Both the position numbers and the translations under genes were made by a program. Under the pieces are notes generated by a model. The model saw nothing but the letters and a program-made list of their open reading frames with translations. It had not been told where the DNA came from and made no database searches. From Acetivibrio alkalicellulosi (lineage in GTDB: Bacteria > Bacillota > Clostridia > Acetivibrionales > Acetivibrionaceae): a stretch of DNA of 64,000 nt. The stretch lies in contig VLTH01000002.1 of NCBI GenBank assembly GCA_008125075.1, positions 2,666,843 through 2,730,842 of the forward strand, read 5' to 3'. Below are positions 1 through 64,000 of this stretch, one piece after another (positions within the stretch are counted from its first letter, which is position 1; every line of letters begins with the position of its first letter).

Positions 1-811
1 CTGGAGCTATTGCTGCAAACAAATCACTGTGTTTGGTGCCAAGGTACCATGTTCCATAGCCACCCATAGAATACCCTGTAAGATATACCTTGTTTTTATT
101 AATGTTGTATGCTTTTTTTACAAGATTTATTACCTGAAGTACATCTTTTTCTCCATCATTTTGATAGAAAGTTTCACTTCCAGGATTACCATGCCTTCCA
201 CATGGTGCAACCATTATTACTCCATTTTTTTCGCAGGAATTTAAATATGCACCATGGGCTGGGGAGAAAGGTGATAAGTATGCCATTTCTCCCATGCCAT
301 GAAGCATAACTACGAGAGGATATTCTTTTGAAGGATCGTATCCTGAAGGCACATATATAATATATGAGTCTATTTTTCCATCTATTTCAGATTTGTATGC
401 TCTTTCAAACAACCCTGTTATTCCGTCAAAAGCGTCTTTCCCTTTTAAAGTATTTTCTACGATTTTTTGAATTGTTCCATTATGGATAGTTTCGGAAAAT
501 GCTGCCATATTATAAACAGCTGGAACAATATAAGGCTTGTAGGATGAAAAAATATTTCCTTTTAATATTTCAGACATATAGTATTCATATCTCTTTAAAA
601 GAAGCATTCCATCGGTATTATCCTTTATACCATTCTTTTTTAAAACTTTCATAGAGTCTGAGATTATGTTTTCTGTTTTGACTGAGGTTTTAAATTTTGT
701 TCTACCTCTGCATAATAAACTGTTTCTTTTGGCATCTGCATTTCCATATTGCATTAACATTAAAGACATTGTAAACAAAACAAGAATTGCAAGTACTGAT
801 TTTTTACTCAT
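1..811 (-). CDS. Secreted alpha/beta-hydrolase esterase, C-terminus beyond window
   Basis: I translated this by hand: the frame is open from an ATG at 811 to the window edge (270 codons), so the gene is partial. AGGAGG lies just upstream of the ATG. The first ~27 residues form a signal peptide (MSKKSV then a hydrophobic run to NADA), so the product is exported. Near residue 175 is VVMLHGMGE, an oxyanion-hole motif, and at residues 246-251 GYSMGG, the nucleophile elbow with Ser about 248. This arrangement is known from PHB-depolymerase-like and feruloyl/acetyl-xylan esterases, and a role in trimming plant polysaccharide esters is an inference from that. The Asp and His of the triad, and any dockerin, would lie past the edge. 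Confidence 0.8.
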   Translation of the reverse strand, partial: MSKKSVLAILVLFTMSLMLMQYGNADAKRNSLLCRGRTKFKTSVKTENIISDSMKVLKKNGIKDNTDGMLLLKRYEYYMSEILKGNIFSSYKPYIVPAVYNMAAFSETIHNGTIQKIVENTLKGKDAFDGITGLFERAYKSEIDGKIDSYIIYVPSGYDPSKEYPLVVMLHGMGEMAYLSPFSPAHGAYLNSCEKNGVIMVAPCGRHGNPGSETFYQNDGEKDVLQVINLVKKAYNINKNKVYLTGYSMGGYGTWYLGTKHSDLFAAIAP

Positions 812-1111
812 AATAGATTTAGCCTCCTCATTAAATTTTTTTTGTAAACTATATAAAGAGCGCTCCTTTTAATTGATATTTTATTTAACACTTTGTCAGT
901 TGTAAAGATATGTTTTGTCACTACAAGTGTGCGTTTTGTCATTAATTCTTTTCTAGGATCATTTGACCGGGTGCAGTTTTTGCACTTCAAACCTTTGGAG
1001 AAGCTCTTAACTTTAATCCTCATTTTTATATTATTGTGACAGATGGTTGTTTTTGTAGTAAGGATAAGTTTATAATTGGCAACATAGTGGATTCAATGTT
1101 TATTATCGTAA
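812..1111. other. Intergenic region without a recognised gene
   Basis: This stretch holds the upstream region of the esterase gene. A 71-codon minus-strand frame (808-1023) overlaps the esterase start, has no family resemblance and is not accepted as a gene. I see no other feature. Confidence 0.4.
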
Positions 1112-1354
1112 TGGGCAAGAAATTATATAGCTATTGGAATGCAAAAGGATATAATAAAAGTGTATGAAGATGGTACTTTTAGACCTTCTAATAAGCTGAC
1201 TCGTGCTGAAATGGTTGTTTTAATATTACGAGCTTTTGACATAGAAGAATCAAAAGAAAGAAAATTGAGCTTTGCAGATACAGAAAAAATATCAAACTGG
1301 TCAAGAGGTTATGTAGAAAAAGCTATAGAACTTGAACGACCTATTCTAAATTGA
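1112..1354 (+). pseudogene. S-layer homology (SLH) domain remnant
   Basis: The frame opens after a TAA at 1109 and reads WARNYIAIG, then VYEDGTFRPSNKLTRAEMVV, then FADTEKISNWSRGYVEKAIE. It ends at a stop soon after. The DGTFxPxxxLTRAEM core and the following F-D...W...YVEKAIE are diagnostic of about one and a half SLH repeats, which anchor proteins to the secondary cell-wall polymer. There is no plausible start or Shine-Dalgarno, and SLH normally occurs as three repeats at the end of a large secreted protein, so this is a leftover fragment. The last residues (RPILN) probably come from the deletion junction. The insertion sequence lies about 250 bases downstream. Confidence 0.7.
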
Positions 1355-1608
1355 CCACTTGAAAAAGAGGCATTAAATATTTTCAAGATAATTAAACCAT
1401 TTTGCAGAAACTCTAATCCCCTTTGTGGTTCATCTTTAACTTGAAAAAAACAAACTACATGGAATAGTATTGTTATTAAAATAGAAATTGAGAAGACTCC
1501 AGATGAAAAATGTGCAAATGACAAATTCTTTAAATGATTAGTTCTAAGCAAGGATTAGGTATTCGACGAAAGAAGCAGATGCAATGATATAGCCTATTGA
1601 ACGCCGTT
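1355..1608. other. Non-coding junk between SLH remnant and IS
   Basis: A minus-strand frame (1309-1551, 80 codons) contains a hydrophobic run but overlaps the SLH remnant and matches nothing I know. I treat this stretch as degenerate sequence beside the insertion sequence. Confidence 0.35.
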
Positions 1609-1625
1609 TGTCAAGATAGTTGTCG
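1607..1625 (+). repeat. IS left terminal inverted repeat
   Basis: TGTCAAGATAGTTGTCG pairs with the element's other end at about 3525-3541 with two mismatches. Confidence 0.75.
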
Positions 1626-1797
1626 AAATTTTTTAAATAAATTTTAAAGCAATATGTAAAATTATATATTTTAAAGAATATAAATGCTTTTGTATCAATT
1701 TAGGTTAAATATATTATTTTCTTTATTTATTATTAATTAATGTTTGTATAAAGATACAAGCATATAGTATTAAAATGTAGTATGTATTAAATAATGT

Positions 1798-1909
1798 AAA
1801 AATGCTTGTGCATTTTTTGTTTTTATTGGGGATCTGCGCGATATCCCCAAACCCCTTCCGCGTGAAGAATAAAAATAAATTTTAAACCCCAAAAATTTAT
1901 TTTTATTCT
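1798..1909. terminator. Cluster of three hairpins downstream of IS orfB
   Basis: Three inverted repeats occur in a row: AAAAATGC/GCATTTTT at 1798-1816 followed by Ts; TTGGGGAT/ATCCCCAA at 1827-1850; and a perfect 18-base pair of arms at 1866-1883 and 1892-1909. The last lies ten bases past the orfB stop and probably ends its transcript or blocks read-through into the IS from outside. Confidence 0.6.
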
Positions 1910-1918
1910 TTGTATTAG

Positions 1919-2998
1919 CTACCTGCAAGCCTTGACTTTTAATACCTCTTGTTCGTCTTTTATTGGGTTTAAAGCTACTTCTTTAATTGGCTCCCAGTCT
2001 CGTATAGGTTTTTTCCATCGTTCAGGATGCAGTTTTCTAGCTGCTTCATATACTTTCTTTCTCTTCTCTAATATTTCTTTTACTTGCCCTGTATGTACTG
2101 AATTTGGTGTTGTAAATTTTATACTGCTGTGATAGTGTTCATTATTGTACCAATTTACAAAATCATTAACCCATTTTCTTGCTTCGTTAATGGTATTAAA
2201 ACCCTCTTTAGGATAGCTAGGTCGATATTTACATGTTCTAAATAATGACTCTGAATACGGATTATCATTGCTAACTCGTGGCCTAGAATATGAGCTTATA
2301 ATACCTAAACTTTCTAACTTGCTTTTTAATGTGAAGGCCTTCATCGCTGGACCATTATCTGAATGTAATATCAATGGTTTATTTCTAACTCTTTCTGATG
2401 TAACACTTCTCTCAACTAGTTGAGAAGCATATTCTCCTGATTCTTCTGGCCATACTTCCCATCCTACTATCTTTCTACTAAATATATCTATTATCATATA
2501 TAATTTATAGTATAGTCCTCTTATTGCTGTATTTAAATAAGTTATGTCCCATGACCAAACCTCATTAGGAGATTTTGCTATATATGTTTCTGGTGCTTTA
2601 GGCTTTGAAGGTGGTTTGCTACGTCCTCTATTATGTTGCATATTTTCATTTCTTAATATTCTATACATAGTTGACTCAGAAGCAATGTATACTCCCTTAT
2701 CAGCAAGTGCTGGCACTATCTGTGATGGTGGTAAATCAACAAACTCTGGTGAATTTGTAATTCTTAATACAGATTTATATTCAGCTTCTGTTAATTTATT
2801 TACAGGTTCAGGTCTATCTGCATACGGTCTTTGATCTTCCTTAATGTTGTTTCCTTCTACCCATCTTTCATATGTTCTATCAGTTATTCCTGCTATTTCG
2901 CATGCTTGTTTTAATCTTGCTCCATTTTCTCTTGCTTCATTTATTAATTCTATTATTGTTTTGCGTTCCGATAAGGTTGTTAATCTTCCTCTTCCCCC
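1919..2998 (-). CDS. IS3-type transposase OrfB (DDE integrase), read by -1 frameshift from OrfA
   Basis: This is the catalytic subunit of the IS. The frame is open from inside the end of orfA. It starts with a helix-turn-helix stretch (GITDRTYERWVEG), then an HTH_21-like region (GVYIASESTMYRIL), then the rve integrase core. The D-D-E residues are visible in WDITYLN, LHSDNGPAMK and SESLFRTCKYRP. The core ends with HSSIKFTTPNSVHTGQ. A GTG at 2716 could start a short form, but that would delete the N-terminal HTH and has no good Shine-Dalgarno. The OrfA frame and this one overlap at a G6 run (2994-2999), so a -1 slip gives a fused product of about 510 residues ending at 1919. Confidence 0.85.
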   Translation of the reverse strand, partial: GGRGRLTTLSERKTIIELINEARENGARLKQACEIAGITDRTYERWVEGNNIKEDQRPYADRPEPVNKLTEAEYKSVLRITNSPEFVDLPPSQIVPALADKGVYIASESTMYRILRNENMQHNRGRSKPPSKPKAPETYIAKSPNEVWSWDITYLNTAIRGLYYKLYMIIDIFSRKIVGWEVWPEESGEYASQLVERSVTSERVRNKPLILHSDNGPAMKAFTLKSKLESLGIISSYSRPRVSNDNPYSESLFRTCKYRPSYPKEGFNTINEARKWVNDFVNWYNNEHYHSSIKFTTPNSVHTGQVKEILEKRKKVYEAARKLHPERWKKPIRDWEPIKEVALNPIKDEQEVLKVKACR

Positions 2999-3471
2999 CG
3001 GAACGCTTGTAACTTTTTTTTGAGTACCAACAAAGCTGCTGCTTCAGCTAATGCTTTATCCTTTCTGTTTATCTCCTTTTCAAGAGTTTTAACTTTTTTC
3101 TTTTCCTTGAGTAGTTCTTCCTTTATTTCTTTAACTGGCTCTGGTTCTTTATCTAGAGCAGATGCAAAACACTTTTGCCACATTTTAACTTCTTGTGCAT
3201 ATAGACCATTTTTTCTACAATACTCATTTAATTCATATTCAGACAGTGTATAAGTTTCTACAACAATCAGGAACTTGTCTTTTGATTTATTTATCTTTTT
3301 ATTGTTTTTATTTAATTCTTTTGCTTTCCAAGTACTCAAAGTACTTGTGGGTATACCTGTTTCATTTGCAACTTCTGATAATGGCATGTTATTAGGTGGT
3401 AATATTTTAGCCAAAATCGCTTCTCTTTGCTCTTTAGAATATGTTTTGTTATTTTTGTTATTTTTAGGCAT
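2980..3471 (-). CDS. IS3-type OrfA, helix-turn-helix and coiled-coil protein
   Basis: This is the regulatory/DNA-binding partner of the transposase, 163 residues. Residues ~14-55 resemble a transposase_8 helix-turn-helix (LSEVANETGIPTSTLSTWKA). Residues ~105-155 form a long Lys/Glu coiled coil (EELLKEKKKVKTLEKEINRK), the dimerisation part. The tail KLQAFRGEEED resembles the end of OrfA in a known group of IS3-like elements, where it is encoded at the slippage site. AAGGAGACG precedes the ATG at 3471. The stop at 2980 overlaps orfB by 19 bases. Confidence 0.85.
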   Translation of the reverse strand: MPKNNKNNKTYSKEQREAILAKILPPNNMPLSEVANETGIPTSTLSTWKAKELNKNNKKINKSKDKFLIVVETYTLSEYELNEYCRKNGLYAQEVKMWQKCFASALDKEPEPVKEIKEELLKEKKKVKTLEKEINRKDKALAEAAALLVLKKKLQAFRGEEED

Positions 3472-3524
3472 AGTCGTCGTCTCCTTTTTATCTCTTTATT
3501 GAGCTTAACACATTTTTTACCTTA

Positions 3525-3543
3525 CGACAACTATTTTAACACA
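3525..3543 (-). repeat. IS right terminal inverted repeat
   Basis: On the minus strand this reads TGTTAAAATAGTTGTCG, the partner of the repeat starting at 1609. It lies about 60 bases upstream of the orfA start. Confidence 0.75.
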
Positions 3544-3905
3544 GGGGGTGAAAAGGTTATTGTGAAAATAGGAGGAGTAGTTTTTGAGTAAAAGAGTAGA
3601 ATCCAGAATTAAGTAATACGCTTTTTTTAATGCTAAATAATAGACTTAAGTGGTAAATTATGATAAAATATGTCTAGTTAAATTATAATGGGTATGTACG
3701 AAATAGGTTAATATAACAAATGTCCAGTAAAGGGGTTACTGAACATTTGTTCGGAGACAAATAAGTTCTGTAAAATATGCCGAAAGGAGACGTGCGTCCA
3801 TGCGCTTATTCTTTATTGAGCTGGGCTTTGAAGTTGTAATTATTTACATTTGTATATAAGTGATAACTGAAGATATTTTATATTATGGACAGGAGCGTGA
3901 ATCAG
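3542..3905. other. Intergenic region with hairpin, possible LexA site and 19-codon frame
   Basis: No full gene is seen. The region contains an imperfect hairpin at 3718-3748, a GAAC-N4-GTTC palindrome at 3741-3752, and a 19-codon frame (3800-3859, ATGCGCTTATTC...) preceded by AAAGGAG. Near 3570 a GGAGGAG motif precedes a ten-codon frame (LSKRVESRIK), which might be the broken start of the recombinase whose tail is at 4712. Both small frames are speculative. Confidence 0.35.
3741..3752. promoter_or_regulatory. Candidate LexA/DinR box
   Basis: GAACATTTGTTC matches the Gram-positive SOS operator core GAAC-N4-GTTC exactly. It sits about 155 bases upstream of the lipoprotein start, and the right arm of a separate hairpin overlaps it. 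A match of this length can arise by chance. Confidence 0.35.
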
Positions 3906-4679
3906 ATGAAAAAGTCGATTTGCATAGTTTCATTGATAGCTATTATGACAATTTTCATTGTCGGATGTCAAAAAGAAAATGCAGAGCAAAATAAGTCAAC
4001 TATACCTAGTCAAAGTACCACAAGCATTGAATCTGAAGTACCGATGTTTATTGACGTTAAGGATGCCTTAGCAATTTTGAAGCAAAGGCCTGTTGGTACT
4101 GATCCATGGAAGATATATTATGCCGGCTGTGATTATATTTTTGCGACTTATAATTTTGGAGTAGAACTCATATTTAGATACAATATAAAAGAAAATACTA
4201 TTGACCAAGCACTTGATGTAAGTTGCTTGCATAAAGATATTAAGGAGCCTTCTTCTACAAACTTCTTTTTTACTACTGATGGATTAGTGGCTTTTTTCGT
4301 TGTTGGGAAATCCATAAACTACAAATCAGAAGTCTCTCAAAATTGGTATAAAGCCGAGTTTGAAAAGAAAAGCATTGAACTGGTGACAAAAAAAGATGAA
4401 GATTTTAAACTGCCATCGGATATGGAATATTATAAACAAGAGAAGTATGGCACAGCCGCACAAAAATATCTTGAAAAATCTAAAGAAAACCCATCTTTGC
4501 CGAAAGTGCCTGATTGGAGCACAGTTGCTCAAATCGACAACGATACATTTTGCATTATTATGTTGAATGATACTAAAAATGGCTCGCCGGGAGCCGGATA
4601 TTATTACTTCAAATTTATTGTCGTTAATGTGGCTCAAAATAAAATCTTACAAGAATATCGGATAGATTCAGCCGAATAG
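3906..4679 (+). CDS. Predicted lipoprotein of unknown function
   Basis: The product is 257 residues from the ATG at 3906. I prefer this to the in-frame ATG at 3885 because AGGAG lies at 3890, between the two, at normal spacing for the later start. The N-terminus MKKSICIVSLIAIMTIF ends in the lipobox IVGC, so the protein should be lipidated and held on the outer face of the membrane. A Ser/Thr/Gln-rich linker follows (NKSTIPSQSTTS), then a globular domain with no motif I recognise. Its genomic position between an insertion sequence and a recombinase remnant suggests it arrived with mobile DNA; that is an inference. Confidence 0.7.
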   Translation: MKKSICIVSLIAIMTIFIVGCQKENAEQNKSTIPSQSTTSIESEVPMFIDVKDALAILKQRPVGTDPWKIYYAGCDYIFATYNFGVELIFRYNIKENTIDQALDVSCLHKDIKEPSSTNFFFTTDGLVAFFVVGKSINYKSEVSQNWYKAEFEKKSIELVTKKDEDFKLPSDMEYYKQEKYGTAAQKYLEKSKENPSLPKVPDWSTVAQIDNDTFCIIMLNDTKNGSPGAGYYYFKFIVVNVAQNKILQEYRIDSAE

Positions 4680-4711
4680 TATAAGCATAATGCGAAGTAT
4701 AAGTTGGTCCT

Positions 4712-5074
4712 TTGGAGGAAGAACAGGCTGAACTTCAAAGCGAGATGGAAATAGTGGCTGAAATGATTCAGCTGTGCATTAACGAAAACGCTCATGTTGC
4801 TCTAGACCAAACTGAATACCAAAAACGGTATGAGACCCTAGTGCACCGTTTTAATACCGCTAAAGCAAATTTAGAAACAGCATCTGGGAGGATTAAGGAA
4901 AAAGTAACCCGCCGTAAAACGCTAGAAACCTTCCTTCTAGAACTTAAAAAACAAGACGAACTGCTCACTGATTTTGACCCACTACTTTGGCACAGTTTAG
5001 TTGATTTTGTTACGGTTTACGCCAAGGACGACATCCGGTTTACATTTAAAAACAGTACAGATATAAAAACTTAA
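4712..5074 (+). pseudogene. C-terminal remnant of a large serine recombinase
   Basis: About 120 residues: a coiled-coil segment (AELQSEMEIVAEM to TASGRIKEKVTRRKTLE) followed by LLTDFDPLLWHSLVDFVTVY and DDIRFTFKNSTDI. This matches the C-terminal end of large serine integrases/resolvases of Firmicutes elements, which carry the coiled-coil motif. The catalytic N-terminal resolvase domain and the recombinase zinc region are absent upstream, where the lipoprotein gene lies instead. The fragment starts at a TTG without good evidence for translation. It marks a former conjugative or prophage-like element here. Confidence 0.75.
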
Positions 5075-5081
5075 AAGCTAT

Positions 5082-5117
5082 ACTCCTCATCGACAACATA
5101 TGTCTGTGAGGAGTTTT
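5082..5117. terminator. Bidirectional hairpin terminator
   Basis: ACTCCTCA (5082-5089) and TGAGGAGT (5107-5114) form a hairpin followed by TTTT on the plus strand. It separates the convergent recombinase remnant and the unknown gene ending at 5116. Confidence 0.6.
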
Positions 5118-5862
5118 ACAATTCAACATCAATTTCTTGCTTCAACTTATCAATTGGTACAAGAATATATTCTGAAGCAAAGTCATATTGGTAGAATACA
5201 GGTTTTGTAATCAGTTCGTCTAATACAATAAATCTATACTCTTGCTGTTTTTCAAAATAGATATCCTTACATAATAAGTGCCGATATCTATTTTCATATG
5301 ATAGTGTTAGCGTCTCGTTGGTTCTTTTTTCTGTATTACCCGTAGCTAAATACATATACATTTGAAGCGTGTTACTGTCATAATTATAATAACGTATCTG
5401 ATCACTGATGATTTGATGACCTTTGATAGCTTGGACTCCAGCAATAAATTTATCTGGTTCAAGAATAATCAGAGCATGTGTCGCCTCACTAAAATCCTGT
5501 TTTATACAGTTCAACTTGTCTATATGAAGAGATATTTTATATTTGTTAATACTTTCATAACTTGCGGTATCCTCACTTCCATAATGAGAGATACAAAATA
5601 TTGGCATGTCATTTACGTCTTGAATTGATAATGTAAACATACAATTTGGAATTACTGCCTTAATCTCATTTGTCTCATAATCATACATTTTGGCACTTTC
5701 AGGTTTGAGTTTCATTTTTCCATCAAGAAGGTCACCTTGTCCTTTGTTATGTAATATTTTTTCCATTTTCACGTAAGTCTGTGAGGGTGCAAATCGAATC
5801 GACCCATTTACAATTTGCTTCAGATGCTCTTCTTTCCCGTACTTAATCATAAACAGCGGCAT
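5116..5862 (-). CDS. Uncharacterised protein, accessory-region type
   Basis: The product is 248 residues from the ATG at 5862, which has GGGAGG eight bases upstream; an ATG two codons earlier is too close to it. I do not recognise a named domain. The N-terminus MPLFMIKYGKEEHLKQIVNG followed by SIRFAPSQTY and GQGDLLDG looks like a compact soluble enzyme-like fold with no signal peptide or membrane helix. It lies between a dead recombinase and a dead hsdM, so it belongs to an accessory block. A defence or toxin role is possible but nothing in the sequence proves it. Confidence 0.6.
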   Translation of the reverse strand: MPLFMIKYGKEEHLKQIVNGSIRFAPSQTYVKMEKILHNKGQGDLLDGKMKLKPESAKMYDYETNEIKAVIPNCMFTLSIQDVNDMPIFCISHYGSEDTASYESINKYKISLHIDKLNCIKQDFSEATHALIILEPDKFIAGVQAIKGHQIISDQIRYYNYDSNTLQMYMYLATGNTEKRTNETLTLSYENRYRHLLCKDIYFEKQQEYRFIVLDELITKPVFYQYDFASEYILVPIDKLKQEIDVEL

Positions 5863-5962
5863 AATCATAACCTCCCAATTTTATTCCAGAAAATTTTCAA
5901 TTAAAAATAGCTGGGCATTTCCCGACTTCGCATTTGAATACCTTTTTAGATTTTGCGTACCC

Positions 5963-6584
5963 CTATGCACAGTGCTTTTGAGAAGAATTAAATTGTATCA
6001 ATTTCATAATGTTTATATCAATAATTACATCTGATGGTGTTGGCTTAACCATTTCAACCATCATTCTTATAATGTGCCTTGGTGTACGAAACTGTCCGTT
6101 TGTTCCTGCCGTTGCAACTTTGGAAAGAAGATACTCATACAAATCTCCTTTGCTGTCTCTATCCTCCATTGGAAGTCCATCAATACCATCTACTATCCTT
6201 GATAACATCTGGGGAGTTGGTATTTTAAACATTGCATCCCCCCATGTATTTTGAATACGCAGAATCCCCACTTTTATGAAGTCCTTTTATAAATGGAAAT
6301 ACTTCCTCTGTAACGCTACGGTACATATCTGAAGCTTCAATATTTTTAAATTTACTCCACCTTAAATACTGTAACTCTTTTGAGAAAATACCCTCATAAA
6401 GTACATTTAGAAATTCAGCTTCCTTTTCTTTTGTTTCTTCTATTTCATCAAGTTTTTTTATAAATATAAGATATGTAAACTGTTCTATAACTTCAAGAGG
6501 ATTGGTAATACCCCCTGTCCAAAAGGTTTCCCAAATTCTATCTACTTTATTTCTCAATTCACCTGTCAACACTATAACATTCAC
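5963..6584 (-). pseudogene. hsdM: Truncated, frameshifted type I restriction-modification methylase (hsdM)
   Basis: The first 119-codon frame (6584-6225) carries the HsdM N-terminal helical domain (LRNKVDRIWETFW, NPLEVIEQFTYLIFIKKLDE, FPFIKGL, YSKYMG). It then runs into a stop. A second frame from about 6237 continues with [44 protein letters not shown] and PTPSDVIID. The join is a G6 run (plus-strand C6, 6238-6243): with five Gs the two frames fuse correctly ([10 protein letters not shown]). After VIID the family sequence should continue PACGTGGFL but changes to unrelated residues and stops, so the SAM-binding and NPPF motifs are gone. No hsdS or hsdR is seen beside it. This is a degraded remnant. 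Confidence 0.85.
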
Positions 6585-6740
6585 TCATTTCTGTAAAATA
6601 ATTGTCTTATGTGGCTTATTATACATTATATAAAGTAATAAAAACAATGCTTTCAAAAAAAGAAAACATCAATACTTCACCAAATTTTGCACCAAAGGTA
6701 TATTACTAACTTACTTAAATAGTTTCTATTTATAAGTGAC

Positions 6741-9035
6741 TTATTTATTGGATAAATCGTTTTGTTTTTCCTTAACCTTTTTAATTATTTCTTTTACTGT
6801 TTCATCTAATTCGCTACCCATTTTTTTGAACTCCAAAGGAAATTCATCTTGCATAAAGTACATAAGTGCATAATAAACAGGTTTATATCTCTCCTTAATG
6901 TTGTGTGAGTTTTCTTTAAGTAATCTTAGTAAACTCGAATATTGCTTTTTAGCCATCAGATCCAAAAAATAGTTTGTTATTTTTTCGCTTTCTAATTCAT
7001 GGGGCTCTAGCTTATTAAGAAATCTTTCGAATTCAAATATAGATTTATCAAATCTATCAAGCTCTAGGTACATTAATCCTAAATTCGCTAGTCCATATAT
7101 ATTTCCTCTCTCTACTGCCTTTTTATAATACTTTTCTGCTTTTTTATACTCTTTATAGACTTTATAATATAATATTCCTAGGTTATTTAAAGCACCTACA
7201 TTCCCTTGTTCTTCTGCCTTTTTATAATACTCTTCTGCTTTTTTATAATCTTTATATATATCATCATATAATACCCCTAGGTCTAATAAAGCACGTACAT
7301 CTCCTTGCTCTTCTGCCTTTTTATAATACTCTTCTGCTTTTTTATACTCTTTATATTCATTTTTATATAATATCCCTAGATTTAATAAAGCTTTTACATC
7401 TCCTTGCTCTTCTGCCTTTTTATAATACTCTTCTGCTTTTTTATACTCTTTATATTCATTTTTATATAATACCCCTAGGTTTAATAAAGCACCTACGTCT
7501 CCTTGCTCTTCTGCCTTTTTATAATACTCTTCTGCTTTTTTATACTCTTTTTTCTCAACATGATAAAATCTTCCAAGCTCATATGATGCTATATGATCAC
7601 CACTTTTTGATAATTGAATTAATTCACTTTCAGACATTATTCTATACTTATCTTTTGTATAAAGACCTATCTCTTCAAATAAATCAGGAGAGTTATCTTT
7701 AAAATACTCTTTTGATTGGGTAAGAAACTGTCTTTTTGAAACATTATCTAAATGCTTGGTTTCTGCTAAAGCTATAGTCATATTGTAGGCATGTTGAACG
7801 TCTAATTTTCCTTCTTTCATATATTCTAAATGAATTTGAACTCTACTTGATATTTCATCTCTATTACACCATTCTTCCAAAAAACGAGATATCCATTTTA
7901 CTCTTTCTATATCTCTTTTTTTTCCACATCGCATTAAGTACCAAATGTTTAAAAATCTTTCTCTGATGCTGTATAAAATATTTTCACCTATTGTTTCTTT
8001 TAAAATTATGTTGTTCCTGCTAAGTATTCCAAGTTCTTTTTCAACTTCCTCTTTATTAAGTCTTGTTTTTTTTAGTATTTCATCAATCAAGATTTTATCC
8101 CAATTCAAAGCAATTGCATTAACTATAGGCTGTTGAACTCCTTTTAAATCATCCATTCGGTGCTTATAAAGAGGTGTAACCTTATCTAAGAGCAAATCAA
8201 GATTTTTGTAAGAAGTGTGGCTAGTATCAGTATCAATTAATATGTCATAGAGTAAAACTATAGTTCTCGGAACTCCACCTGTAAGTCTTCTTAGTGTTTC
8301 AATTTTAGATGAATTTTCATTTAATATTTTATTAATATCTTTACTATCTCTATTTTTCCCTAAACTCATTAAAAGACTTTCAGTATCTTTTTTACTTAAT
8401 TCCTTCAATTCATAAGTCTCAAAAAACTCAAAAAAAGGTTGTAAATATTCACATGATACTTCCATAATGTTTGCAGAACCACCAATTATCCATATATCAG
8501 CACTCGTTGTTAATACCTCTCGAAGTCTCCTGTTTTCAATTTCTGAAAATTTGTTTAATATCTCATCAAAATTATCTATAAAGATAATAAGCTTCTTATT
8601 ATTTATGTTTAAATATTCTTCAATTTTTTCAAAAACCTTCGGTTCATTGGCTTCTTCATCTATAATTTTATAGACTTCTTCTGAAATGCCTTTAAAAACC
8701 TCTATATCATTCAAATACTCCACAAGTTTTTCCCAAAAACTCAAAAGTGAATAAACTCCATATAACTCTTCATTAAATAAAACAGGAACCATATTTTTAA
8801 GCTCTTCATTCCTCTTTATCTCATAACAAAGCCTACAAAGTAAAGTGGTTTTTCCTGTCCCCCTTTGACCTTGAATTATTATGTGCTGTGGAGGATTTAT
8901 CATTTTCTTTGAATTTAAAATCCTTTTTAAAATATTATTATATTCATTTGTTCTTATAACAAAACCATCTATAAGGCCCTGTTCTGTAAGATTACCTGGA
9001 TTATATATGCTAGTTATATTTTGCAACATGTTCAA
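6741..9035 (-). CDS. P-loop (STAND/AAA-like) ATPase with TPR/Sel1-like repeats
   Basis: The product is 764 residues and soluble. Walker A is GQRGTGKTT at residues 56-64 and Walker B LIIFIDNFDE at ~149-158. A helical/winged-helix region follows (TRLNKEEVEKELGILSRNNI), ending with YSIRERFLNIWYLMR. The rest is helical. Residues ~480-650 hold five or six tandem units of 33 residues of the type ALLNLGVLYKN...EYKKAEEYYKKAEEQ, Sel1/TPR-like. This ATPase-sensor layout is seen in STAND regulators and defence NTPases. The start is uncertain: TTG at 9035 or ATG at 9029. It overlaps the upstream ATPase gene by 26 bases, so the two are translationally coupled. Function is unproven. Confidence 0.8.
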   Translation of the reverse strand: MNMLQNITSIYNPGNLTEQGLIDGFVIRTNEYNNILKRILNSKKMINPPQHIIIQGQRGTGKTTLLCRLCYEIKRNEELKNMVPVLFNEELYGVYSLLSFWEKLVEYLNDIEVFKGISEEVYKIIDEEANEPKVFEKIEEYLNINNKKLIIFIDNFDEILNKFSEIENRRLREVLTTSADIWIIGGSANIMEVSCEYLQPFFEFFETYELKELSKKDTESLLMSLGKNRDSKDINKILNENSSKIETLRRLTGGVPRTIVLLYDILIDTDTSHTSYKNLDLLLDKVTPLYKHRMDDLKGVQQPIVNAIALNWDKILIDEILKKTRLNKEEVEKELGILSRNNIILKETIGENILYSIRERFLNIWYLMRCGKKRDIERVKWISRFLEEWCNRDEISSRVQIHLEYMKEGKLDVQHAYNMTIALAETKHLDNVSKRQFLTQSKEYFKDNSPDLFEEIGLYTKDKYRIMSESELIQLSKSGDHIASYELGRFYHVEKKEYKKAEEYYKKAEEQGDVGALLNLGVLYKNEYKEYKKAEEYYKKAEEQGDVKALLNLGILYKNEYKEYKKAEEYYKKAEEQGDVRALLDLGVLYDDIYKDYKKAEEYYKKAEEQGNVGALNNLGILYYKVYKEYKKAEKYYKKAVERGNIYGLANLGLMYLELDRFDKSIFEFERFLNKLEPHELESEKITNYFLDLMAKKQYSSLLRLLKENSHNIKERYKPVYYALMYFMQDEFPLEFKKMGSELDETVKEIIKKVKEKQNDLSNK
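7196..7590 (-). repeat. 99-bp tandem coding repeats in the ATPase gene
   Basis: Four to five consecutive units of 99 bp, each carrying CTTCTGCCTTTTTATAATAC on the plus strand, recur with only a few differences. They encode the 33-residue TPR/Sel1-like units. The near identity at DNA level suggests recent expansion and possible length variation between strains. Confidence 0.85.
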
Positions 9036-10200
9036 ACCACCACTTCTTTAATATTGGAGAAATAAAAGCATACTTATCCTCACTATCAATAACATTCATT
9101 ATATAACCTTCGTACTTAAGTAAATTAATTATATCACCTAATTTATTACTTAATCCTTCATCCTCTGAAACTCTCTTTATTTCTAAAAAATCAACTTCTT
9201 TATTTTTGCTAAGAATATTTAAAATTTTAATTGCAAAATTTACTTCATTTTTATCATTAAATGAAGTATTTAGCCTGTCCTTCCAGTGAACAAAGTAAAT
9301 ATTTCTTGAATTAATTATGTTATCAATAGCCTTATCAACAAAATCATTTGTAACTTTTTTTACTCCTTCATGTCTGCAAATATTATCAGTTTCGTTAACA
9401 ATTATTTGAATAAAAAAAGGAACCAAAAAGTCTATTTTATCTAAAATATAATCAATTATCTCGTTGGGGAAATTTGTTTCTAAGTTTTCAATAAGTTCTT
9501 TTGTGAAATGCTTTCCCTGTAGCCTATCAAAAGGTTTTATTTCTAATATATCCAGATCATTTATCGTTGAGCTACATCCCATCTGACTTGCAATATTTTC
9601 TAGTCCTATTGATCCTGCATAAACAAAATATATTTTTTTTGCAAGGAATTTCTGTCGAAGTTCTCTGTTTTTTTCTAAAAATTGCACAGCACTTTCCTCG
9701 GATTTATATTTCTTAATATTCTGCACAGCTTGTGCAAATTCGTCAATCATAATTATAATATTAAAATCCATATCAAGCTTTTCTATTAAATTTTTAAGAC
9801 ACATATAGTAGTCTATTTCATCCTCGCTACTTTTATTGTATTTTATAGAGCACTCGTTAATTGATATTTCAACTTTATTAAATAATTGTGTGATTTTATC
9901 TTTGACTACAGATGTCTTATGTTGAAGTTTATAAAAAGTTTTACGCATTTCTTCAACAATTCTTTTGAAGAAATCATTTTCTTCTTTAACAGACTCAGTA
10001 ATAACGTAAATTGAATTGTAATTATCAATCGGGTTTTCTTCTATGTAACTAAGAATGGAACTTTTTCCTACTCTTCTAGGTGCTGAAATAAGAATATTAC
10101 CCCTTCTTATTTTTTCCCAAAAATCATCTACTATTTCTTTTCTTACAAAAAAGTTTTCTTCTCCTCTTGCTACCTGTCCAGTAGTTATATTTAATCCCAT
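9010..10200 (-). CDS. P-loop ATPase, partner of the TPR-ATPase
   Basis: The product is 396 residues from the ATG at 10200, which has GGGGG at good spacing; an ATG at 10218 lies upstream of that site. Walker A is ISAPRRVGKSS near residue 40 and Walker B IIIMIDEFAQ near residue 150. YAGSIGLENIA is a sensor-like segment, and the C-terminal part contains a winged-helix-like region (EIKRVSEDEGLSNKLGDIINLLKYEGYI). These features fit the archaeal-type/AAA_35-like ATPase group. No nuclease or membrane segment is fused. Its 3' end overlaps the next gene, so the two ATPases probably work as one complex. A signalling or defence role is inferred from context only. Confidence 0.8.
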   Translation of the reverse strand: MGLNITTGQVARGEENFFVRKEIVDDFWEKIRRGNILISAPRRVGKSSILSYIEENPIDNYNSIYVITESVKEENDFFKRIVEEMRKTFYKLQHKTSVVKDKITQLFNKVEISINECSIKYNKSSEDEIDYYMCLKNLIEKLDMDFNIIIMIDEFAQAVQNIKKYKSEESAVQFLEKNRELRQKFLAKKIYFVYAGSIGLENIASQMGCSSTINDLDILEIKPFDRLQGKHFTKELIENLETNFPNEIIDYILDKIDFLVPFFIQIIVNETDNICRHEGVKKVTNDFVDKAIDNIINSRNIYFVHWKDRLNTSFNDKNEVNFAIKILNILSKNKEVDFLEIKRVSEDEGLSNKLGDIINLLKYEGYIMNVIDSEDKYAFISPILKKWWFEHVAKYN

Positions 10201-10443
10201 AACTAAACCCCCATTCATTTTAATAACTAATCAATAAAAAGATGTCTAAATTATAACAAATATTTCTTTATAACATAACTAATACTTAAAGGGGTAAAGG
10301 GGTCAAAACTAATTATTTTTTTATGTAATTAGCCTAGTTTTAGAATTAGCTAAAGTATACTTTGTCATTATTTTGTAGCAGTTGTTCATCAAATCACAGT
10401 AATATTTTATTAGAATCCTTATACTACTATAACAATAAAAAAA

Positions 10444-11997
10444 CTAAACCCAAATTGCAAAAATTTGCTTATCTATGTTTTTAATTAACTTACTTTTGTA
10501 TTCTTTATTTTCATTCTTGTCATATATCACAAGATATCCTTCATGTAAATTTTCAAGGCTTAAATATCCTTCCAGTTGCTCAATACCTTTTTTATGATAT
10601 TCTTCTCCACGCCATATTTTAAGTTCAATAATGTACTTTTTGTCGCCGTAAGTAATTACAACATCCTGCCGTTGTTCAAACCCTGTATGGCTCTCTACAA
10701 AATAAAATCCCTTACCATTTATTATTGGTTTAAAAAATGCTAAAAGCAAAAGCCTACCCTGTCTCTCAATAAATTCTTTATCAAATTTACTATAAACACT
10801 CTTCATGTATTCTTGATATTTTAATAATGCTTTTTTAATATCAAGGTTACCCTTTTCATCTTCATACATGCCTATAGTACTATAGTCTGATAGTTCCCTG
10901 CCTATATCTTCAAGTTGCTTTTTGGCAATCATATAATTGTACAAAACAATTTCATATATTTTATTGTGAACAGTCAATCTGCCGTTACTGTTTTTTAATA
11001 TGCCATACATAATACCTAAACTGTGGGCATGGACATTATATTGAATGACTTTATTATTAACAATTAAGCTAAATATAGTATTGTAGAGTTCTTTATGATT
11101 TTCAATATTTTTAATAAGGTCATCAAACAATGTATTGTTTTCTTCTGTTAACATTTTTGTAGCTTCTTCAATTCCTTTTAGTGACCAATCCTTATTTAGC
11201 TTTTCATCAACAATTTTGCAAACTTTACTTACTAGAAACGGATATCCACTAGTGTATTTATAAATTTCTTTGCTGACTTTATCAATATCCATTGCTGTAT
11301 TATGATCTTTTTCATACTCATTTAGCATTGATGATATTTCTTCAGAACTAAAACTCATATCAACATCAAAGTCAGCTGCAATATTCCAAGGTGAGTTGAA
11401 TTTTTTCTCACTATCGGGTCTTAGCTTTATTTTTAAATTTTTAACATCATATACTCCTGCAAGTATTACACTTTTAAATGTACTATCTCTACCTTTTTCT
11501 CTATCAAGATATTTATTTCGTAGCATACCAAGAAAATTTAAAAATAATTGATTATCACTGCTTTTATCAACTTCATCTATTAAAATTATAATGTCTTTAC
11601 TGGAATTTTGAGATAATTGAGTTATTTTTCTTGATAACTCTTCAAACCCATCTAAGTCTTTTTTGAATTCTTCCCAATCTTTAATAATACTTTGATCAAC
11701 TTTATTTTGAATTAATCTCCTTGAAACTAATCTAATGAATACTTCTACAAAAGCCTTTTCGCTGGTAAAAGCATTATCACCAATACCTTCAAAGCTAATA
11801 TCTATAACAAGGTATTTATCTTTTAATCTATCATAGATATTTGAAAGGATTGTTGTTTTACCGTATTGTCGTGCTCTGTTTATGGTGAAATACTCTTCCT
11901 TTTCTATAAGTTTTATAATTTGATTTATTTTTTTGCTTACATCAACTACATAATGCTTTCTTCCAACACATACTCCAGTTATATTAAATTCTTTCAT
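10444..11997 (-). CDS. AAA-ATPase-like protein with C-terminal PD-(D/E)XK nuclease-like domain
   Basis: The product is 517 residues from the ATG at 11997; GGAGG lies eleven bases upstream, while the longer GTG frame starts inside that signal. The N-terminal half carries an unusual P-loop, NRARQYGKTT, and Walker B DIIILIDEVD about 95 residues later. YTSGYPFLVSKVCKIVDE is characteristic of the AAA-ATPase_like (PF09820) family. The C-terminal 90 residues contain QDVVITYGDKKYIIELKIWRG, a D...ExK core of the DUF1703/PDDEXK_9 type. The family is common in clostridia and Bacteroidetes in multiple copies, and its job is not established. It is transcribed alone, about 240 bases upstream of the ATPase pair. 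Confidence 0.85.
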   Translation of the reverse strand: MKEFNITGVCVGRKHYVVDVSKKINQIIKLIEKEEYFTINRARQYGKTTILSNIYDRLKDKYLVIDISFEGIGDNAFTSEKAFVEVFIRLVSRRLIQNKVDQSIIKDWEEFKKDLDGFEELSRKITQLSQNSSKDIIILIDEVDKSSDNQLFLNFLGMLRNKYLDREKGRDSTFKSVILAGVYDVKNLKIKLRPDSEKKFNSPWNIAADFDVDMSFSSEEISSMLNEYEKDHNTAMDIDKVSKEIYKYTSGYPFLVSKVCKIVDEKLNKDWSLKGIEEATKMLTEENNTLFDDLIKNIENHKELYNTIFSLIVNNKVIQYNVHAHSLGIMYGILKNSNGRLTVHNKIYEIVLYNYMIAKKQLEDIGRELSDYSTIGMYEDEKGNLDIKKALLKYQEYMKSVYSKFDKEFIERQGRLLLLAFFKPIINGKGFYFVESHTGFEQRQDVVITYGDKKYIIELKIWRGEEYHKKGIEQLEGYLSLENLHEGYLVIYDKNENKEYKSKLIKNIDKQIFAIWV

Positions 11998-12015
11998 ACT
12001 TACAAAGACCTCCAC

Positions 12016-12147
12016 AGAAATAATATTCTCTATTAAGTATTATAACCATAAATAATATGGATTACTAGAAGTATTGCATTCTTAGCTCTTTTATTACATA
12101 GGAATTAATATGATGATGATCTAGAGTTACAAACTTAGAGCCTCTTA
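12016..12147. other. Intergenic spacer between divergent genes
   Basis: AT-rich spacer upstream of the ATPase/nuclease gene (minus) and before the duplicated leader (plus). I see no gene in it. Confidence 0.4.
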
Positions 12148-12404
12148 AACATGCTATTTTTTATCAGTTATTTATAAAATAATGACTTAAGTCACTATTT
12201 TTCATAATTATAAAATGATATAATTAGAATCAAAAAATATCATAGTTTTAATATATCACTCTTCTCAAAAAGCGTCTTATAACTTAAGCGTTATTAGACA
12301 CTTTTTGAGAAGAATAGTACGCTCATGCATTAAAAATAATCACTCAAAGATAGAATAACTATGATATAAATATTTATTTTTTTAATTGAAGGGGGATAAT
12401 TATA
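12148..12404 (+). promoter_or_regulatory. Duplicated leader, copy 1 (promoter, palindrome, long hairpin)
   Basis: This ~255-base leader is nearly the same as the one at 14891-15162. Shared parts in order are: AACATGCTATTTTTTA; the perfect 12-bp palindrome TGACTTAAGTCA (12183-12194); TTTTTCATAAT...AAATGATATAAT, a likely -10; ATATCATAGTTTTA; a hairpin with 17-base arms (12261-12277 and 12296-12312); CTCATGCATTAAAAATAAT; and a G-rich Shine-Dalgarno. The hairpin has no T-run after it, so it looks like a 5' UTR structure rather than a terminator. Confidence 0.75.
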
Positions 12405-14864
12405 ATGAAAAAAAAATTTATACTTGTGGCTATTGTACTACTTAGTTTTCTAGCGTTAAAATCTGTCGCTATTGTTTACGGAAATGATTTGACTATATGG
12501 GAAAAAAACAATACTGTTCAAGTTTACAAGCTTTTTTCTATTACAAAAGGTGAAAACACTTATATTGCAGTTGGTGAAAATGGTTATATTAAAACTTCTA
12601 TTGACAGGCAAAATTGGGTAAGTAGAAATTCTAATGTTCCTTATGATTTGTTAGACGTTACATATGGAAACCCAGGTTTTGTAGTAGTACATGAAAAAGG
12701 AATAATTTTCTCTAGTGATGCAATCTCATGGAGTAAAGTTTTAGATACATCTAATAGTATTACCGCTGTTGCTTGGAATGGAAATTTGTATGTAGCTGTA
12801 GGGAATAATGGACAAATTTTTATTTCAACAAATGGTGTAGAATGGAACAAATCAAAGTTTGTTCACTCTGGCAATTTCACTTCTATTGCTAGTAATGGCC
12901 ACGACTTTGTTGCTGTAGACGACAAAGGAATAATAATATATTCAAATGATGGCGAAAACTGGACAAGTATTAGAGCAGACGGCTATTTTGGTAAATTAAA
13001 CTCAGTTTTTTGGGATTCAAATCGTTTTATCATTACTGGTGATTTAGGTTATGTATCCAGTTCAAAGGATTTACTAAAATGGACGCGTTTAAACTCAAAT
13101 CTGTCAATAAATAATCCAGTTGGCGAAAATACTTCTTTATTACGTCACATGGCATATGATGGAGAGTATTACTATATACTTTTAGGAAGAACAGGTATAC
13201 TTAAAACTAATTTTACTGATTATTGGATCCAGTCTTACTCTGGTATGAATCTAAATAATATAGTCTTTTATGATGGCTATTTGCTTGGAGCAACTAGTTT
13301 TGGAAATGTTACAGTAAAAAACATTAACTCAAACTCATGGGAACCATATACTAGAGTGTATAACTCAAATTTTAGTTCTATAGCTTGGAATGGACAAAGA
13401 TATGTAGTTACAGGAGGGATAATAAATCCAAATGGAAGCATTAGTTCAAGTGGAATTTGGACTTCTGAGGATGGATTATCATGGGATTGTGTTCATCCTG
13501 AATCTTATACGTTAGAAGGTGTTATATGGGATGGCAAACAATTCATTGCTTTTGGTTATAAAACCATAATGAGATCAACTGATGGATTGGTTTGGGAAAC
13601 TGATACTAATGACTTTGATAATAGAATTTTGTCAATCGAATACAATGGAAGCAAATATGTTGCAACAGATGTTATTGGTAACATATGGAATTCTGATGAT
13701 TCTGTTAATTGGAAAATTGTTTTAAGTCTTAAAGATAACAACTTTATCAGTGATGTTAAGTGGGATGGTAAAAAGTTTGTTGGTGTAGGTACTCAAATAT
13801 ATACCTCCTTAGATGGAGTTAATTGGATGAAATGTCTTGATAATGATAATTTACCTAAAGGCAACGCATATCTTACATGGTTAACAAATATTGAATTTAA
13901 CGGCAATACCTATGTAGCCGTAGGGCTTTATGGAACAGTTGTTACATCTCTAAATGGGCTAGATTGGGAAGTAATAGATTTAGGTACTTCTACAAGCTTT
14001 TATACTATATGTTGGGATGGAGAAAACTTTATTTTACCTAGTGATGGAGTTTACTATACATCAAAAGATGGTACCAACTGGACTAATAATAGTTATATTG
14101 GCAAAGATATCCTTGATATAATTAGAACTGAAGGCAAATATATTGCTATTGGAAAAAATAATTTGATACTAACTGGCAAAGATTCAAAAATAATAGATAT
14201 ATACTTATCGACAAATAGAGTTGTAAAGCCCGAAGGCAGTATTTTTGTTTTAAATTTATACGCAGTACTTGATAATGGTAAAACAGAAAATATATCAAGG
14301 CTAGCAAATTGGACTTCAAGTAATTTATCAGTTGTTTCTATAAATTCAGGACAAGGAACAATACTCCAGCCTGGGAAAGCTTTTATAACAGTTACATATG
14401 AAGATTTTTCTAAGACAATTGATGTTTTGGGTATAAAAGGTAAAATAATAGAAATAACTGTAGGCAAACCTGTAATGACAGTAAGAGATTATTTATTCAG
14501 TAGGAATGCTAATATTATAGAGATTGACCCCGGGAGATCTACTAAATCTATTATCATAAATGGTAGAATGCTTTTACCCATAAGAGCTATAGTAGAAGAA
14601 TTAGGAGGCCAAATAAAATGGGATGCTGCTACTAAGAAAGTTACTATTAGTATGTATGATCAAAATATTGTTTTAACTATAGATAAGCTTGAAGCAGAAG
14701 TAGATGGAGTAGTGAAAAAAATGGATGTGGCACCAATTTTGCATAACGGAAGAACAATGCTGCCTTTGAGATTTATATCTGAAAACTTAGGGTTAGAGGT
14801 AGACTGGGATCATGAAACTCAGACAGCATCCATAAAGAATTTTAATTTAGATTCTGACTATTAA
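12405..14864 (+). CDS. Secreted beta-propeller protein with Ig-like and copper-amine-oxidase-like domains
   Basis: The product is 819 residues. Residues 1-28 are a signal peptide. Residues ~30-600 are at least a dozen propeller blades of the type YIAVGENGYIKTSIDRQNW and VAVGNNGQIFISTNGVEWN, the Asp/Asn-G-x-x-W pattern of BNR/Ycf48-like propellers. Residues ~600-680 look like a bacterial Ig (Big2) domain (VLNLYAVLDNGKTENISR...TWTSSN-type core). Residues ~690-815 are a Cu_amine_oxidN1-like domain, seen as MLLPIRAIVEELGGQIKWD and MLPLRFISENLGLEVDWD. That domain is common on clostridial surface proteins and is not an oxidase by itself. There is no dockerin or anchor motif. GGGGG precedes the ATG. 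A binding role at the cell surface is inferred. Confidence 0.8.
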   Translation: MKKKFILVAIVLLSFLALKSVAIVYGNDLTIWEKNNTVQVYKLFSITKGENTYIAVGENGYIKTSIDRQNWVSRNSNVPYDLLDVTYGNPGFVVVHEKGIIFSSDAISWSKVLDTSNSITAVAWNGNLYVAVGNNGQIFISTNGVEWNKSKFVHSGNFTSIASNGHDFVAVDDKGIIIYSNDGENWTSIRADGYFGKLNSVFWDSNRFIITGDLGYVSSSKDLLKWTRLNSNLSINNPVGENTSLLRHMAYDGEYYYILLGRTGILKTNFTDYWIQSYSGMNLNNIVFYDGYLLGATSFGNVTVKNINSNSWEPYTRVYNSNFSSIAWNGQRYVVTGGIINPNGSISSSGIWTSEDGLSWDCVHPESYTLEGVIWDGKQFIAFGYKTIMRSTDGLVWETDTNDFDNRILSIEYNGSKYVATDVIGNIWNSDDSVNWKIVLSLKDNNFISDVKWDGKKFVGVGTQIYTSLDGVNWMKCLDNDNLPKGNAYLTWLTNIEFNGNTYVAVGLYGTVVTSLNGLDWEVIDLGTSTSFYTICWDGENFILPSDGVYYTSKDGTNWTNNSYIGKDILDIIRTEGKYIAIGKNNLILTGKDSKIIDIYLSTNRVVKPEGSIFVLNLYAVLDNGKTENISRLANWTSSNLSVVSINSGQGTILQPGKAFITVTYEDFSKTIDVLGIKGKIIEITVGKPVMTVRDYLFSRNANIIEIDPGRSTKSIIINGRMLLPIRAIVEELGGQIKWDAATKKVTISMYDQNIVLTIDKLEAEVDGVVKKMDVAPILHNGRTMLPLRFISENLGLEVDWDHETQTASIKNFNLDSDY

Positions 14865-14890
14865 CTTTCACTTTGTTGTTAGATTCTAAT

Positions 14891-15162
14891 AACATGCTAT
14901 TTTTTATTATTTATAAAAACAATGACTTAAGTCACTATTTTTCATAATTTTTAAATGATATAATGAGAATCTAAAAATATCATAGTTTTAAAATGTTACT
15001 TTCTATATCACTCTTCTCAAAAAGTGTCTTATAGCTTAAGAGTTATCAGACACTTTTTGAGAAGAATAGTACCTCATGCATTAAAAATAATAACACAGAG
15101 ATAGAATAATAAAAATGATAACTATGATGTAAATATTAATTAATTATTTAGGGGGAATTAAA
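14891..15162 (+). promoter_or_regulatory. Duplicated leader, copy 2
   Basis: This is the sister of the leader at 12148-12404, in the same orientation, before the LRR-dockerin gene. It has the same 12-bp palindrome TGACTTAAGTCA (14923-14934), the same AAATGATATAAT block and a hairpin with perfect 17-base arms (15013-15029 and 15048-15064). A small insertion and scattered substitutions separate the copies. The preceding gene ends 27 bases before it. Confidence 0.75.
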
Positions 15163-16875
15163 ATGGTAAAAATCAGTAAAAAAAGAATTTCATTGGCAAT
15201 TGTATTTATTGTTTCACTTCTATTATTTTCTTTTATAGGAGCTAATACTTTTGCACAAACAACTCAATCGGAAGATGTAATATATTTCGAGGACAAAAAT
15301 TTTGAACAACGGGTTCGCTATATAATTGGTAAGTCTGAAGGAGACATTTTAAAAAGTGACGTATTAGATATTTATGAATTAACCTACCAAAACTCTAAAA
15401 GTGTATTAGACATTTCTCCTTTGGAACATTTTACAAATTTAACCTATTTAGATTTATCTTTTAATAATATAAAAGATATTTCTGTTATCAGCAATCTAAC
15501 AAATTTAACCCATTTAGATCTATACCATAACGAAATAAAAGATATCTCTCCTCTTTCTACTCTTACAAATTTAACCTATTTGGATTTATCTATTAATAAA
15601 GTAGTGGATATTTCTTCTATTGGTGATTTAATTAATTTGGAGCATTTACTGTTTAACGACAATAAAACTAATGACATTTCTGCCCTGAGCAATCTAACTA
15701 ATTTAACACATTTAAATTTATCCTTTAATGAAATAGAAGATCTTTCTCCTCTTTCTACTCTTACTAATTTAAAACATTTAAATCTATCTTATAATAAAAT
15801 GAATGATATTTCTGCTATTGCTGATTTAGTAAATTTAGAGCATTTAATTCTTTACGGCATTGAAACTAATGATATTTCACCAATTAGCAATTTTTTAAAC
15901 TTAGAATCACTAATTCTATCACATACTAAAATAATTGATATTTCAATTGTTAGTAATTTTTCTACCTTAAAAACCCTGGTCTTATATAATTGTGAAATAA
16001 GTGACATTTCACCTATTGCTCATAACACAAACCTTTTAAATTTAGATTTGGCAATTAATAATATAGAAGACATTTCTGCTCTTAGTGAACTTACTAAACT
16101 AGAGAGCTTAAATCTAGATGCAAATATGGTACTATGTGATATTTCTTACCTTAGCAACCTTACTAATTTAAGCCATCTCCATTTAGGACATAATCGTATT
16201 AGTGATATTTCTGCTCTTAGTGAACTTACTAAACTAGAATTTTTAGATTTACAATATAATAGTATAAGTGATATTTCTCCTCTTAGTGAACTTACTAATA
16301 TAGGTGTCTTATATATAAATGGAAATGAAATACTTAGTGATATTTCTTATCTTAGTAATCTTACTGATCTAGACTTCCTCTATTTATCAAATAATAATAT
16401 AAGTGATATTTCTCCTCTTAGTGAACTTACTAAACTAGAATATTTATATTTAACCCACAATGAAATAATCGATATTTCACCCCTTGCTAACCTTGAACAG
16501 CTAGAAAGCTTAAATTGTGATTTTAATAATATAGAAGACGTTTCTCCTCTTACCAATCTTACTAATTTGATTTTCTTGTATCTGAATGGAAATCAAATTA
16601 CAGATTTTTCACCTGTTTCTTCGGTCTATAATAATCTTATAGATAAAGACTTTTATCTAACTTTGCCAGGAGATCTAAATGGTGATGGTAAAATTAACTC
16701 TATTGACTTAGTTTTATTAAGAAGATATATATTAGGTATTATTGATATCCTTCCAGTTGAAGATGAGTTACATTCTGCTGATTTAAATAATGACGGAGTT
16801 ATTAATTCAAGTGACTATATTATATTAAGAAGATATATCTTAAATATAATTAATGAATTACCTTTTTTAGATTAA
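15163..16875 (+). CDS. Secreted leucine-rich-repeat protein with C-terminal type I dockerin
   Basis: The product is 570 residues. The signal peptide covers residues 1-32 (hydrophobic LAIVFIVSLLLFSF). About twenty internalin-type LRRs of 22 residues fill residues ~80-495 (NLTNLTHLDLYHNEIKDISP type). The last 70 residues are a dockerin: two Ca-binding loops, DLNGDGKINSIDLVLLRRYI and DLNNDGVINSSDYIILRRYI. Dockerins bind cohesins of a scaffoldin, so the protein should be part of the cellulosome or cell-bound through it. LRRs bind proteins or glycans, so it may be an adaptor rather than an enzyme; no catalytic domain is present. GGGGG precedes the ATG. The gene stands alone, ending at a strong bidirectional terminator. 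Confidence 0.88.
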   Translation: MVKISKKRISLAIVFIVSLLLFSFIGANTFAQTTQSEDVIYFEDKNFEQRVRYIIGKSEGDILKSDVLDIYELTYQNSKSVLDISPLEHFTNLTYLDLSFNNIKDISVISNLTNLTHLDLYHNEIKDISPLSTLTNLTYLDLSINKVVDISSIGDLINLEHLLFNDNKTNDISALSNLTNLTHLNLSFNEIEDLSPLSTLTNLKHLNLSYNKMNDISAIADLVNLEHLILYGIETNDISPISNFLNLESLILSHTKIIDISIVSNFSTLKTLVLYNCEISDISPIAHNTNLLNLDLAINNIEDISALSELTKLESLNLDANMVLCDISYLSNLTNLSHLHLGHNRISDISALSELTKLEFLDLQYNSISDISPLSELTNIGVLYINGNEILSDISYLSNLTDLDFLYLSNNNISDISPLSELTKLEYLYLTHNEIIDISPLANLEQLESLNCDFNNIEDVSPLTNLTNLIFLYLNGNQITDFSPVSSVYNNLIDKDFYLTLPGDLNGDGKINSIDLVLLRRYILGIIDILPVEDELHSADLNNDGVINSSDYIILRRYILNIINELPFLD

Positions 16876-16914
16876 TGTATATACTATAAATTTTTCTAAC
16901 TTATAAAGTTCATA

Positions 16915-16953
16915 AGAAAAGAGTCATTTATATTTTACAATGACTCTTTTCTA
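16915..16953. terminator. Bidirectional terminator between convergent genes
   Basis: AGAAAAGAGTCAT (16915-16927) and ATGACTCTTTTCT (16940-16952) are perfect 13-base arms. The hairpin serves the LRR-dockerin gene and the expansin gene, which end on either side. Confidence 0.85.
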
Positions 16954-16985
16954 TATTTTAATTATAAAAGAGTAATAAAACTTTT

Positions 16986-17867
16986 TTAAGGTCTCAATGG
17001 AAATTGAGATTTTCCTGGTATATTTGTTGTTTCAATTAGTTCTATATCTTCATCAATAAGTGTTTGCCCATACATATCTGTAATCCTAAAAGTAAATGGT
17101 CCACGTCCCATACCAGATTCTTTTACAAAATAGTTATAATACTCCCTTGGTACTTCTTCAAATTCACCTTCGGAATTTAAGTATTCAAATTTTGCTATAG
17201 GATAACGATGATTCCTAATTTGTACAGCTGTCCAGTATGGATTGCTTCCTATCTTGAAGTGATATATTACAGGACCTTCAACATCTGCTTCAACTATCCT
17301 CCAATAGATAGGTACCCTGCCTAAAATGGGGTTAGCAATAAGAGGAAATACACTTTCACTAAAGTCAATGTCTCCTGGATTTCCTTCAGGAAGCCTGTCT
17401 GTTATAATAACCCTTACAGTCCCGTCAGGCCCTGTAGCTTCAACACATGCTCCACTTATTTCAGAGTTACCATAGTCATATGTATTCATTGCAGCTACGT
17501 AGTAAATACCATTAATAGGTATTGCAGCATCAAATGAAGAGTTTCCACCACTACCATCAGTTCCGTAAAAAGTACCTCCTCCAATTCTAATCATGCCTAA
17601 CACAGCGCGTCTCATTAAAATATAGTCTATAGAGTCAAGTACGTCATCTCCATTAATATCAGCAGCAATTTTCCCATATGAATCTTTAATTTCACTAATG
17701 CCCAATATGTGCCTTCTTAAAAGAACAAGATCTGTAGAGTTAATTTCTCCATCATGATTAATGTCTCCGTACCTGTGAGTCATAGGTATGTAGCCAGCAA
17801 ATGAAAAGGTAGTCCACAATAAACTTAACACAGTTGCAACACACACAATTAATAATTTTTTCAACAC
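16986..17867 (-). CDS. Dockerin-bearing expansin-like protein
   Basis: The product is 293 residues. A signal peptide (LLIVCVATVLSLLWTTFSFAG) is followed at ~33-95 by a type I dockerin (DINHDGEINSTDLVLLRRHI and DINGDDVLDSIDYILMRRAV). A short Gly/Ser linker leads to an expansin module. Its DPBB part has YYVAAMNTYDYG, SGACVEATGPDGTV and VIITDRLPEGNPGDIDFS, with the conserved Asp in TDRLPE. Its second, CBM63-like part has YWTAVQIRNHRYPIAKFEY, YNYFV and GPFTFRITDMYGQTL. Bacterial expansins loosen cellulose without hydrolysis; Acetivibrio clariflavus carries a similar cellulosomal expansin. Start: GTG at 17867 or TTG at 17864, both behind AAGGGGG. Confidence 0.9.
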   Translation of the reverse strand: MLKKLLIVCVATVLSLLWTTFSFAGYIPMTHRYGDINHDGEINSTDLVLLRRHILGISEIKDSYGKIAADINGDDVLDSIDYILMRRAVLGMIRIGGGTFYGTDGSGGNSSFDAAIPINGIYYVAAMNTYDYGNSEISGACVEATGPDGTVRVIITDRLPEGNPGDIDFSESVFPLIANPILGRVPIYWRIVEADVEGPVIYHFKIGSNPYWTAVQIRNHRYPIAKFEYLNSEGEFEEVPREYYNYFVKESGMGRGPFTFRITDMYGQTLIDEDIELIETTNIPGKSQFPLRP

Positions 17868-18237
17868 AATCGCCCCCTTAATATTGTAAAATTAAACAAA
17901 AGTATAGTAATGAAAACAACAGAAGAACAAATTTTGATATTGCAAAGAAAATCTAAACATTTACACGTTTTATGCAGAAATGAATATAATAAAACTATAT
18001 CTTAATTAAAATTATACCAAATAATAAATTTTTGTAAAGTTGATTAGAAAATTAAGGAGGAGTATTTACAGACTCTAAACTGCTAAACTTAAGTTTCTAT
18101 AATATTTTTGAACAACTTTTGTTAAATGCATTCGAAAAATTAGATGCATGCAATAAATTAAAAAAAACATTACATGCACCTAACTTTGATTTATTAAAGA
18201 TAAGTACTTTCTTTTTATATGAAACTCTTACCTAATG
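17868..18237. other. AT-rich intergenic region
   Basis: No gene is seen. At 18068-18118 the sequence TTTACAGACTCTAAACTG, followed by AACTTAAGTTTCT, resembles 50598-50645. The rest probably holds the promoter of the expansin gene. Confidence 0.4.
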
Positions 18238-18333
18238 AATGGCTTAGAAATAACTTCATATTCTCAAGGGACAAAATCCCGATGTTTTAACGGGTTTTGG
18301 ACGATGAGAATTGGATGTTATTTCTTAGCCATT
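18238..18333 (-). terminator. 96-base structured element after trpA
   Basis: Outer arms AATGGCTTAGAAATAAC (18238-18254) and GTTATTTCTTAGCCATT (18317-18333) pair with one mismatch. A second pair, TTCTCA/TGAGAA, sits inside, and an inner hairpin AAATCCCG/CGGGTTT forms the tip. It begins one base after the trpA stop. It lacks a long T-run, so it may be a 3' RNA-stabilising structure or a small mobile repeat as well as a terminator. Confidence 0.65.
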
Positions 18334-18334
18334 A

Positions 18335-19108
18335 CTAAAATGTTATTGCCTTTTTCATATTACGTACATACTCCACAACATGTGGAACACAATTTTCACC
18401 ATATTGCCCTATAATCTTTACAATTGCACTTCCCACTATTACACCATCAGAATATTTTATCATTTCTGCTGCCTGCTCTGGTTTAGAAATTCCAAAACCA
18501 ATGGCACAAGGAATATCTTTAACCTCTTTTACCACCTTAATCATTTCTTCCACCTTATTGCCAATATCCTGACGAACTCCAGTAACCCCCATTGATGATA
18601 CACAGTATATAAATCCAGTTGCTTCTTTAGAAATTTTTTGTATGCGACTTAGAGAAGTAGGAGCAATCATTGATATAAACTCAACACCATACTTTGATGA
18701 GTAGGGAATAATCTCATCTTTTTCTTCAAATGGAATGTCAGGTATAATAACTGCTGAAACGTCAAGTTCTTTACATGCTTTCATAAACCTTTCTGTTCCG
18801 TAAGTAAATACAGGATTGGCATAAGTCATAAAAGCTAATGGAACATTACAAGTTCTACGAATATTTGAAACGGAATCAAATATTTTATCAGTGGTTGTTC
18901 CACCTGCTAGAGCACGATAGTCAGCTTCTTGAATCACAGGGCCCTCTGCCACAGGATCTGAAAAAGGTATTCCCAATTCAATTAAATCCGCACCTGCTTC
19001 AGCCATTTTTAATACCAATTCTTCAGTTATTTTAAGCGAAGGGTCACCTGCTGTAATAAATGGTATAAAAGCCTTCTTATTTTCAAAAACTTGTTTTAAT
19101 CTACTCAT
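18335..19108 (-). CDS. trpA: Tryptophan synthase alpha chain
   Basis: TrpA cleaves indole-3-glycerol phosphate to indole and glyceraldehyde-3-phosphate; indole is channelled to TrpB. The product is 257 residues, the usual size. Visible motifs are [11 protein letters not shown] at the start, [21 protein letters not shown] with the catalytic Glu (LELG type) and Asp (FSD), and [13 protein letters not shown] with [12 protein letters not shown] for phosphate binding. The start overlaps the trpB stop by eight bases and has AGGGGG upstream, so the two are coupled. No other trp genes lie beside it. Confidence 0.96.
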
Positions 19109-20285
19109 AAATATTTTCCCCCTTGTAACGTGCTATTGCAGCAACATCCTTGTCTCCTCTTCCTGAAAGACAAATTACAATTATTTTATCTTTATCCATA
19201 GTAGGTGCAAGTTTTTTAGCATAAGCAACTGCATGAGAACTTTCTATTGCAGGAATAATACCTTCAATTCTTGAAAGATATTCAAAGGCTTCAACTGCTT
19301 CATCATCAGTTATTGCAACATATTCTGCTCTTCTAAGATCTTTTAAATTAGCGTGTTCTGGCCCTACACCTGGATAATCAAGACCAGCAGAAATTGAGTA
19401 AACAGGTGCGATTTGTCCATATTCATCCTGACAAAAATATGACTTCATTCCATGGAAAATACCAACAGTCCCCAATGTCATGGTTGCAGCAGTTTTTTCA
19501 GTATCAACACCATGCCCAGCTGCTTCACAACCAATAAGCCTTACGCCTAAATCATCAATAAAGTCGTAAAAGAGGCCTATGGCATTGCTACCGCCTCCAA
19601 CACAGGCCATTAAGACATCAGGCAAGCGTCCTTCTTTTTCTAGTATTTGTTTTTTAACTTCTATACCAATAATACTTTGAAAATCTCTTACAATAGTTGG
19701 AAAAGGATGAGGCCCCATTACAGACCCTAGTACATAGTGAGTATCATGAACTCTGTTAGTCCATTCACGCATTGTTTCATTTACTGCATCTTTTAAAGTT
19801 TGTGTGCCACTTGTAACTGCATGTACCTTTGCTCCTAAAAGCTCCATTCTATATACATTAAGTGCCTGTCTCTCAGTATCCTCTTTACCCATAAATATCT
19901 CACATTTCAAACCTAATAGGGCTGCTGCTGTTGCTGTTGCAACTCCATGTTGCCCTGCGCCTGTCTCTGCAATTACACGAGTTTTACCCATATATTTAGC
20001 AAGCAGTACCTGTCCTAATACGTTATTGATTTTATGAGATCCTGTATGATTTAGATCCTCACGCTTAAAGTAGATTTTAGCGCCACCTAAATCTTTGCTC
20101 ATTTTCTCTGCATAATAAATAATTGACGGTCTACCTGCATAGTTTTGAAACAATTCATTTAACTCAGTTACAAATTTCTCATCATTCTTAAAATAATTGT
20201 ATGACTTTTCAAGTTCATTAACTGCATTCATAAGTGTTTCAGGAATATACTGTCCACCATGAATTCCAAATCTCCCCTTCGACAT
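19101..20285 (-). CDS. trpB: Tryptophan synthase beta chain
   Basis: TrpB condenses indole with serine using PLP. The product is 394 residues, the normal TrpB1 length. The PLP lysine is in [11 protein letters not shown], the phosphate loop is [12 protein letters not shown], and [15 protein letters not shown] is the substrate loop; CLSGRGDKD closes the C-terminus. AGGAGGGG lies upstream of the ATG at 20285. The gene is led by a T-box riboswitch and followed by trpA. Transcription should therefore respond to charging of tRNA-Trp. Confidence 0.97.
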
Positions 20286-20424
20286 AAAAACCCCTCCTTT
20301 TAGGAAAACTTTATTTTAAAACCAGCAAACCTACTCAAAGATACCTCTTTAACTCTAATTAAGACAGAGTTCTAAAAACCCAGATGTTTAACTTCTGCCA
20401 GCTTAATCCTAAATTTTTAAACTA

Positions 20425-20690
20425 AAAAAGCTTTTATCCCATAAAAGGGACAAAAGCTATAGCTTCTGCGGTACCACCCAAATTGACGATAAACGCCCAC
20501 CTTAGTAAGTATACTATCATATACACTCTCTGATAACGGACAGAATCTCCCGTAAGCGCCTACTTTTAAAATTTCGGGCTTCCCTCACAAGTCCATTCAG
20601 AATAACACTTGTAACTACCTTTCAGCAAAATAGTAGCTCTCTTTTATACAAAAAATTATTCTTACTATTCTTGATCATCGGTTTATACTA
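20425..20690 (-). promoter_or_regulatory. Tryptophan T-box riboswitch leader of trpBA
   Basis: On the minus strand the T-box GGGTGGTACCGCAGAAGC is at about 20463-20481, preceded by Stem I elements (AAAAGTAGGCGCTTACGG and others). A TGG specifier sits in GAATGGACTTG with the codon at 20593-20595, matching tRNA-Trp. The terminator follows: AAAGCTTTTGTCCC...GGGATAAAAGCTTTTTTAG, about 20424-20458. Uncharged tRNA-Trp should favour the antiterminator and switch trpBA on. Confidence 0.93.
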
Positions 20691-20698
20691 TTGCTAAA

Positions 20699-20727
20699 AT
20701 TATAGCACCATAATATGCTTTTGTCAA
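20699..20727 (-). promoter_or_regulatory. Sigma-A promoter of the T-box/trpBA unit
   Basis: The minus strand reads TTGACA (20722-20727), a 17-base spacer, then TATAAT (20699-20704): full consensus. The T-box leader starts just downstream. Confidence 0.85.
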
Positions 20728-20752
20728 ATGCAATTGATGTAAATTTGTTCCA

Positions 20753-21310
20753 CTAACCTTTCCCTCTAAAACCAAATACACATCCACATATTCCTCCAAC
20801 TAAGTGAGTCAATTGAGAAATGTTATCTCTTACAAACACACCATTTAGAATTTCTCTTCCCAAATAAATAACAATAACAAGTAGCAATGTGACAGGAATA
20901 GTTCCCTTTTGGATATTTACAAAAGAGCTTAATAAAATAAGCATAAAAACAATGCCGCTTGCACCTAAAAGTGCAACATTTTTAAATAGAATAATATTTA
21001 ATAAACCGGTGACTAGAGCTGTTACAGCTATCATCCCAAGCATTTTTTTTGACCCATATTTTTCTTCTAACATTGGACCTAGTATAAGAATCAATAAGAA
21101 GTTATTTATATAGTGAGCCCAATTAGCATGACCTAATACATGTCCAAAAAGCCTTATGTAAGAAAATACGTCCAGAAAACTGCTTCGATAAACTGAAAAG
21201 AATCTTATTGTCAAATAGTTTCCCATAAGTTCATGTACTGCCACTACTCCTAGAGCTAAAAATGTCAGTGTTAAAATTACAGGTGAATTATAATTAAAGC
21301 GTTTTAACAT
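20753..21310 (-). CDS. Rhomboid-family intramembrane serine protease
   Basis: The product is 185 residues with about six membrane segments. GLGHVLGHANWAHYINN-type sequence (residues ~54-70) carries the HxxxN oxyanion motif, GASGIVFML (~116) the catalytic Ser, and LTHLVGGICGCVFG the partner His near the C-terminus. These are the three signatures of an active rhomboid. TAGGAGG precedes the ATG. It lies 26 bases after the guanylate-kinase-like gene, in the same direction, so probably co-transcribed. The substrate is unknown. Confidence 0.85.
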   Translation of the reverse strand: MLKRFNYNSPVILTLTFLALGVVAVHELMGNYLTIRFFSVYRSSFLDVFSYIRLFGHVLGHANWAHYINNFLLILILGPMLEEKYGSKKMLGMIAVTALVTGLLNIILFKNVALLGASGIVFMLILLSSFVNIQKGTIPVTLLLVIVIYLGREILNGVFVRDNISQLTHLVGGICGCVFGFRGKG

Positions 21311-21336
21311 AACATCCTCCTAGTAAATTAAGAATC

Positions 21337-21894
21337 CTAGTTATCAATAATGCACTGTTTGTACTCATCGTCAATTATTTTCTTCATCTTTTCAATAGTG
21401 TCCTCTATTTTATCATTAACTATAATGTACTTGTATTTTTCAGACATTTTCTCTTCATAATCATATCTTGCAAGCCTAGCTTCAATTCTTTGTTCACCTC
21501 TAGATATTAACCTTTCAATTAGCTGTTCTTTTGAAACAGGTTTTAAAAAGATAGTTATTACATTATCTAAGCTTTTCACTAAAACTTGTGTCCCATCAAC
21601 ATCAATATCCTTAATTAGTATTTTTCTTTTTTTAAGTTTTTCTTCAACTATCTTCTTAGGCGTACCATAGTAAAATCCATGTACAATTTGATATTCAATT
21701 AATTGATTATTTTCTATCATTTCTTCAAACTCTTCTTTTGAAATAAAAGTATAGGGCTTGCCTGGTTCTTCACCAGGCCTCATTTCTCTTGTAGTAATTG
21801 TAGGCATCAATTCCATGTTGGGATTTTCCTCTAGTATTCTGTTTATAACTGTATTTTTACCAACTCCCGAACTTCCTGATAATATAACAAGCAT
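21337..21894 (-). CDS. Guanylate kinase-like protein
   Basis: The product is 185 residues starting at ATG 21894, which has AAGGAT at good spacing; a GTG at 21903 sits too close. The P-loop is LSGSSGVGKNTV, and the GMP-binding part TITTREMRPGEEPG plus IEYQIVHGFYYGTPKK follows the guanylate kinase pattern. LKDIDVDGTQVL replaces the usual DIDVQGA motif. GRQRIEARLARYDYE-type sequence forms the lid. It may be a second copy beside a true gmk elsewhere, or a specialised nucleotide kinase. It is sandwiched between an AI-2E transporter and a rhomboid gene. Confidence 0.75.
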   Translation of the reverse strand: MLVILSGSSGVGKNTVINRILEENPNMELMPTITTREMRPGEEPGKPYTFISKEEFEEMIENNQLIEYQIVHGFYYGTPKKIVEEKLKKRKILIKDIDVDGTQVLVKSLDNVITIFLKPVSKEQLIERLISRGEQRIEARLARYDYEEKMSEKYKYIIVNDKIEDTIEKMKKIIDDEYKQCIIDN

Positions 21895-21910
21895 TAAAAA
21901 CACATCCTTC

Positions 21911-23011
21911 TTATTTATTACTTTTATTTACTCTATATGAATTTCTAAATTCCAATAAATGTTTAGATAGTACTATTATAGTTCCTGTCAAAGGAACACC
22001 TATTATCATTCCAATAATACCAAATGCATTACCAAATAACAATACTGAGAAAATAACCACCAATGGATGAAGGCCTATGCTACGTGACATAATCTGAGGA
22101 GATACAAAACTAGACTCAACCTGCTGAACAATAATTATAAGTATAATAACCCATAAAGCTGATATAGGATTGTTCATCAGCGCAAGTATAACAGGTAGTA
22201 TTCCTCCTACCCATGGGCCAAAATATGGTATAATATTGGTAAGTCCTGCTACAAGTCCAATTGTAATAGAATAGGGTACACCTATAATTCTACAACCAAC
22301 ACCTGTTAATACTCCTACAAAAGCAGCCACAATTAACTGTCCTCGTATAAATCCTCCTATAACTGCGTCTATTTCACCTGCAATAGTATTAATTTTTTCA
22401 CGTGCTCTTTTATTTAGAGGCTTCATAAAGAAATTTATTAGTTTATCTTGATCTTTTAAGTAATAAAATGTAATAATAGGCGTTAATACTATATCTAATA
22501 ATGTACTGGTTGTTTCTAATAATACATTTGATAGTTGACCAAAAGCATTTCTTAAAACATCAAATATTCTTTTTAGTTCTCCATCTAGACTTATCTCTTT
22601 TAGTTCACTATCCATATTTAAATAGTCGTAAACCTCTTTTGGTACAAACCACAACTCTCTTTCTTTAAAGTCATCTATTAACTTTTTTATGTAATCAATA
22701 ATAATAGGTATTTCATCACTTATAAACACAGATATGTCTTTATAGAATTTTGGAATAATTATTATAGATGCTGAAATTAAAACAATAAAGATGCCTAAAA
22801 AAACAATAAGTATTGCATAAATCCTTTTTATTCCCTTTCTCACAAGAAAACTTACAACAGGACTTAATGCATATGCAGCAACTAGAGCATAAATAAATGG
22901 CATTATTACATTGGTAATGCTTCTACCAAAAAATAATACAATTATTAATATCAAAACAATCAATGCTATATCTAATAATATATTCCGTCTGTTCTTTGAT
23001 ATATTAATCAT
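21911..23011 (-). CDS. AI-2E family transporter (PF01594-type membrane protein)
   Basis: The product is 366 residues with about eight membrane helices. The early helices include IALIVLILIIVLFFGRSI and VMPFIYALVAAYALSPVVSFL. A conserved region follows: FIRGQLIVAAFVGVLTGVG and TNIIPYFGPWVGGILPVILAL, then SPQIMSRSIGLHPLVVIFS and GMIIGVPLTGTI. This is the family pattern. Members export peptides, ions or the quorum signal, so the substrate cannot be set from sequence. AAAGGAG precedes the ATG. It starts the minus-strand unit that also contains the guanylate-kinase-like and rhomboid genes. Confidence 0.88.
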   Translation of the reverse strand: MINISKNRRNILLDIALIVLILIIVLFFGRSITNVIMPFIYALVAAYALSPVVSFLVRKGIKRIYAILIVFLGIFIVLISASIIIIPKFYKDISVFISDEIPIIIDYIKKLIDDFKERELWFVPKEVYDYLNMDSELKEISLDGELKRIFDVLRNAFGQLSNVLLETTSTLLDIVLTPIITFYYLKDQDKLINFFMKPLNKRAREKINTIAGEIDAVIGGFIRGQLIVAAFVGVLTGVGCRIIGVPYSITIGLVAGLTNIIPYFGPWVGGILPVILALMNNPISALWVIILIIIVQQVESSFVSPQIMSRSIGLHPLVVIFSVLLFGNAFGIIGMIIGVPLTGTIIVLSKHLLEFRNSYRVNKSNK

Positions 23012-23063
23012 TAGAACTCCTTTTTAGTTGACTTTGTGTAAAAAAAAGCAAAATACATTAATA

Positions 23064-23092
23064 ATTATACTGATGTTTTACTTATATATCAA
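23064..23092 (-). promoter_or_regulatory. Sigma-A promoter of the AI-2E/gmk-like/rhomboid unit
   Basis: The minus strand reads TTGATA (23087-23092), a 17-base spacer, then TATAAT (23064-23069), about 50 bases before the transporter start. Confidence 0.75.
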
Positions 23093-23141
23093 GGCCTTTA
23101 ATAATCAAAAATCATATTTTTAAATTTCAATGGATATTATA

Positions 23142-23181
23142 ATAATAAACTCGTTCTGCCTTAACTGAACGAGTTTATTAT
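23142..23181 (-). terminator. Terminator-like hairpin downstream of metY
   Basis: ATAATAAACTCGTTC (23142-23156) and GAACGAGTTTATTAT (23167-23181) are perfect 15-base arms. It lies beyond a dispersed double-hairpin repeat and before the next promoter. Confidence 0.75.
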
Positions 23182-23225
23182 AACTTCAAAAATTCTTATA
23201 TAAAAATCTGTTAGTGATGCATAAC

Positions 23226-23338
23226 ATATCGCAGCAGAAGCTGCAATCATAGTAGTTAAGTTCCGCTGCGATAAACAGAGGAACTATATCTTCTAAAAAG
23301 TTTGCTAAAAAAGCAAACTTTTTGAGAAGAATAGTATA
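23226..23338 (-). repeat. Double-hairpin dispersed element, copy A
   Basis: One of six ~113-base elements. In this copy the order on the plus strand is reversed: ATATCGCAGCAGAAGCTGC...TTCCGCTGCGAT hairpin first, then TTCTAAAAAGTTTGC/GCAAACTTTTTGAGAAG. It lies 75 bases downstream of the metY stop. The first arm has one substitution (GCAGCAGAAG rather than GCAGCGGAAG). Confidence 0.8.
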
Positions 23339-23414
23339 TAACTTGGGCTATAATTTCACTTTATGCCCTATTTGTTACAAATAGACCAAATGAAAAGAGA
23401 AATTAATGTTTCAG

Positions 23415-24707
23415 CTAATCCTTAACTGCTTTTTTTAATGCCTGATCAAGATCATAAATAAGATCTTCTGCGTCCTCTATACCAATAGATAATCTTAGTT
23501 GATCCGGAGTTACTCCTGCTGATTTTTGCTCTTCTTCTGATAATTGTGCATGTGTAGTTGATGCAGGATGAATTACAAGTGATTTAGCATCTGCTACATT
23601 TGCTAAAAGAGAGAAAATTTCCAGACTGTCAACAAATTTTTTGGCAGTTTCAATCCCGCCTTTTATTCCAAAAGTAAATATTGATCCTGCTCCTTTTGGG
23701 AAATATTTTTGAGCAAGGTCATAGTATTTGCTCCCTTTAACCCCAGGATAGCTCACCCACGATACATTTGGATGATTATTTAAAAACTCAACAATCTTCT
23801 TAGTATTTGATACATGTTTTTCAACTCTAAGTGAAAGTGTCTCAATTCCTTGAAGTAAAAGGAATGAATTAAATGGACTTATTGCAGCTCCTGTGTCTCT
23901 TAGTAATTGTACCCGGACTTTTATAATATACGCTAAAGAGCCTAAAGCTTCAAAGTATTTTATACCATGATAACTAGGATCTGGCTCAGTAAGTCCCGGA
24001 AATCTACCACTTGCTCCCCAATCAAATTTACCTGAATCAACAATCACTCCTCCAATTGATGTACCATGTCCCCCCATAAACTTAGTTGCAGAATGAACAA
24101 CAATATCTGCTCCAAATTCAAATGGTCTTATTAAATATGGAGTACCAAATGTGTTATCAACAATTAAAGGTAATCCATTTTCATGGGCAATTTTTGCAAC
24201 TGCTTCAATATCAATAATATTGCCACCAGGATTTCCAATGGACTCTATAAATACTGCCTTTGTCTTTTCATTAATTGCCTTTCTGAAATTTTCTACATCT
24301 TCTGGATCAACAAAGTGAGTCTTTATTCCAAGCTTAGGTAAGGTCACTGAGAATAAATTGTATGTCCCTCCATAAAGAGTACTTGCAGATACAATTTCAT
24401 CACCAGATTGAGCAATATTAAGTACTGCATAGGTTATAGCTGCCGACCCTGAAGCAACAGCTAAAGCTCCTACTCCCCCTTCTAGTGCAGCAACCCTTTT
24501 TTCCAAAACATCATTTGTAGGATTCATAATTCTAGTATATATATTGCCTGACTCTTTTAATGCAAAAAGATCTTCTGCATGCTGAGCATTATTAAATACA
24601 TACGATGTTGTTTGATAAATCGGGACAGCCCTCGCTCCAGTTGTAGGATCAGCTTCCTGACCTGCATGAACTTGCAGTGTATCGAATTTTAGTTTCCGTT
24701 CTGCCAT
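23415..24707 (-). CDS. metY: O-acetylhomoserine sulfhydrylase (Cys/Met metabolism PLP enzyme)
   Basis: The enzyme makes homocysteine (or methionine) from O-acetylhomoserine and sulfide (or methanethiol). The product is 430 residues from ATG 24707, which has GGAGAG upstream; the in-frame TTG at 24722 is part of that signal. The PLP lysine is in [13 protein letters not shown], the phosphate loop is [15 protein letters not shown], and [14 protein letters not shown] is the family C-terminal signature. A length near 430 fits MetY rather than the shorter cystathionine enzymes. It stands alone with its own promoter and terminator; I see no SAM riboswitch in front of it. Confidence 0.92.
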
Positions 24708-24779
24708 AATTTCACTCTCCAATCAATTCAAAATTTCAAATACTATTTTAATTCCGACTAAGCCTATATGTTTTATATA

Positions 24780-24808
24780 ATAATACATGGAAATTTTGAA
24801 TTTGTCAA
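24780..24808 (-). promoter_or_regulatory. Sigma-A promoter of metY
   Basis: The minus strand has TTGACA (24803-24808), a 17-base spacer, then TATTAT (24780-24785). Confidence 0.75.
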
Positions 24809-24846
24809 TATAACCTTTCCTACTTTTTCTTAGTTTATCAAATCAC

Positions 24847-25155
24847 TTATCTTTTAAATCTATTACCTGTATTTGAATAAACTAATATAAATACTGTTAT
24901 AATAGAAAATAATGCAATCCCAATATATAATATTATCTTACTTTCCCACAATTCACTAAAAAGAAAAAAACACATGCTAACTGCGTATAAAAACATAGCT
25001 TTTCCCATGAATTTACATAATAATATGGTATTATATTGGCTCTTTTTCTTTTTAGACATGGTATTGTATCCTGCAATTAAAAAGGCTCCTTTTCCCATTG
25101 AGAACATAATTCCCAAACCTATAAATAATACAATACCTAGAATTAAAATAAACAT
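24847..25155 (-). CDS. DUF3784-type small membrane protein
   Basis: The product is 102 residues from ATG 25155. The longer frame (start 25197) would overlap the upstream gene by 26 bases, whereas GGTGAG lies before the shorter start. There are three membrane helices (MFILILGIVLFIGLGIMFSM, MFLYAVSMCFFLFSEL, IILYIGIALFSIITVFIL) and the family signature GKGAFLIAGYNTMSKKKKS between the first two. The family function is unknown; it is common in clostridia and bacilli. It is the last gene of the SPFH operon, 17 bases after the ribbon-helix-helix gene. Confidence 0.75.
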   Translation of the reverse strand: MFILILGIVLFIGLGIMFSMGKGAFLIAGYNTMSKKKKSQYNTILLCKFMGKAMFLYAVSMCFFLFSELWESKIILYIGIALFSIITVFILVYSNTGNRFKR

Positions 25156-25171
25156 AATCTCACCATCTTTC

Positions 25172-25360
25172 TTATTCAATAAAGTTTTCCGTTCCATCTT
25201 TTTTTGACTTTTTTCTTTTCTTTACACACTCAGTTAATAAAAATTCTATTTGACCATTTAATGATCTAAAATCATCTTCCGCCCATTCAACTAATTCCTT
25301 CCAAAGGGAAGACGATAGCCTGAGCATCAATTGTTTTTTATCTTTACCTTTGCTATCCAT
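25172..25360 (-). CDS. Ribbon-helix-helix (Arc-type) DNA-binding protein
   Basis: The product is 62 residues. KKQLMLRLSSSLWKELVEWA followed by DDFRSLNGQIEFLLTECVKK fits the ribbon-helix-helix pattern: a short strand (QLMLRLS), then two amphipathic helices. Arc/MetJ-type dimers bind inverted repeats. The palindrome before the operon is a natural candidate site, so autoregulation is inferred. AAAGGATG precedes the ATG. It sits between the SPFH gene and the DUF3784 gene in one unit. Confidence 0.8.
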   Translation of the reverse strand: MDSKGKDKKQLMLRLSSSLWKELVEWAEDDFRSLNGQIEFLLTECVKKRKKSKKDGTENFIE

Positions 25361-25383
25361 CTATCGTCATCCTTTCTATTATA

Positions 25384-26406
25384 CTAATATAGTGAACCAC
25401 TGTTTACAATCGGTTGAGCATCTTTATTTCCACAAAGAACAACCAGTAAATTACTGACCATTGCAGCTTTTCTTTCTTCGTCTAATTGGACAATTTCATT
25501 CTCATTAAGTTTAGCTAATGCCATTTCAACCATTCCAACTGCTCCCTCCACAATCATCTGTCTTGCATCAATTATAGCTGATGCTTGTTGCCTTTGAAGC
25601 ATTACTGCCGCTATTTCTGGAGCATATGATAGATGTGTTATCCTTGCTTCAACAATCTCTAAACCTGCAATTTCAACTTTCTCCTGTATTTCTACTTTTA
25701 ACTTTTCTGCAACTTCCTGACTACTTCCACGCAAAGATTTTTCATTGTCATCTCCTGTAACATCATAGGGATATAGTCTTACAATATTACGCAGTGCTGA
25801 GTCACATTGAGTAGATAAATATTCTACATAGTTATCTACATTAAAAACTGCTTTTGTTGTATTAACAACCTTCCATATTACAACAATTCCAATGATAATA
25901 GGATTGCCTAATTGGTCATTTATCTTCTGCTTTTCATTATTTAAAGTTATAGTCTTTAAGCTTATCTTTTTGCTGCCGCCTACAGATACTGTGCCAGTCC
26001 ATTGGGATAAATTATTCATGGCCTGTGAGCCATTTTCTGTAACTGCCGCTGGCTTTGCTGCTGGATTAACAGCTGTAGCAAAAGGATTTACAAAGAAAAA
26101 TCCTTCCTCCTTAAGAGTTCCATAATACTTGCCAAAAAGAGTTAAGACAAGAGCTTCATTTGGCTTTAGTACTTTTAATCCCCCATATAATATTGGACCA
26201 ATAACAAATGCAACTATAGAACCTACAACAATTAAAGTTATACCAATGCCTATTTTACCTTGATTTACAATTAAAATTCCCCAGATAAAAACTCCAGTAA
26301 AAGCAAGTATCATCAAAGTGTTTAATATGAGAGCTACCATACCATTTCCTGTTTTAGGTGATATTTCTTCATAGTGTTTTTGTTTCTCATTAATATTATT
26401 TGTCAT
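25384..26406 (-). CDS. SPFH/Band-7 domain membrane protein
   Basis: The product is 340 residues. Two membrane helices lie near residues 22-45 and 52-75. The Band-7 domain follows: [62 protein letters not shown] and [19 protein letters not shown]. These match the SPFH proteins that scaffold membrane microdomains or proteases. There is a long Ala/Asn-rich loop after [22 protein letters not shown] lies before the ATG. It heads the SPFH/RHH/DUF3784 operon. Confidence 0.88.
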
Positions 26407-26423
26407 ATCATGACCCCCTTGTT

Positions 26424-26470
26424 TTATATTATCATCATGATATCAATTTAATATCATGATGATAATATAA
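26424..26470. promoter_or_regulatory. Perfect palindromic operator before the SPFH operon
   Basis: Two 20-base arms (26424-26443 and 26451-26470) match perfectly around a 7-base centre. The palindrome touches the -10 box of the operon promoter, and a further half-site-like ATATCATGA lies at 26405-26413. No T-run follows, so it is more likely an operator than a terminator. The ribbon-helix-helix protein of the same operon is the likely ligand (inference). Confidence 0.8.
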
Positions 26471-26498
26471 TAGTACTACATTATTTTCGAATTGTCAA
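26470..26498 (-). promoter_or_regulatory. Sigma-A promoter of the SPFH operon
   Basis: The minus strand reads TTGACA (26493-26498), a 17-base spacer, then TACTAT (26470-26475). The palindrome begins at its downstream edge. Confidence 0.8.
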
Positions 26499-26514
26499 TA
26501 TAATCCTATGAAAA

Positions 26515-26552
26515 GGGTACATTTAATAAATGTGAAGAAAAATATTCACCCC
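26515..26552. repeat. Short dispersed repeat, GGGT...ACCC type, copy 1
   Basis: GGGTACATTTAATAAATGTG followed by AAGAAAAATATTCACCCC closely matches 63870-63906. It lies between the galM terminator and the SPFH promoter. Confidence 0.6.
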
Positions 26553-26555
26553 TAT

Positions 26556-26600
26556 AAAAAAAGACCATCCTTTAGACAATTTAGCCAAAAGAATGGTCTC
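26556..26600 (-). terminator. Terminator of galM / end of the xylan-uronate locus
   Basis: On the minus strand GACCATTCTTT and AAAGGATGGTC form the stem, followed by a run of seven Ts. It lies just past the galM stop (26610). Confidence 0.85.
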
Positions 26601-26609
26601 TTAAAAAAA

Positions 26610-27650
26610 TTAAACAAATTTATATATTGTAGTGTGTTTATATTCCTCTCCCGCCTTTAAAATAGGTGATGGAAAATGTTTATGTTTTAAGCTGTTGGGG
26701 AAATACTGGGTTTCTAAACATAGTCCGCTTCTTGGTATGTACTTAGCACCATCTTTTCCGGCATCCCCTCTTAGAATATTATTACCTGAGTAAAACTGTA
26801 TGCCAGGTTTTGTTGTATAAACTTCCATCCGCCTTTTGCTTGCTGGATCAAAAACTTCAGCTGCTTTTTCTAATATGCTTTTAGTATTAAGTACCCAGTT
26901 GTGATCAAACCCTTTTCCATAGATAATCTGAGTATAATTACTATTTATGTCTTCTCTAACTGATTTTATTTTTGTAAAGTCCATTGGAGTTTCAAAAACC
27001 TTTCTTATTTCGCCTGTAGGTAGAGAAAACTCATCAGTAGGTGTAAAACTATCTGCGTTAATCATAACCTGATGATCTAAAATATCACCTAAACCATGAC
27101 CAGAAAGATTAAAGTAAGTATGATTAGTTAGGTTTACTACAGTATCTTTATCAGATACAGCATAATATTCAATATTGAGAGAATTATCATTTCCTATCCA
27201 ATATGTTACTTCAACATCAAGGTTTCCAGGGTAGTTTTCTTCTCCGTCATAACTTTTATAAGTTAGTTTTATTCCTTCAGCACTGTTTTTATTTACAATT
27301 TCCCAGTCCCATACTACACCATCAAATCCAACACTACCTCCATGAATATGATTTATCTTCTCATTATTAACCAAGTTATATATTTGTCCATTTAACTCAA
27401 AGGTTGAATTTTCAATTCTATTTGCATGTCTTCCAATGATTCCACCATAAAAACATCTATTTTTATAATAACTGCAAAGTTTGTCATACCCTAAAACTAC
27501 ATCATCCAACCTGCCCTCTTTATCAGGTACATAAAGTGATGTTATTATCCCACCATAATTAGTTATTTTTGCTTTCATACCATTACTATTTTTAAGTACA
27601 AAAATATGTATATCTTTATCATCTATAAACTTTTCTTTAAAAACACTCAA
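26610..27650 (-). CDS. galM: Aldose 1-epimerase (galactose mutarotase)
   Basis: The enzyme interconverts alpha and beta anomers of aldoses such as xylose, galactose and glucose. It is 346 residues from a TTG at 27650 behind AAAGGGG; the ATG at 27668 would start inside the signal. The catalytic pair is visible: His in NLTNHTYFNLSG (~175) and Glu in GLCLETQYFPNS (~305). NYGGIITSLYVPD and GFDHNWVLN are further family motifs. As the last gene of the xylose unit it probably supplies alpha-xylose for XylA. Confidence 0.93.
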   Translation of the reverse strand: MSVFKEKFIDDKDIHIFVLKNSNGMKAKITNYGGIITSLYVPDKEGRLDDVVLGYDKLCSYYKNRCFYGGIIGRHANRIENSTFELNGQIYNLVNNEKINHIHGGSVGFDGVVWDWEIVNKNSAEGIKLTYKSYDGEENYPGNLDVEVTYWIGNDNSLNIEYYAVSDKDTVVNLTNHTYFNLSGHGLGDILDHQVMINADSFTPTDEFSLPTGEIRKVFETPMDFTKIKSVREDINSNYTQIIYGKGFDHNWVLNTKSILEKAAEVFDPASKRRMEVYTTKPGIQFYSGNNILRGDAGKDGAKYIPRSGLCLETQYFPNSLKHKHFPSPILKAGEEYKHTTIYKFV

Positions 27651-27822
27651 ATTTATTACCCCTTTCATATTACGGAAAGCCGCAAGAATTCTTAAAACAT
27701 AGGTCAGTATTCAAAATATTTTAATCCCCCGTATTCTAAACTTCTAAATAGCTAAATTCTCTCAAACACTTCAATATAACTTACTTAAAATAAAAAGCTT
27801 TATTAAAATTTAAGTACAACGT

Positions 27823-27908
27823 AGTAAAAGACTGCTAATAAGCAGTCTTTTACTAACAAGGGAAGTATGGTATATTATTTATGTTTTTCGAAACTTATCG
27901 AAAAACAT
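27823..27908 (-). terminator. Two hairpins downstream of xylA
   Basis: AGTAAAAGACTGCT/AGCAGTCTTTTACT (27823-27836, 27841-27854) and ATGTTTTTCGA/TCGAAAAACAT (27881-27891, 27898-27908) follow the xylA stop at 27918. They may reduce read-through into galM. Confidence 0.7.
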
Positions 27909-27917
27909 ACCACAACC

Positions 27918-29237
27918 TTAATCTTCAAGTATATACTTATTAAGCATAGCTTCAAGGACTTCTTGTCTACCAGATATATTAACAACCTGATCATTTTCAA
28001 GAGCATACTTTTCCAATTCTTTAAATCCTACTTTTCCATCAACAATATCTTTTCCTATGCCACTTTGATAGCTTTTATATCTTTCATCAATAAATTTGTC
28101 AAATTTTCCATCTTCAATCATTTTATGTGCAATTTTCAGACCCTTAGCAAATGCATCCATGCCAGCTATATGTGCATAGAAAAGATCTATTGGCTCAAAT
28201 GATCCTCTTCTAACTTTAGAATCAAAATTCAAGCCTCCTGTTGTAAATCCTCCTGCTTTTAAAGTCTCGTACATTGCAAGTGTACTGTCATAAATGTTTG
28301 TTGGGAATTGGTCAGTATCCCAACCTAAAAGTAAATCTCCCTGATTTGCATCAATGCTTCCAAAAATTCCATTTACTCTTGCAACATGCAACTCATGCTG
28401 GAAAGTATGTGCAGCTAGTGTAGCATGATTTGCTTCAATATTCATTTTAAAGTCATTTTCTAATCCATGTGTTTTTAAGAAGCCATATACAGTTGCTGTA
28501 TCAAAATCATATTGATGTTTTGTAGGTTCTTTTGGTTTTGGCTCAATTAAAAACTGTCCTTTAAATCCTATTTCCTCTGCATATTCAACAGCCATATTTA
28601 AGAATCTTCCCATATTGTCAAGCTCAAGCTTCATGTCAGTGTTTAGTAATGTTTCGTAGCCCTCTCTACCACCCCAGAATACATAGTTTTGACCACCTAA
28701 CTCTAATGTGATTTCCATAGCTTTTTTTACCTGAGCTGCTGCAAATGCAAACACATCTGCGTTTGGTGAGGTAGATGCACCATGAACAAATCTACGATTG
28801 CTAAATGCATTTGTTGTTCCCCACAATAGTTTGACACTACTGTTTTTCATATACTCTTTTATTTTTGCAACTATTTCATCAAGTCTTTTGTTTGTCTCTT
28901 TTAAGGTTGATGCTTCAGGAGCTATATCCCTATCATGAAAACAAAAGAACGGTACTCCAAGCTTTTCACAAAACTCAAAATTAGCTTCAACTTTTGCTCT
29001 AGCAATATCCATAGGGTCAGTAAGATTATCCCATGACCTTACTGCCGTACCTGGACCAAATGGATCGGCTCCCACTCCTTGAAATGTATGCCAATATGCT
29101 ACCGCAAACCTTAAATGGTCTTTCATGGTCTTTCCACCAATAACTTCATCCGCATTATAGTACTTAAATGCTAAGGGATTATCTGAATCTTTCCCTTCAA
29201 ATTGTATTTTTGATACGTTCTTAAAAAATTCCGACAT
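27918..29237 (-). CDS. xylA: Xylose isomerase
   Basis: XylA converts D-xylose to D-xylulose with two divalent metals. The product is 439 residues, matching the class II isomerases of clostridia. Motifs: [11 protein letters not shown] (catalytic His and Asp), [35 protein letters not shown] (metal Glu), [17 protein letters not shown] and [20 protein letters not shown] (metal ligands). AGGAGG precedes the ATG. It lies 35 bases downstream of xylB in the same unit. Confidence 0.98.
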
Positions 29238-29272
29238 GTATCTTACCTCCTGTTTATTGTAATTTTAGTAGT

Positions 29273-30802
29273 TTACTCTATAATATTTGATAAATCTGCA
29301 AAATCTTTTTTAAGTGAATTGTATAATCTCTTATACATATCATAGTATTTATTGTATTTTTGATTTAATTTCATATCAGGATTTTGTACAGTTTTAACTT
29401 TTATAACTGCATCACATGCTTCAGCGACATTTTTGTAAACACCTGTTCCTACACCTGCGAGCAATGCAACTCCAAGAGCCGGGCCTTCACTTGAGCTTAT
29501 TGTAGCAATATTTGTTCCAAACACATCAGCCTGCATTTGTCTCCACAACTTGCTCTTTCCTCCACCGCCTGATGCCCTTACCTCTGTAACATCCACGCCC
29601 ATATCCTTTATTATTTCAAGGCAGTCTTTAAGGCTATAGACTACTCCTTCCATTACAGATCTTATAAAATCTGGCTTCTCGTGTTTTGCAGACAACCCAA
29701 AAAATACTCCCTTAGCCTTTGGATCAAGATGTGGAGTCCTCTCTCCCATAAGATAAGGTAAATATATTAACCCTTCACAGCCTGGATTTACTTTTTCGGC
29801 CTCTTGATCCATTAAAATATATGGATCTATTTTCATAAGTTCTCCTGTTCTCTTTTCTTCTATACAAAAATTATCCCTGAACCACTTTAGAGATAATCCA
29901 GCTCCCTGAGTAACACCCATTACATGCCATGTATCAGGAACGGCATGGCAAAAAGTATGAACTCTTCCTAGTGGGTCGATAGTTATATTTTCAGAAAATG
30001 CAAATACAACTCCCGATGTCCCTATAGTTGAAGATATAACACCTGCTTTAACTATACCATTTCCAATGGCACCTGCTGCTTGATCTCCAGCTCCACCAGC
30101 TACACAAGTACCTTCTTTTAAGCCTGTTATTTTTGCAGCCTCTTTATTTACCTTTCCACTTATCTCAAAAGATTCATATAAATCTCCCAGCATACTTCTT
30201 TCTATTCCAAGTTTTTCTAGTACCTCATCACTCCATTTTCTCTTTGGAATGTCCATTAATTGCATACCACTGGCATCTGAAACTTCAGTAGCAAATTCTC
30301 CAGTTAGTCGATACCTAATATAGTCTTTTGGAAGAAGAATTTTACTCACTTTTTCAAATATTTCAGGCTCATTGTTTTTAACCCAAAGAATTTTTGAGGC
30401 TGTAAATCCTGTAAGTGCAGGATTTGCAGTTATTTCAATAAGTCTTTCTTTGCCAATTGTAGATGTAATCTGTTCACACTCTAAATAACTTCTTTGATCA
30501 CACCAAATTATTGCCTTTCTAAGTACATTTGCATTTTTGTCTAGCAGTACTGCTCCATGCATTTGTCCTGAAAGCCCAACACCTTTTATATCATCTACAT
30601 TAACTCCACTTTTTGAAATAACTTTATTTATTGAAATATATGTAGCTTTCCACCAGTCCTCTGGATCTTGCTCAGCCCAGCCTACATTTGGCTGATACAG
30701 TGCATACTCTTCCAATGCACTGGCTATAGTGTTTCCATTTTCATCAAATAAAACAGTTTTTGTACCTGATGTACCTATATCAACTCCAAGTAAAAATGCC
30801 AA
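29273..30802 (-). CDS. xylB: Xylulokinase (FGGY family)
   Basis: XylB phosphorylates D-xylulose to xylulose-5-phosphate. The product is 509 residues from a TTG at 30802 behind GGGGG; another TTG at 30817 lies upstream of that signal. FLLGVDIGTSGTKTVLFDE is the N-terminal phosphate loop, GLSGQMHGAVLLD the sugar-binding loop, GGAGDQAAGAIGNG the FGGY core and ASGGGGKSKLWRQMQADV the C-terminal ATP site. It precedes xylA. A tandem pair of dispersed repeats lies between it and the upstream beta-xylosidase gene. Confidence 0.95.
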   Translation of the reverse strand: MAFLLGVDIGTSGTKTVLFDENGNTIASALEEYALYQPNVGWAEQDPEDWWKATYISINKVISKSGVNVDDIKGVGLSGQMHGAVLLDKNANVLRKAIIWCDQRSYLECEQITSTIGKERLIEITANPALTGFTASKILWVKNNEPEIFEKVSKILLPKDYIRYRLTGEFATEVSDASGMQLMDIPKRKWSDEVLEKLGIERSMLGDLYESFEISGKVNKEAAKITGLKEGTCVAGGAGDQAAGAIGNGIVKAGVISSTIGTSGVVFAFSENITIDPLGRVHTFCHAVPDTWHVMGVTQGAGLSLKWFRDNFCIEEKRTGELMKIDPYILMDQEAEKVNPGCEGLIYLPYLMGERTPHLDPKAKGVFFGLSAKHEKPDFIRSVMEGVVYSLKDCLEIIKDMGVDVTEVRASGGGGKSKLWRQMQADVFGTNIATISSSEGPALGVALLAGVGTGVYKNVAEACDAVIKVKTVQNPDMKLNQKYNKYYDMYKRLYNSLKKDFADLSNIIE

Positions 30803-30826
30803 TCTAATTACCCCCAAACTTTTTTG

Positions 30827-30938
30827 TATACTATTCTTCTCAAAAAGTTTGTTTTTTTAGCAAACTTTTTAGAAGATATAGTTCCTCTGTTTATCGCAGC
30901 GGAACTTAACTACTATGGTTGCAGCTTCCGCTGCGATA
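30827..30938 (+). repeat. Double-hairpin dispersed element, copy B
   Basis: Starts TATACTATTCTTCTCAAAAA, with hairpin CTTCTCAAAAAGTTTG/CAAACTTTTTAGAAG, then ATCGCAGCGGAA/TTCCGCTGCGAT. It is joined head to tail to copy C, between the GH3 and xylB genes. Confidence 0.85.
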
Positions 30939-31047
30939 TACTATTCTTCTCAAAAAGTTTGTTTTTCTAGCAAACTTTTTAGAAGATATAGTTCCTCTGT
31001 TTATCGCAGCGGAACTTAACTACTATGGTTGCACTTCCGCTGCGATA
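30938..31047 (+). repeat. Double-hairpin dispersed element, copy C (tandem to B)
   Basis: Nearly the same as copy B, with few changes (TTTCTAG for TTTTTAG; two bases lost in GGTTGCACTTCC). It ends five bases before the GH3 stop codon. Confidence 0.85.
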
Positions 31048-31051
31048 TGTA

Positions 31052-33223
31052 TTAATAATCAAGTTCTAAAGTATCTCCTATTATTTCAAAAGACCCTTTT
31101 TGAGCTTTCATACCTGTTAATTTAAGACTCCTACTATCAGGCTGGCTTCCAGATATATAAACTTCAAAAAGACCTGATTTTAAAATGCGCATGCCATCTT
31201 CATTAATAAAGGACATTTGTTTTGGTGTCAGCTTGAATCCAACTATGGTATCTTCACCAGGTTTTAGATTTACTCTTTTAAATCCTTCTAAATGCCATTT
31301 TGGACCGCCATTATTATCAATGTCCTTTAAATATAGCTGTACAACTTCATCTGACTGATATATACCTATGTTTTTTACTTTTACACTACATTCAATACTT
31401 TCTCCAACACTTATCTTTTCCTTTGATAGCTTCATTTCTTCATATTCAAATTTAGCATATGAAAGACCATAACCAAATGGATAAAGTGCTTCATTTTCCA
31501 TATACCTATATGTTCGATTTTTCATGGAATAATCCCTAAAATCCGGCAATTCTTCTGTTGTTCTATAAAACGTCACAGGCAGTTTACCTGAAGGACTATA
31601 TTCACCAAAAATTAACGATGCTATTGCAGCCCCGCCTTCTGCGCCCGGGTACCATGCCTGAATAATTGCAGGTATATTTTCATCTGCCCATAAAACTGCT
31701 AGAGCACTACCTGAGAGTAGTACTAAAATTACAGGCTTGCCTACTTTATGTATCTCTTCAAGTAACTCCTGCTGGAGCCCTGGAAGGTTTAAGTGTAGCT
31801 TGTCACCACTAGCATATTCATTAGACACATCTCCTTGTTCTCCCTCAATAGTTGCATCAAGCCCTAAACACATAACAACAACATCCGATCTCTCTGCTGC
31901 TGATATTGCCTCTGCAAATCCATCCCTTGCTTCTGCAAGTCCTGCTTTTTCTTTAAATAAGTGACATCCTTTAGCATAGTATATTCTTACATCTTCAGAA
32001 ACTGCATTTCTTATTCCATCTAATACAGTTACATATTTCGAAGCATTGCCATAATAATTACCAATTAGTGCATCTCTACTATCTGCATTAGGTCCAATTA
32101 GGGCAATTGATTTTATTTTGTCTCTATTAAGAGGTAAAACATTATTTTCATTCTTTAATAATATCATAGTTTTTTTAGAAACCTCAAGAGCAAAACTCCT
32201 ATGTTCTTTACAATCATTTATTTCATATGGAATGCTTGAATAGGGAACTTCATCAGCATTGTCAAACATACCAAGTTTCATTCTTGTGGTCATTAATCTA
32301 ATAACAGATTTATCTATTGTCTCTTCATCAACAAGCCCTTCTTCATGAGCAATTAGCAAATTCCCATACATATTTCCACAATTTAAATCACAACCATTAT
32401 TAACTGCTAATGCAACTGACTCAGGTGCTGTTTTTGTAACCATATGTGTTTCATGAAAATCTTTTATAGCCCAGCAATCAGATACTACATGACCACCAAA
32501 TCCCCATTCTTCTCTCAATATGTCTTTAAGAAGCACCTTACTTCCACAACATGGCTCTCCATTAGTCCTGTTATATGCTCCCATAACAGCTTCAACTTTA
32601 GCTTCCTGAACACACGCTTTAAAAGCAGGAAGATATGTTTCACGCATATCCTTATTAGATGCAACTGCATTAAATTCATGTCTTTCACCTTCTGGTCCAC
32701 TGTGAACTGCATAATGCTTTGCACAGGCAGCAGCCTTAAGGTATTTATTGTGGTTTCCCTGTATTCCTTTAACAAAAGATACTCCCAGTCTAGATGTCAG
32801 GTATGGATCTTCTCCATAAGTCTCATGACCTCTTCCCCATCTAGGATCCCTAAAGATATTAATGTTTGGAGTCCAAAATGTCAAACCTTTATATATGCCA
32901 CAATCTCCTTTTCTTTGAAACTCATGAAATTTAGCTCTTCCTTCTGTAGAAATAACATCTGCAATTTTGTAAATAAGATCTTCATCAAAGGTTGCAGCCA
33001 TACCTATAGCCTGTGGAAACATTGTTGAAGTTCCTGCTCTTGCAACCCCATGAAGTGCTTCGTTCCACCAGTTATATGCAGGTATACCGAGTCTAGGTAT
33101 TGCAGGAGCACCATGTAGCATCTGCATTACCTTTTCCTCAAGAGTCATTCTTGAAACTAAATCCCTAGCTCTTTCTTCAAACCTCAGATTCTTATTTTTA
33201 TAATCAGGTGTTATTTGCTGCAT
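31052..33223 (-). CDS. Glycoside hydrolase family 3 beta-xylosidase (cytoplasmic)
   Basis: The product is 723 residues without a signal peptide. The N-terminal GH3 barrel has MTLEEKVMQML, YNWWNEALHGVARAG and AKHYAVHSGPEGERHEFNA. The nucleophile Asp is in GGHVVSDCWAIKDFH. The C-terminal domain carries KSIALIGPNADSRDALIGNY and WYPGAEGGAAIASLIFGEYSPSGKLP, and a fibronectin-III-like tail (LYLKDIDNNGGPKWHLEGFKR). The WWNEALHG/SDCWAI combination is typical of GH3 xylosidases. It releases xylose from imported xylo-oligosaccharides in the cytoplasm, upstream of xylB-xylA. AGGAGG precedes the ATG. Confidence 0.93.
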   Translation of the reverse strand: MQQITPDYKNKNLRFEERARDLVSRMTLEEKVMQMLHGAPAIPRLGIPAYNWWNEALHGVARAGTSTMFPQAIGMAATFDEDLIYKIADVISTEGRAKFHEFQRKGDCGIYKGLTFWTPNINIFRDPRWGRGHETYGEDPYLTSRLGVSFVKGIQGNHNKYLKAAACAKHYAVHSGPEGERHEFNAVASNKDMRETYLPAFKACVQEAKVEAVMGAYNRTNGEPCCGSKVLLKDILREEWGFGGHVVSDCWAIKDFHETHMVTKTAPESVALAVNNGCDLNCGNMYGNLLIAHEEGLVDEETIDKSVIRLMTTRMKLGMFDNADEVPYSSIPYEINDCKEHRSFALEVSKKTMILLKNENNVLPLNRDKIKSIALIGPNADSRDALIGNYYGNASKYVTVLDGIRNAVSEDVRIYYAKGCHLFKEKAGLAEARDGFAEAISAAERSDVVVMCLGLDATIEGEQGDVSNEYASGDKLHLNLPGLQQELLEEIHKVGKPVILVLLSGSALAVLWADENIPAIIQAWYPGAEGGAAIASLIFGEYSPSGKLPVTFYRTTEELPDFRDYSMKNRTYRYMENEALYPFGYGLSYAKFEYEEMKLSKEKISVGESIECSVKVKNIGIYQSDEVVQLYLKDIDNNGGPKWHLEGFKRVNLKPGEDTIVGFKLTPKQMSFINEDGMRILKSGLFEVYISGSQPDSRSLKLTGMKAQKGSFEIIGDTLELDY

Positions 33224-33287
33224 ATAAAACCTCCTGTAAATAAAGTGATAAGGTTGCCATCTTAAAATTTCTTAAACTCTGTTGCTC

Positions 33288-35363
33288 TTAATAAATTTTT
33301 CTACCTAACTCATCTTTTATTCCAGTCTTCCTGTAAAAATATGAATTTATCACATCTCTCCACTCTTTTGCATGTTCAAGCTGTATATTTAGTTTTTCCA
33401 ATACATGATTAAAAGATTCTTCCGGAACTTTTCCTTTTAAGCTGTACCACTTTTCTATCAATTCTTCAACCTGTTGTACACCTTCAAAATGAGTATTGTA
33501 AATATGCTGAATTAAAGTTACACCAGATTTTAGTCTGTGTTTATAGGGTACATGATGGAAGAAAAGAATAAGTTCTTCCGGACATGTTTCCATTTTTTCA
33601 TACATGTCTGCCACTTCTATATGATATTGACCTGTGTATCCAGTCCCTGATTTTAATGTACGATCTACCCCAATCCCATTAATGTCTGCTCTGTGGTAAG
33701 TTCCCCACTTGTCATACTCATATCCATCAACATTAGGACCATAGTGATGTCCTGGATTTACCATCCATCCTATTCCCAAAGGTGTGGTGTAGTTTTCATA
33801 AATTCTCCATGAATTAAGTAGCATTTGTGAAATAGTGTCAACTATAGACTTATCATTTGAAAAAGTCATCCTTACCCACTCATCAGTTACATCTTCACAG
33901 GAATTTTCAGGATTCCACGACATACGACCAAAACCATAGAAATTAGCTTGAGCCAATTGATGTCCTGTCCAATTTGCATCATTACCTATATTTGCTACAG
34001 CGGCTATTCCTCCATACTTGGTATTGAAAAAAGAACCACTAACAATTTCTTTGACAATTCCACTTTTGCCCTTTGATTTTGTATCAAAATCAAGTATTTC
34101 CTTCCACATGGGCACAAGATAACACAGGTGTTTCTGCTGTCCTGTATATTCCTGTGTTACTTGAAATTCAATAATGTGGTTTGTCTTTTCAAGGGCTCCA
34201 AAAAGTGGTGATACAGGTTCTCTTACCTGAAAATCCATAGGACCGTTCTTAATTTGAAGTAAAACATTGTCATGAAAAAGTCCATCTAGTGGCTTAAAAT
34301 TATCATATGCTGCCTTTGCTCTATCTGTCTCCCGATCTCTCCAATCTTGAAGACAATTGTAAACAAAACATCTCCATATAACAATTCCACCAAATGGATC
34401 TAAGGCTTCTGCCAGCATGTTGGCACCTTGTGCATGATTTCTTCCGTATGTAAAGGGACCTGGCCGAAATTCTGAATCTGCCTTAACTAAAAAACCTCCA
34501 AAATCAGGTATGTATTCATAAATTTCCTCAACCTTATCTTTCCACCACTGTTTTACATCTTGGTCTAATGGATCGGCGGTGTTTAAGTTTCCAATTTCAA
34601 TGGTACTGGCATAATTTATGCTTAAATATAAAGTAATACCATAATTTCTAAACACCTCTGCCAACTTAGCCACATCAGTTAAATATTCTCTTGTAATAAG
34701 TTTAGATGCTACTCTATCAACATTTACGTTATTAATTGTAACACCATTTATACCAACTGATGCTAAAAGCCTAGCATAATAATTAATTCTACTTGTGTCT
34801 TGAATAATTTTATTATTTTCAAAAAAAATAGATCTTCCCGCATAACCTCTCTCAATACTGCCATCCATGTTGTCCCAGTGATTAATTATTCTTAGGGGAT
34901 TATGGGGATTATCCATTACCAATACATTACTTATATCTTTTCCCATCTGCATAAGTCGCAACAATTCAAAGGTACCATATAAGATACCTTTTTGTGTTTT
35001 TGCAGTTATTATTGTATAATTCTTATCACTTTTACTAATTCCTTTTACAAGGTAACCATCTTCAAGTATCTTCTCTTTTTCAGAAGGCAAAACCTCATCA
35101 TCTATATATTTATTTTTTCCTAACATACCCACTACAATAAACTCTGAACCCCTTGGTGCATTAGACACATTTGCTTTAATACCTAACATTTCATAGATTC
35201 CATTAGTAAGCTCTTCCTTTGCTGAATTTACTATAGATGTTTCTATGTCGAAAACAAGGTCCATGCACCTTTTCTTATAAACTGTAACAAGGTCACTATC
35301 TTCAATTTTTCTATAATTTAGCCAGCAATTGTATACTTCTTTTTCTATGTCCAACTTAGGCAT
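33288..35363 (-). CDS. aguA: Alpha-glucuronidase, GH67
   Basis: The enzyme removes (4-O-methyl-)glucuronic acid from the non-reducing-end xylose of aldouronic acids. The product is 691 residues, normal for GH67, with no signal peptide, so it acts inside the cell. Motifs: [35 protein letters not shown] with [17 protein letters not shown], then [20 protein letters not shown] holding the catalytic Asp and Glu, and [19 protein letters not shown] precedes the ATG. It stands between the permease pair and beta-xylosidase genes, the standard glucuronoxylan arrangement. Confidence 0.96.
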
Positions 35364-35402
35364 ATGTTGCTCCTTTAATTATATTTCTATTATAATTTTT
35401 AA

Positions 35403-35503
35403 GAATAGAACCTTATATTTTATGCATGTGCAATTTGCTACCTTTTGTAATCATTCACATGCTCAGCGACATTCATTTCTAATGCTCTTGAATGTCTATT
35501 CTT
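35403..35503. repeat. Dispersed repeat of the CACATGCTCAGCG type, copy 1
   Basis: TGTGCAATTTGCTACCTTTT, then CACATGCTCAGCGACATTCA and TTGAATGTCTATTCTTT, match 50733-50860 closely. It occupies the gap between the permease gene and aguA. Confidence 0.65.
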
Positions 35504-36410
35504 TTACACCACCAACATTTAATCCGGCAATAAAATACCTTTGCAAAACTGGATAGACACAGAGAACAGGTACCATTGCAACAACTGTAATAGCTGCCTG
35601 AATAGATACTGGTGTTACCATATCAGAGGCTAATTCTGCACTCAAGGAACTAGTGGCCCTAGCACTTGTATTCTGTTGAAATGACGAAGCTAAAAGCTTT
35701 TGAAGTTCATATTGTAAGGTACTTAAACTTTGCTTTGATGGTGCATATAATAATGTATCAAACCAGTTATTCCATTGATAAATAATAGTAAACATACCAA
35801 CAACAGCAAGAGCTGGTTTGGTTAGTGGAAAAATTATTCTCATAAATATTTTGAAATCACCTGCGCCATCTAACTTTGCTGACTCTATAAGACTCTCAGG
35901 TATAGTCTGAATATAAGTCCTAACTACTATTACATTAAAAGCTGATATCATTGCAGGAAGAACGTATACCCAAAAATTGTTTAAAAGGTTTAAACTTCTT
36001 ATAAGTTGATAATTTGGTATCAAACCTGCATTAAAATACATTGTCAATACAAATGCAACAGTAATAAACCTATTTAAAACATATTCCTTTCTGCTTAAAC
36101 AGTATGCTAACATTGCTGTTAGAAAAACATTTAAAACAGCAGCTAAAACAGTTCTTGCAACCGATACAAAAAATGCTCTATAAATAGTTCCTCCTACAAA
36201 TACCGCCCTGTAGTTCTGTAGTGAGAACTCTCTTGGCCAAATGTGTATTCCTCCCCTTACAGCATCAATTCCTTCATTAAAAGAAATTGCAAGGGTGTTT
36301 AAGAAAGGATACAATGTAACCAACATAAGAAACACCATTACGATACCATTAAAAGTATTAAACCCTACATCATATATACTATGTCTTTTTTTGCCTATTT
36401 TTATATACAT
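35496..36410 (-). CDS. Carbohydrate ABC transporter permease, LplC/YtcP-type (CUT1)
   Basis: The product is 304 residues with six membrane helices. YPFLNTLAISFNEGIDAVRGGI and WPREFSLQNYRAVF start it, and the EAA loop is SAKLDGAGDFKIFMRIIFPLTKPA. These fit the MalG/LplC type of permease. It forms a heterodimer with the product of the gene 12 bases upstream, and works with the lipoprotein encoded at 37690. No ATPase gene is near; LplABC-type systems use a shared MsmX-like ATPase encoded elsewhere. Xylo- or aldouronic oligosaccharides are the likely cargo, judging from the flanking genes. Confidence 0.92.
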   Translation of the reverse strand: MYIKIGKKRHSIYDVGFNTFNGIVMVFLMLVTLYPFLNTLAISFNEGIDAVRGGIHIWPREFSLQNYRAVFVGGTIYRAFFVSVARTVLAAVLNVFLTAMLAYCLSRKEYVLNRFITVAFVLTMYFNAGLIPNYQLIRSLNLLNNFWVYVLPAMISAFNVIVVRTYIQTIPESLIESAKLDGAGDFKIFMRIIFPLTKPALAVVGMFTIIYQWNNWFDTLLYAPSKQSLSTLQYELQKLLASSFQQNTSARATSSLSAELASDMVTPVSIQAAITVVAMVPVLCVYPVLQRYFIAGLNVGGVKE

Positions 36411-36422
36411 ACCCTCACCTCC

Positions 36423-37415
36423 TTATATGAGCCTGTTTTCTCCAAGTTTTTTAGCTAATCCATTTACAAGAAACACCAGTGATATACTGACAAGAGTTTT
36501 AAACATACCTGCTGCTGTTGCAAGTGAAAAATTACCCATCCTAATTCCATATCTCAATGTAAATACATCAATTGTCTCTGACCACGCTATATTAGAACCT
36601 CTTCCTAATAGATACTGGAATTCAAAACCACCTGCTCCACCTCCTGTACTCAAAAGATGTGCAACATTCATAATTAGAAGTACTACAAAGGTAGATTTTA
36701 TTCCTGGTAGTGTTATATGAAGCATTTTTTTCATCCTTCCAGCGCCATCAATTTCAGCTGCTTCATACAAATTAGGATCAATTGATGCCATAGCTCCAAG
36801 ATATATAATGGCATTAAACCCTACTTGTTTCCACACATTAGCTATACCGAATATTCCCCAGAAATACTTACCTTCTGCCAACCATAAAATTGGCTCATCA
36901 ATAATTCTTAAGCTAACAAGCATATTATTAATTATTCCGTTATCGGTAGAAAGGGCCTGTGATACAATTGTAGCTGCTATAACCCAAGAAATAAAATAGG
37001 GTAAGTATGATATGGTTTGAATTGTCTTCTTAACAAACAAATTCTTAATTTCATTTAATAAAAGAGCTAATACTATTGCAGTAACAAATGAAAGTATCAA
37101 ATTTATAACACTCATACCTATTGTATTTCTCAAAACTCTTCCAAAATCATGTTGGGTAAACAGGAATTTAAAATTATCAAGCCCTACCCATTCCTGATTA
37201 AACATAGTAGCATCTCTTCTAGGTCTGTAATTTTGAAAAGCCATTAACCATCCATAAAGCGGATAGTAATTAAAAATGAATATATATATAAGAAGCGGAA
37301 CCGACATGAACATAAGCTGCTTTTGATTTTTGATTGTATCCCACATTTTTTTCCTATTGGTTTTCCTAACTACCATTGAGCTACGAACCTCAGTATTTAA
37401 ATTAGATTCTTGCAT
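36423..37415 (-). CDS. Carbohydrate ABC transporter permease, LplB-type (CUT1)
   Basis: The product is 330 residues with six helices. A cytoplasmic N-terminus with KTNRKKMWDTIKNQKQ is followed by the first helix (LMFMSVPLLIYIFIFNYYP) and GWLMAFQNYRPRRDAT, typical of LplB. The EAA loop is AAEIDGAGRMKKMLHITLPG. GGAG lies before the ATG. It pairs with the downstream LplC-type permease to make the membrane channel. Confidence 0.92.
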   Translation of the reverse strand: MQESNLNTEVRSSMVVRKTNRKKMWDTIKNQKQLMFMSVPLLIYIFIFNYYPLYGWLMAFQNYRPRRDATMFNQEWVGLDNFKFLFTQHDFGRVLRNTIGMSVINLILSFVTAIVLALLLNEIKNLFVKKTIQTISYLPYFISWVIAATIVSQALSTDNGIINNMLVSLRIIDEPILWLAEGKYFWGIFGIANVWKQVGFNAIIYLGAMASIDPNLYEAAEIDGAGRMKKMLHITLPGIKSTFVVLLIMNVAHLLSTGGGAGGFEFQYLLGRGSNIAWSETIDVFTLRYGIRMGNFSLATAAGMFKTLVSISLVFLVNGLAKKLGENRLI

Positions 37416-37689
37416 ATAAACACTCTCCTATAATTTACTAAACTCGCTGTTCCAGCAATTCCTTGCTCCTTAAACCCATCATACTAATTATTATATTTAA
37501 TACTAAACTTTTACACATACCCTAACTTTTAAAAAATAAACTTACTATCTATATATGAGTTTCTCACAAATAGGGAAGGTACTTATAAATATACCTTCCA
37601 CTATTTGTTTGCAAATGTGCTGGTCACAATCAGATTACATTAAAGTAAGTGACTAGACTTGATTAAGTTTGTTATTAACTGTAAATCAC

Positions 37690-39399
37690 TTATCTTGATG
37701 GACCCCAATCATCTACTCTTCTTTGAATTTCCTTATTATAGTGTGCTTCAATTGCTGCTATGTCTATAGCTTCATTTAGTTCTACATATCTTGCCCATCT
37801 TTGTTCAAATTCGCTTGTGCTAGCTCTGATCATTTGAGGCAAATGCTCAAATGCTATGTCTTTCAATCTTTGATTTGCAATTTGTTCTGCACTTCCATGT
37901 GGAATATTTATTGACCATGCAGGGAAGTAAATTGGATTTTCAGGTGGCGTTGTGAATAACTGACCTTGAGTCTGAACACCGTAAGCAGAAAGTAGTTCTC
38001 TTTCACTGTCTGTCAAACCTTCAAAATATTCACTTGGCTGTATTCCTGGTGAAGTTGCATTACCACTTGAGAATGTTCCTTCCATCTTAGGTAAGAACTC
38101 TAGAAGGTCTCTTGCCTGATTTCTAAGTCTCCACTCATTACTATTGTAATTATCTCTCATTTCCTGAGTTCTGTAGTACATTCCATTTTCATCAACTAGA
38201 AAATCTACGCCTTGTTCGCCCCACTGAAGTAATTTCTGCCACTCTTCATCTAGTAAAGCATCTATAATCTTCATTATTTTGTCGGGATCTTTAGCATTTT
38301 CGCTTATAGCAAAACCACTGTTAACATTTAATTCACTACGAGTTAAGTACCAATCTGTTATACTCTCATCAAATACCACTGGTATAGGAGTATACATTCT
38401 ATCAAATTTTTCCTGTTCATATAATGAAAGGTTAGCATTGTTAAAGTTCCATCTTTGATCAAATAATCCTAAAACTCTTCCACTTGAAAGTTTTGAAATG
38501 TACTGGTCATAGTTCATAACAAAGCTTTCTGGATCAACTACACCAGCATGATACATTTCATTGATTTTCTTAAAATATCTCTTTGATATATCTAAATGTT
38601 GAAATAATCTTGCATTATAAGCACTTCCTACTTTATCTACTATTACACTACCATCATTAGGATACCCTGCAAGCTGTGCTGGAGCATTTCTCAATGGCCA
38701 GTCTCTTCCTTCATCTGTAAGAATTACAAAACCAACTGTATCCTGTCCATCAATTTGAGGATATTTTCTCATATAGTCTTGAACTAAGTCAAAGAATTGA
38801 TCCAATGTTTTAATTTCCGGATATCCAAATTCTTTTAAGACTGCTCTTTGAATCCAAAAAGCAGGACCCCATGTTTCATTTTGATAAAATGTTCCATAGT
38901 GTACTCCAAAGTTTGGCATAATATAAGCATGCCCGTCAACGTGAGTTATTCTATTGATCAATGGGCCATAATGTCTGTTAAGGTTTGGATAGTTTTCAGC
39001 ATCATTAATGTAATCTTCAAGAGGAATAAAAGCACCTGCATCAATAAACTGCATTGCTTCATTTGACTGTACCCCTATCAAGTCTGGATAATCTCCACCT
39101 GATATCATTATTCCAACTCTTTGTTGAATTTCGCCAACAACAAATTCAAAGTTAAATTTAACCCCTAATTCTTCTTGGATTTTTTTGTAAATCCTGTTGT
39201 CTGCTGTAGGAGTTGTCCCTGCACGGCTAATAAAAGTGGATATTTCCATTATGTCAGTACTAGTTTTTTTACCAGTGTCATTAGGATCAGTTGTAGAACC
39301 TCCTCCGTTTTCCTCATTCTGTCTACAAGCAGATAATGCAAAAGATAGTACAAGCACTACACAAAGACAAATGACTAACAACCTCTTGCTATTTTTCAT
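37690..39399 (-). CDS. Extracellular sugar-binding lipoprotein, LplA-type
   Basis: The product is 569 residues. A signal peptide ends in the lipobox ALSAC (Cys ~25), followed by a flexible linker (RQNEENGGGSTTDPNDTGKK). The rest is a type I/II solute-binding fold of the large LplA class: FEFVVGEIQQRVGIMISGGD, YPDLIGVQSNEAMQFIDAGA, FIPLEDYINDAENYPNLNR and a C-terminal SWSINIPHGSAEQIANQRLK. It captures the oligosaccharide for the two permeases that follow 275 bases downstream. AAGGAGG precedes the ATG. The two-component genes lie directly upstream. Confidence 0.92.
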   Translation of the reverse strand: MKNSKRLLVICLCVVLVLSFALSACRQNEENGGGSTTDPNDTGKKTSTDIMEISTFISRAGTTPTADNRIYKKIQEELGVKFNFEFVVGEIQQRVGIMISGGDYPDLIGVQSNEAMQFIDAGAFIPLEDYINDAENYPNLNRHYGPLINRITHVDGHAYIMPNFGVHYGTFYQNETWGPAFWIQRAVLKEFGYPEIKTLDQFFDLVQDYMRKYPQIDGQDTVGFVILTDEGRDWPLRNAPAQLAGYPNDGSVIVDKVGSAYNARLFQHLDISKRYFKKINEMYHAGVVDPESFVMNYDQYISKLSSGRVLGLFDQRWNFNNANLSLYEQEKFDRMYTPIPVVFDESITDWYLTRSELNVNSGFAISENAKDPDKIMKIIDALLDEEWQKLLQWGEQGVDFLVDENGMYYRTQEMRDNYNSNEWRLRNQARDLLEFLPKMEGTFSSGNATSPGIQPSEYFEGLTDSERELLSAYGVQTQGQLFTTPPENPIYFPAWSINIPHGSAEQIANQRLKDIAFEHLPQMIRASTSEFEQRWARYVELNEAIDIAAIEAHYNKEIQRRVDDWGPSR

Positions 39400-39554
39400 T
39401 TTTTTTCCTCCTTAATGATAGTTTATAGCATAGCTTAAAAAAGCATATGCATTACTTCTATTTAATTATACAATCTTTTATACCTATTTTGATTTCATAA
39501 ATTAAAGATGTGTACCCTAAAAACTATACTTTTATTTTAAAAAGTGCTTTAGAA

Positions 39555-41138
39555 TTAGAGATTTCTTGTTTTTTTATAATCAACGGGTTTTTTGCCAGTA
39601 TTCTTTTCAAAATATTTTAAAAATACATTATGATTTGAGTATCCCAGTTCTTTAGCTATATCACTAATCTCCATTGATGTCTCTTCTATTAGCCTCTTTG
39701 CCTCATCAACCCTCAAGCTATGAATGTAATCACTAAATCTCATACCAAATATTCTTTTAAACAACTGTCCTAGATAAACAGGATTTATGTAAAGGCTCTT
39801 TGACATTTCCTTAATTGTTATAGACTTTTTATAATTTTCTTTTATATATTCTTCAATTTTGTATGTATTTTCATCAATAGTTTTTTTATTTAGTTCACCT
39901 AAAACTCGGCAGCATTTCTTACAATGATGTATTACACCCTTTTCTAACTGAGTTATGTTAATATATTTGTTATCTAAATTTGTCATACTTAGTCCATAAT
40001 CTAATTCTCCATTCAAATCATTTATAATTTTGTTACTTCTATAAATTATATTTTTAACATACATATATATTATTTAACGATCCAGTAATTTTTTTTTAAA
40101 ATACAAAAATCCTTTATGTAAAATGCTTTTTGCTCTTTCTTCATCAATCTCTTCAATTGCTTCAATAACTAAATTAACAAATTCGCTGTCGTCAAAAGTA
40201 TAGTTTACTTTTTTGTTCTTTATTGAATCATAATATATTATACTGTTTAAATCTTCATAAAAACAATGTTCTAAAGCCTTTAATGAAGTATCATAAGACT
40301 TTCTTATTTCCTCTAAGTCATTTATAAATTCACCTACAGCAATCTGGTACTTATTGCTTTTGTTTGTTTTTACACGTTGAATTATACTATAAAGTGTTTT
40401 CTCTACATCATTATGATTTTTATTATGCTTTGAGAATCCAATAAGCAAACCAAAAATATTTGCATCATGATTATTTATAAATATATGATTATTACTTTTT
40501 AGTGTTTTTTTTGCCTCACTTTTTATATTTTCTGTCAATTTGTCTAAGCTTTGTTTTTCATTTTTATCATCATTTATGTTTTCAAAGGGTAGTATTCTAA
40601 ATAAAACATAACACCATTCTTTTGCCATATTTTTTTGGAATACTGTATTGTAAAAGCCGGTAAGCTCCTCAATACTTCCGTCTTTTTGTGTAACTTTTTT
40701 AATCATATTACTTATTAAAGTATAGGATTCTTCAGTGTTAAAAATCTCTTTTTTCTTTTCACCTTGAATATCATCATAAATCTCCATCAGTGCACTTTCT
40801 AGTTCTTCTTCAAATACAGGTTTTAGCAAATAGTGCTTTACACCATATTCCATAGCCTTTTTTGCATATTCAAATTCAATATATCCACTTAGTATAATAA
40901 ATTTTATACTTTCATCAATTTTATTTTTGACATGTGATATAAGACCCAATCCGTCCAACACAGGCATCCTAATGTCAGTAACAACCAAATCAGGCTTAAA
41001 CTTCTCTATCTTGTTTATTGCATCTTCTCCATTTAAAGATTCACCGCATATTTCATATCCAATTTTGTGCCAATTAACAATTGCTTTCAGACCTTCAATA
41101 GATAGAGGTTCATCGTCCACTAATAAAACCTTTAACAT
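39555..41138 (-). pseudogene. Response regulator (REC + AraC), split by one in-frame stop
   Basis: The frame is 528 codons with a single TAA at 40074-40076. The 354-codon first part has the REC domain (KVLLVDDEPLSIEGLKAIV, DLVVTDIRMPVLDGLGLI with phospho-Asp ~55, KFIILSGYIEFEYAKKAM) and a middle domain. The second part, in the same frame from just past the stop, ends with a complete AraC HTH (SKSLYINPVYLGQLFKRIFG, GYSNHNVFLKYFEKNTGK). Aligned with the intact regulator at 43050-44642, the stop falls at a Glu codon position (APEVIK). An ATG at 40064 could restart a 169-residue DNA-binding half. AGGGGG precedes the ATG at 41138. Confidence 0.8.
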
Positions 41139-41192
41139 TTTAAGATAACCCCCTGAAATAATTGATTTTTTTTATAAGTCCTCACCTGATGA

Positions 41193-43013
41193 TTACATGA
41201 TACTCATAAATGTCTTGTCAGAAAACGCGCTATGTGCCGGAATTGTAAAACATACTTTTGTACCTTTGTTTTTCTTGCTATTTATAAAAAACTTAAAATC
41301 TTTACCATAGTAAAACTTAAGTCTTCTATATACATTTCTTATACCAATGCTGCCTGATGTATATATGTCATCTTCCATACTCATTAATATTTCTCCAACT
41401 TTATCCTCTGAAATACCTATACCATTGTCTTTTACAGATATCTCAAGATGTTTTTTTACAATTTTGATTTCAATAGTAATGTCGCCACTTCCTCTAATAC
41501 TCTGTATTCCATGTTTACATGCATTTTCAACTAATGGTTGTATACTCATTTTTGGTATTTTTAGTTCCCTTGCATCTTCATCTACTAATACATTATATTT
41601 AATCTTTTCACTAAAACGAAACTTTTCAATTTTAAGGTACATCTCAGTAAAATTTATCTCTTCTTCTACCGTAACTAAGTCATCCTTCCAACTTAATAAT
41701 CTTCTAAGGGTCTTTGAAAGGTATTTTATAACATCAATAATTTCCCTATAATTATTTTTAACACTGACAATTAAAATAGCATTTAGAGTATTAAAAAGAA
41801 AATGAGGATTCATTTGACTTTGCAAAAAATTAATCTCTGCCTGTACCCTTTCTAGCTCTAAGTCTTTTTTTTGAATTTGCAGCTTATATACATCATTTAT
41901 AAGTGTATTAATTTTTGCAGCCATTTTGTTAAATTGCCTTATAAGTTGTCCAATTTCATCCTTTCCTTCATTTATAACTATCAAATCAAACCGCTCATCT
42001 CCAAACTTTGATATATGTTTTGACAACTTTTTTATTCTATAATTATATGATCTAAAAACTATCAATACTAAAAAACCTGAAATAAGGATGCTAATTAATG
42101 CAAGTAATATTATGAAATGTCTTGCCTGTTTCATTTCTGTATGTATTATTTCTTTATTTGGTATTCCTATAAGACGCCAATCTCTAAAATATGATGCTTC
42201 TCCTAAATTAAAATCGAACAAAATATCATTTTCCTTAATTTCTATGTCATCAAAATTCATAAAATTAAAAATATTATCCTTCTCATATACATAATCTTCT
42301 GTTGCCAAAACTATTCTACCCTGATTATCAACAATATATAAACTTAAATACTCCTGCTCCCTACTTAAAACACCTTGTATCCAGTTATTGTCAATATCAA
42401 CTCTTAGTATTCTTTCTCTAAATCCTTCTTTATGAAAATCCATAGACCTTATAAGACTTAAAAAACTATTATATCTATTATCAAAATATGCCCTATTCTC
42501 TATAAATGAATATAGCATAAGCCTACCCTCAGAATTCTCATTCATTTTATACCATGATGTGCTCCTTATTTCATCATCAATTATAATACAATATCCTCCT
42601 GAGTCTATTGATTTATTAGATGTATATATTGTTATTCTAGAAATATTTCTGTATATATTAAAAAACCTGTCTATCCTTGCTCTCAAAGAACTTGTATATA
42701 TAACAAAATATTGCACTTCATTATCTGCATCATAGTCATAGTCCAGCTCCTCATATATGACTCGATCGGTGTGTATTGAGTTACTTACTGCAACACCATC
42801 TCTAATTATCTGAATAATATCAGCTTTTGCCCTGTCATAAGAAATTTTAAAACTCTCTTCTACCCTTTCTTTAATACTATTAGATATACTACTTAGTAAA
42901 ATCAAATTCAGCGTCAATATAGGCAGTATAACGCATAATATGCTTATTAGTATAAATTTAGTATTTATTGATATATCGTTTATCCTGTTTAGAATACGAA
43001 ACCTCGGCTCCAC
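41193..43013 (-). CDS. Sensor histidine kinase, YesM-type
   Basis: The product is 606 residues from GTG 43013, with GGCGGGG upstream; the longer ATG start (43040) lies before that signal. The domains are a helix near residues 22-45, an extracellular dCache-like region of about 240 residues, a second helix (FIILLALISILISGFLVLIV), HAMP (KKLSKHISKFGDERFDLI) and a His-kinase domain with LQSQMNPHFLFNTLNAIL (phospho-His) and PLVENACKHGIQ/KDNGIGI for ATP. YesM/YesN pairs control sugar uptake genes. It lies between two AraC-type regulators, so it probably senses an oligosaccharide from xylan. Confidence 0.93.
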   Translation of the reverse strand: MEPRFRILNRINDISINTKFILISILCVILPILTLNLILLSSISNSIKERVEESFKISYDRAKADIIQIIRDGVAVSNSIHTDRVIYEELDYDYDADNEVQYFVIYTSSLRARIDRFFNIYRNISRITIYTSNKSIDSGGYCIIIDDEIRSTSWYKMNENSEGRLMLYSFIENRAYFDNRYNSFLSLIRSMDFHKEGFRERILRVDIDNNWIQGVLSREQEYLSLYIVDNQGRIVLATEDYVYEKDNIFNFMNFDDIEIKENDILFDFNLGEASYFRDWRLIGIPNKEIIHTEMKQARHFIILLALISILISGFLVLIVFRSYNYRIKKLSKHISKFGDERFDLIVINEGKDEIGQLIRQFNKMAAKINTLINDVYKLQIQKKDLELERVQAEINFLQSQMNPHFLFNTLNAILIVSVKNNYREIIDVIKYLSKTLRRLLSWKDDLVTVEEEINFTEMYLKIEKFRFSEKIKYNVLVDEDARELKIPKMSIQPLVENACKHGIQSIRGSGDITIEIKIVKKHLEISVKDNGIGISEDKVGEILMSMEDDIYTSGSIGIRNVYRRLKFYYGKDFKFFINSKKNKGTKVCFTIPAHSAFSDKTFMSIM

Positions 43014-43049
43014 ATAAACCCCGCCTTTTTTTATAAACATAAAGAGTAT

Positions 43050-44642
43050 TTAATATTTATGTAAATTAATTAAGAAATTATTTTTGAATTCAGAAGGAGA
43101 AAAATTTGTAATGCTTTTAAATTTAGCAGTAAAATATTCAGTATCGTTGTATCCTACACTTCTAGCTATATCAGATATTTTCATATTTGTTCTTCTGAGC
43201 AGTTTTTTTGATTCTTCTATTCTAATCTTATGTAAATATTCATTAAACTGCATTCCTGTAGTTTTTTTAAACTTTCTGCCGATATAGACAGGATTAACAT
43301 AAAGCTGTTTTCCTATTATTTTTAAGTTTATGTCCTTATTATAGTTTTCCTTAACATATCTCTCAACTTCTGAAATGATATCCTTAGAATTACTTTGGAT
43401 TATAGAATCTACATAATCAGCCATAAATATACAAAACTCTGTAGCATTGTTTTTAAGTTCATCTATGGTTGATTTCTCTATTTTTTTATTAAAATCCATC
43501 AACTTTTTGGTAAAGTCCCGAATATTACCTTTTATTTCTAGTACATGCCTTATAGCTTCTAATTCTATATTTTCTATATAAATTTTTATTACTTCCGGTG
43601 CTGTTAAATTTTTTGAAAAATTATGAAATATATTTTTTATATTTTTTGTTATTCCATCAACATTATTCTTTTTAATTTCATTTATTAAATCATCTATATC
43701 TCCTTCATAGAAATCATAATTCATCTGAGCATTTTTTATATTTTTAAAATATATAATGCTTCCTTTGTCTTTAAAAAATTTGTAACTTATGGCTAAATCT
43801 ACTTGTTTGTATAGCTTATTCAATGAATTTATCCCTGTCATGGTATCACTTATAGCAATTGACAAACTACAATCTAATTCATCTTCAATCATTCTTTTTA
43901 AAGTTCTTACAAAATCATTGGTTATATCTTCATTTTCCATCTCTTCAGAAATAATTATACAAAATCTGCTTAAATCATCTTCAAAAACTCTAAACTCAAA
44001 TTGACTTTCCATACTCTTCTTTATAATATCCTTTATTATATCTCTGTTTTCACGGAGTTTTATTTCGTCAAAATCACTCATCCACTTATCAAAGTCGTCA
44101 ATTTCCATTAATATCATTTTTATTTTTTCATTACTTTCCAACTCAAGTATAAATTTTGCACGATTTATTTCCGAATCTTTTGCTTCTCCATTTATTATAT
44201 TAAATATCGCATTTTCTGAGACAAATGCCAACTGTTTGTTTTTGGATTCTTCCCTCTGCCTTTCTTCTATTATCTGCTGTCCAGCTTTCCTGATAGCTTT
44301 ATTTAACTCTTCATCGTCTAATGGCTTTAAAATATAGTTGTTTACCCCGTATTTCATTGCATTCTTAGCATAAAAAAAATCATCATAACCACTTAAAATA
44401 ATAAACTTTGCTCTTAAGTTTGATTCTTCATAAACTGACTTAATGAGCTGAATACCATCCATTACAGGCATTTTTATATCAGTAATAACAAGATGGGGAT
44501 TACATGTATTAATTATTTCTAAAGCATCCTCTCCATTTGATGCTTCACCACACATTGTAAATCCATATTTTTCCCAATCCACCATCATTTTAAGACCTTC
44601 AATTACGTAAGGTTCATCATCAACAAGAAGTACTTTAAGCAT
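43050..44642 (-). CDS. Response regulator with AraC output domain, YesN-type
   Basis: The product is 530 residues. REC: MLKVLLVDDEPYVIEGLKMM, PHLVITDIKMPVMDGIQLI (phospho-Asp ~55), KFIILSGYDDFFYAKNAM and NNYILKPLDDEEL. A middle region of about 300 residues follows, then two HTH motifs (IGKQLYVNPVYIGRKFKKTT and ISDIARSVGYNDTEYFTAKF). GGAGG precedes the ATG. It is 36 bases upstream of the kinase gene, so the two are the intact pair. It probably activates the transport and xylan genes downstream. Confidence 0.94.
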   Translation of the reverse strand: MLKVLLVDDEPYVIEGLKMMVDWEKYGFTMCGEASNGEDALEIINTCNPHLVITDIKMPVMDGIQLIKSVYEESNLRAKFIILSGYDDFFYAKNAMKYGVNNYILKPLDDEELNKAIRKAGQQIIEERQREESKNKQLAFVSENAIFNIINGEAKDSEINRAKFILELESNEKIKMILMEIDDFDKWMSDFDEIKLRENRDIIKDIIKKSMESQFEFRVFEDDLSRFCIIISEEMENEDITNDFVRTLKRMIEDELDCSLSIAISDTMTGINSLNKLYKQVDLAISYKFFKDKGSIIYFKNIKNAQMNYDFYEGDIDDLINEIKKNNVDGITKNIKNIFHNFSKNLTAPEVIKIYIENIELEAIRHVLEIKGNIRDFTKKLMDFNKKIEKSTIDELKNNATEFCIFMADYVDSIIQSNSKDIISEVERYVKENYNKDINLKIIGKQLYVNPVYIGRKFKKTTGMQFNEYLHKIRIEESKKLLRRTNMKISDIARSVGYNDTEYFTAKFKSITNFSPSEFKNNFLINLHKY

Positions 44643-44673
44643 TTTTTCACCTCCAATAAACTAACAATTGTCT

Positions 44674-45696
44674 TTATCTTTGTACTCTTCCTGAAGCATC
44701 TCCACTTATTAGAGTCTTTACCTCCTCTTTAGTAACATGATTAAAATCACCTTCAATAGAGTGTTTAAGACATGATGCACCAACAGCAAATTCAATTGTC
44801 TCCTGACTATCAAAACCGTTAATTATTGAATATATTAAACCACCTGCAAAAGAATCTCCTCCGCCCACTCTATCTATAATATGTATCGGATATTTTTTTG
44901 AAAAATAAAACTTGTCACTTTCATAAAGCATAGCCGACCAGTTGTTGATAGAAGCAGAAATACTTTCTCTTAAAGTAATTGCCACTTTTTTAAAGTCAAA
45001 CATATTTTTTAATTCCTTTGCAACAGACATATAACCCTCTTTATTTAAGTCTCCGCCTGTAATGTCTGTATGCTGTGCTTTAATTCCAAATACTTTTTCT
45101 GCGTCTTCTTCATTTGCAATACATACATCCACATATTTCATAAGCTCTCCCATTACATTACCTGCTTTATCAGTTGACCATAAGTTTTTTCTATAGTTTA
45201 AGTCACAGCTAACTGTAATTCCCTTATCTTTAGCCCTCTTGCATGCTTCATGTGTGAGCTTTTCAACATTTTCCCCTAGAGCAGGAGTAATCCCTGTAAA
45301 ATGAAACCACTTAGCAGCATTGAATATTTTATCCCAATCAAAGTCTCCACAAGATGCATTAGAAATAGAAGAATTAGCTCTGTCATATATAACCTTAGAA
45401 GGCCTTTGAGATGCCCCCTTCTCAAGATAATATATTCCCAGCCTCTCCCCTCCTTTTTCTATGAAATTTGTATCCACTCCATATTGTCTTAATTGATTTA
45501 TAGCCGCCTGTCCTATGAAATTATCGGGTACTTTTGTGATAAAGGCAGTATCCACACCATAATTAGCAAGTGAAACGCAGACATTTGCCTCTCCGCCTCC
45601 ATAAGTAGCCTCAAATGAATTTGTCTGAACAAATCTTAAATATCCAGGTGGTGATAACCTTAACATTATCTCTCCAAAGCAAACTATCTTACACAT
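44674..45696 (-). CDS. kdgK: 2-dehydro-3-deoxygluconate kinase (PfkB family)
   Basis: KdgK phosphorylates KDG to KDPG. The product is 340 residues from ATG 45696, behind GTGGAGG; the ATG at 45711 lies upstream of that signal. Motifs: VCFGEIMLRLSPPGYLRFVQ, TYGGGEANVCVSLANYGV for sugar binding, and DRVGGGDSFAGGLIYSI, the PfkB ATP/anion signature with the catalytic Asp. It lies 54 bases after eda, so the two steps are co-produced. Confidence 0.94.
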   Translation of the reverse strand: MCKIVCFGEIMLRLSPPGYLRFVQTNSFEATYGGGEANVCVSLANYGVDTAFITKVPDNFIGQAAINQLRQYGVDTNFIEKGGERLGIYYLEKGASQRPSKVIYDRANSSISNASCGDFDWDKIFNAAKWFHFTGITPALGENVEKLTHEACKRAKDKGITVSCDLNYRKNLWSTDKAGNVMGELMKYVDVCIANEEDAEKVFGIKAQHTDITGGDLNKEGYMSVAKELKNMFDFKKVAITLRESISASINNWSAMLYESDKFYFSKKYPIHIIDRVGGGDSFAGGLIYSIINGFDSQETIEFAVGASCLKHSIEGDFNHVTKEEVKTLISGDASGRVQR

Positions 45697-45750
45697 CGTA
45701 TACCTCCACATAATAAATCTCTAAAAATTCTGAAAATATAACTTCCACTA

Positions 45751-46410
45751 CTACTTCACAGGCTCTATTTCACTTCTTGCAGTTTTTATTTTTTGTAAGA
45801 ACTCCTTTGCCTTTTGGGTTATTGTATTGTAGTCACCATTTTTTGCACTTCCAACAAGATTTCCTCCTACACCTAATGCATCGGCTCCTGCTTTAATCCA
45901 TTGGGGTATATTGTCTAAGTCCACCCCGCCTGTAGGCATCATAGTAACATAGGGCATAGGTCCTTTTACGGCTTTTATAAATTTAGGACCTAAAACTTCA
46001 CCTGGAAAAACTTTTACAATATCGGCTCCTGCCTCAATACACTGTGCTACCTCTTTAACAGTCATTGCACCAGGCATACATGGAATTTGATACCTATTAC
46101 AAAGCTTGACCACTTCAACATTCAAGTATGGAGTTACAATGTACTTAGCTCCAGCTAAAATTGCCACCCTTGCAGTTTCAGTATCTAATACCGAACCTGC
46201 TCCGATAATTACTTTATCTGAAGGATACTTTAAATTTAATTCTTTAATTATATCGGTTGCTCCAGGAACAGTATATGTTATCTCTATTGATAAAAGCCCT
46301 CCTTCAACACATGCATCAACTGTTTTAACTGCTTGTAAGCTGCTTTCAGCTCTTATTATAGCAACAAGGCCACTTTCCTTTATTTTATATAATACTTGAT
46401 CTTTTTTCAT
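45751..46410 (-). CDS. eda: KDPG/KHG aldolase
   Basis: The enzyme cleaves 2-keto-3-deoxy-6-phosphogluconate to pyruvate and glyceraldehyde-3-phosphate. The product is 219 residues. LVAIIRAESSLQAVKTVDAC and LLSIEITYTVPGATDII carry the catalytic Glu, GAKYIVTPYLN is the lysine-proximal strand, and AGADIVKVFPGEVLGPKFIKA holds the Schiff-base Lys. GVGGNLVG ends the phosphate site. TAGGAG precedes the ATG. A dispersed double-hairpin element separates it from uxuA. Confidence 0.94.
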   Translation of the reverse strand: MKKDQVLYKIKESGLVAIIRAESSLQAVKTVDACVEGGLLSIEITYTVPGATDIIKELNLKYPSDKVIIGAGSVLDTETARVAILAGAKYIVTPYLNVEVVKLCNRYQIPCMPGAMTVKEVAQCIEAGADIVKVFPGEVLGPKFIKAVKGPMPYVTMMPTGGVDLDNIPQWIKAGADALGVGGNLVGSAKNGDYNTITQKAKEFLQKIKTARSEIEPVK

Positions 46411-46442
46411 AAAATCGTCTCCTATATTTTCAACCTACGAAT

Positions 46443-46555
46443 ATATACTATTCTTCTCAAAAAGTTTGCTTTTTTAGCAAACTTTTTAGAAGATATAGTT
46501 CCTCTGTTTGTCGCAGCGGATCTTACTACTTTGATTGCAGCTTCCGCTGCGATAT
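46443..46555 (+). repeat. Double-hairpin dispersed element, copy D
   Basis: ATACTATTCTTCTCAAAAAG, then GCTTTTTTAGCAAACTTTTT, then CGCAGCGGATC...CTTCCGCTGCGATAT. It carries a few private changes (TTTGTCGCAGCGGATCTTAC). It lies between uxuA (stop 46594) and eda (start 46410). Confidence 0.8.
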
Positions 46556-46593
46556 GTAATATTAATTCCACAATATCTTCAGCGCTCCTATTT

Positions 46594-47670
46594 TCATATC
46601 TCGCTTTTCTTACACTTTTCTATAGCTTCCCATATTCCATTTATATATGTTGCACCTAATGCTCTATCATAAAGCCCATATCCAGGCCTTGCTTTTTCGC
46701 CCCAAATCATTCTACCATGATCTGGGCGTACATATCCTTTAAATTCTATATCATGATATGCCTTTAAAATTTCATACAAGTCCAGTGAACCATCTCTCGA
46801 AAGATGAGACACCTCATGAAATGACCTTTCAGATACAAATTTTATATTTCGTATATGGGCAAAATGAATTCTATCACCAAAACACCTTATAAGTTCAGGT
46901 ATACTGTTTTTTGAATTAGCACCTAATGAACCACTGCAAAGTGTTAACCCATTATAGGGACTATCTACTAAACTGATAAGTTTTTCAAGATTTTCCATAG
47001 AAGTAACAATTCTAGGAAGTCCAAAAAGGTTCCATGGGGGATCATCAGGATGAATAGCCATTTTCACATCTTCTTCGTGACATACTGGAATTATTTTTTC
47101 CAGAAAATATTTAAGATTTTCAAGTAATTTTTCTTCATCAATGCTTTTATACTTTTCTAGAGTGTCTTTAAGTTCCTTTAACCTATAAGGCTCCCATCCA
47201 GGTAATGAAAAGCCATTAGAATTAGTACCCATATCTTCTACTAATTTTACTGGATCAACCTTGCTTATAACATTGTCATCATATGATAGAACTTCTGAAC
47301 CATCCTCTAATTTCATAGCTAAATCAGATCGAAGCCAGTCAAATACAGGCATAAAGTTATAACAAATCACTTTTATTCCCGCTTTGCTCAAATTCCTAAT
47401 GGTTATTATATAGTTTTCTATATATTTATCCCTTGAGGGTTCACCTAATTTTATATCTTCATGTACATTCACACTTTCTATAACTTCAAGTTCTAACCCT
47501 TCGCTATTAACAATCCTTTTAAGTTCTAATATTTTGTCCAAAGGCCAAACTTCTCCTACAGGAATATCAAATAGTGCCCCAACTACTCCTGTCATACCAG
47601 GTATTTGCCGAATATCTCGAAGACTTACACTATCATCTTTTAAACCAAACCACCTAAATGTCATTTTCAT
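46594..47670 (-). CDS. uxuA: Mannonate dehydratase
   Basis: UxuA dehydrates D-mannonate to 2-keto-3-deoxygluconate. The product is 358 residues. Family motifs: MTFRWFGLKDDSVSLRDIRQ with IPGMTGVVGALFDIPVGEVW at the N-terminus, MAIHPDDPPWNLFGLPRIVT with a metal-binding His/Asp, GLTLCSGSLGANS, and GYVRPDHGRMIWGEKARPGY with GLYDRALGATYINGI at the C-terminus. The ATG at 47670 has GGGGTGA. It is 122 bases after uxuB. Confidence 0.97.
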   Translation of the reverse strand: MKMTFRWFGLKDDSVSLRDIRQIPGMTGVVGALFDIPVGEVWPLDKILELKRIVNSEGLELEVIESVNVHEDIKLGEPSRDKYIENYIITIRNLSKAGIKVICYNFMPVFDWLRSDLAMKLEDGSEVLSYDDNVISKVDPVKLVEDMGTNSNGFSLPGWEPYRLKELKDTLEKYKSIDEEKLLENLKYFLEKIIPVCHEEDVKMAIHPDDPPWNLFGLPRIVTSMENLEKLISLVDSPYNGLTLCSGSLGANSKNSIPELIRCFGDRIHFAHIRNIKFVSERSFHEVSHLSRDGSLDLYEILKAYHDIEFKGYVRPDHGRMIWGEKARPGYGLYDRALGATYINGIWEAIEKCKKSEI

Positions 47671-47791
47671 TACTCATTCACCCCATAATATATATAAATA
47701 ATTACTTGCAACTTGCCACACTATGCTTAGGAATTTCTAAATATTATTTCCAATTTTCATAGGGGCTTAATATTTTCTGCGTTTCTTACTA

Positions 47792-49402
47792 TTATAAATA
47801 CCTTTTTAGAGTATTTCTTACCTGATGTTTACCGGCAATCATTTCCTTAAAGTAAACTTCTATTTTTTCACCTAGTCCTGCATCATAAAGATTTAAACCA
47901 AATAGTTTTTCATTTGATAAAACAAGCTTTAGGCTGTCACCTACTGAATCTATATTTCCAAGTTTTATATCTTTCAAATACTCCTTAAGCTCAAAAAGCA
48001 TGGGATCTGGACTTAACTCCATGTTGTTACCCTCATCATCTATCCCTAGCAAATACCTTAGCCATCCTGCAATCACTAGAGGAATAAACTTAAGATCTTT
48101 TGCCGTAAGACTTGGGTGTGAACAATATGTTTTTATTGTTTCTCCAAATCTTATTGCCATCTTTTGCGAAGTATCTGTAGCTATTCTCTGTGGAGTATCA
48201 GGTATGTATTTATTTGTCAATCTTTCATTTATTACCTGATCTAAAAAGTCCTTAGGATTTATTACTTCAGGATTTATAACAACAGGCATTCCTTCGTCAT
48301 ATCCTATTTTATCAACTAGTTTTCTTAATTGCACATCTTCCATCTCATCTGCTATAAGTACATAGCCTAAAAGGCAACCAAAAATTGCAAGTGATGTGTG
48401 CAATGGATTTAAACAAGTACCAACCTTCATTTTCTCTACCATATCTACAGTTCTTCTGTCTGTAAAAAGGACTCCTGCATGCTCAAGAGGCATACGTCCA
48501 TTTGGAAAATGATCCTCAACGACAAGGTATTGGCACACTTCTGCATTTACAAAAGGAGCAATAAATGTTTTTTTATCAGTACACACTATTTCAGTACTCT
48601 CAAAGCCGAATTTATTTAAACTCTCTTTAATTTTTTCAGAAGGCCGAGGAGTAATTTTGTCAATCATAGTCCATGGAAAGGATACCATATGAGGATCATT
48701 TAAATAGCTTAAAAAATCACTTTCCACATAGCCATTATCTAACCATTTTTCAACTACAACTTTAATAGCATTTTTCAAAATATCCCCATTGTGAGAGCAG
48801 TTATCCATACTTACAAAAGCTATAGGATGTTTTCCATTTAAGTACCTTGTGTAAGCTAATGCTGCAATCTTTGAAATAAGATGCTTTGGTGTCTTATGAC
48901 CTATTTCAAAGTCATGTATAACATCTGGAAGATAATTGCCATTTATATCAACCAAAGCGTATCCCTTTTCTGTTACTGTAAAACTAACCATTTGAAGAGA
49001 TTTTTTGCTAAAAACAGCTTTAAGTCTTTCCCACTCATCTTTTCTTAAACTATCAGCTACCAAACTCTCCGACACACTCCCAATAACTTCCTTTTCCAGG
49101 TTTCCATCAGAATTCATAAGTACTAATAAACTCAAATTATCATAAGGAGTGTATATTTTGTCAATAATTTCATAATCAAAGGCCTCGGCTGTGATAATTC
49201 CTGTATCTATCTTTCCAGAGTTTAACAAGGATTGTTGAAGCACTGCTAAAAATCCTCTAAAAATATTACCAGATCCAAAGTGAATCCAGATAGGGTTTTT
49301 GCTGGTATATTCAATCATTTTTTCTAATTCATACTTTGGTAGTTTAATGCCTGCTTTTTCCCATGGTATAATATCTTTTATTGCATCTTTACTTAATATC
49401 AT
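47792..49402 (-). CDS. uxuB: Fructuronate reductase (mannitol dehydrogenase family)
   Basis: UxuB reduces D-fructuronate to D-mannonate with NADH. The product is 536 residues. WIHFGSGNIFRGFLAVLQQS is the N-terminal NAD site, AFVSMDNCSHNGDILKNAI and FPWTMIDKITPRPSE are family motifs, and KVGTCLNPLHTSLAIFGCL is the C-terminal substrate region. Mannitol-dehydrogenase relatives act on several polyols, but the neighbouring uxuA, eda and kdgK genes support the fructuronate reaction. The D-glucuronate isomerase that must feed it is outside the window. Confidence 0.9.
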   Translation of the reverse strand: MILSKDAIKDIIPWEKAGIKLPKYELEKMIEYTSKNPIWIHFGSGNIFRGFLAVLQQSLLNSGKIDTGIITAEAFDYEIIDKIYTPYDNLSLLVLMNSDGNLEKEVIGSVSESLVADSLRKDEWERLKAVFSKKSLQMVSFTVTEKGYALVDINGNYLPDVIHDFEIGHKTPKHLISKIAALAYTRYLNGKHPIAFVSMDNCSHNGDILKNAIKVVVEKWLDNGYVESDFLSYLNDPHMVSFPWTMIDKITPRPSEKIKESLNKFGFESTEIVCTDKKTFIAPFVNAEVCQYLVVEDHFPNGRMPLEHAGVLFTDRRTVDMVEKMKVGTCLNPLHTSLAIFGCLLGYVLIADEMEDVQLRKLVDKIGYDEGMPVVINPEVINPKDFLDQVINERLTNKYIPDTPQRIATDTSQKMAIRFGETIKTYCSHPSLTAKDLKFIPLVIAGWLRYLLGIDDEGNNMELSPDPMLFELKEYLKDIKLGNIDSVGDSLKLVLSNEKLFGLNLYDAGLGEKIEVYFKEMIAGKHQVRNTLKRYL

Positions 49403-49426
49403 TACTTTTCCACCAATCTATCATAA

Positions 49427-50326
49427 TTAAAAAAATTCTTCTTTTTCTTCCTTTGTGTAAAATAGCTTTAAATTTTCTTCTTCCGGCAAGGGACTTTCAC
49501 ACTTTAATAGATAGGATGTGGCATTGTTTCTATTTATTAAAGCCTCTTCTTCTAAAGCAGCGATTTTTTCCGGAATACCTGCATCTGCTACCATTTTTTT
49601 AACTTCATTGTAAATATCCAAGCTACCATATAAATATTTACTCTCATAGAGAACTTTCGAAGCAATCATAAATTTAAAGTTATTAAATTTTAATTGTTCT
49701 CTAACTTTTGATATATCTTTTATAACATAATCTATCTCTTCGTTGTAGCTGGGATTTTTAAGTAAAAAGTTTTTTTGATTATATATAGAAAGATCAAGAC
49801 TATTTATTATACTATCGGGTAAACCTTTAGTGATAACTACAATATCAAGATCCGATCCCTTAACAAGTCTTCCTGTTGATGATTCAGGCCTTGGCTCTAG
49901 ATGTGCCATTTCAAAAACCACATCCCCTGCAATTAAAAAACATACATACTTATTTATTATATTTGAATTTTCCTGACCTTCAACAATCCTTTTTATTACT
50001 TCATGGGCAAGCTTAAATTTATTTTTACTGATGTGAATTATTTCTTGTTCAAGTGATGCAGCCTTTGAAAGAATTTGCTCATAATTTTTTTTTGTACCTA
50101 TTACAGTATATGAATAAAACTCCCTTATTAAGGAAGGCGAGAGTCTTGCATATCCATCAACCACTTTATCAAATCTCAAGTATCTTTTTCCAATGGTTTT
50201 TGTAATTATTTTTTCATTGTCGTTACAGGCTTTCCAGATATAAAATTCTTCCATCTTTACTTTTTGCTGCAATTCTTTTCCTGTCATAGGTCCATAGTTT
50301 TCTAATACCTCAATAATACAATCCAT
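49427..50326 (-). CDS. Winged-helix / nucleotidyltransferase-domain protein, unknown role
   Basis: The product is 299 residues and soluble. The first ~65 residues look like a winged helix (IEVLENYGPMTGKELQQKVK, IWKACNDNEKIITKTIGKRY). From ~155 a pol-beta-type nucleotidyltransferase core appears, with STGRLVKGSDLDIVVITKG carrying the GS-x-D-x-D pattern, and a further acidic residue in NEEIDYVIKD. Such domains are known in antibiotic nucleotidyltransferases, tRNA-modifying enzymes and MNT toxins. No partner (HEPN, kinase) adjoins it. AAGAGGAGC precedes the ATG. It is the first gene of the uronate unit, 25 bases before uxuB. I do not assign a substrate. Confidence 0.65.
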   Translation of the reverse strand: MDCIIEVLENYGPMTGKELQQKVKMEEFYIWKACNDNEKIITKTIGKRYLRFDKVVDGYARLSPSLIREFYSYTVIGTKKNYEQILSKAASLEQEIIHISKNKFKLAHEVIKRIVEGQENSNIINKYVCFLIAGDVVFEMAHLEPRPESSTGRLVKGSDLDIVVITKGLPDSIINSLDLSIYNQKNFLLKNPSYNEEIDYVIKDISKVREQLKFNNFKFMIASKVLYESKYLYGSLDIYNEVKKMVADAGIPEKIAALEEEALINRNNATSYLLKCESPLPEEENLKLFYTKEEKEEFF

Positions 50327-50415
50327 ACTAAAAGCTCCTCTTTAATTGTAAAATCGTTCAACTAATATTATGAGAACAGTATCAAGAAAATTCTTTATTA
50401 AATATCTTATCAACA

Positions 50416-50443
50416 ATTATAACATAGGTTACTACTATGTCAA
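50416..50443 (-). promoter_or_regulatory. Sigma-A promoter before the nucleotidyltransferase/uxuB unit
   Basis: On the minus strand TTGACA (50438-50443), a 16-base spacer and TATAAT (50416-50421) lie about 90 bases before the ATG at 50326. Confidence 0.75.
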
Positions 50444-50521
50444 ATATCTTTCTATGCACCTATTTAAGGGTGTATATTTTTAAGTGAAGAAAAACTGGAA
50501 GAAACACTGTGATGCATGTTG

Positions 50522-50609
50522 TAGAGCCTGTTAATGCGACGAGGAAAGGGAGAGTATCCTTCTTCGCGAAGCGAGTTTTGCAAAGGTGCCGAGAATTATT
50601 TACAGGCTC
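50522..50609. repeat. Structured 88-base element, arms AGAGCCTGT/ACAGGCTCT
   Basis: Perfect 9-base arms (50522-50530 and 50601-50609) enclose a GC-richer stretch with CTTCGCGAAG and GCGACGAGG. I compared it by eye with the commoner riboswitch consensus sequences and found no match. The right part, TTTACAGGCTCTAGACTG, resembles 18068-18086. Confidence 0.55.
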
Positions 50610-50732
50610 TAGACTGGGTAACTTAAGTTTCTGGAATGTTTTTCTTCACAGTCATTAAATATAGTTATTTGACGAAAAATCAAAATACAGCTAAAATCAG
50701 ATATAAAGATTACTATCCTGAAAATACATTTC

Positions 50733-50860
50733 AGAATAGTACCTTTTGATTTTATGTGTGTGCAATTTGTTTCCTTTGCAAACATGCACATGCTCAGCGG
50801 CATTCATTGGCACTATACTTTTCATATTATGTTGGTGATCTTTTTGCTCATGAATGTCTA
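50733..50860. repeat. Dispersed repeat of the CACATGCTCAGCG type, copy 2
   Basis: TGTGCAATTTGTTTCCTTTG, then CACATGCTCAGCGGCATTCA and ATGAATGTCTATTTATAC, match 35403-35503. It abuts copy E of the double-hairpin element. Confidence 0.6.
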
Positions 50861-50862
50861 TT

Positions 50863-50975
50863 TATACTATTCTTCTCAAAAAGTTTGCTTTTTTAGCAAA
50901 CTTTTTAGAAGATATAGTTCCTCTGTTTATCGCAGCGGAACTTAACTACTATGATTGCGGCTTCCGCTGCGATAT
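50863..50975 (+). repeat. Double-hairpin dispersed element, copy E
   Basis: A full-length copy beginning TATACTATTCTTCTCAAAAA and ending CTTCCGCTGCGATAT. It ends about 13 bases before the TTG start proposed for the PP-loop gene, so it forms the 5' UTR of that gene. Confidence 0.85.
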
Positions 50976-50987
50976 GCTAATAAGGAG

Positions 50988-51752
50988 TTGATAGGTATTA
51001 CTGGATTTTTAAAACAAAAAAGAATTTTAGGTCAAGTGAGAAAGGCTGTTGAAGATTATAATATGATAGATGATGGTGATCGGATTGCAGTAGGTATTTC
51101 TGGCAAGGATAGCATTACTTTATTGATAGCTTTAAATGGTCTTAAAAACTTTTTTAGTAAAAAGTTTTCTCTTGAAGCAGTTACACTTACATTAGGAATA
51201 GGAGAATGTGACCTTACTTACACAAAGAATTTATGTAAAAACCTTAATATAAATTATACAGTAAAAGATACACTCATAGGCAGAATTGTTTTAGAAGAAA
51301 GGCAAGAAAGTAATCCCTGTTCACTATGTGCTAATATGAGAAGAGGTGCGCTAAACAATGTGGCAAAGGATTTAGGCTGCAATAAGGTTGCTTTAGGCCA
51401 TCACAGAGATGATGTTATAGAAACTCTTATTATGAGTACTATATATGAAGGAAGAATTAATACTTTTTCTCCTGTTACCTATTTAAGTAGAAAGGAAATA
51501 TTCTCTATTAGACCATTAATCTATTGCGAGGAGAAAGAAATTAAAGATTTTGTAAAATCAAATAATATTATTCCAATAAAAAACCCCTGTAAAGTTAATG
51601 GTAAGACAAAGCGGCAATATGTTAAAGAACTGCTTTATGATATAAATAAACACAACAAATATACCTATGAAAATATTTTTGGCGCAATAAAACGCTCTAA
51701 AATTGATGGATGGAGTAGTGAACTTGAGGCTTCAGCTGGAGGCCTAGAATAA
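50988..51752 (+). CDS. PP-loop ATPase, TtcA-like (tRNA 2-thiolation type)
   Basis: About 254 residues. The PP-loop reads VGISGKDSITLL; TtcA relatives normally have SGGKDS, so one Gly is absent. SNPCSLCANMRRGAL holds a CxxC that, in the family, ligates an Fe-S cluster, and GCNKVALGHHRDDVIETLIM is the TtcA-specific stretch. RPLIYCEEKEIKDFVK follows, and NPCKVNGKTKRQYVKEL replaces the usual second CxxC region. The start is unclear: AAGGAG sits at 50982-50987, giving a TTG at once (50988) or an ATT at 50997; a TTG at 50955 lies inside the repeat. Related proteins modify tRNA or assist other sulfur transfers. Confidence 0.8.
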   Translation: MIGITGFLKQKRILGQVRKAVEDYNMIDDGDRIAVGISGKDSITLLIALNGLKNFFSKKFSLEAVTLTLGIGECDLTYTKNLCKNLNINYTVKDTLIGRIVLEERQESNPCSLCANMRRGALNNVAKDLGCNKVALGHHRDDVIETLIMSTIYEGRINTFSPVTYLSRKEIFSIRPLIYCEEKEIKDFVKSNNIIPIKNPCKVNGKTKRQYVKELLYDINKHNKYTYENIFGAIKRSKIDGWSSELEASAGGLE

Positions 51753-51851
51753 GAAAAACTGACATAGACCTTATTTAATGAAAATGGAAGTAGTTTTTTT
51801 TAAATCATTAGTTATCTAAAGTTTTGGTATGTTTATCCATTCTAATTTTCA

Positions 51852-51881
51852 TTGACAAAGAGATACTTAAACAATTATAAT
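51852..51881 (+). promoter_or_regulatory. Sigma-A promoter before the 131-residue gene
   Basis: TTGACA (51852-51857), an 18-base spacer and TATAAT (51876-51881), about 85 bases before the TTG start at 51968. Confidence 0.7.
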
Positions 51882-51967
51882 AAGGATATCAGTTAAGTTT
51901 CTATATAGATCTTATTAACACCTTTAAAATTCTGTTATTAATCAATACAGCTAAGGAGTGAATCATA

Positions 51968-52363
51968 TTGAAGGACATAATGATAGACCAATTTCAATAT
52001 ACGGTTGGAGAACTTCTAATAAGAAATAAAAGTATTCTGGATCTTATAACTAAGTTTCAGGATTCAAATGCACGGGTTAATAGGGGTATTGTCAAAGCTG
52101 TAACTCAATGTGGGTGTGTAAAGGTAAATGGTAAAAAACAAGCTACCCTTGCAGATGCTGATTTTGACGAGATACGTAAATCAATGAAGACTCATTTAGA
52201 TGGAAAACTTTGTGACAATTGTAGAGACTTTATTGAAAAAGACATAGGAAGAAATTTATTTTACTTAGCTTCGATATGTAACACTCTTGATTTAAACTTG
52301 TATGATATTATAATAAAGGAATTAGATAGAGTAAAAATGCTAGGTAAGTATAATTTAAGATAA
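51968..52363 (+). CDS. Conserved small Cys-containing protein, unknown function
   Basis: The product is 131 residues from a TTG behind AAGGAGTG. It is mostly helical, with QCGCVKVNGKKQ and GKLCDNCRDFIEKDIGRNLF, four cysteines placed as CxC and CxxC, which suggests a metal or Fe-S site. The rest (YTVGELLIRNKSILDLITKF, NLFYLASICNTLDLNLYDII) is helical and without a signal peptide. I do not recognise a family name. It has its own promoter, and the disA gene is convergent to it across a shared terminator. Confidence 0.7.
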   Translation: MKDIMIDQFQYTVGELLIRNKSILDLITKFQDSNARVNRGIVKAVTQCGCVKVNGKKQATLADADFDEIRKSMKTHLDGKLCDNCRDFIEKDIGRNLFYLASICNTLDLNLYDIIIKELDRVKMLGKYNLR

Positions 52364-52390
52364 AAGACTGTCATATTAAAACAGTCTTTT
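52362..52390. terminator. Bidirectional terminator between convergent genes
   Basis: AAAAGACTGT (52362-52371) and ACAGTCTTTT (52381-52390) form the stem. It serves the 131-residue gene and disA. Confidence 0.8.
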
Positions 52391-52400
52391 TATTTTTGTT

Positions 52401-53474
52401 TTATATTCTTCTTGTATCTAAAAAAAGTTGTTCCTGAACTCTTCTTAAGCCTTCTTTTATGAGTTTTGATCTTACTTCTCCAATACCTTCAACATCATCA
52501 AGTTCATCAACAGATGCACTTAAAATTCCTTGAAAATTTATAAATTTATCAACTAAGTTTTTAGTTACAACTATAGGAACCCTAGGAACTTTACTTAGTA
52601 ATCTATATCCTTTTGGGTATATAGCAGTATCAAAAGCATTAGAGTTACCATTATACCCAAGTATTTTGCATATATTTATAGAATCCATTAATTCATCATA
52701 GGAAAGCATTCTTAATTTATACTGAATCTCTTCTGAGGAAATATCTTCTCTTTCCATGTAGTCTTCAATTATTAGAGCTTCATCTTTATCTACATTGGCT
52801 AATAGTTCTTCAAGCTGCATACTTATTAGCCTTCCCTCATTACCTAACTCACAAATATATCTTTCAATTTCATAGGCAACTCTATTTACCATTTCTGTCC
52901 TTTGAATAACAAAAGCTACATCATCAAGAGTAACAATATCTTCAAACTCAAGAACGCTTAAATTATTAATTGCTGTCTCAAGAACAGTTTTGTACTTTTC
53001 TAGAGTTTGCAACGCTTGATTGGCTTTATTTAAAATAGCCGGAGTATCCTTTAATATATATTTTACCATACCCTTATATATTGTTATTACATTCCTTCTT
53101 TGAGATATGCTAATTACAGTCTCACCTGTTTGCTTAGCCACCCTATGTGCTGATTTATGGCGAGTTCCTGTTTCATCTGTAGAAATTGCAGGATCAGGTA
53201 TAAGCAATGCATTTGCATACAATAATTTTTTAAGGTCCTTACTCAATACTATAGCACCATCCATTTTAGCTAGTTCATAAAGATGAGCCGGTGAATATTC
53301 TTTGTTAATAAAAAAACCACCATCCACAATACTCAAAACTTCATGTGAATCACCAATAACAATTAGTGCTCCTGTTTTAGCTTTTAAAATATTTTCCAAC
53401 CCCTCTCTTAAAGAGGTTCCCGGTGCTAACATTTTCAAAACTTCAAGCATTTTTTCATCATTTATACTGGTCAT
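52401..53474 (-). CDS. disA: DNA integrity scanning protein / diadenylate cyclase
   Basis: DisA makes c-di-AMP from two ATP and moves along DNA looking for branched structures. The product is 357 residues. The DAC domain has LAKMDGAIVLSKD (DGA motif), STDETGTRHKSAHRVAKQTG and QRRNVITIYKG. The second motif is normally RHR; here it reads RHK, a conservative change. The middle is the helical DisA-linker, and the C-terminus has a helix-hairpin-helix DNA-binding segment (SASVDELDDVEGIGEVRSKL). GGAGGG precedes the ATG. It follows radA, the usual neighbour, but a dispersed repeat fills the 171-base gap. Confidence 0.96.
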   Translation of the reverse strand: MTSINDEKMLEVLKMLAPGTSLREGLENILKAKTGALIVIGDSHEVLSIVDGGFFINKEYSPAHLYELAKMDGAIVLSKDLKKLLYANALLIPDPAISTDETGTRHKSAHRVAKQTGETVISISQRRNVITIYKGMVKYILKDTPAILNKANQALQTLEKYKTVLETAINNLSVLEFEDIVTLDDVAFVIQRTEMVNRVAYEIERYICELGNEGRLISMQLEELLANVDKDEALIIEDYMEREDISSEEIQYKLRMLSYDELMDSINICKILGYNGNSNAFDTAIYPKGYRLLSKVPRVPIVVTKNLVDKFINFQGILSASVDELDDVEGIGEVRSKLIKEGLRRVQEQLFLDTRRI

Positions 53475-53528
53475 TGTTTATCCCTCCAAAATGTCATCAA
53501 TTATAATTTGTTGTTATAATTATGAATC

Positions 53529-53642
53529 ATATCGCAGCGGAAGCTGCAATCATAGTAGTTAAGTTCCGCTGCGATAAACAGAGGAACTATATCTTCTAAA
53601 AAGTTTGTTAAAAAAGCAAACTTTTTGAGAAGAATAGTATAT
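53529..53642 (-). repeat. Double-hairpin dispersed element, copy F
   Basis: ATATCGCAGCGGAAGCTGC...TTCCGCTGCGAT first, then TTCTAAAAAGTTTGTTAAAA, then GCAAACTTTTTGAGAAG. It lies between radA (stop 53646) and disA (start 53474), in the same orientation as copy A. Confidence 0.85.
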
Positions 53643-53645
53643 ATG

Positions 53646-55013
53646 CTATAAGATTATGCTCAAAGCTTCCTGTACATTTTCTACTCCTTTAACATTTATA
53701 TTATTTATCTCTTTCATTGTCTTAATAACTTCCATATTTCTTAAAGGAATAATACAATTTTTAAATCCTGTTCTCATAGCCTCCATTACTCTTTTTTCCA
53801 CCTGATTTACAGCTCGAACTTCACCAGTTAGACCAACTTCTCCTATTAAAACAGTATTTACGTCTACAGAAACATTTCTAAAACTAGACGCAATAGCCAT
53901 AATAATACCTAAATCACATGCAGGTTCATCAACTTTAAGGCCTCCTACAACATTAACATATGCATCAAAATTATGAAGCTGCATTCCCACTCTTTTTTCC
54001 AATACAGCCATTAGCAATGTAATTCTGTTGTAATCAACACCTGTTGCCATTCTTCTGGGCATTCCAAAACTTGTAGGGCAAACTAGTGCCTGAATCTCTA
54101 TAAGCATTGGTCGTGTTCCTTCAAGGCTTGATACTACAACTGAGCCCGGTACATTTTCAGGCCTTCCGGAAATCATAATAACAGAAGGATTTTCTACTTC
54201 TACAAGCCCTATATCTTTCATTTCAAATATACCAATTTCATTTGTAGATCCAAATCTATTTTTTACAGCTCTTAAAACTCTATAACTTAAATGTCGTTCT
54301 CCTTCAAAATATAATACTGTATCCACCATATGTTCTAAAACTCTCGGGCCTGCAATTGAACCTTCTTTTGTAACATGACCAACAATAATTATTGCTATGT
54401 TCATGCTTTTTGCAATCCTCATTAACCCTGCTGTAATATCTCTTACCTGGCTAACACTTCCAGGCGCTGCTGATAATTCTTCATTAAACATTGTTTGAAT
54501 TGAATCAACAATTATAAGATCAGGTTTTTCTTTCTGACTTAATGCTTGAACAACTTTAAAATTCGTCTCTGATACCATTAATAGATTTGTACTCTTTACA
54601 CTTAATCTATCGGCTCTTATCTTTATTTGCTTTATAGATTCCTCTCCTGAAATATATATAATTTTAGAATTTACTTTTATTTTATCACATATTTGGAGTA
54701 TCAATGTAGATTTCCCTATTCCCGGGTCTCCTCCAACAAGGATTAACGAGCCCTTTACAACTCCTCCCCCTAAAACCCTGTCCATTTCTTTCATCCCAGT
54801 CATATATCTGTCTTCACTCTCTATTTGGATATCATTTATATTTATTGGCTTTACATTAGATAGAAAAACCTCACCATTATTTTTTTTATATGTTGGTTCT
54901 AATACTTCTTCAACAAAAGTATTCCATTGATTACAGCTTGGACACTTTCCAAGCCAACCTGTAGATTCATATCCACAGTCCTGACAAATAAAAAATAATT
55001 TCTGTTTTGCCAT
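53646..55013 (-). CDS. radA: DNA repair protein RadA (Sms)
   Basis: RadA is a RecA-like, DnaB-type helicase that helps branch migration in recombination repair. The product is 455 residues. The N-terminal zinc finger is CQDCGYESTGWLGKCPSCNQ. Walker A is LVGGDPGIGKSTLILQ. KNRFGSTNEIGIFEM carries the RadA KNRFG motif. The C-terminal Lon-like domain contains GGLKVDEPACDLGIIMAIAS and GEVGLTGEVR. AGGAG precedes the ATG. It belongs to the radA-disA pair. Confidence 0.97.
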   Translation of the reverse strand: MAKQKLFFICQDCGYESTGWLGKCPSCNQWNTFVEEVLEPTYKKNNGEVFLSNVKPININDIQIESEDRYMTGMKEMDRVLGGGVVKGSLILVGGDPGIGKSTLILQICDKIKVNSKIIYISGEESIKQIKIRADRLSVKSTNLLMVSETNFKVVQALSQKEKPDLIIVDSIQTMFNEELSAAPGSVSQVRDITAGLMRIAKSMNIAIIIVGHVTKEGSIAGPRVLEHMVDTVLYFEGERHLSYRVLRAVKNRFGSTNEIGIFEMKDIGLVEVENPSVIMISGRPENVPGSVVVSSLEGTRPMLIEIQALVCPTSFGMPRRMATGVDYNRITLLMAVLEKRVGMQLHNFDAYVNVVGGLKVDEPACDLGIIMAIASSFRNVSVDVNTVLIGEVGLTGEVRAVNQVEKRVMEAMRTGFKNCIIPLRNMEVIKTMKEINNINVKGVENVQEALSIIL

Positions 55014-55039
55014 TTTTATCTCCTATTATTTTTTTTATA

Positions 55040-56974
55040 TTAAATAATGCCTGCCTCATTAAGTTTTACAAATACCAATACAAACATGGCATGTGACCAT
55101 GTAAGTGGAATAACCCAGCAGGGCTTTCCCTTATCCCTACTAATCTGCTCTGGTAAAAACCCTAACTCTGTGGTGCAATTAACAGCCCAGTCAAAGTAAT
55201 TTTTTGCTCTTTTATATTCTCCTACTTTAATATAATAAAGTGCAACCCATAAAGTCGTCAAGATCCATGGATTCCCACCCACATAATTATCATTTTCATA
55301 TCTTTTTATACCTCCCACTGGGTGACAGGTAAGAGCTTTTTCTATAGCCTCTACAGTACTTTTTACCCTCTCATCCTTTGGGTCAAAAACTTCAAAGGGA
55401 ACTGAAACTCCTAAAATGCTAGTATCTATAGTCCAATCTTCTAACGTAACATCCCTTTTATAACCCTTATTATTAACTGTTATTATAGTTGTATTCTCAG
55501 AGTTTTCACTTCCCCAGGAGTTTAATTTTGTTCGGATACTTCGTATAAAACGATTGGCCTTATCACTCCATAGATTTTTTTCAATAGCTCTTTTAACTAA
55601 AGAAGCAACCATATCCCATTTATTAATTATCTCAGAAGAGGCATTAACAATTCTCCCAGCCTCTACACCTGCTTTTATTCCTGCATAAACAGCTGCAGCA
55701 GAATAGGTGTGTTCCCCTACCCTTTCTTCCCATAAATCATGGCTAGGTTTAGGAAGTCCTGTTTCTTCATCAATAAAATTTACTAAAAACTCAACTCCAA
55801 GTTTTATGCTGTTCCACATTTGCTCAATAAAAAAACTATCTTTTGTTAACTTATAATGCTTTAGCATTCCCCATATAAGCGTACCTGTCTCATCTATCTG
55901 CATTCCCCATGAAGGAGCAAGGTTTCCATCCATATAATACCTTTGATGCCAAGAGCCATCTTCTTCCTGTGTCTTAGCCGCCCATTTGTAAAATTTGTCT
56001 ACAGTATGACTAAGTCCAGATACATCAAGTGCTTCTGTAATAAATGCAGCATCTCTCCCCCAGCAGTAAGCATAACGCCCGCACTTTGTAAACTCTTCAT
56101 CTATTTCTGCTGATGCAAGCAACCCACCAGTTTTTTCATCACTCATAAGCTTAAATACTAGAAGTGATCTTTTATATAAAGTATTTACTTGATTGTTTGA
56201 TGTCTCAACTTGCCTTGCTTTTTTTAAATAATTGTGCCAATAATCTTTTGTATTGCTAAGCTGCTCTTCAACGTTTATTAATTTACAAGCTTTTGCTAAT
56301 TCTTTTACACCTTTTAAAGTATGTGAAGCACATATAAATAAGTTAATCTTTTTTCTCTCTCTAGGTAAAACAGTACCTATTTTCCAAGACAAAGCCCCAT
56401 CATTCATCATACCAATACTATCATAACCATTAAGTTCAGTATGTCGTGCACAATCAAATGCATTATTTCCCAATTGAAATTGAAGTACTTCAAAATCAGA
56501 TAAAACTGAAATATAGTATCCATGTCTATAGTGTATTAATGCATCCACATTAAAGTCAAACAATGTACTCCTCAATTCAGAAGTTGTTGATATAGCTGAC
56601 GAGTACTGTACAAAACCCAGATCCACTTCATTCTCTCCTGTGTTTTCTATTGTATAGCTACGAATAAGAATATCTCTATCATACAATACAAAATCCAACT
56701 GTTCAATTTTAAGACCTTTTTCTCTATCTTCACAAAGGGTCTTTAATATATTTGTATCCTCTATATAGAGCTGATTGTGGCACCAATTGTCCTCGTTAAA
56801 CCACAGCGTGCTGTTTTTATATCTATTAAAAAAAATTCCTGTTAGCATTCTTTCAATATGCTGGGGATAATCAATGTTTGGCCAAAATAGTCTTATTAAT
56901 TCTCCTTTTTTTGTAACACAACAAAGCATTCGGGAATTTCCAATGATAGCATCATTAAAATATGGTTTTGACAC
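55040..56974 (-). CDS. Glucoamylase-like glycoside hydrolase, GH15
   Basis: The product is 644 residues from GTG 56974 (VSKPYFNDAIIGNSRMLCCV), with TTGGAGG six bases upstream; the longer ATG at 57049 has no such signal and adds 25 unconvincing residues. There is no signal peptide, so it is cytoplasmic. The first ~270 residues are the beta-sandwich domain; the (alpha/alpha)6 barrel follows, with AYCWGRDAAFITEALDVSGL, LWEERVGEHTYSAAAVYAGI carrying a catalytic Glu, EDWTIDTSILG and GGNPWILTTLWVALYY. The second Glu is probably in GFLPEQISRDKG. GH15 enzymes release glucose from alpha-glucans or act on trehalose; the substrate is not set. It is 27 bases before radA. Confidence 0.9.
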   Translation of the reverse strand: MSKPYFNDAIIGNSRMLCCVTKKGELIRLFWPNIDYPQHIERMLTGIFFNRYKNSTLWFNEDNWCHNQLYIEDTNILKTLCEDREKGLKIEQLDFVLYDRDILIRSYTIENTGENEVDLGFVQYSSAISTTSELRSTLFDFNVDALIHYRHGYYISVLSDFEVLQFQLGNNAFDCARHTELNGYDSIGMMNDGALSWKIGTVLPRERKKINLFICASHTLKGVKELAKACKLINVEEQLSNTKDYWHNYLKKARQVETSNNQVNTLYKRSLLVFKLMSDEKTGGLLASAEIDEEFTKCGRYAYCWGRDAAFITEALDVSGLSHTVDKFYKWAAKTQEEDGSWHQRYYMDGNLAPSWGMQIDETGTLIWGMLKHYKLTKDSFFIEQMWNSIKLGVEFLVNFIDEETGLPKPSHDLWEERVGEHTYSAAAVYAGIKAGVEAGRIVNASSEIINKWDMVASLVKRAIEKNLWSDKANRFIRSIRTKLNSWGSENSENTTIITVNNKGYKRDVTLEDWTIDTSILGVSVPFEVFDPKDERVKSTVEAIEKALTCHPVGGIKRYENDNYVGGNPWILTTLWVALYYIKVGEYKRAKNYFDWAVNCTTELGFLPEQISRDKGKPCWVIPLTWSHAMFVLVFVKLNEAGII

Positions 56975-57241
56975 AATATACCTCCAAATTAATATAGATA
57001 CATATAAGTAGTTATTTAACATATTGATTAAGTATTCATGATTTGACATAAAAATCTAAAAAGCAATATTACAGATACCTTAAATACTATTTAATTATAA
57101 CATAGCTGGTCAAATTCGCAAGAATCAGTCTGCCGTCCCTGTGTGTCTTTTTTGAAAATAATTCATAAATATTTTCTCATATTAAGAGCAAAATAATAAC
57201 ACTATTCACTATAAAAAAATCAACTATTTTGGAGGAATAAA

Positions 57242-58498
57242 ATGTTATCACAAATAAACAGCGTAATTTTTTGTACTACACAGGTAATACAGGTGATAAT
57301 ATTTGCCGCTGGATGTTATTTTTTTGGAATATCTATTTTTGGCTGGGTACTTGGTAAAAGCCAAGACTCCAAAGAATTTCTTCCTCAAAAAAAATTTGCT
57401 CTTATTATAGCTGCCCATAATGAAGAAAAGGTTATCACTCATATTGTCCATAGTCTGTATAGACAAAACTATCCCAAAAACCTTTATGACATCTTTGTTA
57501 TTGCTGATAATTGCACGGATAATACAGCAAAAATAGCACGTGAGCATGGTGCCATAGTACTTGAAAGAACTAATTATACTAAAAAGGGTAAAGGGCACGC
57601 TTTAGAATGGATGTTTTCAAAAATATTTGAAATGGATGAAAAATACGATGCAATAAGTGTTTTTGATGCAGACAACCTAGTGTCAGCCAATTTTTTACTT
57701 GAAATGAACAAACAATTATGCAAGGGACATAAAGTTGTACAGGGATATATTGATAGTAAAAATCCTTATGATTCATGGATTACATGTTCATATTCAATTG
57801 CTTTTTGGCTTTCCAATAGGGTATTTCAACTGCCAAGGTATCATTTAGGGCTAAGTTGTGGCCTTTGCGGAACAGGATTTTGCATAGATTTAGATACCCT
57901 AAAAAATATAGGCTGGGGAGCAACTTGCCTTACAGAAGATTTGGAATTTACATTGAAACTTGCTCTGAGAGATATGAAAGTTGCATGGGCACATGATGCC
58001 ATAGTTTATGACGAAAAACCAATAACTTTAAAGCAATCTTGGAGCCAGCGCAAAAGATGGATGCAGGGCCATGCTGATTGTGCAAGCCGATTTTTAGGAT
58101 CACTTTTTAAAAAAGCATTTAAACATGGTGACCTTGTGGCTTTTGATTGTGCAGTTTATTTGTTCCAACCTATAAGATTAATATTTATAGGCTTAATTAC
58201 TATTATGATGTGGATACAATCGGTTTTTCCACAGTCACCATTTTTTAATTTAAAGTATGTTTTTCCTACAGAAGTGTGGTATATTTTTGTCATTCTTCAG
58301 TTTGTTTACGGCCCAACAGTCATTTTAGCCGAAAAAAGATTTAAGCTCAAGACTATTATGGGCTTTTTGGTCTATCCATTTTATTGCCTTACATGGATAC
58401 CCATTACAATACAGGGCTTTATGAATAAAAACAATAAGGACTGGAGCCATACCGATCATTCAAGAGAAATCAGCATTAACGATCTAGAGAAAGCATAA
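57242..58498 (+). CDS. Membrane glycosyltransferase, GT2 family
   Basis: The product is 418 residues. A first membrane helix (VIIFAAGCYFFGISIFGW) is followed by the GT-A domain: ALIIAAHNEEKVITHIVHSL, YDIFVIADNCTDNTAKIARE, ISVFDADNLVSANFL (DxD), CGTGFCIDLDTL, ATCLTEDLEFTLKL (TED acid) and QRKRWMQGHADC. These are the D,D,D,QxxRW residues of processive GT2 enzymes. Three more helices fill the C-terminus. The likely product is a surface or storage polysaccharide; no operon partner tells which. TTGGAGG lies before the ATG. It is transcribed alone and divergently from the GH15 gene. Confidence 0.9.
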   Translation: MLSQINSVIFCTTQVIQVIIFAAGCYFFGISIFGWVLGKSQDSKEFLPQKKFALIIAAHNEEKVITHIVHSLYRQNYPKNLYDIFVIADNCTDNTAKIAREHGAIVLERTNYTKKGKGHALEWMFSKIFEMDEKYDAISVFDADNLVSANFLLEMNKQLCKGHKVVQGYIDSKNPYDSWITCSYSIAFWLSNRVFQLPRYHLGLSCGLCGTGFCIDLDTLKNIGWGATCLTEDLEFTLKLALRDMKVAWAHDAIVYDEKPITLKQSWSQRKRWMQGHADCASRFLGSLFKKAFKHGDLVAFDCAVYLFQPIRLIFIGLITIMMWIQSVFPQSPFFNLKYVFPTEVWYIFVILQFVYGPTVILAEKRFKLKTIMGFLVYPFYCLTWIPITIQGFMNKNNKDWSHTDHSREISINDLEKA

Positions 58499-58517
58499 TG
58501 TTGGTGTAGTTTTAATA

Positions 58518-58554
58518 AAAGGCGCAGCGGCAAATATTTAGCAGCTACGCCTTT
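58518..58554 (+). terminator. Terminator between GT2 gene and clpC
   Basis: AAAGGCG...AGC and GC...CGCCTTT pair between two convergent genes. Confidence 0.75.
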
Positions 58555-58574
58555 CATCCTTAATTGAAGAATAT

Positions 58575-61007
58575 TTATCCTTTTCTAAGGACTAATTCAT
58601 CTTCCTTTCTTTCAATTAACACCTTGTCACCAGTTTTAACTTTTCCCTCTAGCATTTCCTCTGCCAATTTATCCTCCACCATACTCTGAATTGCTCTTCT
58701 AAGTGGTCTTGCCCCAAATAGCTGGTCAAACCCACTTTGAGCTAAAAGTGCTTTAGCTTCTTCTGAGATTTCAATAGTAATGGCATTATCTTTAAGTCTC
58801 TTTGCAAGATTATCTACCATGATACTCACTATCTTTATCATATGTTCTTCTTCGAGAGGATGAAACACTATAATTTCATCTATCCTATTTAAGAACTCAG
58901 GCCTGAAAGTTTTTTTAAGTTCACCCATGACATTATTTTTCATATCTTTATAGCTTTTTGACTTTTCTTCAGTATCAATACCAAATCCAAGTCGTTTTGG
59001 CTCAGTAATTAACCTTGCTCCTACATTAGATGTCATAATTATAACAGTGTTTCTAAAATCTATCATTCTTCCCTGAGAATCCGTCAATCTTCCATCTTCT
59101 AGAATTTGTAATAGGATGTTAAAAACATCTGGATGAGCTTTTTCAATTTCATCAAATAATATAACTGAATATGGCTTTCTTCGAACTTTCTCCGTTAACT
59201 GTCCACCTTCTTCATATCCAACATACCCAGGAGGTGAACCAACAAGTCTTGATACACTATGTTTTTCCATATATTCTGACATATCTATTCTTACAATTGA
59301 ATTTTCATCAGCAAATAAAGACTCTGCTAACGCCTTACTTAGTTCAGTTTTTCCAACCCCTGTTGGACCTAAAAATATAAATGAACCAACGGGACGTTTA
59401 GGATCTTTAAGTCCCACCCTTCCTCTTCTTATAGCCTTTGACAATGCTTTTACAGCTTCATCTTGTCCTACCACTCTATTATGAAGTACATCTTCCATGT
59501 TTTTTAATCTTTCAGTATCTTCTTCTGCTAGTCTCTTGACAGGAATGCCTGTCCAATCACACACGATACCAGCTACCTCTTCTTCTGTAACTGTATCTGT
59601 TGTTGTCTGATTTTTTTGTTGCCAGTCATTTTTTGCCTTTTCCAATTCATTCTTTATCCGTTGCTCTTCATCTCTTATCCTAGCCGCCTTTTCAAACTCC
59701 TGACATACTATGGAGTCTTCCTTTTCCTTCCTTAACTTTTCTACCTGTTCTTCTAATTGTTTTAAATCAGGAGGAGCAGTAAATGACTTAAGTCTCACTT
59801 TAGATGCTGCTTCATCAATAAGATCTATTGCTTTATCTGGTAAAAATCTGTCTGTAATATATCTATCAGACAAATTCACAGCGGCTACAAGAGCTTCATC
59901 AGTAATTTTCACCCTGTGATGAGCTTCATACTGATCTCTTAGGCCTTTTAAAATGTTTACAGCTTCTTCTTTAGTTGGCTCAGCTACAGTAATAGGTTGA
60001 AATCTTCTTTCTAATGCGGCATCTGCTTCTACATGCTTTCGATACTCATCAAAAGTAGTTGCTCCAATAACTTGTATCTCACCCCTTGCAAGAGATGGTT
60101 TTAAAATATTAGATGCATCTATAGCTCCTTCTGCTGCACCTGCACCTATAATAGTATGCATTTCATCAATAAATAAGATTACATTTCCTGACTTTTTGAT
60201 TTCCTCAAGAGCCTTTTTCAATCTTTCTTCAAATTCTCCCCTATATTTTGCACCTGCAACCATAGAAGAAAGATCGAGAGTTACAACTCTTTTATCCTTT
60301 AAAGTTTCAGGAATATTACCCTCTACTATTTTTTGAGCCAATCCCTCTGCTATTGCCGTTTTACCAACACCTGGCTCACCAATTAAGCAAGGATTGTTTT
60401 TGGTTCTCCTGCTTAATATTTGGATAACTCTCTCAATTTCTTTATCCCTTCCCACAACAGGATCAAATTTTGCTTCCCTTGCCATATCAGTTAAATCTCT
60501 TCCGAATTGATTCAAAACAGGAGTATTGGCATAGTTTTTGCTGGTTTTTGGAGTCCCCGCTGCATTTGGAGCCTCTTCATTTAACATTTTAACAATTTCA
60601 TTAAATAATTTCTGGGGGTCTACTCCTAAATCAACTACAATTCTAACTGCTACACTCTCTCCTTCTTTTAATATCCCAAGAAGAAGATGCTCTGTTCCAA
60701 TATAATTATGGCCCATTCGCCTTGCCTCTCTAAAGCTTAATTCAAGAACTCTTTTGGTTCTAGGTGTAAAACCTAAGGGCTGCTCATTTGTTGTTTCACC
60801 TCTACCAATAAGCTCTTCCACTTCCTTTAAAACTTTTTCTTCGGTCATACCTTGATTTTGTAGAACACGAGCTGCTACTCCACTTCCCTCCTTAATAAGA
60901 CCAAGAAGAAGGTGCTCTGTTCCAACATAATTATGACCTAATTGCATTGCTGCTTCTTGTGAAAAATTTATTGCTTTTTCAGCTTTTTCTGTAAAACGTC
61001 CATACAT
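58575..61007 (-). CDS. clpC: Clp protease ATPase subunit ClpC
   Basis: ClpC unfolds proteins for the ClpP peptidase and, with McsB, degrades phosphoarginine-marked clients. The product is 810 residues. The N-domain has two repeats ([39 protein letters not shown]). NBD1 has [15 protein letters not shown] and [20 protein letters not shown]. The M-domain includes the UVR-like [23 protein letters not shown]2 has [40 protein letters not shown] and [18 protein letters not shown] precedes the ATG. It ends the ctsR operon. Confidence 0.97.
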
Positions 61008-61168
61008 TTGCCATTCCTCCTCTTATTTTATCTATATTTCGATGTTATACTTAGTAATTTCTTTTAATAAAACATTTTTACATCAATGCAAAGGCATCAA
61101 AACTTTTAATAAATATTAAGTATTCTGATTTCTAAATCTCGTATTCAATATCCTTGCATCTTGCTGTA

Positions 61169-62203
61169 TTATGAATTGCTTCCTGTCAATCTGTTTCTTA
61201 TTAATTCCGCCCTTTTAATATCTCTTTCATCAGGTTCTAATGGTCTTCCAAAAGTCTCCTGCAAACTTGCTGGTTGAATTGAAATAAGTATTTCATTAAG
61301 ATTCTTTATATCTATGTTACTTATTATTCCCATATCTACACCCAATCTAACATCTGAAAGTAATCTAAAGCTTTCTTCAGATGACATGATTCGAGAATTT
61401 GACAATAGTCCTAATGATCTATATATCCTGTCTTCAAACCTGAAAGGATTTTGTTTGTGTAGCTCGTTTCTAAGTATCCTTTCCTGATCAATTACTTGCT
61501 TTGCAATATTATTTATATTTGTCAATATTTCTTCTTCTGTCTGCCCTAAAGTTACCTGATTAGATATCTGAAACATATTTCCTAAAGCTTCTGTGTTTTC
61601 TCCATAAAGTCCTCTTACTGTTATTCCAAGTTTTCCACAGGCCTCCAATATATTTTTTATATAACCTGTCATAGTAAGTGCAGGTAGATGAAGCATTGCT
61701 GAGGCTCTCATTCCTGTGCCAATATTTGTAGGGCAACAAGTAAGATATCCGTAGTTTTCATCAAAAGCAAAATCTATACTTTCCTCAAAAACACCGTCTA
61801 TATTGCTGCATATTTCCAAGGCGCTATTTAGCTGCATTCCTGGAAAAATACACTGTATTCTTAGATGGTCTTCTTCATTTATCATTACACTTACCTTTTC
61901 GTCACTACTAACAATAAGTCCGCTTTCAAACTGGCTCTCTGCTAAATTTGGGCTTATAAGATGTTTTTCTACCAATATCTGTTTTTTTATTGGATTTAGT
62001 TGCTGTAAATCTATAAACTCAAAGTCGCTATTCTCTTTTCCTTCTTTTAAAATAGCTTTCTTAGCCCCCATCAATATCTTCTTCCCATCTTCTCTTTTCA
62101 TTTTAAAAGGGAAGGGAACATCTTTAAAATTACGTGCAAGACGTATCCTACTGCTAATTACAACATCTGATTCAGGTCCTTTTTCTAGATACCATCCTTT
62201 CAT
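61169..62203 (-). CDS. mcsB: Protein-arginine kinase McsB
   Basis: McsB phosphorylates arginine on misfolded proteins and on CtsR, marking them for ClpCP. The product is 344 residues. Guanido-kinase motifs: VVISSRIRLARNFKDVPFPF, VSVMINEEDHLRIQCIFPG with the catalytic Glu, YLTCCPTNIGTGMRASAMLH with the substrate-loop Cys, and GLYGENTEALGNMFQISNQV. IMSSEESFRLLSDVRLG near the C-terminus belongs to the pArg-allosteric part. GGAGG precedes the ATG. It lies 41 bases after mcsA. Confidence 0.97.
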   Translation of the reverse strand: MKGWYLEKGPESDVVISSRIRLARNFKDVPFPFKMKREDGKKILMGAKKAILKEGKENSDFEFIDLQQLNPIKKQILVEKHLISPNLAESQFESGLIVSSDEKVSVMINEEDHLRIQCIFPGMQLNSALEICSNIDGVFEESIDFAFDENYGYLTCCPTNIGTGMRASAMLHLPALTMTGYIKNILEACGKLGITVRGLYGENTEALGNMFQISNQVTLGQTEEEILTNINNIAKQVIDQERILRNELHKQNPFRFEDRIYRSLGLLSNSRIMSSEESFRLLSDVRLGVDMGIISNIDIKNLNEILISIQPASLQETFGRPLEPDERDIKRAELIRNRLTGSNS

Positions 62204-62244
62204 CTATTATTACCTCCAAACCTAAAGTATTAGTTTCATATCAA

Positions 62245-62745
62245 TTAATCATGTTTTTTTATTTCCATATTCTTAATCTGATCTCTTATGGTAGCAGCTT
62301 TTTCATACTGTTCATTTTTTATACAAAGTTCCAGTTGTTCTTTAAGCTTTGATATTTCTCTTGACACTTTTACCTGGCTATAAATTTTTTCAGGTATCTT
62401 TCCATTGTATTGAACATTGCCATGAAGTCTTTTTAATAAAGGTAACAACTTTTCTCCATATACTTTGTAGCAATCTGCACACCCTATTTTACCCGTCTTT
62501 TTAAATTCTTCATAGCTGGTATTACAAGTGTTACATACAAGATCCGATTGTTGATGAACTGATGCCATATATGGAACACCCATAATTCCTGAGAAAAAAT
62601 CATTTATACTAAGAGGAGAGCCAATACTAAACTTTCCTTCATCTTTTGCACACTGGTCACAAAGATAAATAACAATTTTATTATTATTTATCACTTGAGT
62701 AAATTGAATATTTGCAACTCTTTTATGACATTTTTGACATAACAT
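62245..62745 (-). CDS. mcsA: McsA, zinc-finger activator of McsB
   Basis: The product is 166 residues. There are two zinc-binding cysteine sets: MLCQKCHKRVANIQFTQVIN with YLCDQCAKDEG, and LVCNTCNTSYEEFKKTGKIG with CADCYKVYGEKLLPLLKRLH. A C-terminal UVR motif (LKEQLELCIKNEQYEKAATI) resembles UvrB/UvrC. This is the family pattern. It sits between ctsR and mcsB. AAAGGAG precedes the ATG. Confidence 0.96.
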   Translation of the reverse strand: MLCQKCHKRVANIQFTQVINNNKIVIYLCDQCAKDEGKFSIGSPLSINDFFSGIMGVPYMASVHQQSDLVCNTCNTSYEEFKKTGKIGCADCYKVYGEKLLPLLKRLHGNVQYNGKIPEKIYSQVKVSREISKLKEQLELCIKNEQYEKAATIRDQIKNMEIKKHD

Positions 62746-62807
62746 AAACCCCTCTCCTTTCTAATTCTTGTTTGACACAGGCAAACTCTATTAATATTCT
62801 ATGTTTC

Positions 62808-63269
62808 TTATATAAGTAAGCATACCATCATATTTTTTAAAATGCTGGCTCTCAAGTATCCCCTTTGATCAACAGGCACAGTTGATAAAATCTTATCACT
62901 TGTAGCAGCTTTTAGCATAAGTCCTTCCCTTTCTGAAATAACGTTGTAATCAATAAAATTATTTATAAATACATGAGCTGATTGCTGGGATATATTGTCA
63001 CCCATAGATTGCACAATATGCATAAGATAATTCTTACCCTTGTGCTCTATGCTTACTCTTCTTATTCTTATATGTCCTCCACCGCCTCTGCGACTCTCGA
63101 CATAATATCCTCTATCAGATGTAAACCTTGTATCAATTACATAATTAATTTGTGAAGGCACACAATTAAATTGGTTTGCAAGTTCATTTCTTTGTATTTC
63201 AATAGAGCCATCGGTGTCATTAATCATTTGCTTAATAAAGGTTTCTATAAGATCACTAAGTTTCGCCAT
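62808..63269 (-). CDS. ctsR: CtsR class III stress repressor
   Basis: CtsR represses the clp stress genes until heat or McsB inactivates it. The product is 153 residues from ATG 63269 (MAKLSDLIETFIKQMI); the frame also has a GTG at 63278. DNA-binding part: ELANQFNCVPSQINYVIDTR. The glycine-rich wing VESRRGGGGHIRIRRV is the thermosensing tip. The C-terminus has ISEREGLMLKAATSDK. A CtsR box overlaps its promoter, so the operon represses itself. Confidence 0.96.
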   Translation of the reverse strand: MAKLSDLIETFIKQMINDTDGSIEIQRNELANQFNCVPSQINYVIDTRFTSDRGYYVESRRGGGGHIRIRRVSIEHKGKNYLMHIVQSMGDNISQQSAHVFINNFIDYNVISEREGLMLKAATSDKILSTVPVDQRGYLRASILKNMMVCLLI

Positions 63270-63292
63270 ATCCTCCACCCTCTTTAGCTGAT

Positions 63293-63309
63293 TTTGACTT
63301 TCTTTGACC
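63293..63309 (-). promoter_or_regulatory. CtsR operator
   Basis: The minus strand reads GGTCAAAGAAAGTCAAA, a perfect match to the CtsR consensus RGTCAAANANRGTCAAA. It lies just downstream of the -10 box, over the likely transcription start. Confidence 0.93.
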
Positions 63310-63317
63310 TTTATTAT

Positions 63318-63346
63318 ATTATATTTTATTTTGTCTTTTAATTCAA
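63318..63346 (-). promoter_or_regulatory. Sigma-A promoter of the ctsR operon
   Basis: On the minus strand TTGAAT (63341-63346), a 17-base spacer and TATAAT (63318-63323). Confidence 0.85.
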
Positions 63347-63467
63347 GAAGTTGGATACTTAAAAATACTCAAAAAACATGATTATATTTGATTATTATTT
63401 TTTTTTAAGTATTTAATCACGTTTTCTCTTGTTTTCAAGCTAAATCATTAGGGTACTTCTAAACTTA

Positions 63468-63495
63468 ACTCCACCTTCTTGATAGAAAGTGGAGT
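63468..63495 (-). terminator. Hairpin after the 59-residue gene
   Basis: ACTCCAC...AAGTGGAGT arms flank TTCTTGATAGAAA. It lies 17 bases past the stop of the small gene and before the ctsR promoter. Confidence 0.6.
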
Positions 63496-63511
63496 CTTAA
63501 AACTAGATAAA

Positions 63512-63691
63512 TCAATTATGCTTATCATTTTTATTGTCGCTATTTTCTGTCAACTTTGCTAAACGACGAGCATTTTTTCTTTGTATGTCAGGAGTCATCC
63601 ATTGATCAAAGGATGAAATAAACTCCCCATACTTAGTTGTGTCTTCTATTCTTTCATCCTTGATATTATTTTTATCGTTTTTATTTGCCAT
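63512..63691 (-). CDS. Small hydrophilic protein, unknown (59 aa)
   Basis: The frame runs MANKNDKNNIKDERIEDTTK, then YGEFISSFDQWMTPDIQRKN and ARRLAKLTENSDNKN. It is strongly charged, with no membrane helix or cysteines. AAAAGGAGAG lies nine bases before the ATG at 63691, which supports expression. A hairpin terminator follows. I do not recognise a family. It lies directly upstream of the ctsR unit and is transcribed the same way. Confidence 0.65.
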   Translation of the reverse strand: MANKNDKNNIKDERIEDTTKYGEFISSFDQWMTPDIQRKNARRLAKLTENSDNKNDKHN

Positions 63692-63869
63692 TTATTTAGA
63701 CTCTCCTTTTTAAATTTTGTTGCCAAGTCATATCTTTATTTTTTTCAAAGTGATTTAATTGTATTCGCATTATAATCATAAATTTTTTAAGTTATTTTTT
63801 ATAGACATCTCTTGCTCACGTACAAAGTTTTATAATTATAATTTGAATGTCAATTGCATTAGCATCACA

Positions 63870-63906
63870 GGGTGTATTTAATAAATTTGAAGAAAAATAT
63901 GCGCCC
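63870..63906. repeat. Short dispersed repeat, GGGT...ACCC type, copy 2
   Basis: GGGTGTATTTAATAAATTTG, then AAGAAAAATATGCGCCC; it matches 26515-26552 with few changes. It sits downstream of the partial gene at the window end. Confidence 0.6.
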
Positions 63907-63917
63907 TGAATCACAAA

Positions 63918-64000
63918 TCAATTATACAACCCTAGTCTATCTTCAACTAGCAATAATTCATCTAGGATTTTTGCTCCTAATATATTAAATAATACATCTG
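63918..64000 (-). CDS. 3' end of an unidentified gene
   Basis: The minus-strand frame from the window edge is open for 26 codons, ending DVLFNILGAKILDELLLVED then RLGLYN and a TGA at 63918-63920. The composition looks like real coding sequence, but too little is present to name the protein. Confidence 0.45.
   Translation of the reverse strand, partial: DVLFNILGAKILDELLLVEDRLGLYN

Follow-up and report, generated by a model that had tools for sequence, protein, structure and literature searches.

The question raised by this locus is why two adjacent genes of a cellulose-degrading clostridium, whose exported products are unrelated, carry matching leaders within the 64,000-nucleotide stretch of DNA analysed here (the window), and whether one regulator may serve both. 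The initial annotation described the leaders as a copied regulatory cassette in front of a propeller gene and an LRR-dockerin gene. The domain search found no Pfam family in common between the 819-aa and 570-aa proteins, in line with the genes being unrelated, but it does not establish a propeller: the 819-aa protein has a Cu_amine_oxidN1 domain and a DUF6242 match that lies below the cut-off. The features of the locus are collected in Table 1.

When leader 2 was used as the query against the whole genome, leader 1 was recovered at 83% identity over query positions 2-252 (E 1.5e-72). Aligned to each other, the two are colinear from AACATGCTATTTTTTAT through the AGGGGG ribosome-binding site, with the same order of modules as first described, and 89% of the columns are identical between the predicted transcription start and the ribosome-binding site. 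They differ by two 12-base stretches that are present in leader 2 and absent from leader 1, as well as by scattered substitutions, which makes “nearly identical” a slight overstatement. The leaders are homologous, and the promoter was duplicated together with its 5′ UTR, as had been proposed, so that they represent a clear case of a promoter plus an entire 5′ UTR copied onto an unrelated gene. The whole-genome search gave no full-length third copy, and leader modules alone were found again elsewhere in the genome. Similarly, none of the 39 other genomes searched has a full-length match, whereas the operator-promoter half of the block does recur in relatives, once upstream of an LRR-dockerin gene in a different species. 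The refuting condition set initially, absence of the block from relatives, thus gives a divided answer.

Table 1. Positions of the leaders, their parts and the genes that follow them, numbered within the window.
Feature	Position	Strand	Remark
Leader 1 (operator, promoter, structured 5′ UTR, ribosome-binding site)	12148..12404	+	83% identical to leader 2
Putative operator 1, TGACTTAAGTCA	12183..12194	.	centre ~ -42.5 from predicted start
Extended -10, TGATATAAT, leader 1	12216..12224	+	TATAAT at 12219-12224, within AAATGATATAAT
5′-UTR domain, leader 1	12237..12365	+	closing arms ATATCATAGTT / AACTATGAT
Hairpin, leader 1	~12261..12312	+	short member of dispersed TTCTCAAAAAG...CTTTTTGAGAA repeat family
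Ribosome-binding site AGGGGG, leader 1	12390..12395	+	read from sequence
819-aa protein gene	12405..14864	+	signal-peptide-like start (by eye), C-terminal Cu_amine_oxidN1 domain
Leader 2	14891..15162	+	begins 26 bases past the stop of the 819-aa gene
Putative operator 2, TGACTTAAGTCA	14923..14934	.	same sequence as operator 1
Extended -10, TGATATAAT, leader 2	14956..14964	+	TATAAT at 14959-14964, within AAATGATATAAT
5′-UTR domain, leader 2	14977..15128	+	same closing arms as leader 1
Hairpin, leader 2	~15013..15064	+	second copy of dispersed-repeat hairpin
Ribosome-binding site AGGGGG, leader 2	15150..15155	+	read from sequence
570-aa protein gene	15163..16875	+	leucine-rich repeats and dockerin type I, signal-peptide-like start (by eye)

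The palindrome shared by the leaders, GTGACTNNAGTCAC, is operator-like. Counted with at most one mismatch against a reversed control, it occurs 25 times in this genome (control 6) and 24, 24 and 9 times in three congeners (controls 4, 3 and 2 respectively); seven of the 24 sites in one congener (G004) are a single sequence, with a transposase-like frame around it in the two copies examined. The 25 sites of this genome form 18 clusters, 16 of which lie outside open reading frames of at least 120 aa, and some stand in tandem, spaced by 22 or 32 bp. One further genome, G009, is not enriched (4 sites versus 8 in the control with at most one mismatch; 2 versus 3 exact).

The palindrome also keeps a characteristic distance to the promoter. 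The predicted transcription starts are at ~12231 (leader 1) and ~14971 (leader 2), and a promoter-pair scan (-35 of at least 4/6, 16-18 bases) found no partner -35 for the TATAAT of either leader. Of the 107 terminal site-orientations counted, three have an extended -10 (TG and 5/6 or more of TATAAT) at offset 22 and seven at offset 23, versus six cases at the other 59 offsets together. Both window leaders are among the ten cases at 22-23 bases, of which four are near-identical promoters (G003/G004) and two are the window pair, leaving about six independent cases. A TATAAT-like hexamer lies at 22-24 in just 28 of the 107, and without the TG requirement a second peak appears at 5-7 (23/107), the clean signal being that of the extended form only. 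This count left out G009, G001, Pseudobacteroides cellulosolvens and five G004 sites in transposase-like sequence, and retained two such sites. A shared regulator is likely, given the excess of palindromes in four congeners and the constant spacing between palindrome and extended -10 that several promoters show. That a single regulator, its identity aside, acts on both window genes thus appears well supported by the sequence comparisons, as the initial annotation had suggested, although with 18 clusters in the genome the putative operator is not private to this pair.

Genes that follow the sites include those encoding dockerin, cohesin, WXG100 and C39-exporter proteins. Six kinds of genes with sites are common to two species, namely (with protein identities) a C39 exporter (91%), UbiA (83%), a hybrid kinase (71%), WXG100 (71%), LRR-dockerin (42% over 313 aa) and a secreted 275/277-aa family (34%). 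Two secreted proteins (L134, of 1138 aa, and L220) resemble each other at the N-terminus, but BLASTP gave no match between them and they were not taken as homologs. In Herbivorax sp. ANBcel31 the same operator belongs to an LRR-dockerin gene, which is not necessarily an ortholog of the window gene. A pattern scan of GTDB returned 20 stretches, of which seven were examined; the remaining 13 come mostly from distant phyla and were taken as chance. Three of the seven belong to Herbivorax sp. ANBcel31, one to P. cellulosolvens (with a cohesin/dockerin-like gene, by eye) and three to clostridial MAGs, two of these with tandem dyads and one without sign of a promoter. The recurrence of the palindrome before many genes, several of which encode exported proteins, in this genome and in relatives suggests a common regulator that has not yet been described. 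The literature searched contained no occurrence of the string TGACTNNAGTCA, and no paper dealing with the motif in this group of bacteria. In the accessible text of a C. thermocellum DAP-seq paper, whose motif logos are figures, “AGTCA” is absent and “TGACT” appears in a primer only (PMC8457756), and “regulat” does not occur in the accessible part of a second paper (PMC6780208).

The best candidate for this regulator is RR-A, a NarL/LuxR-class response regulator (C2:2122220-2122864) with Response_reg and GerE domains, which may bind the palindrome. The largest site arrays examined (three to six sites with at most two mismatches) stand before the RR-A operon or gene: before the operon in G000 and G002, before the same kinase gene in G003, and before RR-A itself in G004. 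The kinase encoded in this operon is a giant protein that combines Pkinase, AAA_16, TPR, GAF, HisKA_3 and HATPase_c (the last slightly under the cut-off in G000 and over it in G002), and its LiaS match is far under the cut-off. Against the PDB, VraR chains were the three best of the eight sequences found for RR-A (best E 3.1e-33), and among the matches listed none reached an NCBIfam equivalog cut-off. With orthologs defined by at least 65% identity, exact sites number 33 versus 6 controls in five genomes that have RR-A and 2 versus 2 in nine that do not. G009 has an RR-A ortholog (67%) yet lacks site enrichment, and no site was found in the stretch of its RR-A operon that was fetched.

RR-A is not the sole candidate, because sites also occur next to RR-B, a second response regulator 46% identical to RR-A; in both G000 and G009 they lie between RR-B and a DUF2339 gene. 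The same regulon may therefore be bound by another NarL/LuxR response regulator, chiefly RR-B, which adjoins a kinase with a 7TM region (HisKA_7TM; its LiaS match is also under the cut-off), or by paralogs that share the site. The stretches RIKNILSEIL (RR-A) and TVKNTISHIL (RR-B), which we take to be the recognition helices, have K-N in common, and more NarL-class paralogs are present. Nevertheless, G009 has RR-B without genome-wide enrichment, the one site at RR-B there extends into the 3′ part of that frame and may be chance, and it is RR-A rather than RR-B that follows the largest arrays. We regard this alternative as unlikely.

Still less probable is a CRP/FNR-family activator. A TGA-N6-TCA dyad near -41.5 in a weak or extended promoter is typical of CRP/FNR class II promoters, and the dyad here has this geometry at a position of ~ -42. 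Four CRP-family genes are over the cut-off in this genome and one in G002, and for one of the four a GTGACTGAAGTCAT site lies within 5 kb, at a distance of 1.4 kb from it and in front of a different gene. However, the other three have no site in their 5-6 kb, and neither does the sole G002 gene over the cut-off in 6 kb, in a genome with 24 sites. CRP-family genes occur in 13 of 14 family genomes, including genomes without sites. Further, the dyad conserves a central CT..AG, which is the core of CesR sites and is not known as part of CRP/FNR sites.

The structured part of the 5′ UTR was examined separately. The hairpins of both leaders fold far better than shuffled sequence (z -9.0 for 12229-12375 and -7.25 for 14971-15149, with none of 200 shuffles equalling either), and among the fetched sequences the arm pair ATATCATAGTT/AACTATGAT is found in these two leaders only; these outer-stem arms were also considered as mobile-element ends. 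The long hairpin noted initially is present in both leaders, but it is not a dedicated element. It belongs to a dispersed repeat family (70 genome matches to a 154-base member, many elements yielding two) whose multiple copies share inverted arms, as in MITE/REP-like repeats. Like those, the leader hairpin shares its TTCTCAAAAAG...CTTTTTGAGAA arms with many genome copies; it differs in being short, lying inside a 5′ UTR and having been duplicated along with the leader. One differing paired position is T-A in leader 2 and a C.A mismatch in leader 1 (by eye), and the pairing therefore has no compensatory support. A riboswitch was rejected on this ground and two others: the structure does not take in the ribosome-binding site, and Rfam at the gathering threshold matched, in the whole window, a T-box at 20443-20687 only, with none in the leaders.

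That the leaders are a mere duplicated stretch with a dispersed repeat, in which neither palindrome nor hairpin takes part in regulation or the palindrome serves as a terminator, is very improbable: the hairpin does come from such a repeat and terminator-like palindromes with T-runs occur at C1:711517 and G002 C68:65366, but site enrichment and -10 spacing hold in several species, RNA folding of the window palindromes is weak (-3.6 and -5.3 kcal/mol, matched by 25 and 14 of 200 shuffles respectively), a scan of 12000-15200 found no terminator-like site, and nothing upstream of leader 1 needs terminating because leader 1 follows a divergent gene.

We therefore favor an activator-dependent promoter with a structured 5′ UTR in a regulon run by RR-A, and consider this explanation, with its predicted binding, reasonably probable as a whole. 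A dimeric regulator of the VraR/LiaR kind, RR-A, would bind the dyad at ~ -42, beside an extended -10 (TGNTATAAT) without a -35, and recruit RNA polymerase. The kinase acting on RR-A would be the Ser/Thr-kinase/AAA/TPR/GAF/histidine-kinase protein encoded in the same operon, in front of which there are several operators, and both window genes would be members of a single regulon in which exported proteins and exporters abound. The leader may have been duplicated together with the 819-aa gene or in front of it, and an operator that is also found at another species' LRR-dockerin gene would in this way have gained control of the 819-aa protein. The hairpin would have come in as a dispersed repeat and now lie in a closed 5′-terminal RNA domain; since this domain leaves the ribosome-binding site free, the hairpin would at most stabilize the message.

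To our knowledge, the control of non-catalytic dockerin proteins, WXG100 proteins and peptide export in cellulosome clostridia has been little studied. We tentatively suggest, at somewhat less than even confidence, a hitherto undescribed genus-wide regulon in Herbivorax-type cellulolytic clostridia. In it, a VraR-like regulator and a giant Ser/Thr-histidine hybrid kinase would respond to a signal from inside the cell or from its envelope and control C39-type peptide export, a WXG100 (type VII) system and proteins of the LRR-dockerin and cohesin-dockerin kinds; new genes would be recruited by copying whole operator-promoter-leader cassettes. With the motif come a defined operator that can be tested, a set of genes lying downstream of it in four species and a two-component system as candidate.

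Parts of this putative system resemble known ones. Hybrid Ser/Thr and histidine kinases of the HstK type occur in cyanobacteria, and the kinase here similarly unites the six domains listed above in one protein, but it is clostridial and encoded in the same operon as a NarL-class regulator. SigI/RsgI controls cellulosome genes, and dockerin-bearing secreted proteins are concerned here too, whereas the promoters here combine a dyad operator with a housekeeping-type extended -10 instead of an alternative-sigma promoter. There is also a likeness to the LiaR/VraR/CesR cell-envelope stress regulons of Firmicutes, in that RR-A is of the NarL/LuxR class and nearest to VraR among solved structures. The accessible part of one source gives the CesR motif as TCAGHCTnnAGDCTGA, a 16-bp inverted repeat with the core GHCTnnAGDC (PMC4447274); the core of our palindrome, GACTNNAGTC, is compatible with it, while the outer bases of the site (GTG..CAC) are unlike the CesR motif. 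VraR motifs, as far as the accessible text of another source describes them, lie 32-34 bases upstream of starts (PMC6560143); the site here is likewise immediately upstream of the promoter. Unlike in these regulons, RR-A is encoded with a Ser/Thr-AAA-TPR-GAF-histidine kinase fusion, no LiaF was recognized in its operon, and the genes downstream of the sites include dockerin, cohesin, WXG100 and C39-exporter genes, with tandem sites 22 or 32 bp apart.

The two leaders can be aligned from AACATGCTATTTTTTAT through the ribosome-binding site, and a search of the whole Acetivibrio alkalicellulosi genome with leader 2 recovered leader 1 at 83% identity over query positions 2-252 (E 1.5e-72). Downstream are an 819-aa protein with Cu_amine_oxidN1 at its C-terminus and an LRR-dockerin protein with LRR and dockerin type I domains, and no Pfam family is common to both, so that the initial annotation was right in describing homologous leaders before unrelated genes. 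The order is leader-gene-leader-gene, leader 2 starting 26 bases past the 819-aa gene's stop codon, and one leader appears to have been duplicated with or onto a gene. In the eight other genomes searched, the closest relative of the 819-aa protein is 56% identical over its last 220 residues only, and no site (the palindrome found in both leaders, hereafter also the operator) precedes its gene. An LRR-dockerin gene with sites is present in Herbivorax sp. ANBcel31 (G002), and its product is 42% identical to the LRR-dockerin protein of the window across a 313-aa stretch covering the repeats and the dockerin, the two being homologs that are possibly not orthologs. We infer that the LRR-dockerin operator is probably the older, and that the 819-aa gene would have acquired its leader by copying.

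The genome-wide search yielded no third full-length leader. Apart from leader 1, its matches were short and partial and fell into two sets, one to the palindrome-promoter part only (e.g., contig position C1:88870-88920) and the other to the hairpin only (e.g., C1:565151, C3:259625, C2:2548105, and C2:1320880). Because these loci, once read, show each part without the other, the leader is modular, with operator-promoter and hairpin modules that exist separately.

The copied cassette of the initial annotation is real, but its palindrome, read here as an operator, is not private to the pair: it is over-represented in four genomes of the genus. TGACTTAAGTCA occurs six times in the 5.3 Mb of the own genome (G000), vs. 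none for the reversed control. With the widened pattern GTGACTNNAGTCAC (at most one mismatch, reversed pattern as control), counts were 25 vs. 6 in G000, 24 vs. 4 in G002, 9 vs. 2 in the relative G003, and 24 vs. 3 in G004, where the net count is nearer 17 because seven of the 24 sites repeat a single sequence, which in the two copies read is embedded in a transposase-like frame. The count was 1 vs. 1 in G001, a genome 55% complete, and 4 vs. 8 in G009, hence no excess there. The 25 sites of G000 group into 18 clusters, and 16 of these lie outside any ORF of 120 aa or longer. Tandem sites recur at about 22 and 32 bp, and examples of arrays (at most two mismatches) are one of four sites before a C39 exporter gene (L124) and one of six in G004 that precedes a response regulator gene (L136). 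In G003 and G004, several genes, including WXG100, are preceded by multi-site promoters that are nearly identical (L140, L207, L208, L211), another sign of promoter copying. A further operator-promoter copy in G000 (C1:87238; L020, about 1501-1665) is seemingly interrupted: about 100 bases, similar by eye to a stretch beside the G002 LRR-dockerin promoter (L045), separate its palindrome from its -10.

Several genes have sites in more than one species, namely those for a C39 peptidase exporter (91% identity, G000/G002), a UbiA prenyltransferase (83%, two species), a hybrid Ser/Thr-histidine kinase (71% G000/G002, 66% G000/G003), WXG100 (71%, G000/G004), and a 275/277-aa secreted family (34%, two species). 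Other genes with sites in G000 include those for a protein with dockerin, cohesin, and VWA domains (≥1263 aa), another with an fn3 domain (≥1138 aa), a lipoprotein-like protein with no Pfam match, and a DUF2339 membrane protein; another secreted dockerin protein has a site in G002. Judged from the target list alone, with several signal peptides assigned by eye, we read exported proteins as over-represented. Small bacteriocin-like genes with double-glycine-type leaders also lie downstream of sites in G002 and G004.

At several promoters, the gene-proximal site is a degenerate GTGACTAATGGCAC located 22-24 bases before a -10. Among 107 terminal site-orientations (each terminal site countable in both orientations) from 42 sources, i.e., the window and 41 fetched loci of G000, G002, G003, and G004, an extended -10 occurs three times at offset 22 and seven times at 23, vs. 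six in total over 59 other offsets; the ten include the window pair and four promoters of G003/G004 that are nearly the same as one another, and the loci surround sites from palindrome-only searches, some first met via a pattern including the -10. The hexamer without TG (28/107 at 22-24) is not decisive because of a second peak at 5-7 (23/107). For neither window TATAAT did a promoter scan list a TTGACA-like partner. Such an arrangement (operator at -42, extended -10, -35 absent) is that of activated promoters. We therefore lean toward reading the sites as putative activator operators, with RR-A, a VraR-like response regulator (C2:2122220-2122864), as the leading candidate binder.

The long hairpin noted initially is present in both leaders but is mostly a dispersed repeat. 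Its arms are common to copies elsewhere in G000 and in G002, G005, G006, and G009, and a 154-base repeat member has 70 matches in G000, many of them split copies. The repeat is abundant there and 80-150 bases long; its arms are TTCTCAAAAAG and its tail is of the GCAGCTTCCGCTGCGATA type. In the minimum-energy fold of both window leaders, the hairpin is enclosed by a stem of 11 pairs (ATATCATAGTT with AACTATGAT, plus two further bases) that extends from approximately +7 to approximately +137 or +160, so that the leader RNA is predicted to be one closed domain, with the ribosome-binding site outside. Among the fetched loci, this arm pair occurs only in the two window leaders. The likeliest effect of the domain, if any, would be message stabilisation. 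Elsewhere in the window, a T-box leader lies just before, and on the same strand as, PALP-family and tryptophan synthase alpha genes (18335-20285).

Coordinates of features in the window and in fetched loci
Feature	Location	Strand	Remark
Leader 1	window 12148-12404		palindrome 12183-12194
Leader 2	window 14891-15162		palindrome 14923-14934
Dockerin type I gene, 293 aa	window 16986-17867	-	convergent to LRR-dockerin gene
T-box leader	window 20443-20687	-	116 bits
Dispersed repeat, example	L014 1452-1605 (G000)		arms TTCTCAAAAAG, tail GCAGCTTCCGCTGCGATA-type
Small double-glycine-type genes, G002	L142 2638-3870	-	after a 155-aa gene; by eye
Small double-glycine-type genes, G004	L137 3624-3875	-	by eye
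FDVLLI frame	L164 12165-12380	-	by eye
FDVLLI frame	L139 3711-4067	-	by eye
FDVLLI frame	L136 about 4330-4560	+	by eye

RR-A orthologs (at least 65% identity) are present in five of 14 family genomes, which together hold 33 exact sites vs. 6 controls, compared with 2 vs. 2 in the other nine; G009 is the exception among the five (2 vs. 3). In G000, sites are followed by a 1,764-aa kinase (Ser/Thr kinase, AAA_16, TPR, GAF, HisKA_3, and HATPase_c domains), a 200-aa protein without a Pfam match, and RR-A. RR-A directly follows a 1,712-aa kinase in G002 and lies about 0.6 kb after six sites in G004; in G003, the kinase with sites is at a contig end and RR-A on another short contig, and the operon arrangement is therefore not visible. 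In three species, a short frame sharing an FDVLLI stretch, recognized by eye, follows the array of operators at the RR-A or kinase operon and is possibly a small peptide gene.

A second response regulator, RR-B (46% identical to RR-A), could bind the operator instead, as sites adjoin it, before a DUF2339 gene, in G000 and G009. Binding by some NarL-class regulator is probable, and binding by RR-A itself is a candidate assignment that we place slightly short of an even chance. One regulator for both window genes, as initially suggested, is supported at the sequence level, though unproven. The best solved relatives of RR-A are VraR chains, and VraR motifs are placed 32-34 bases upstream of starts (PMC6560143). 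The CesR motif, given as TCAGHCTnnAGDCTGA (PMC4447274), has a core compatible with the operator described here.
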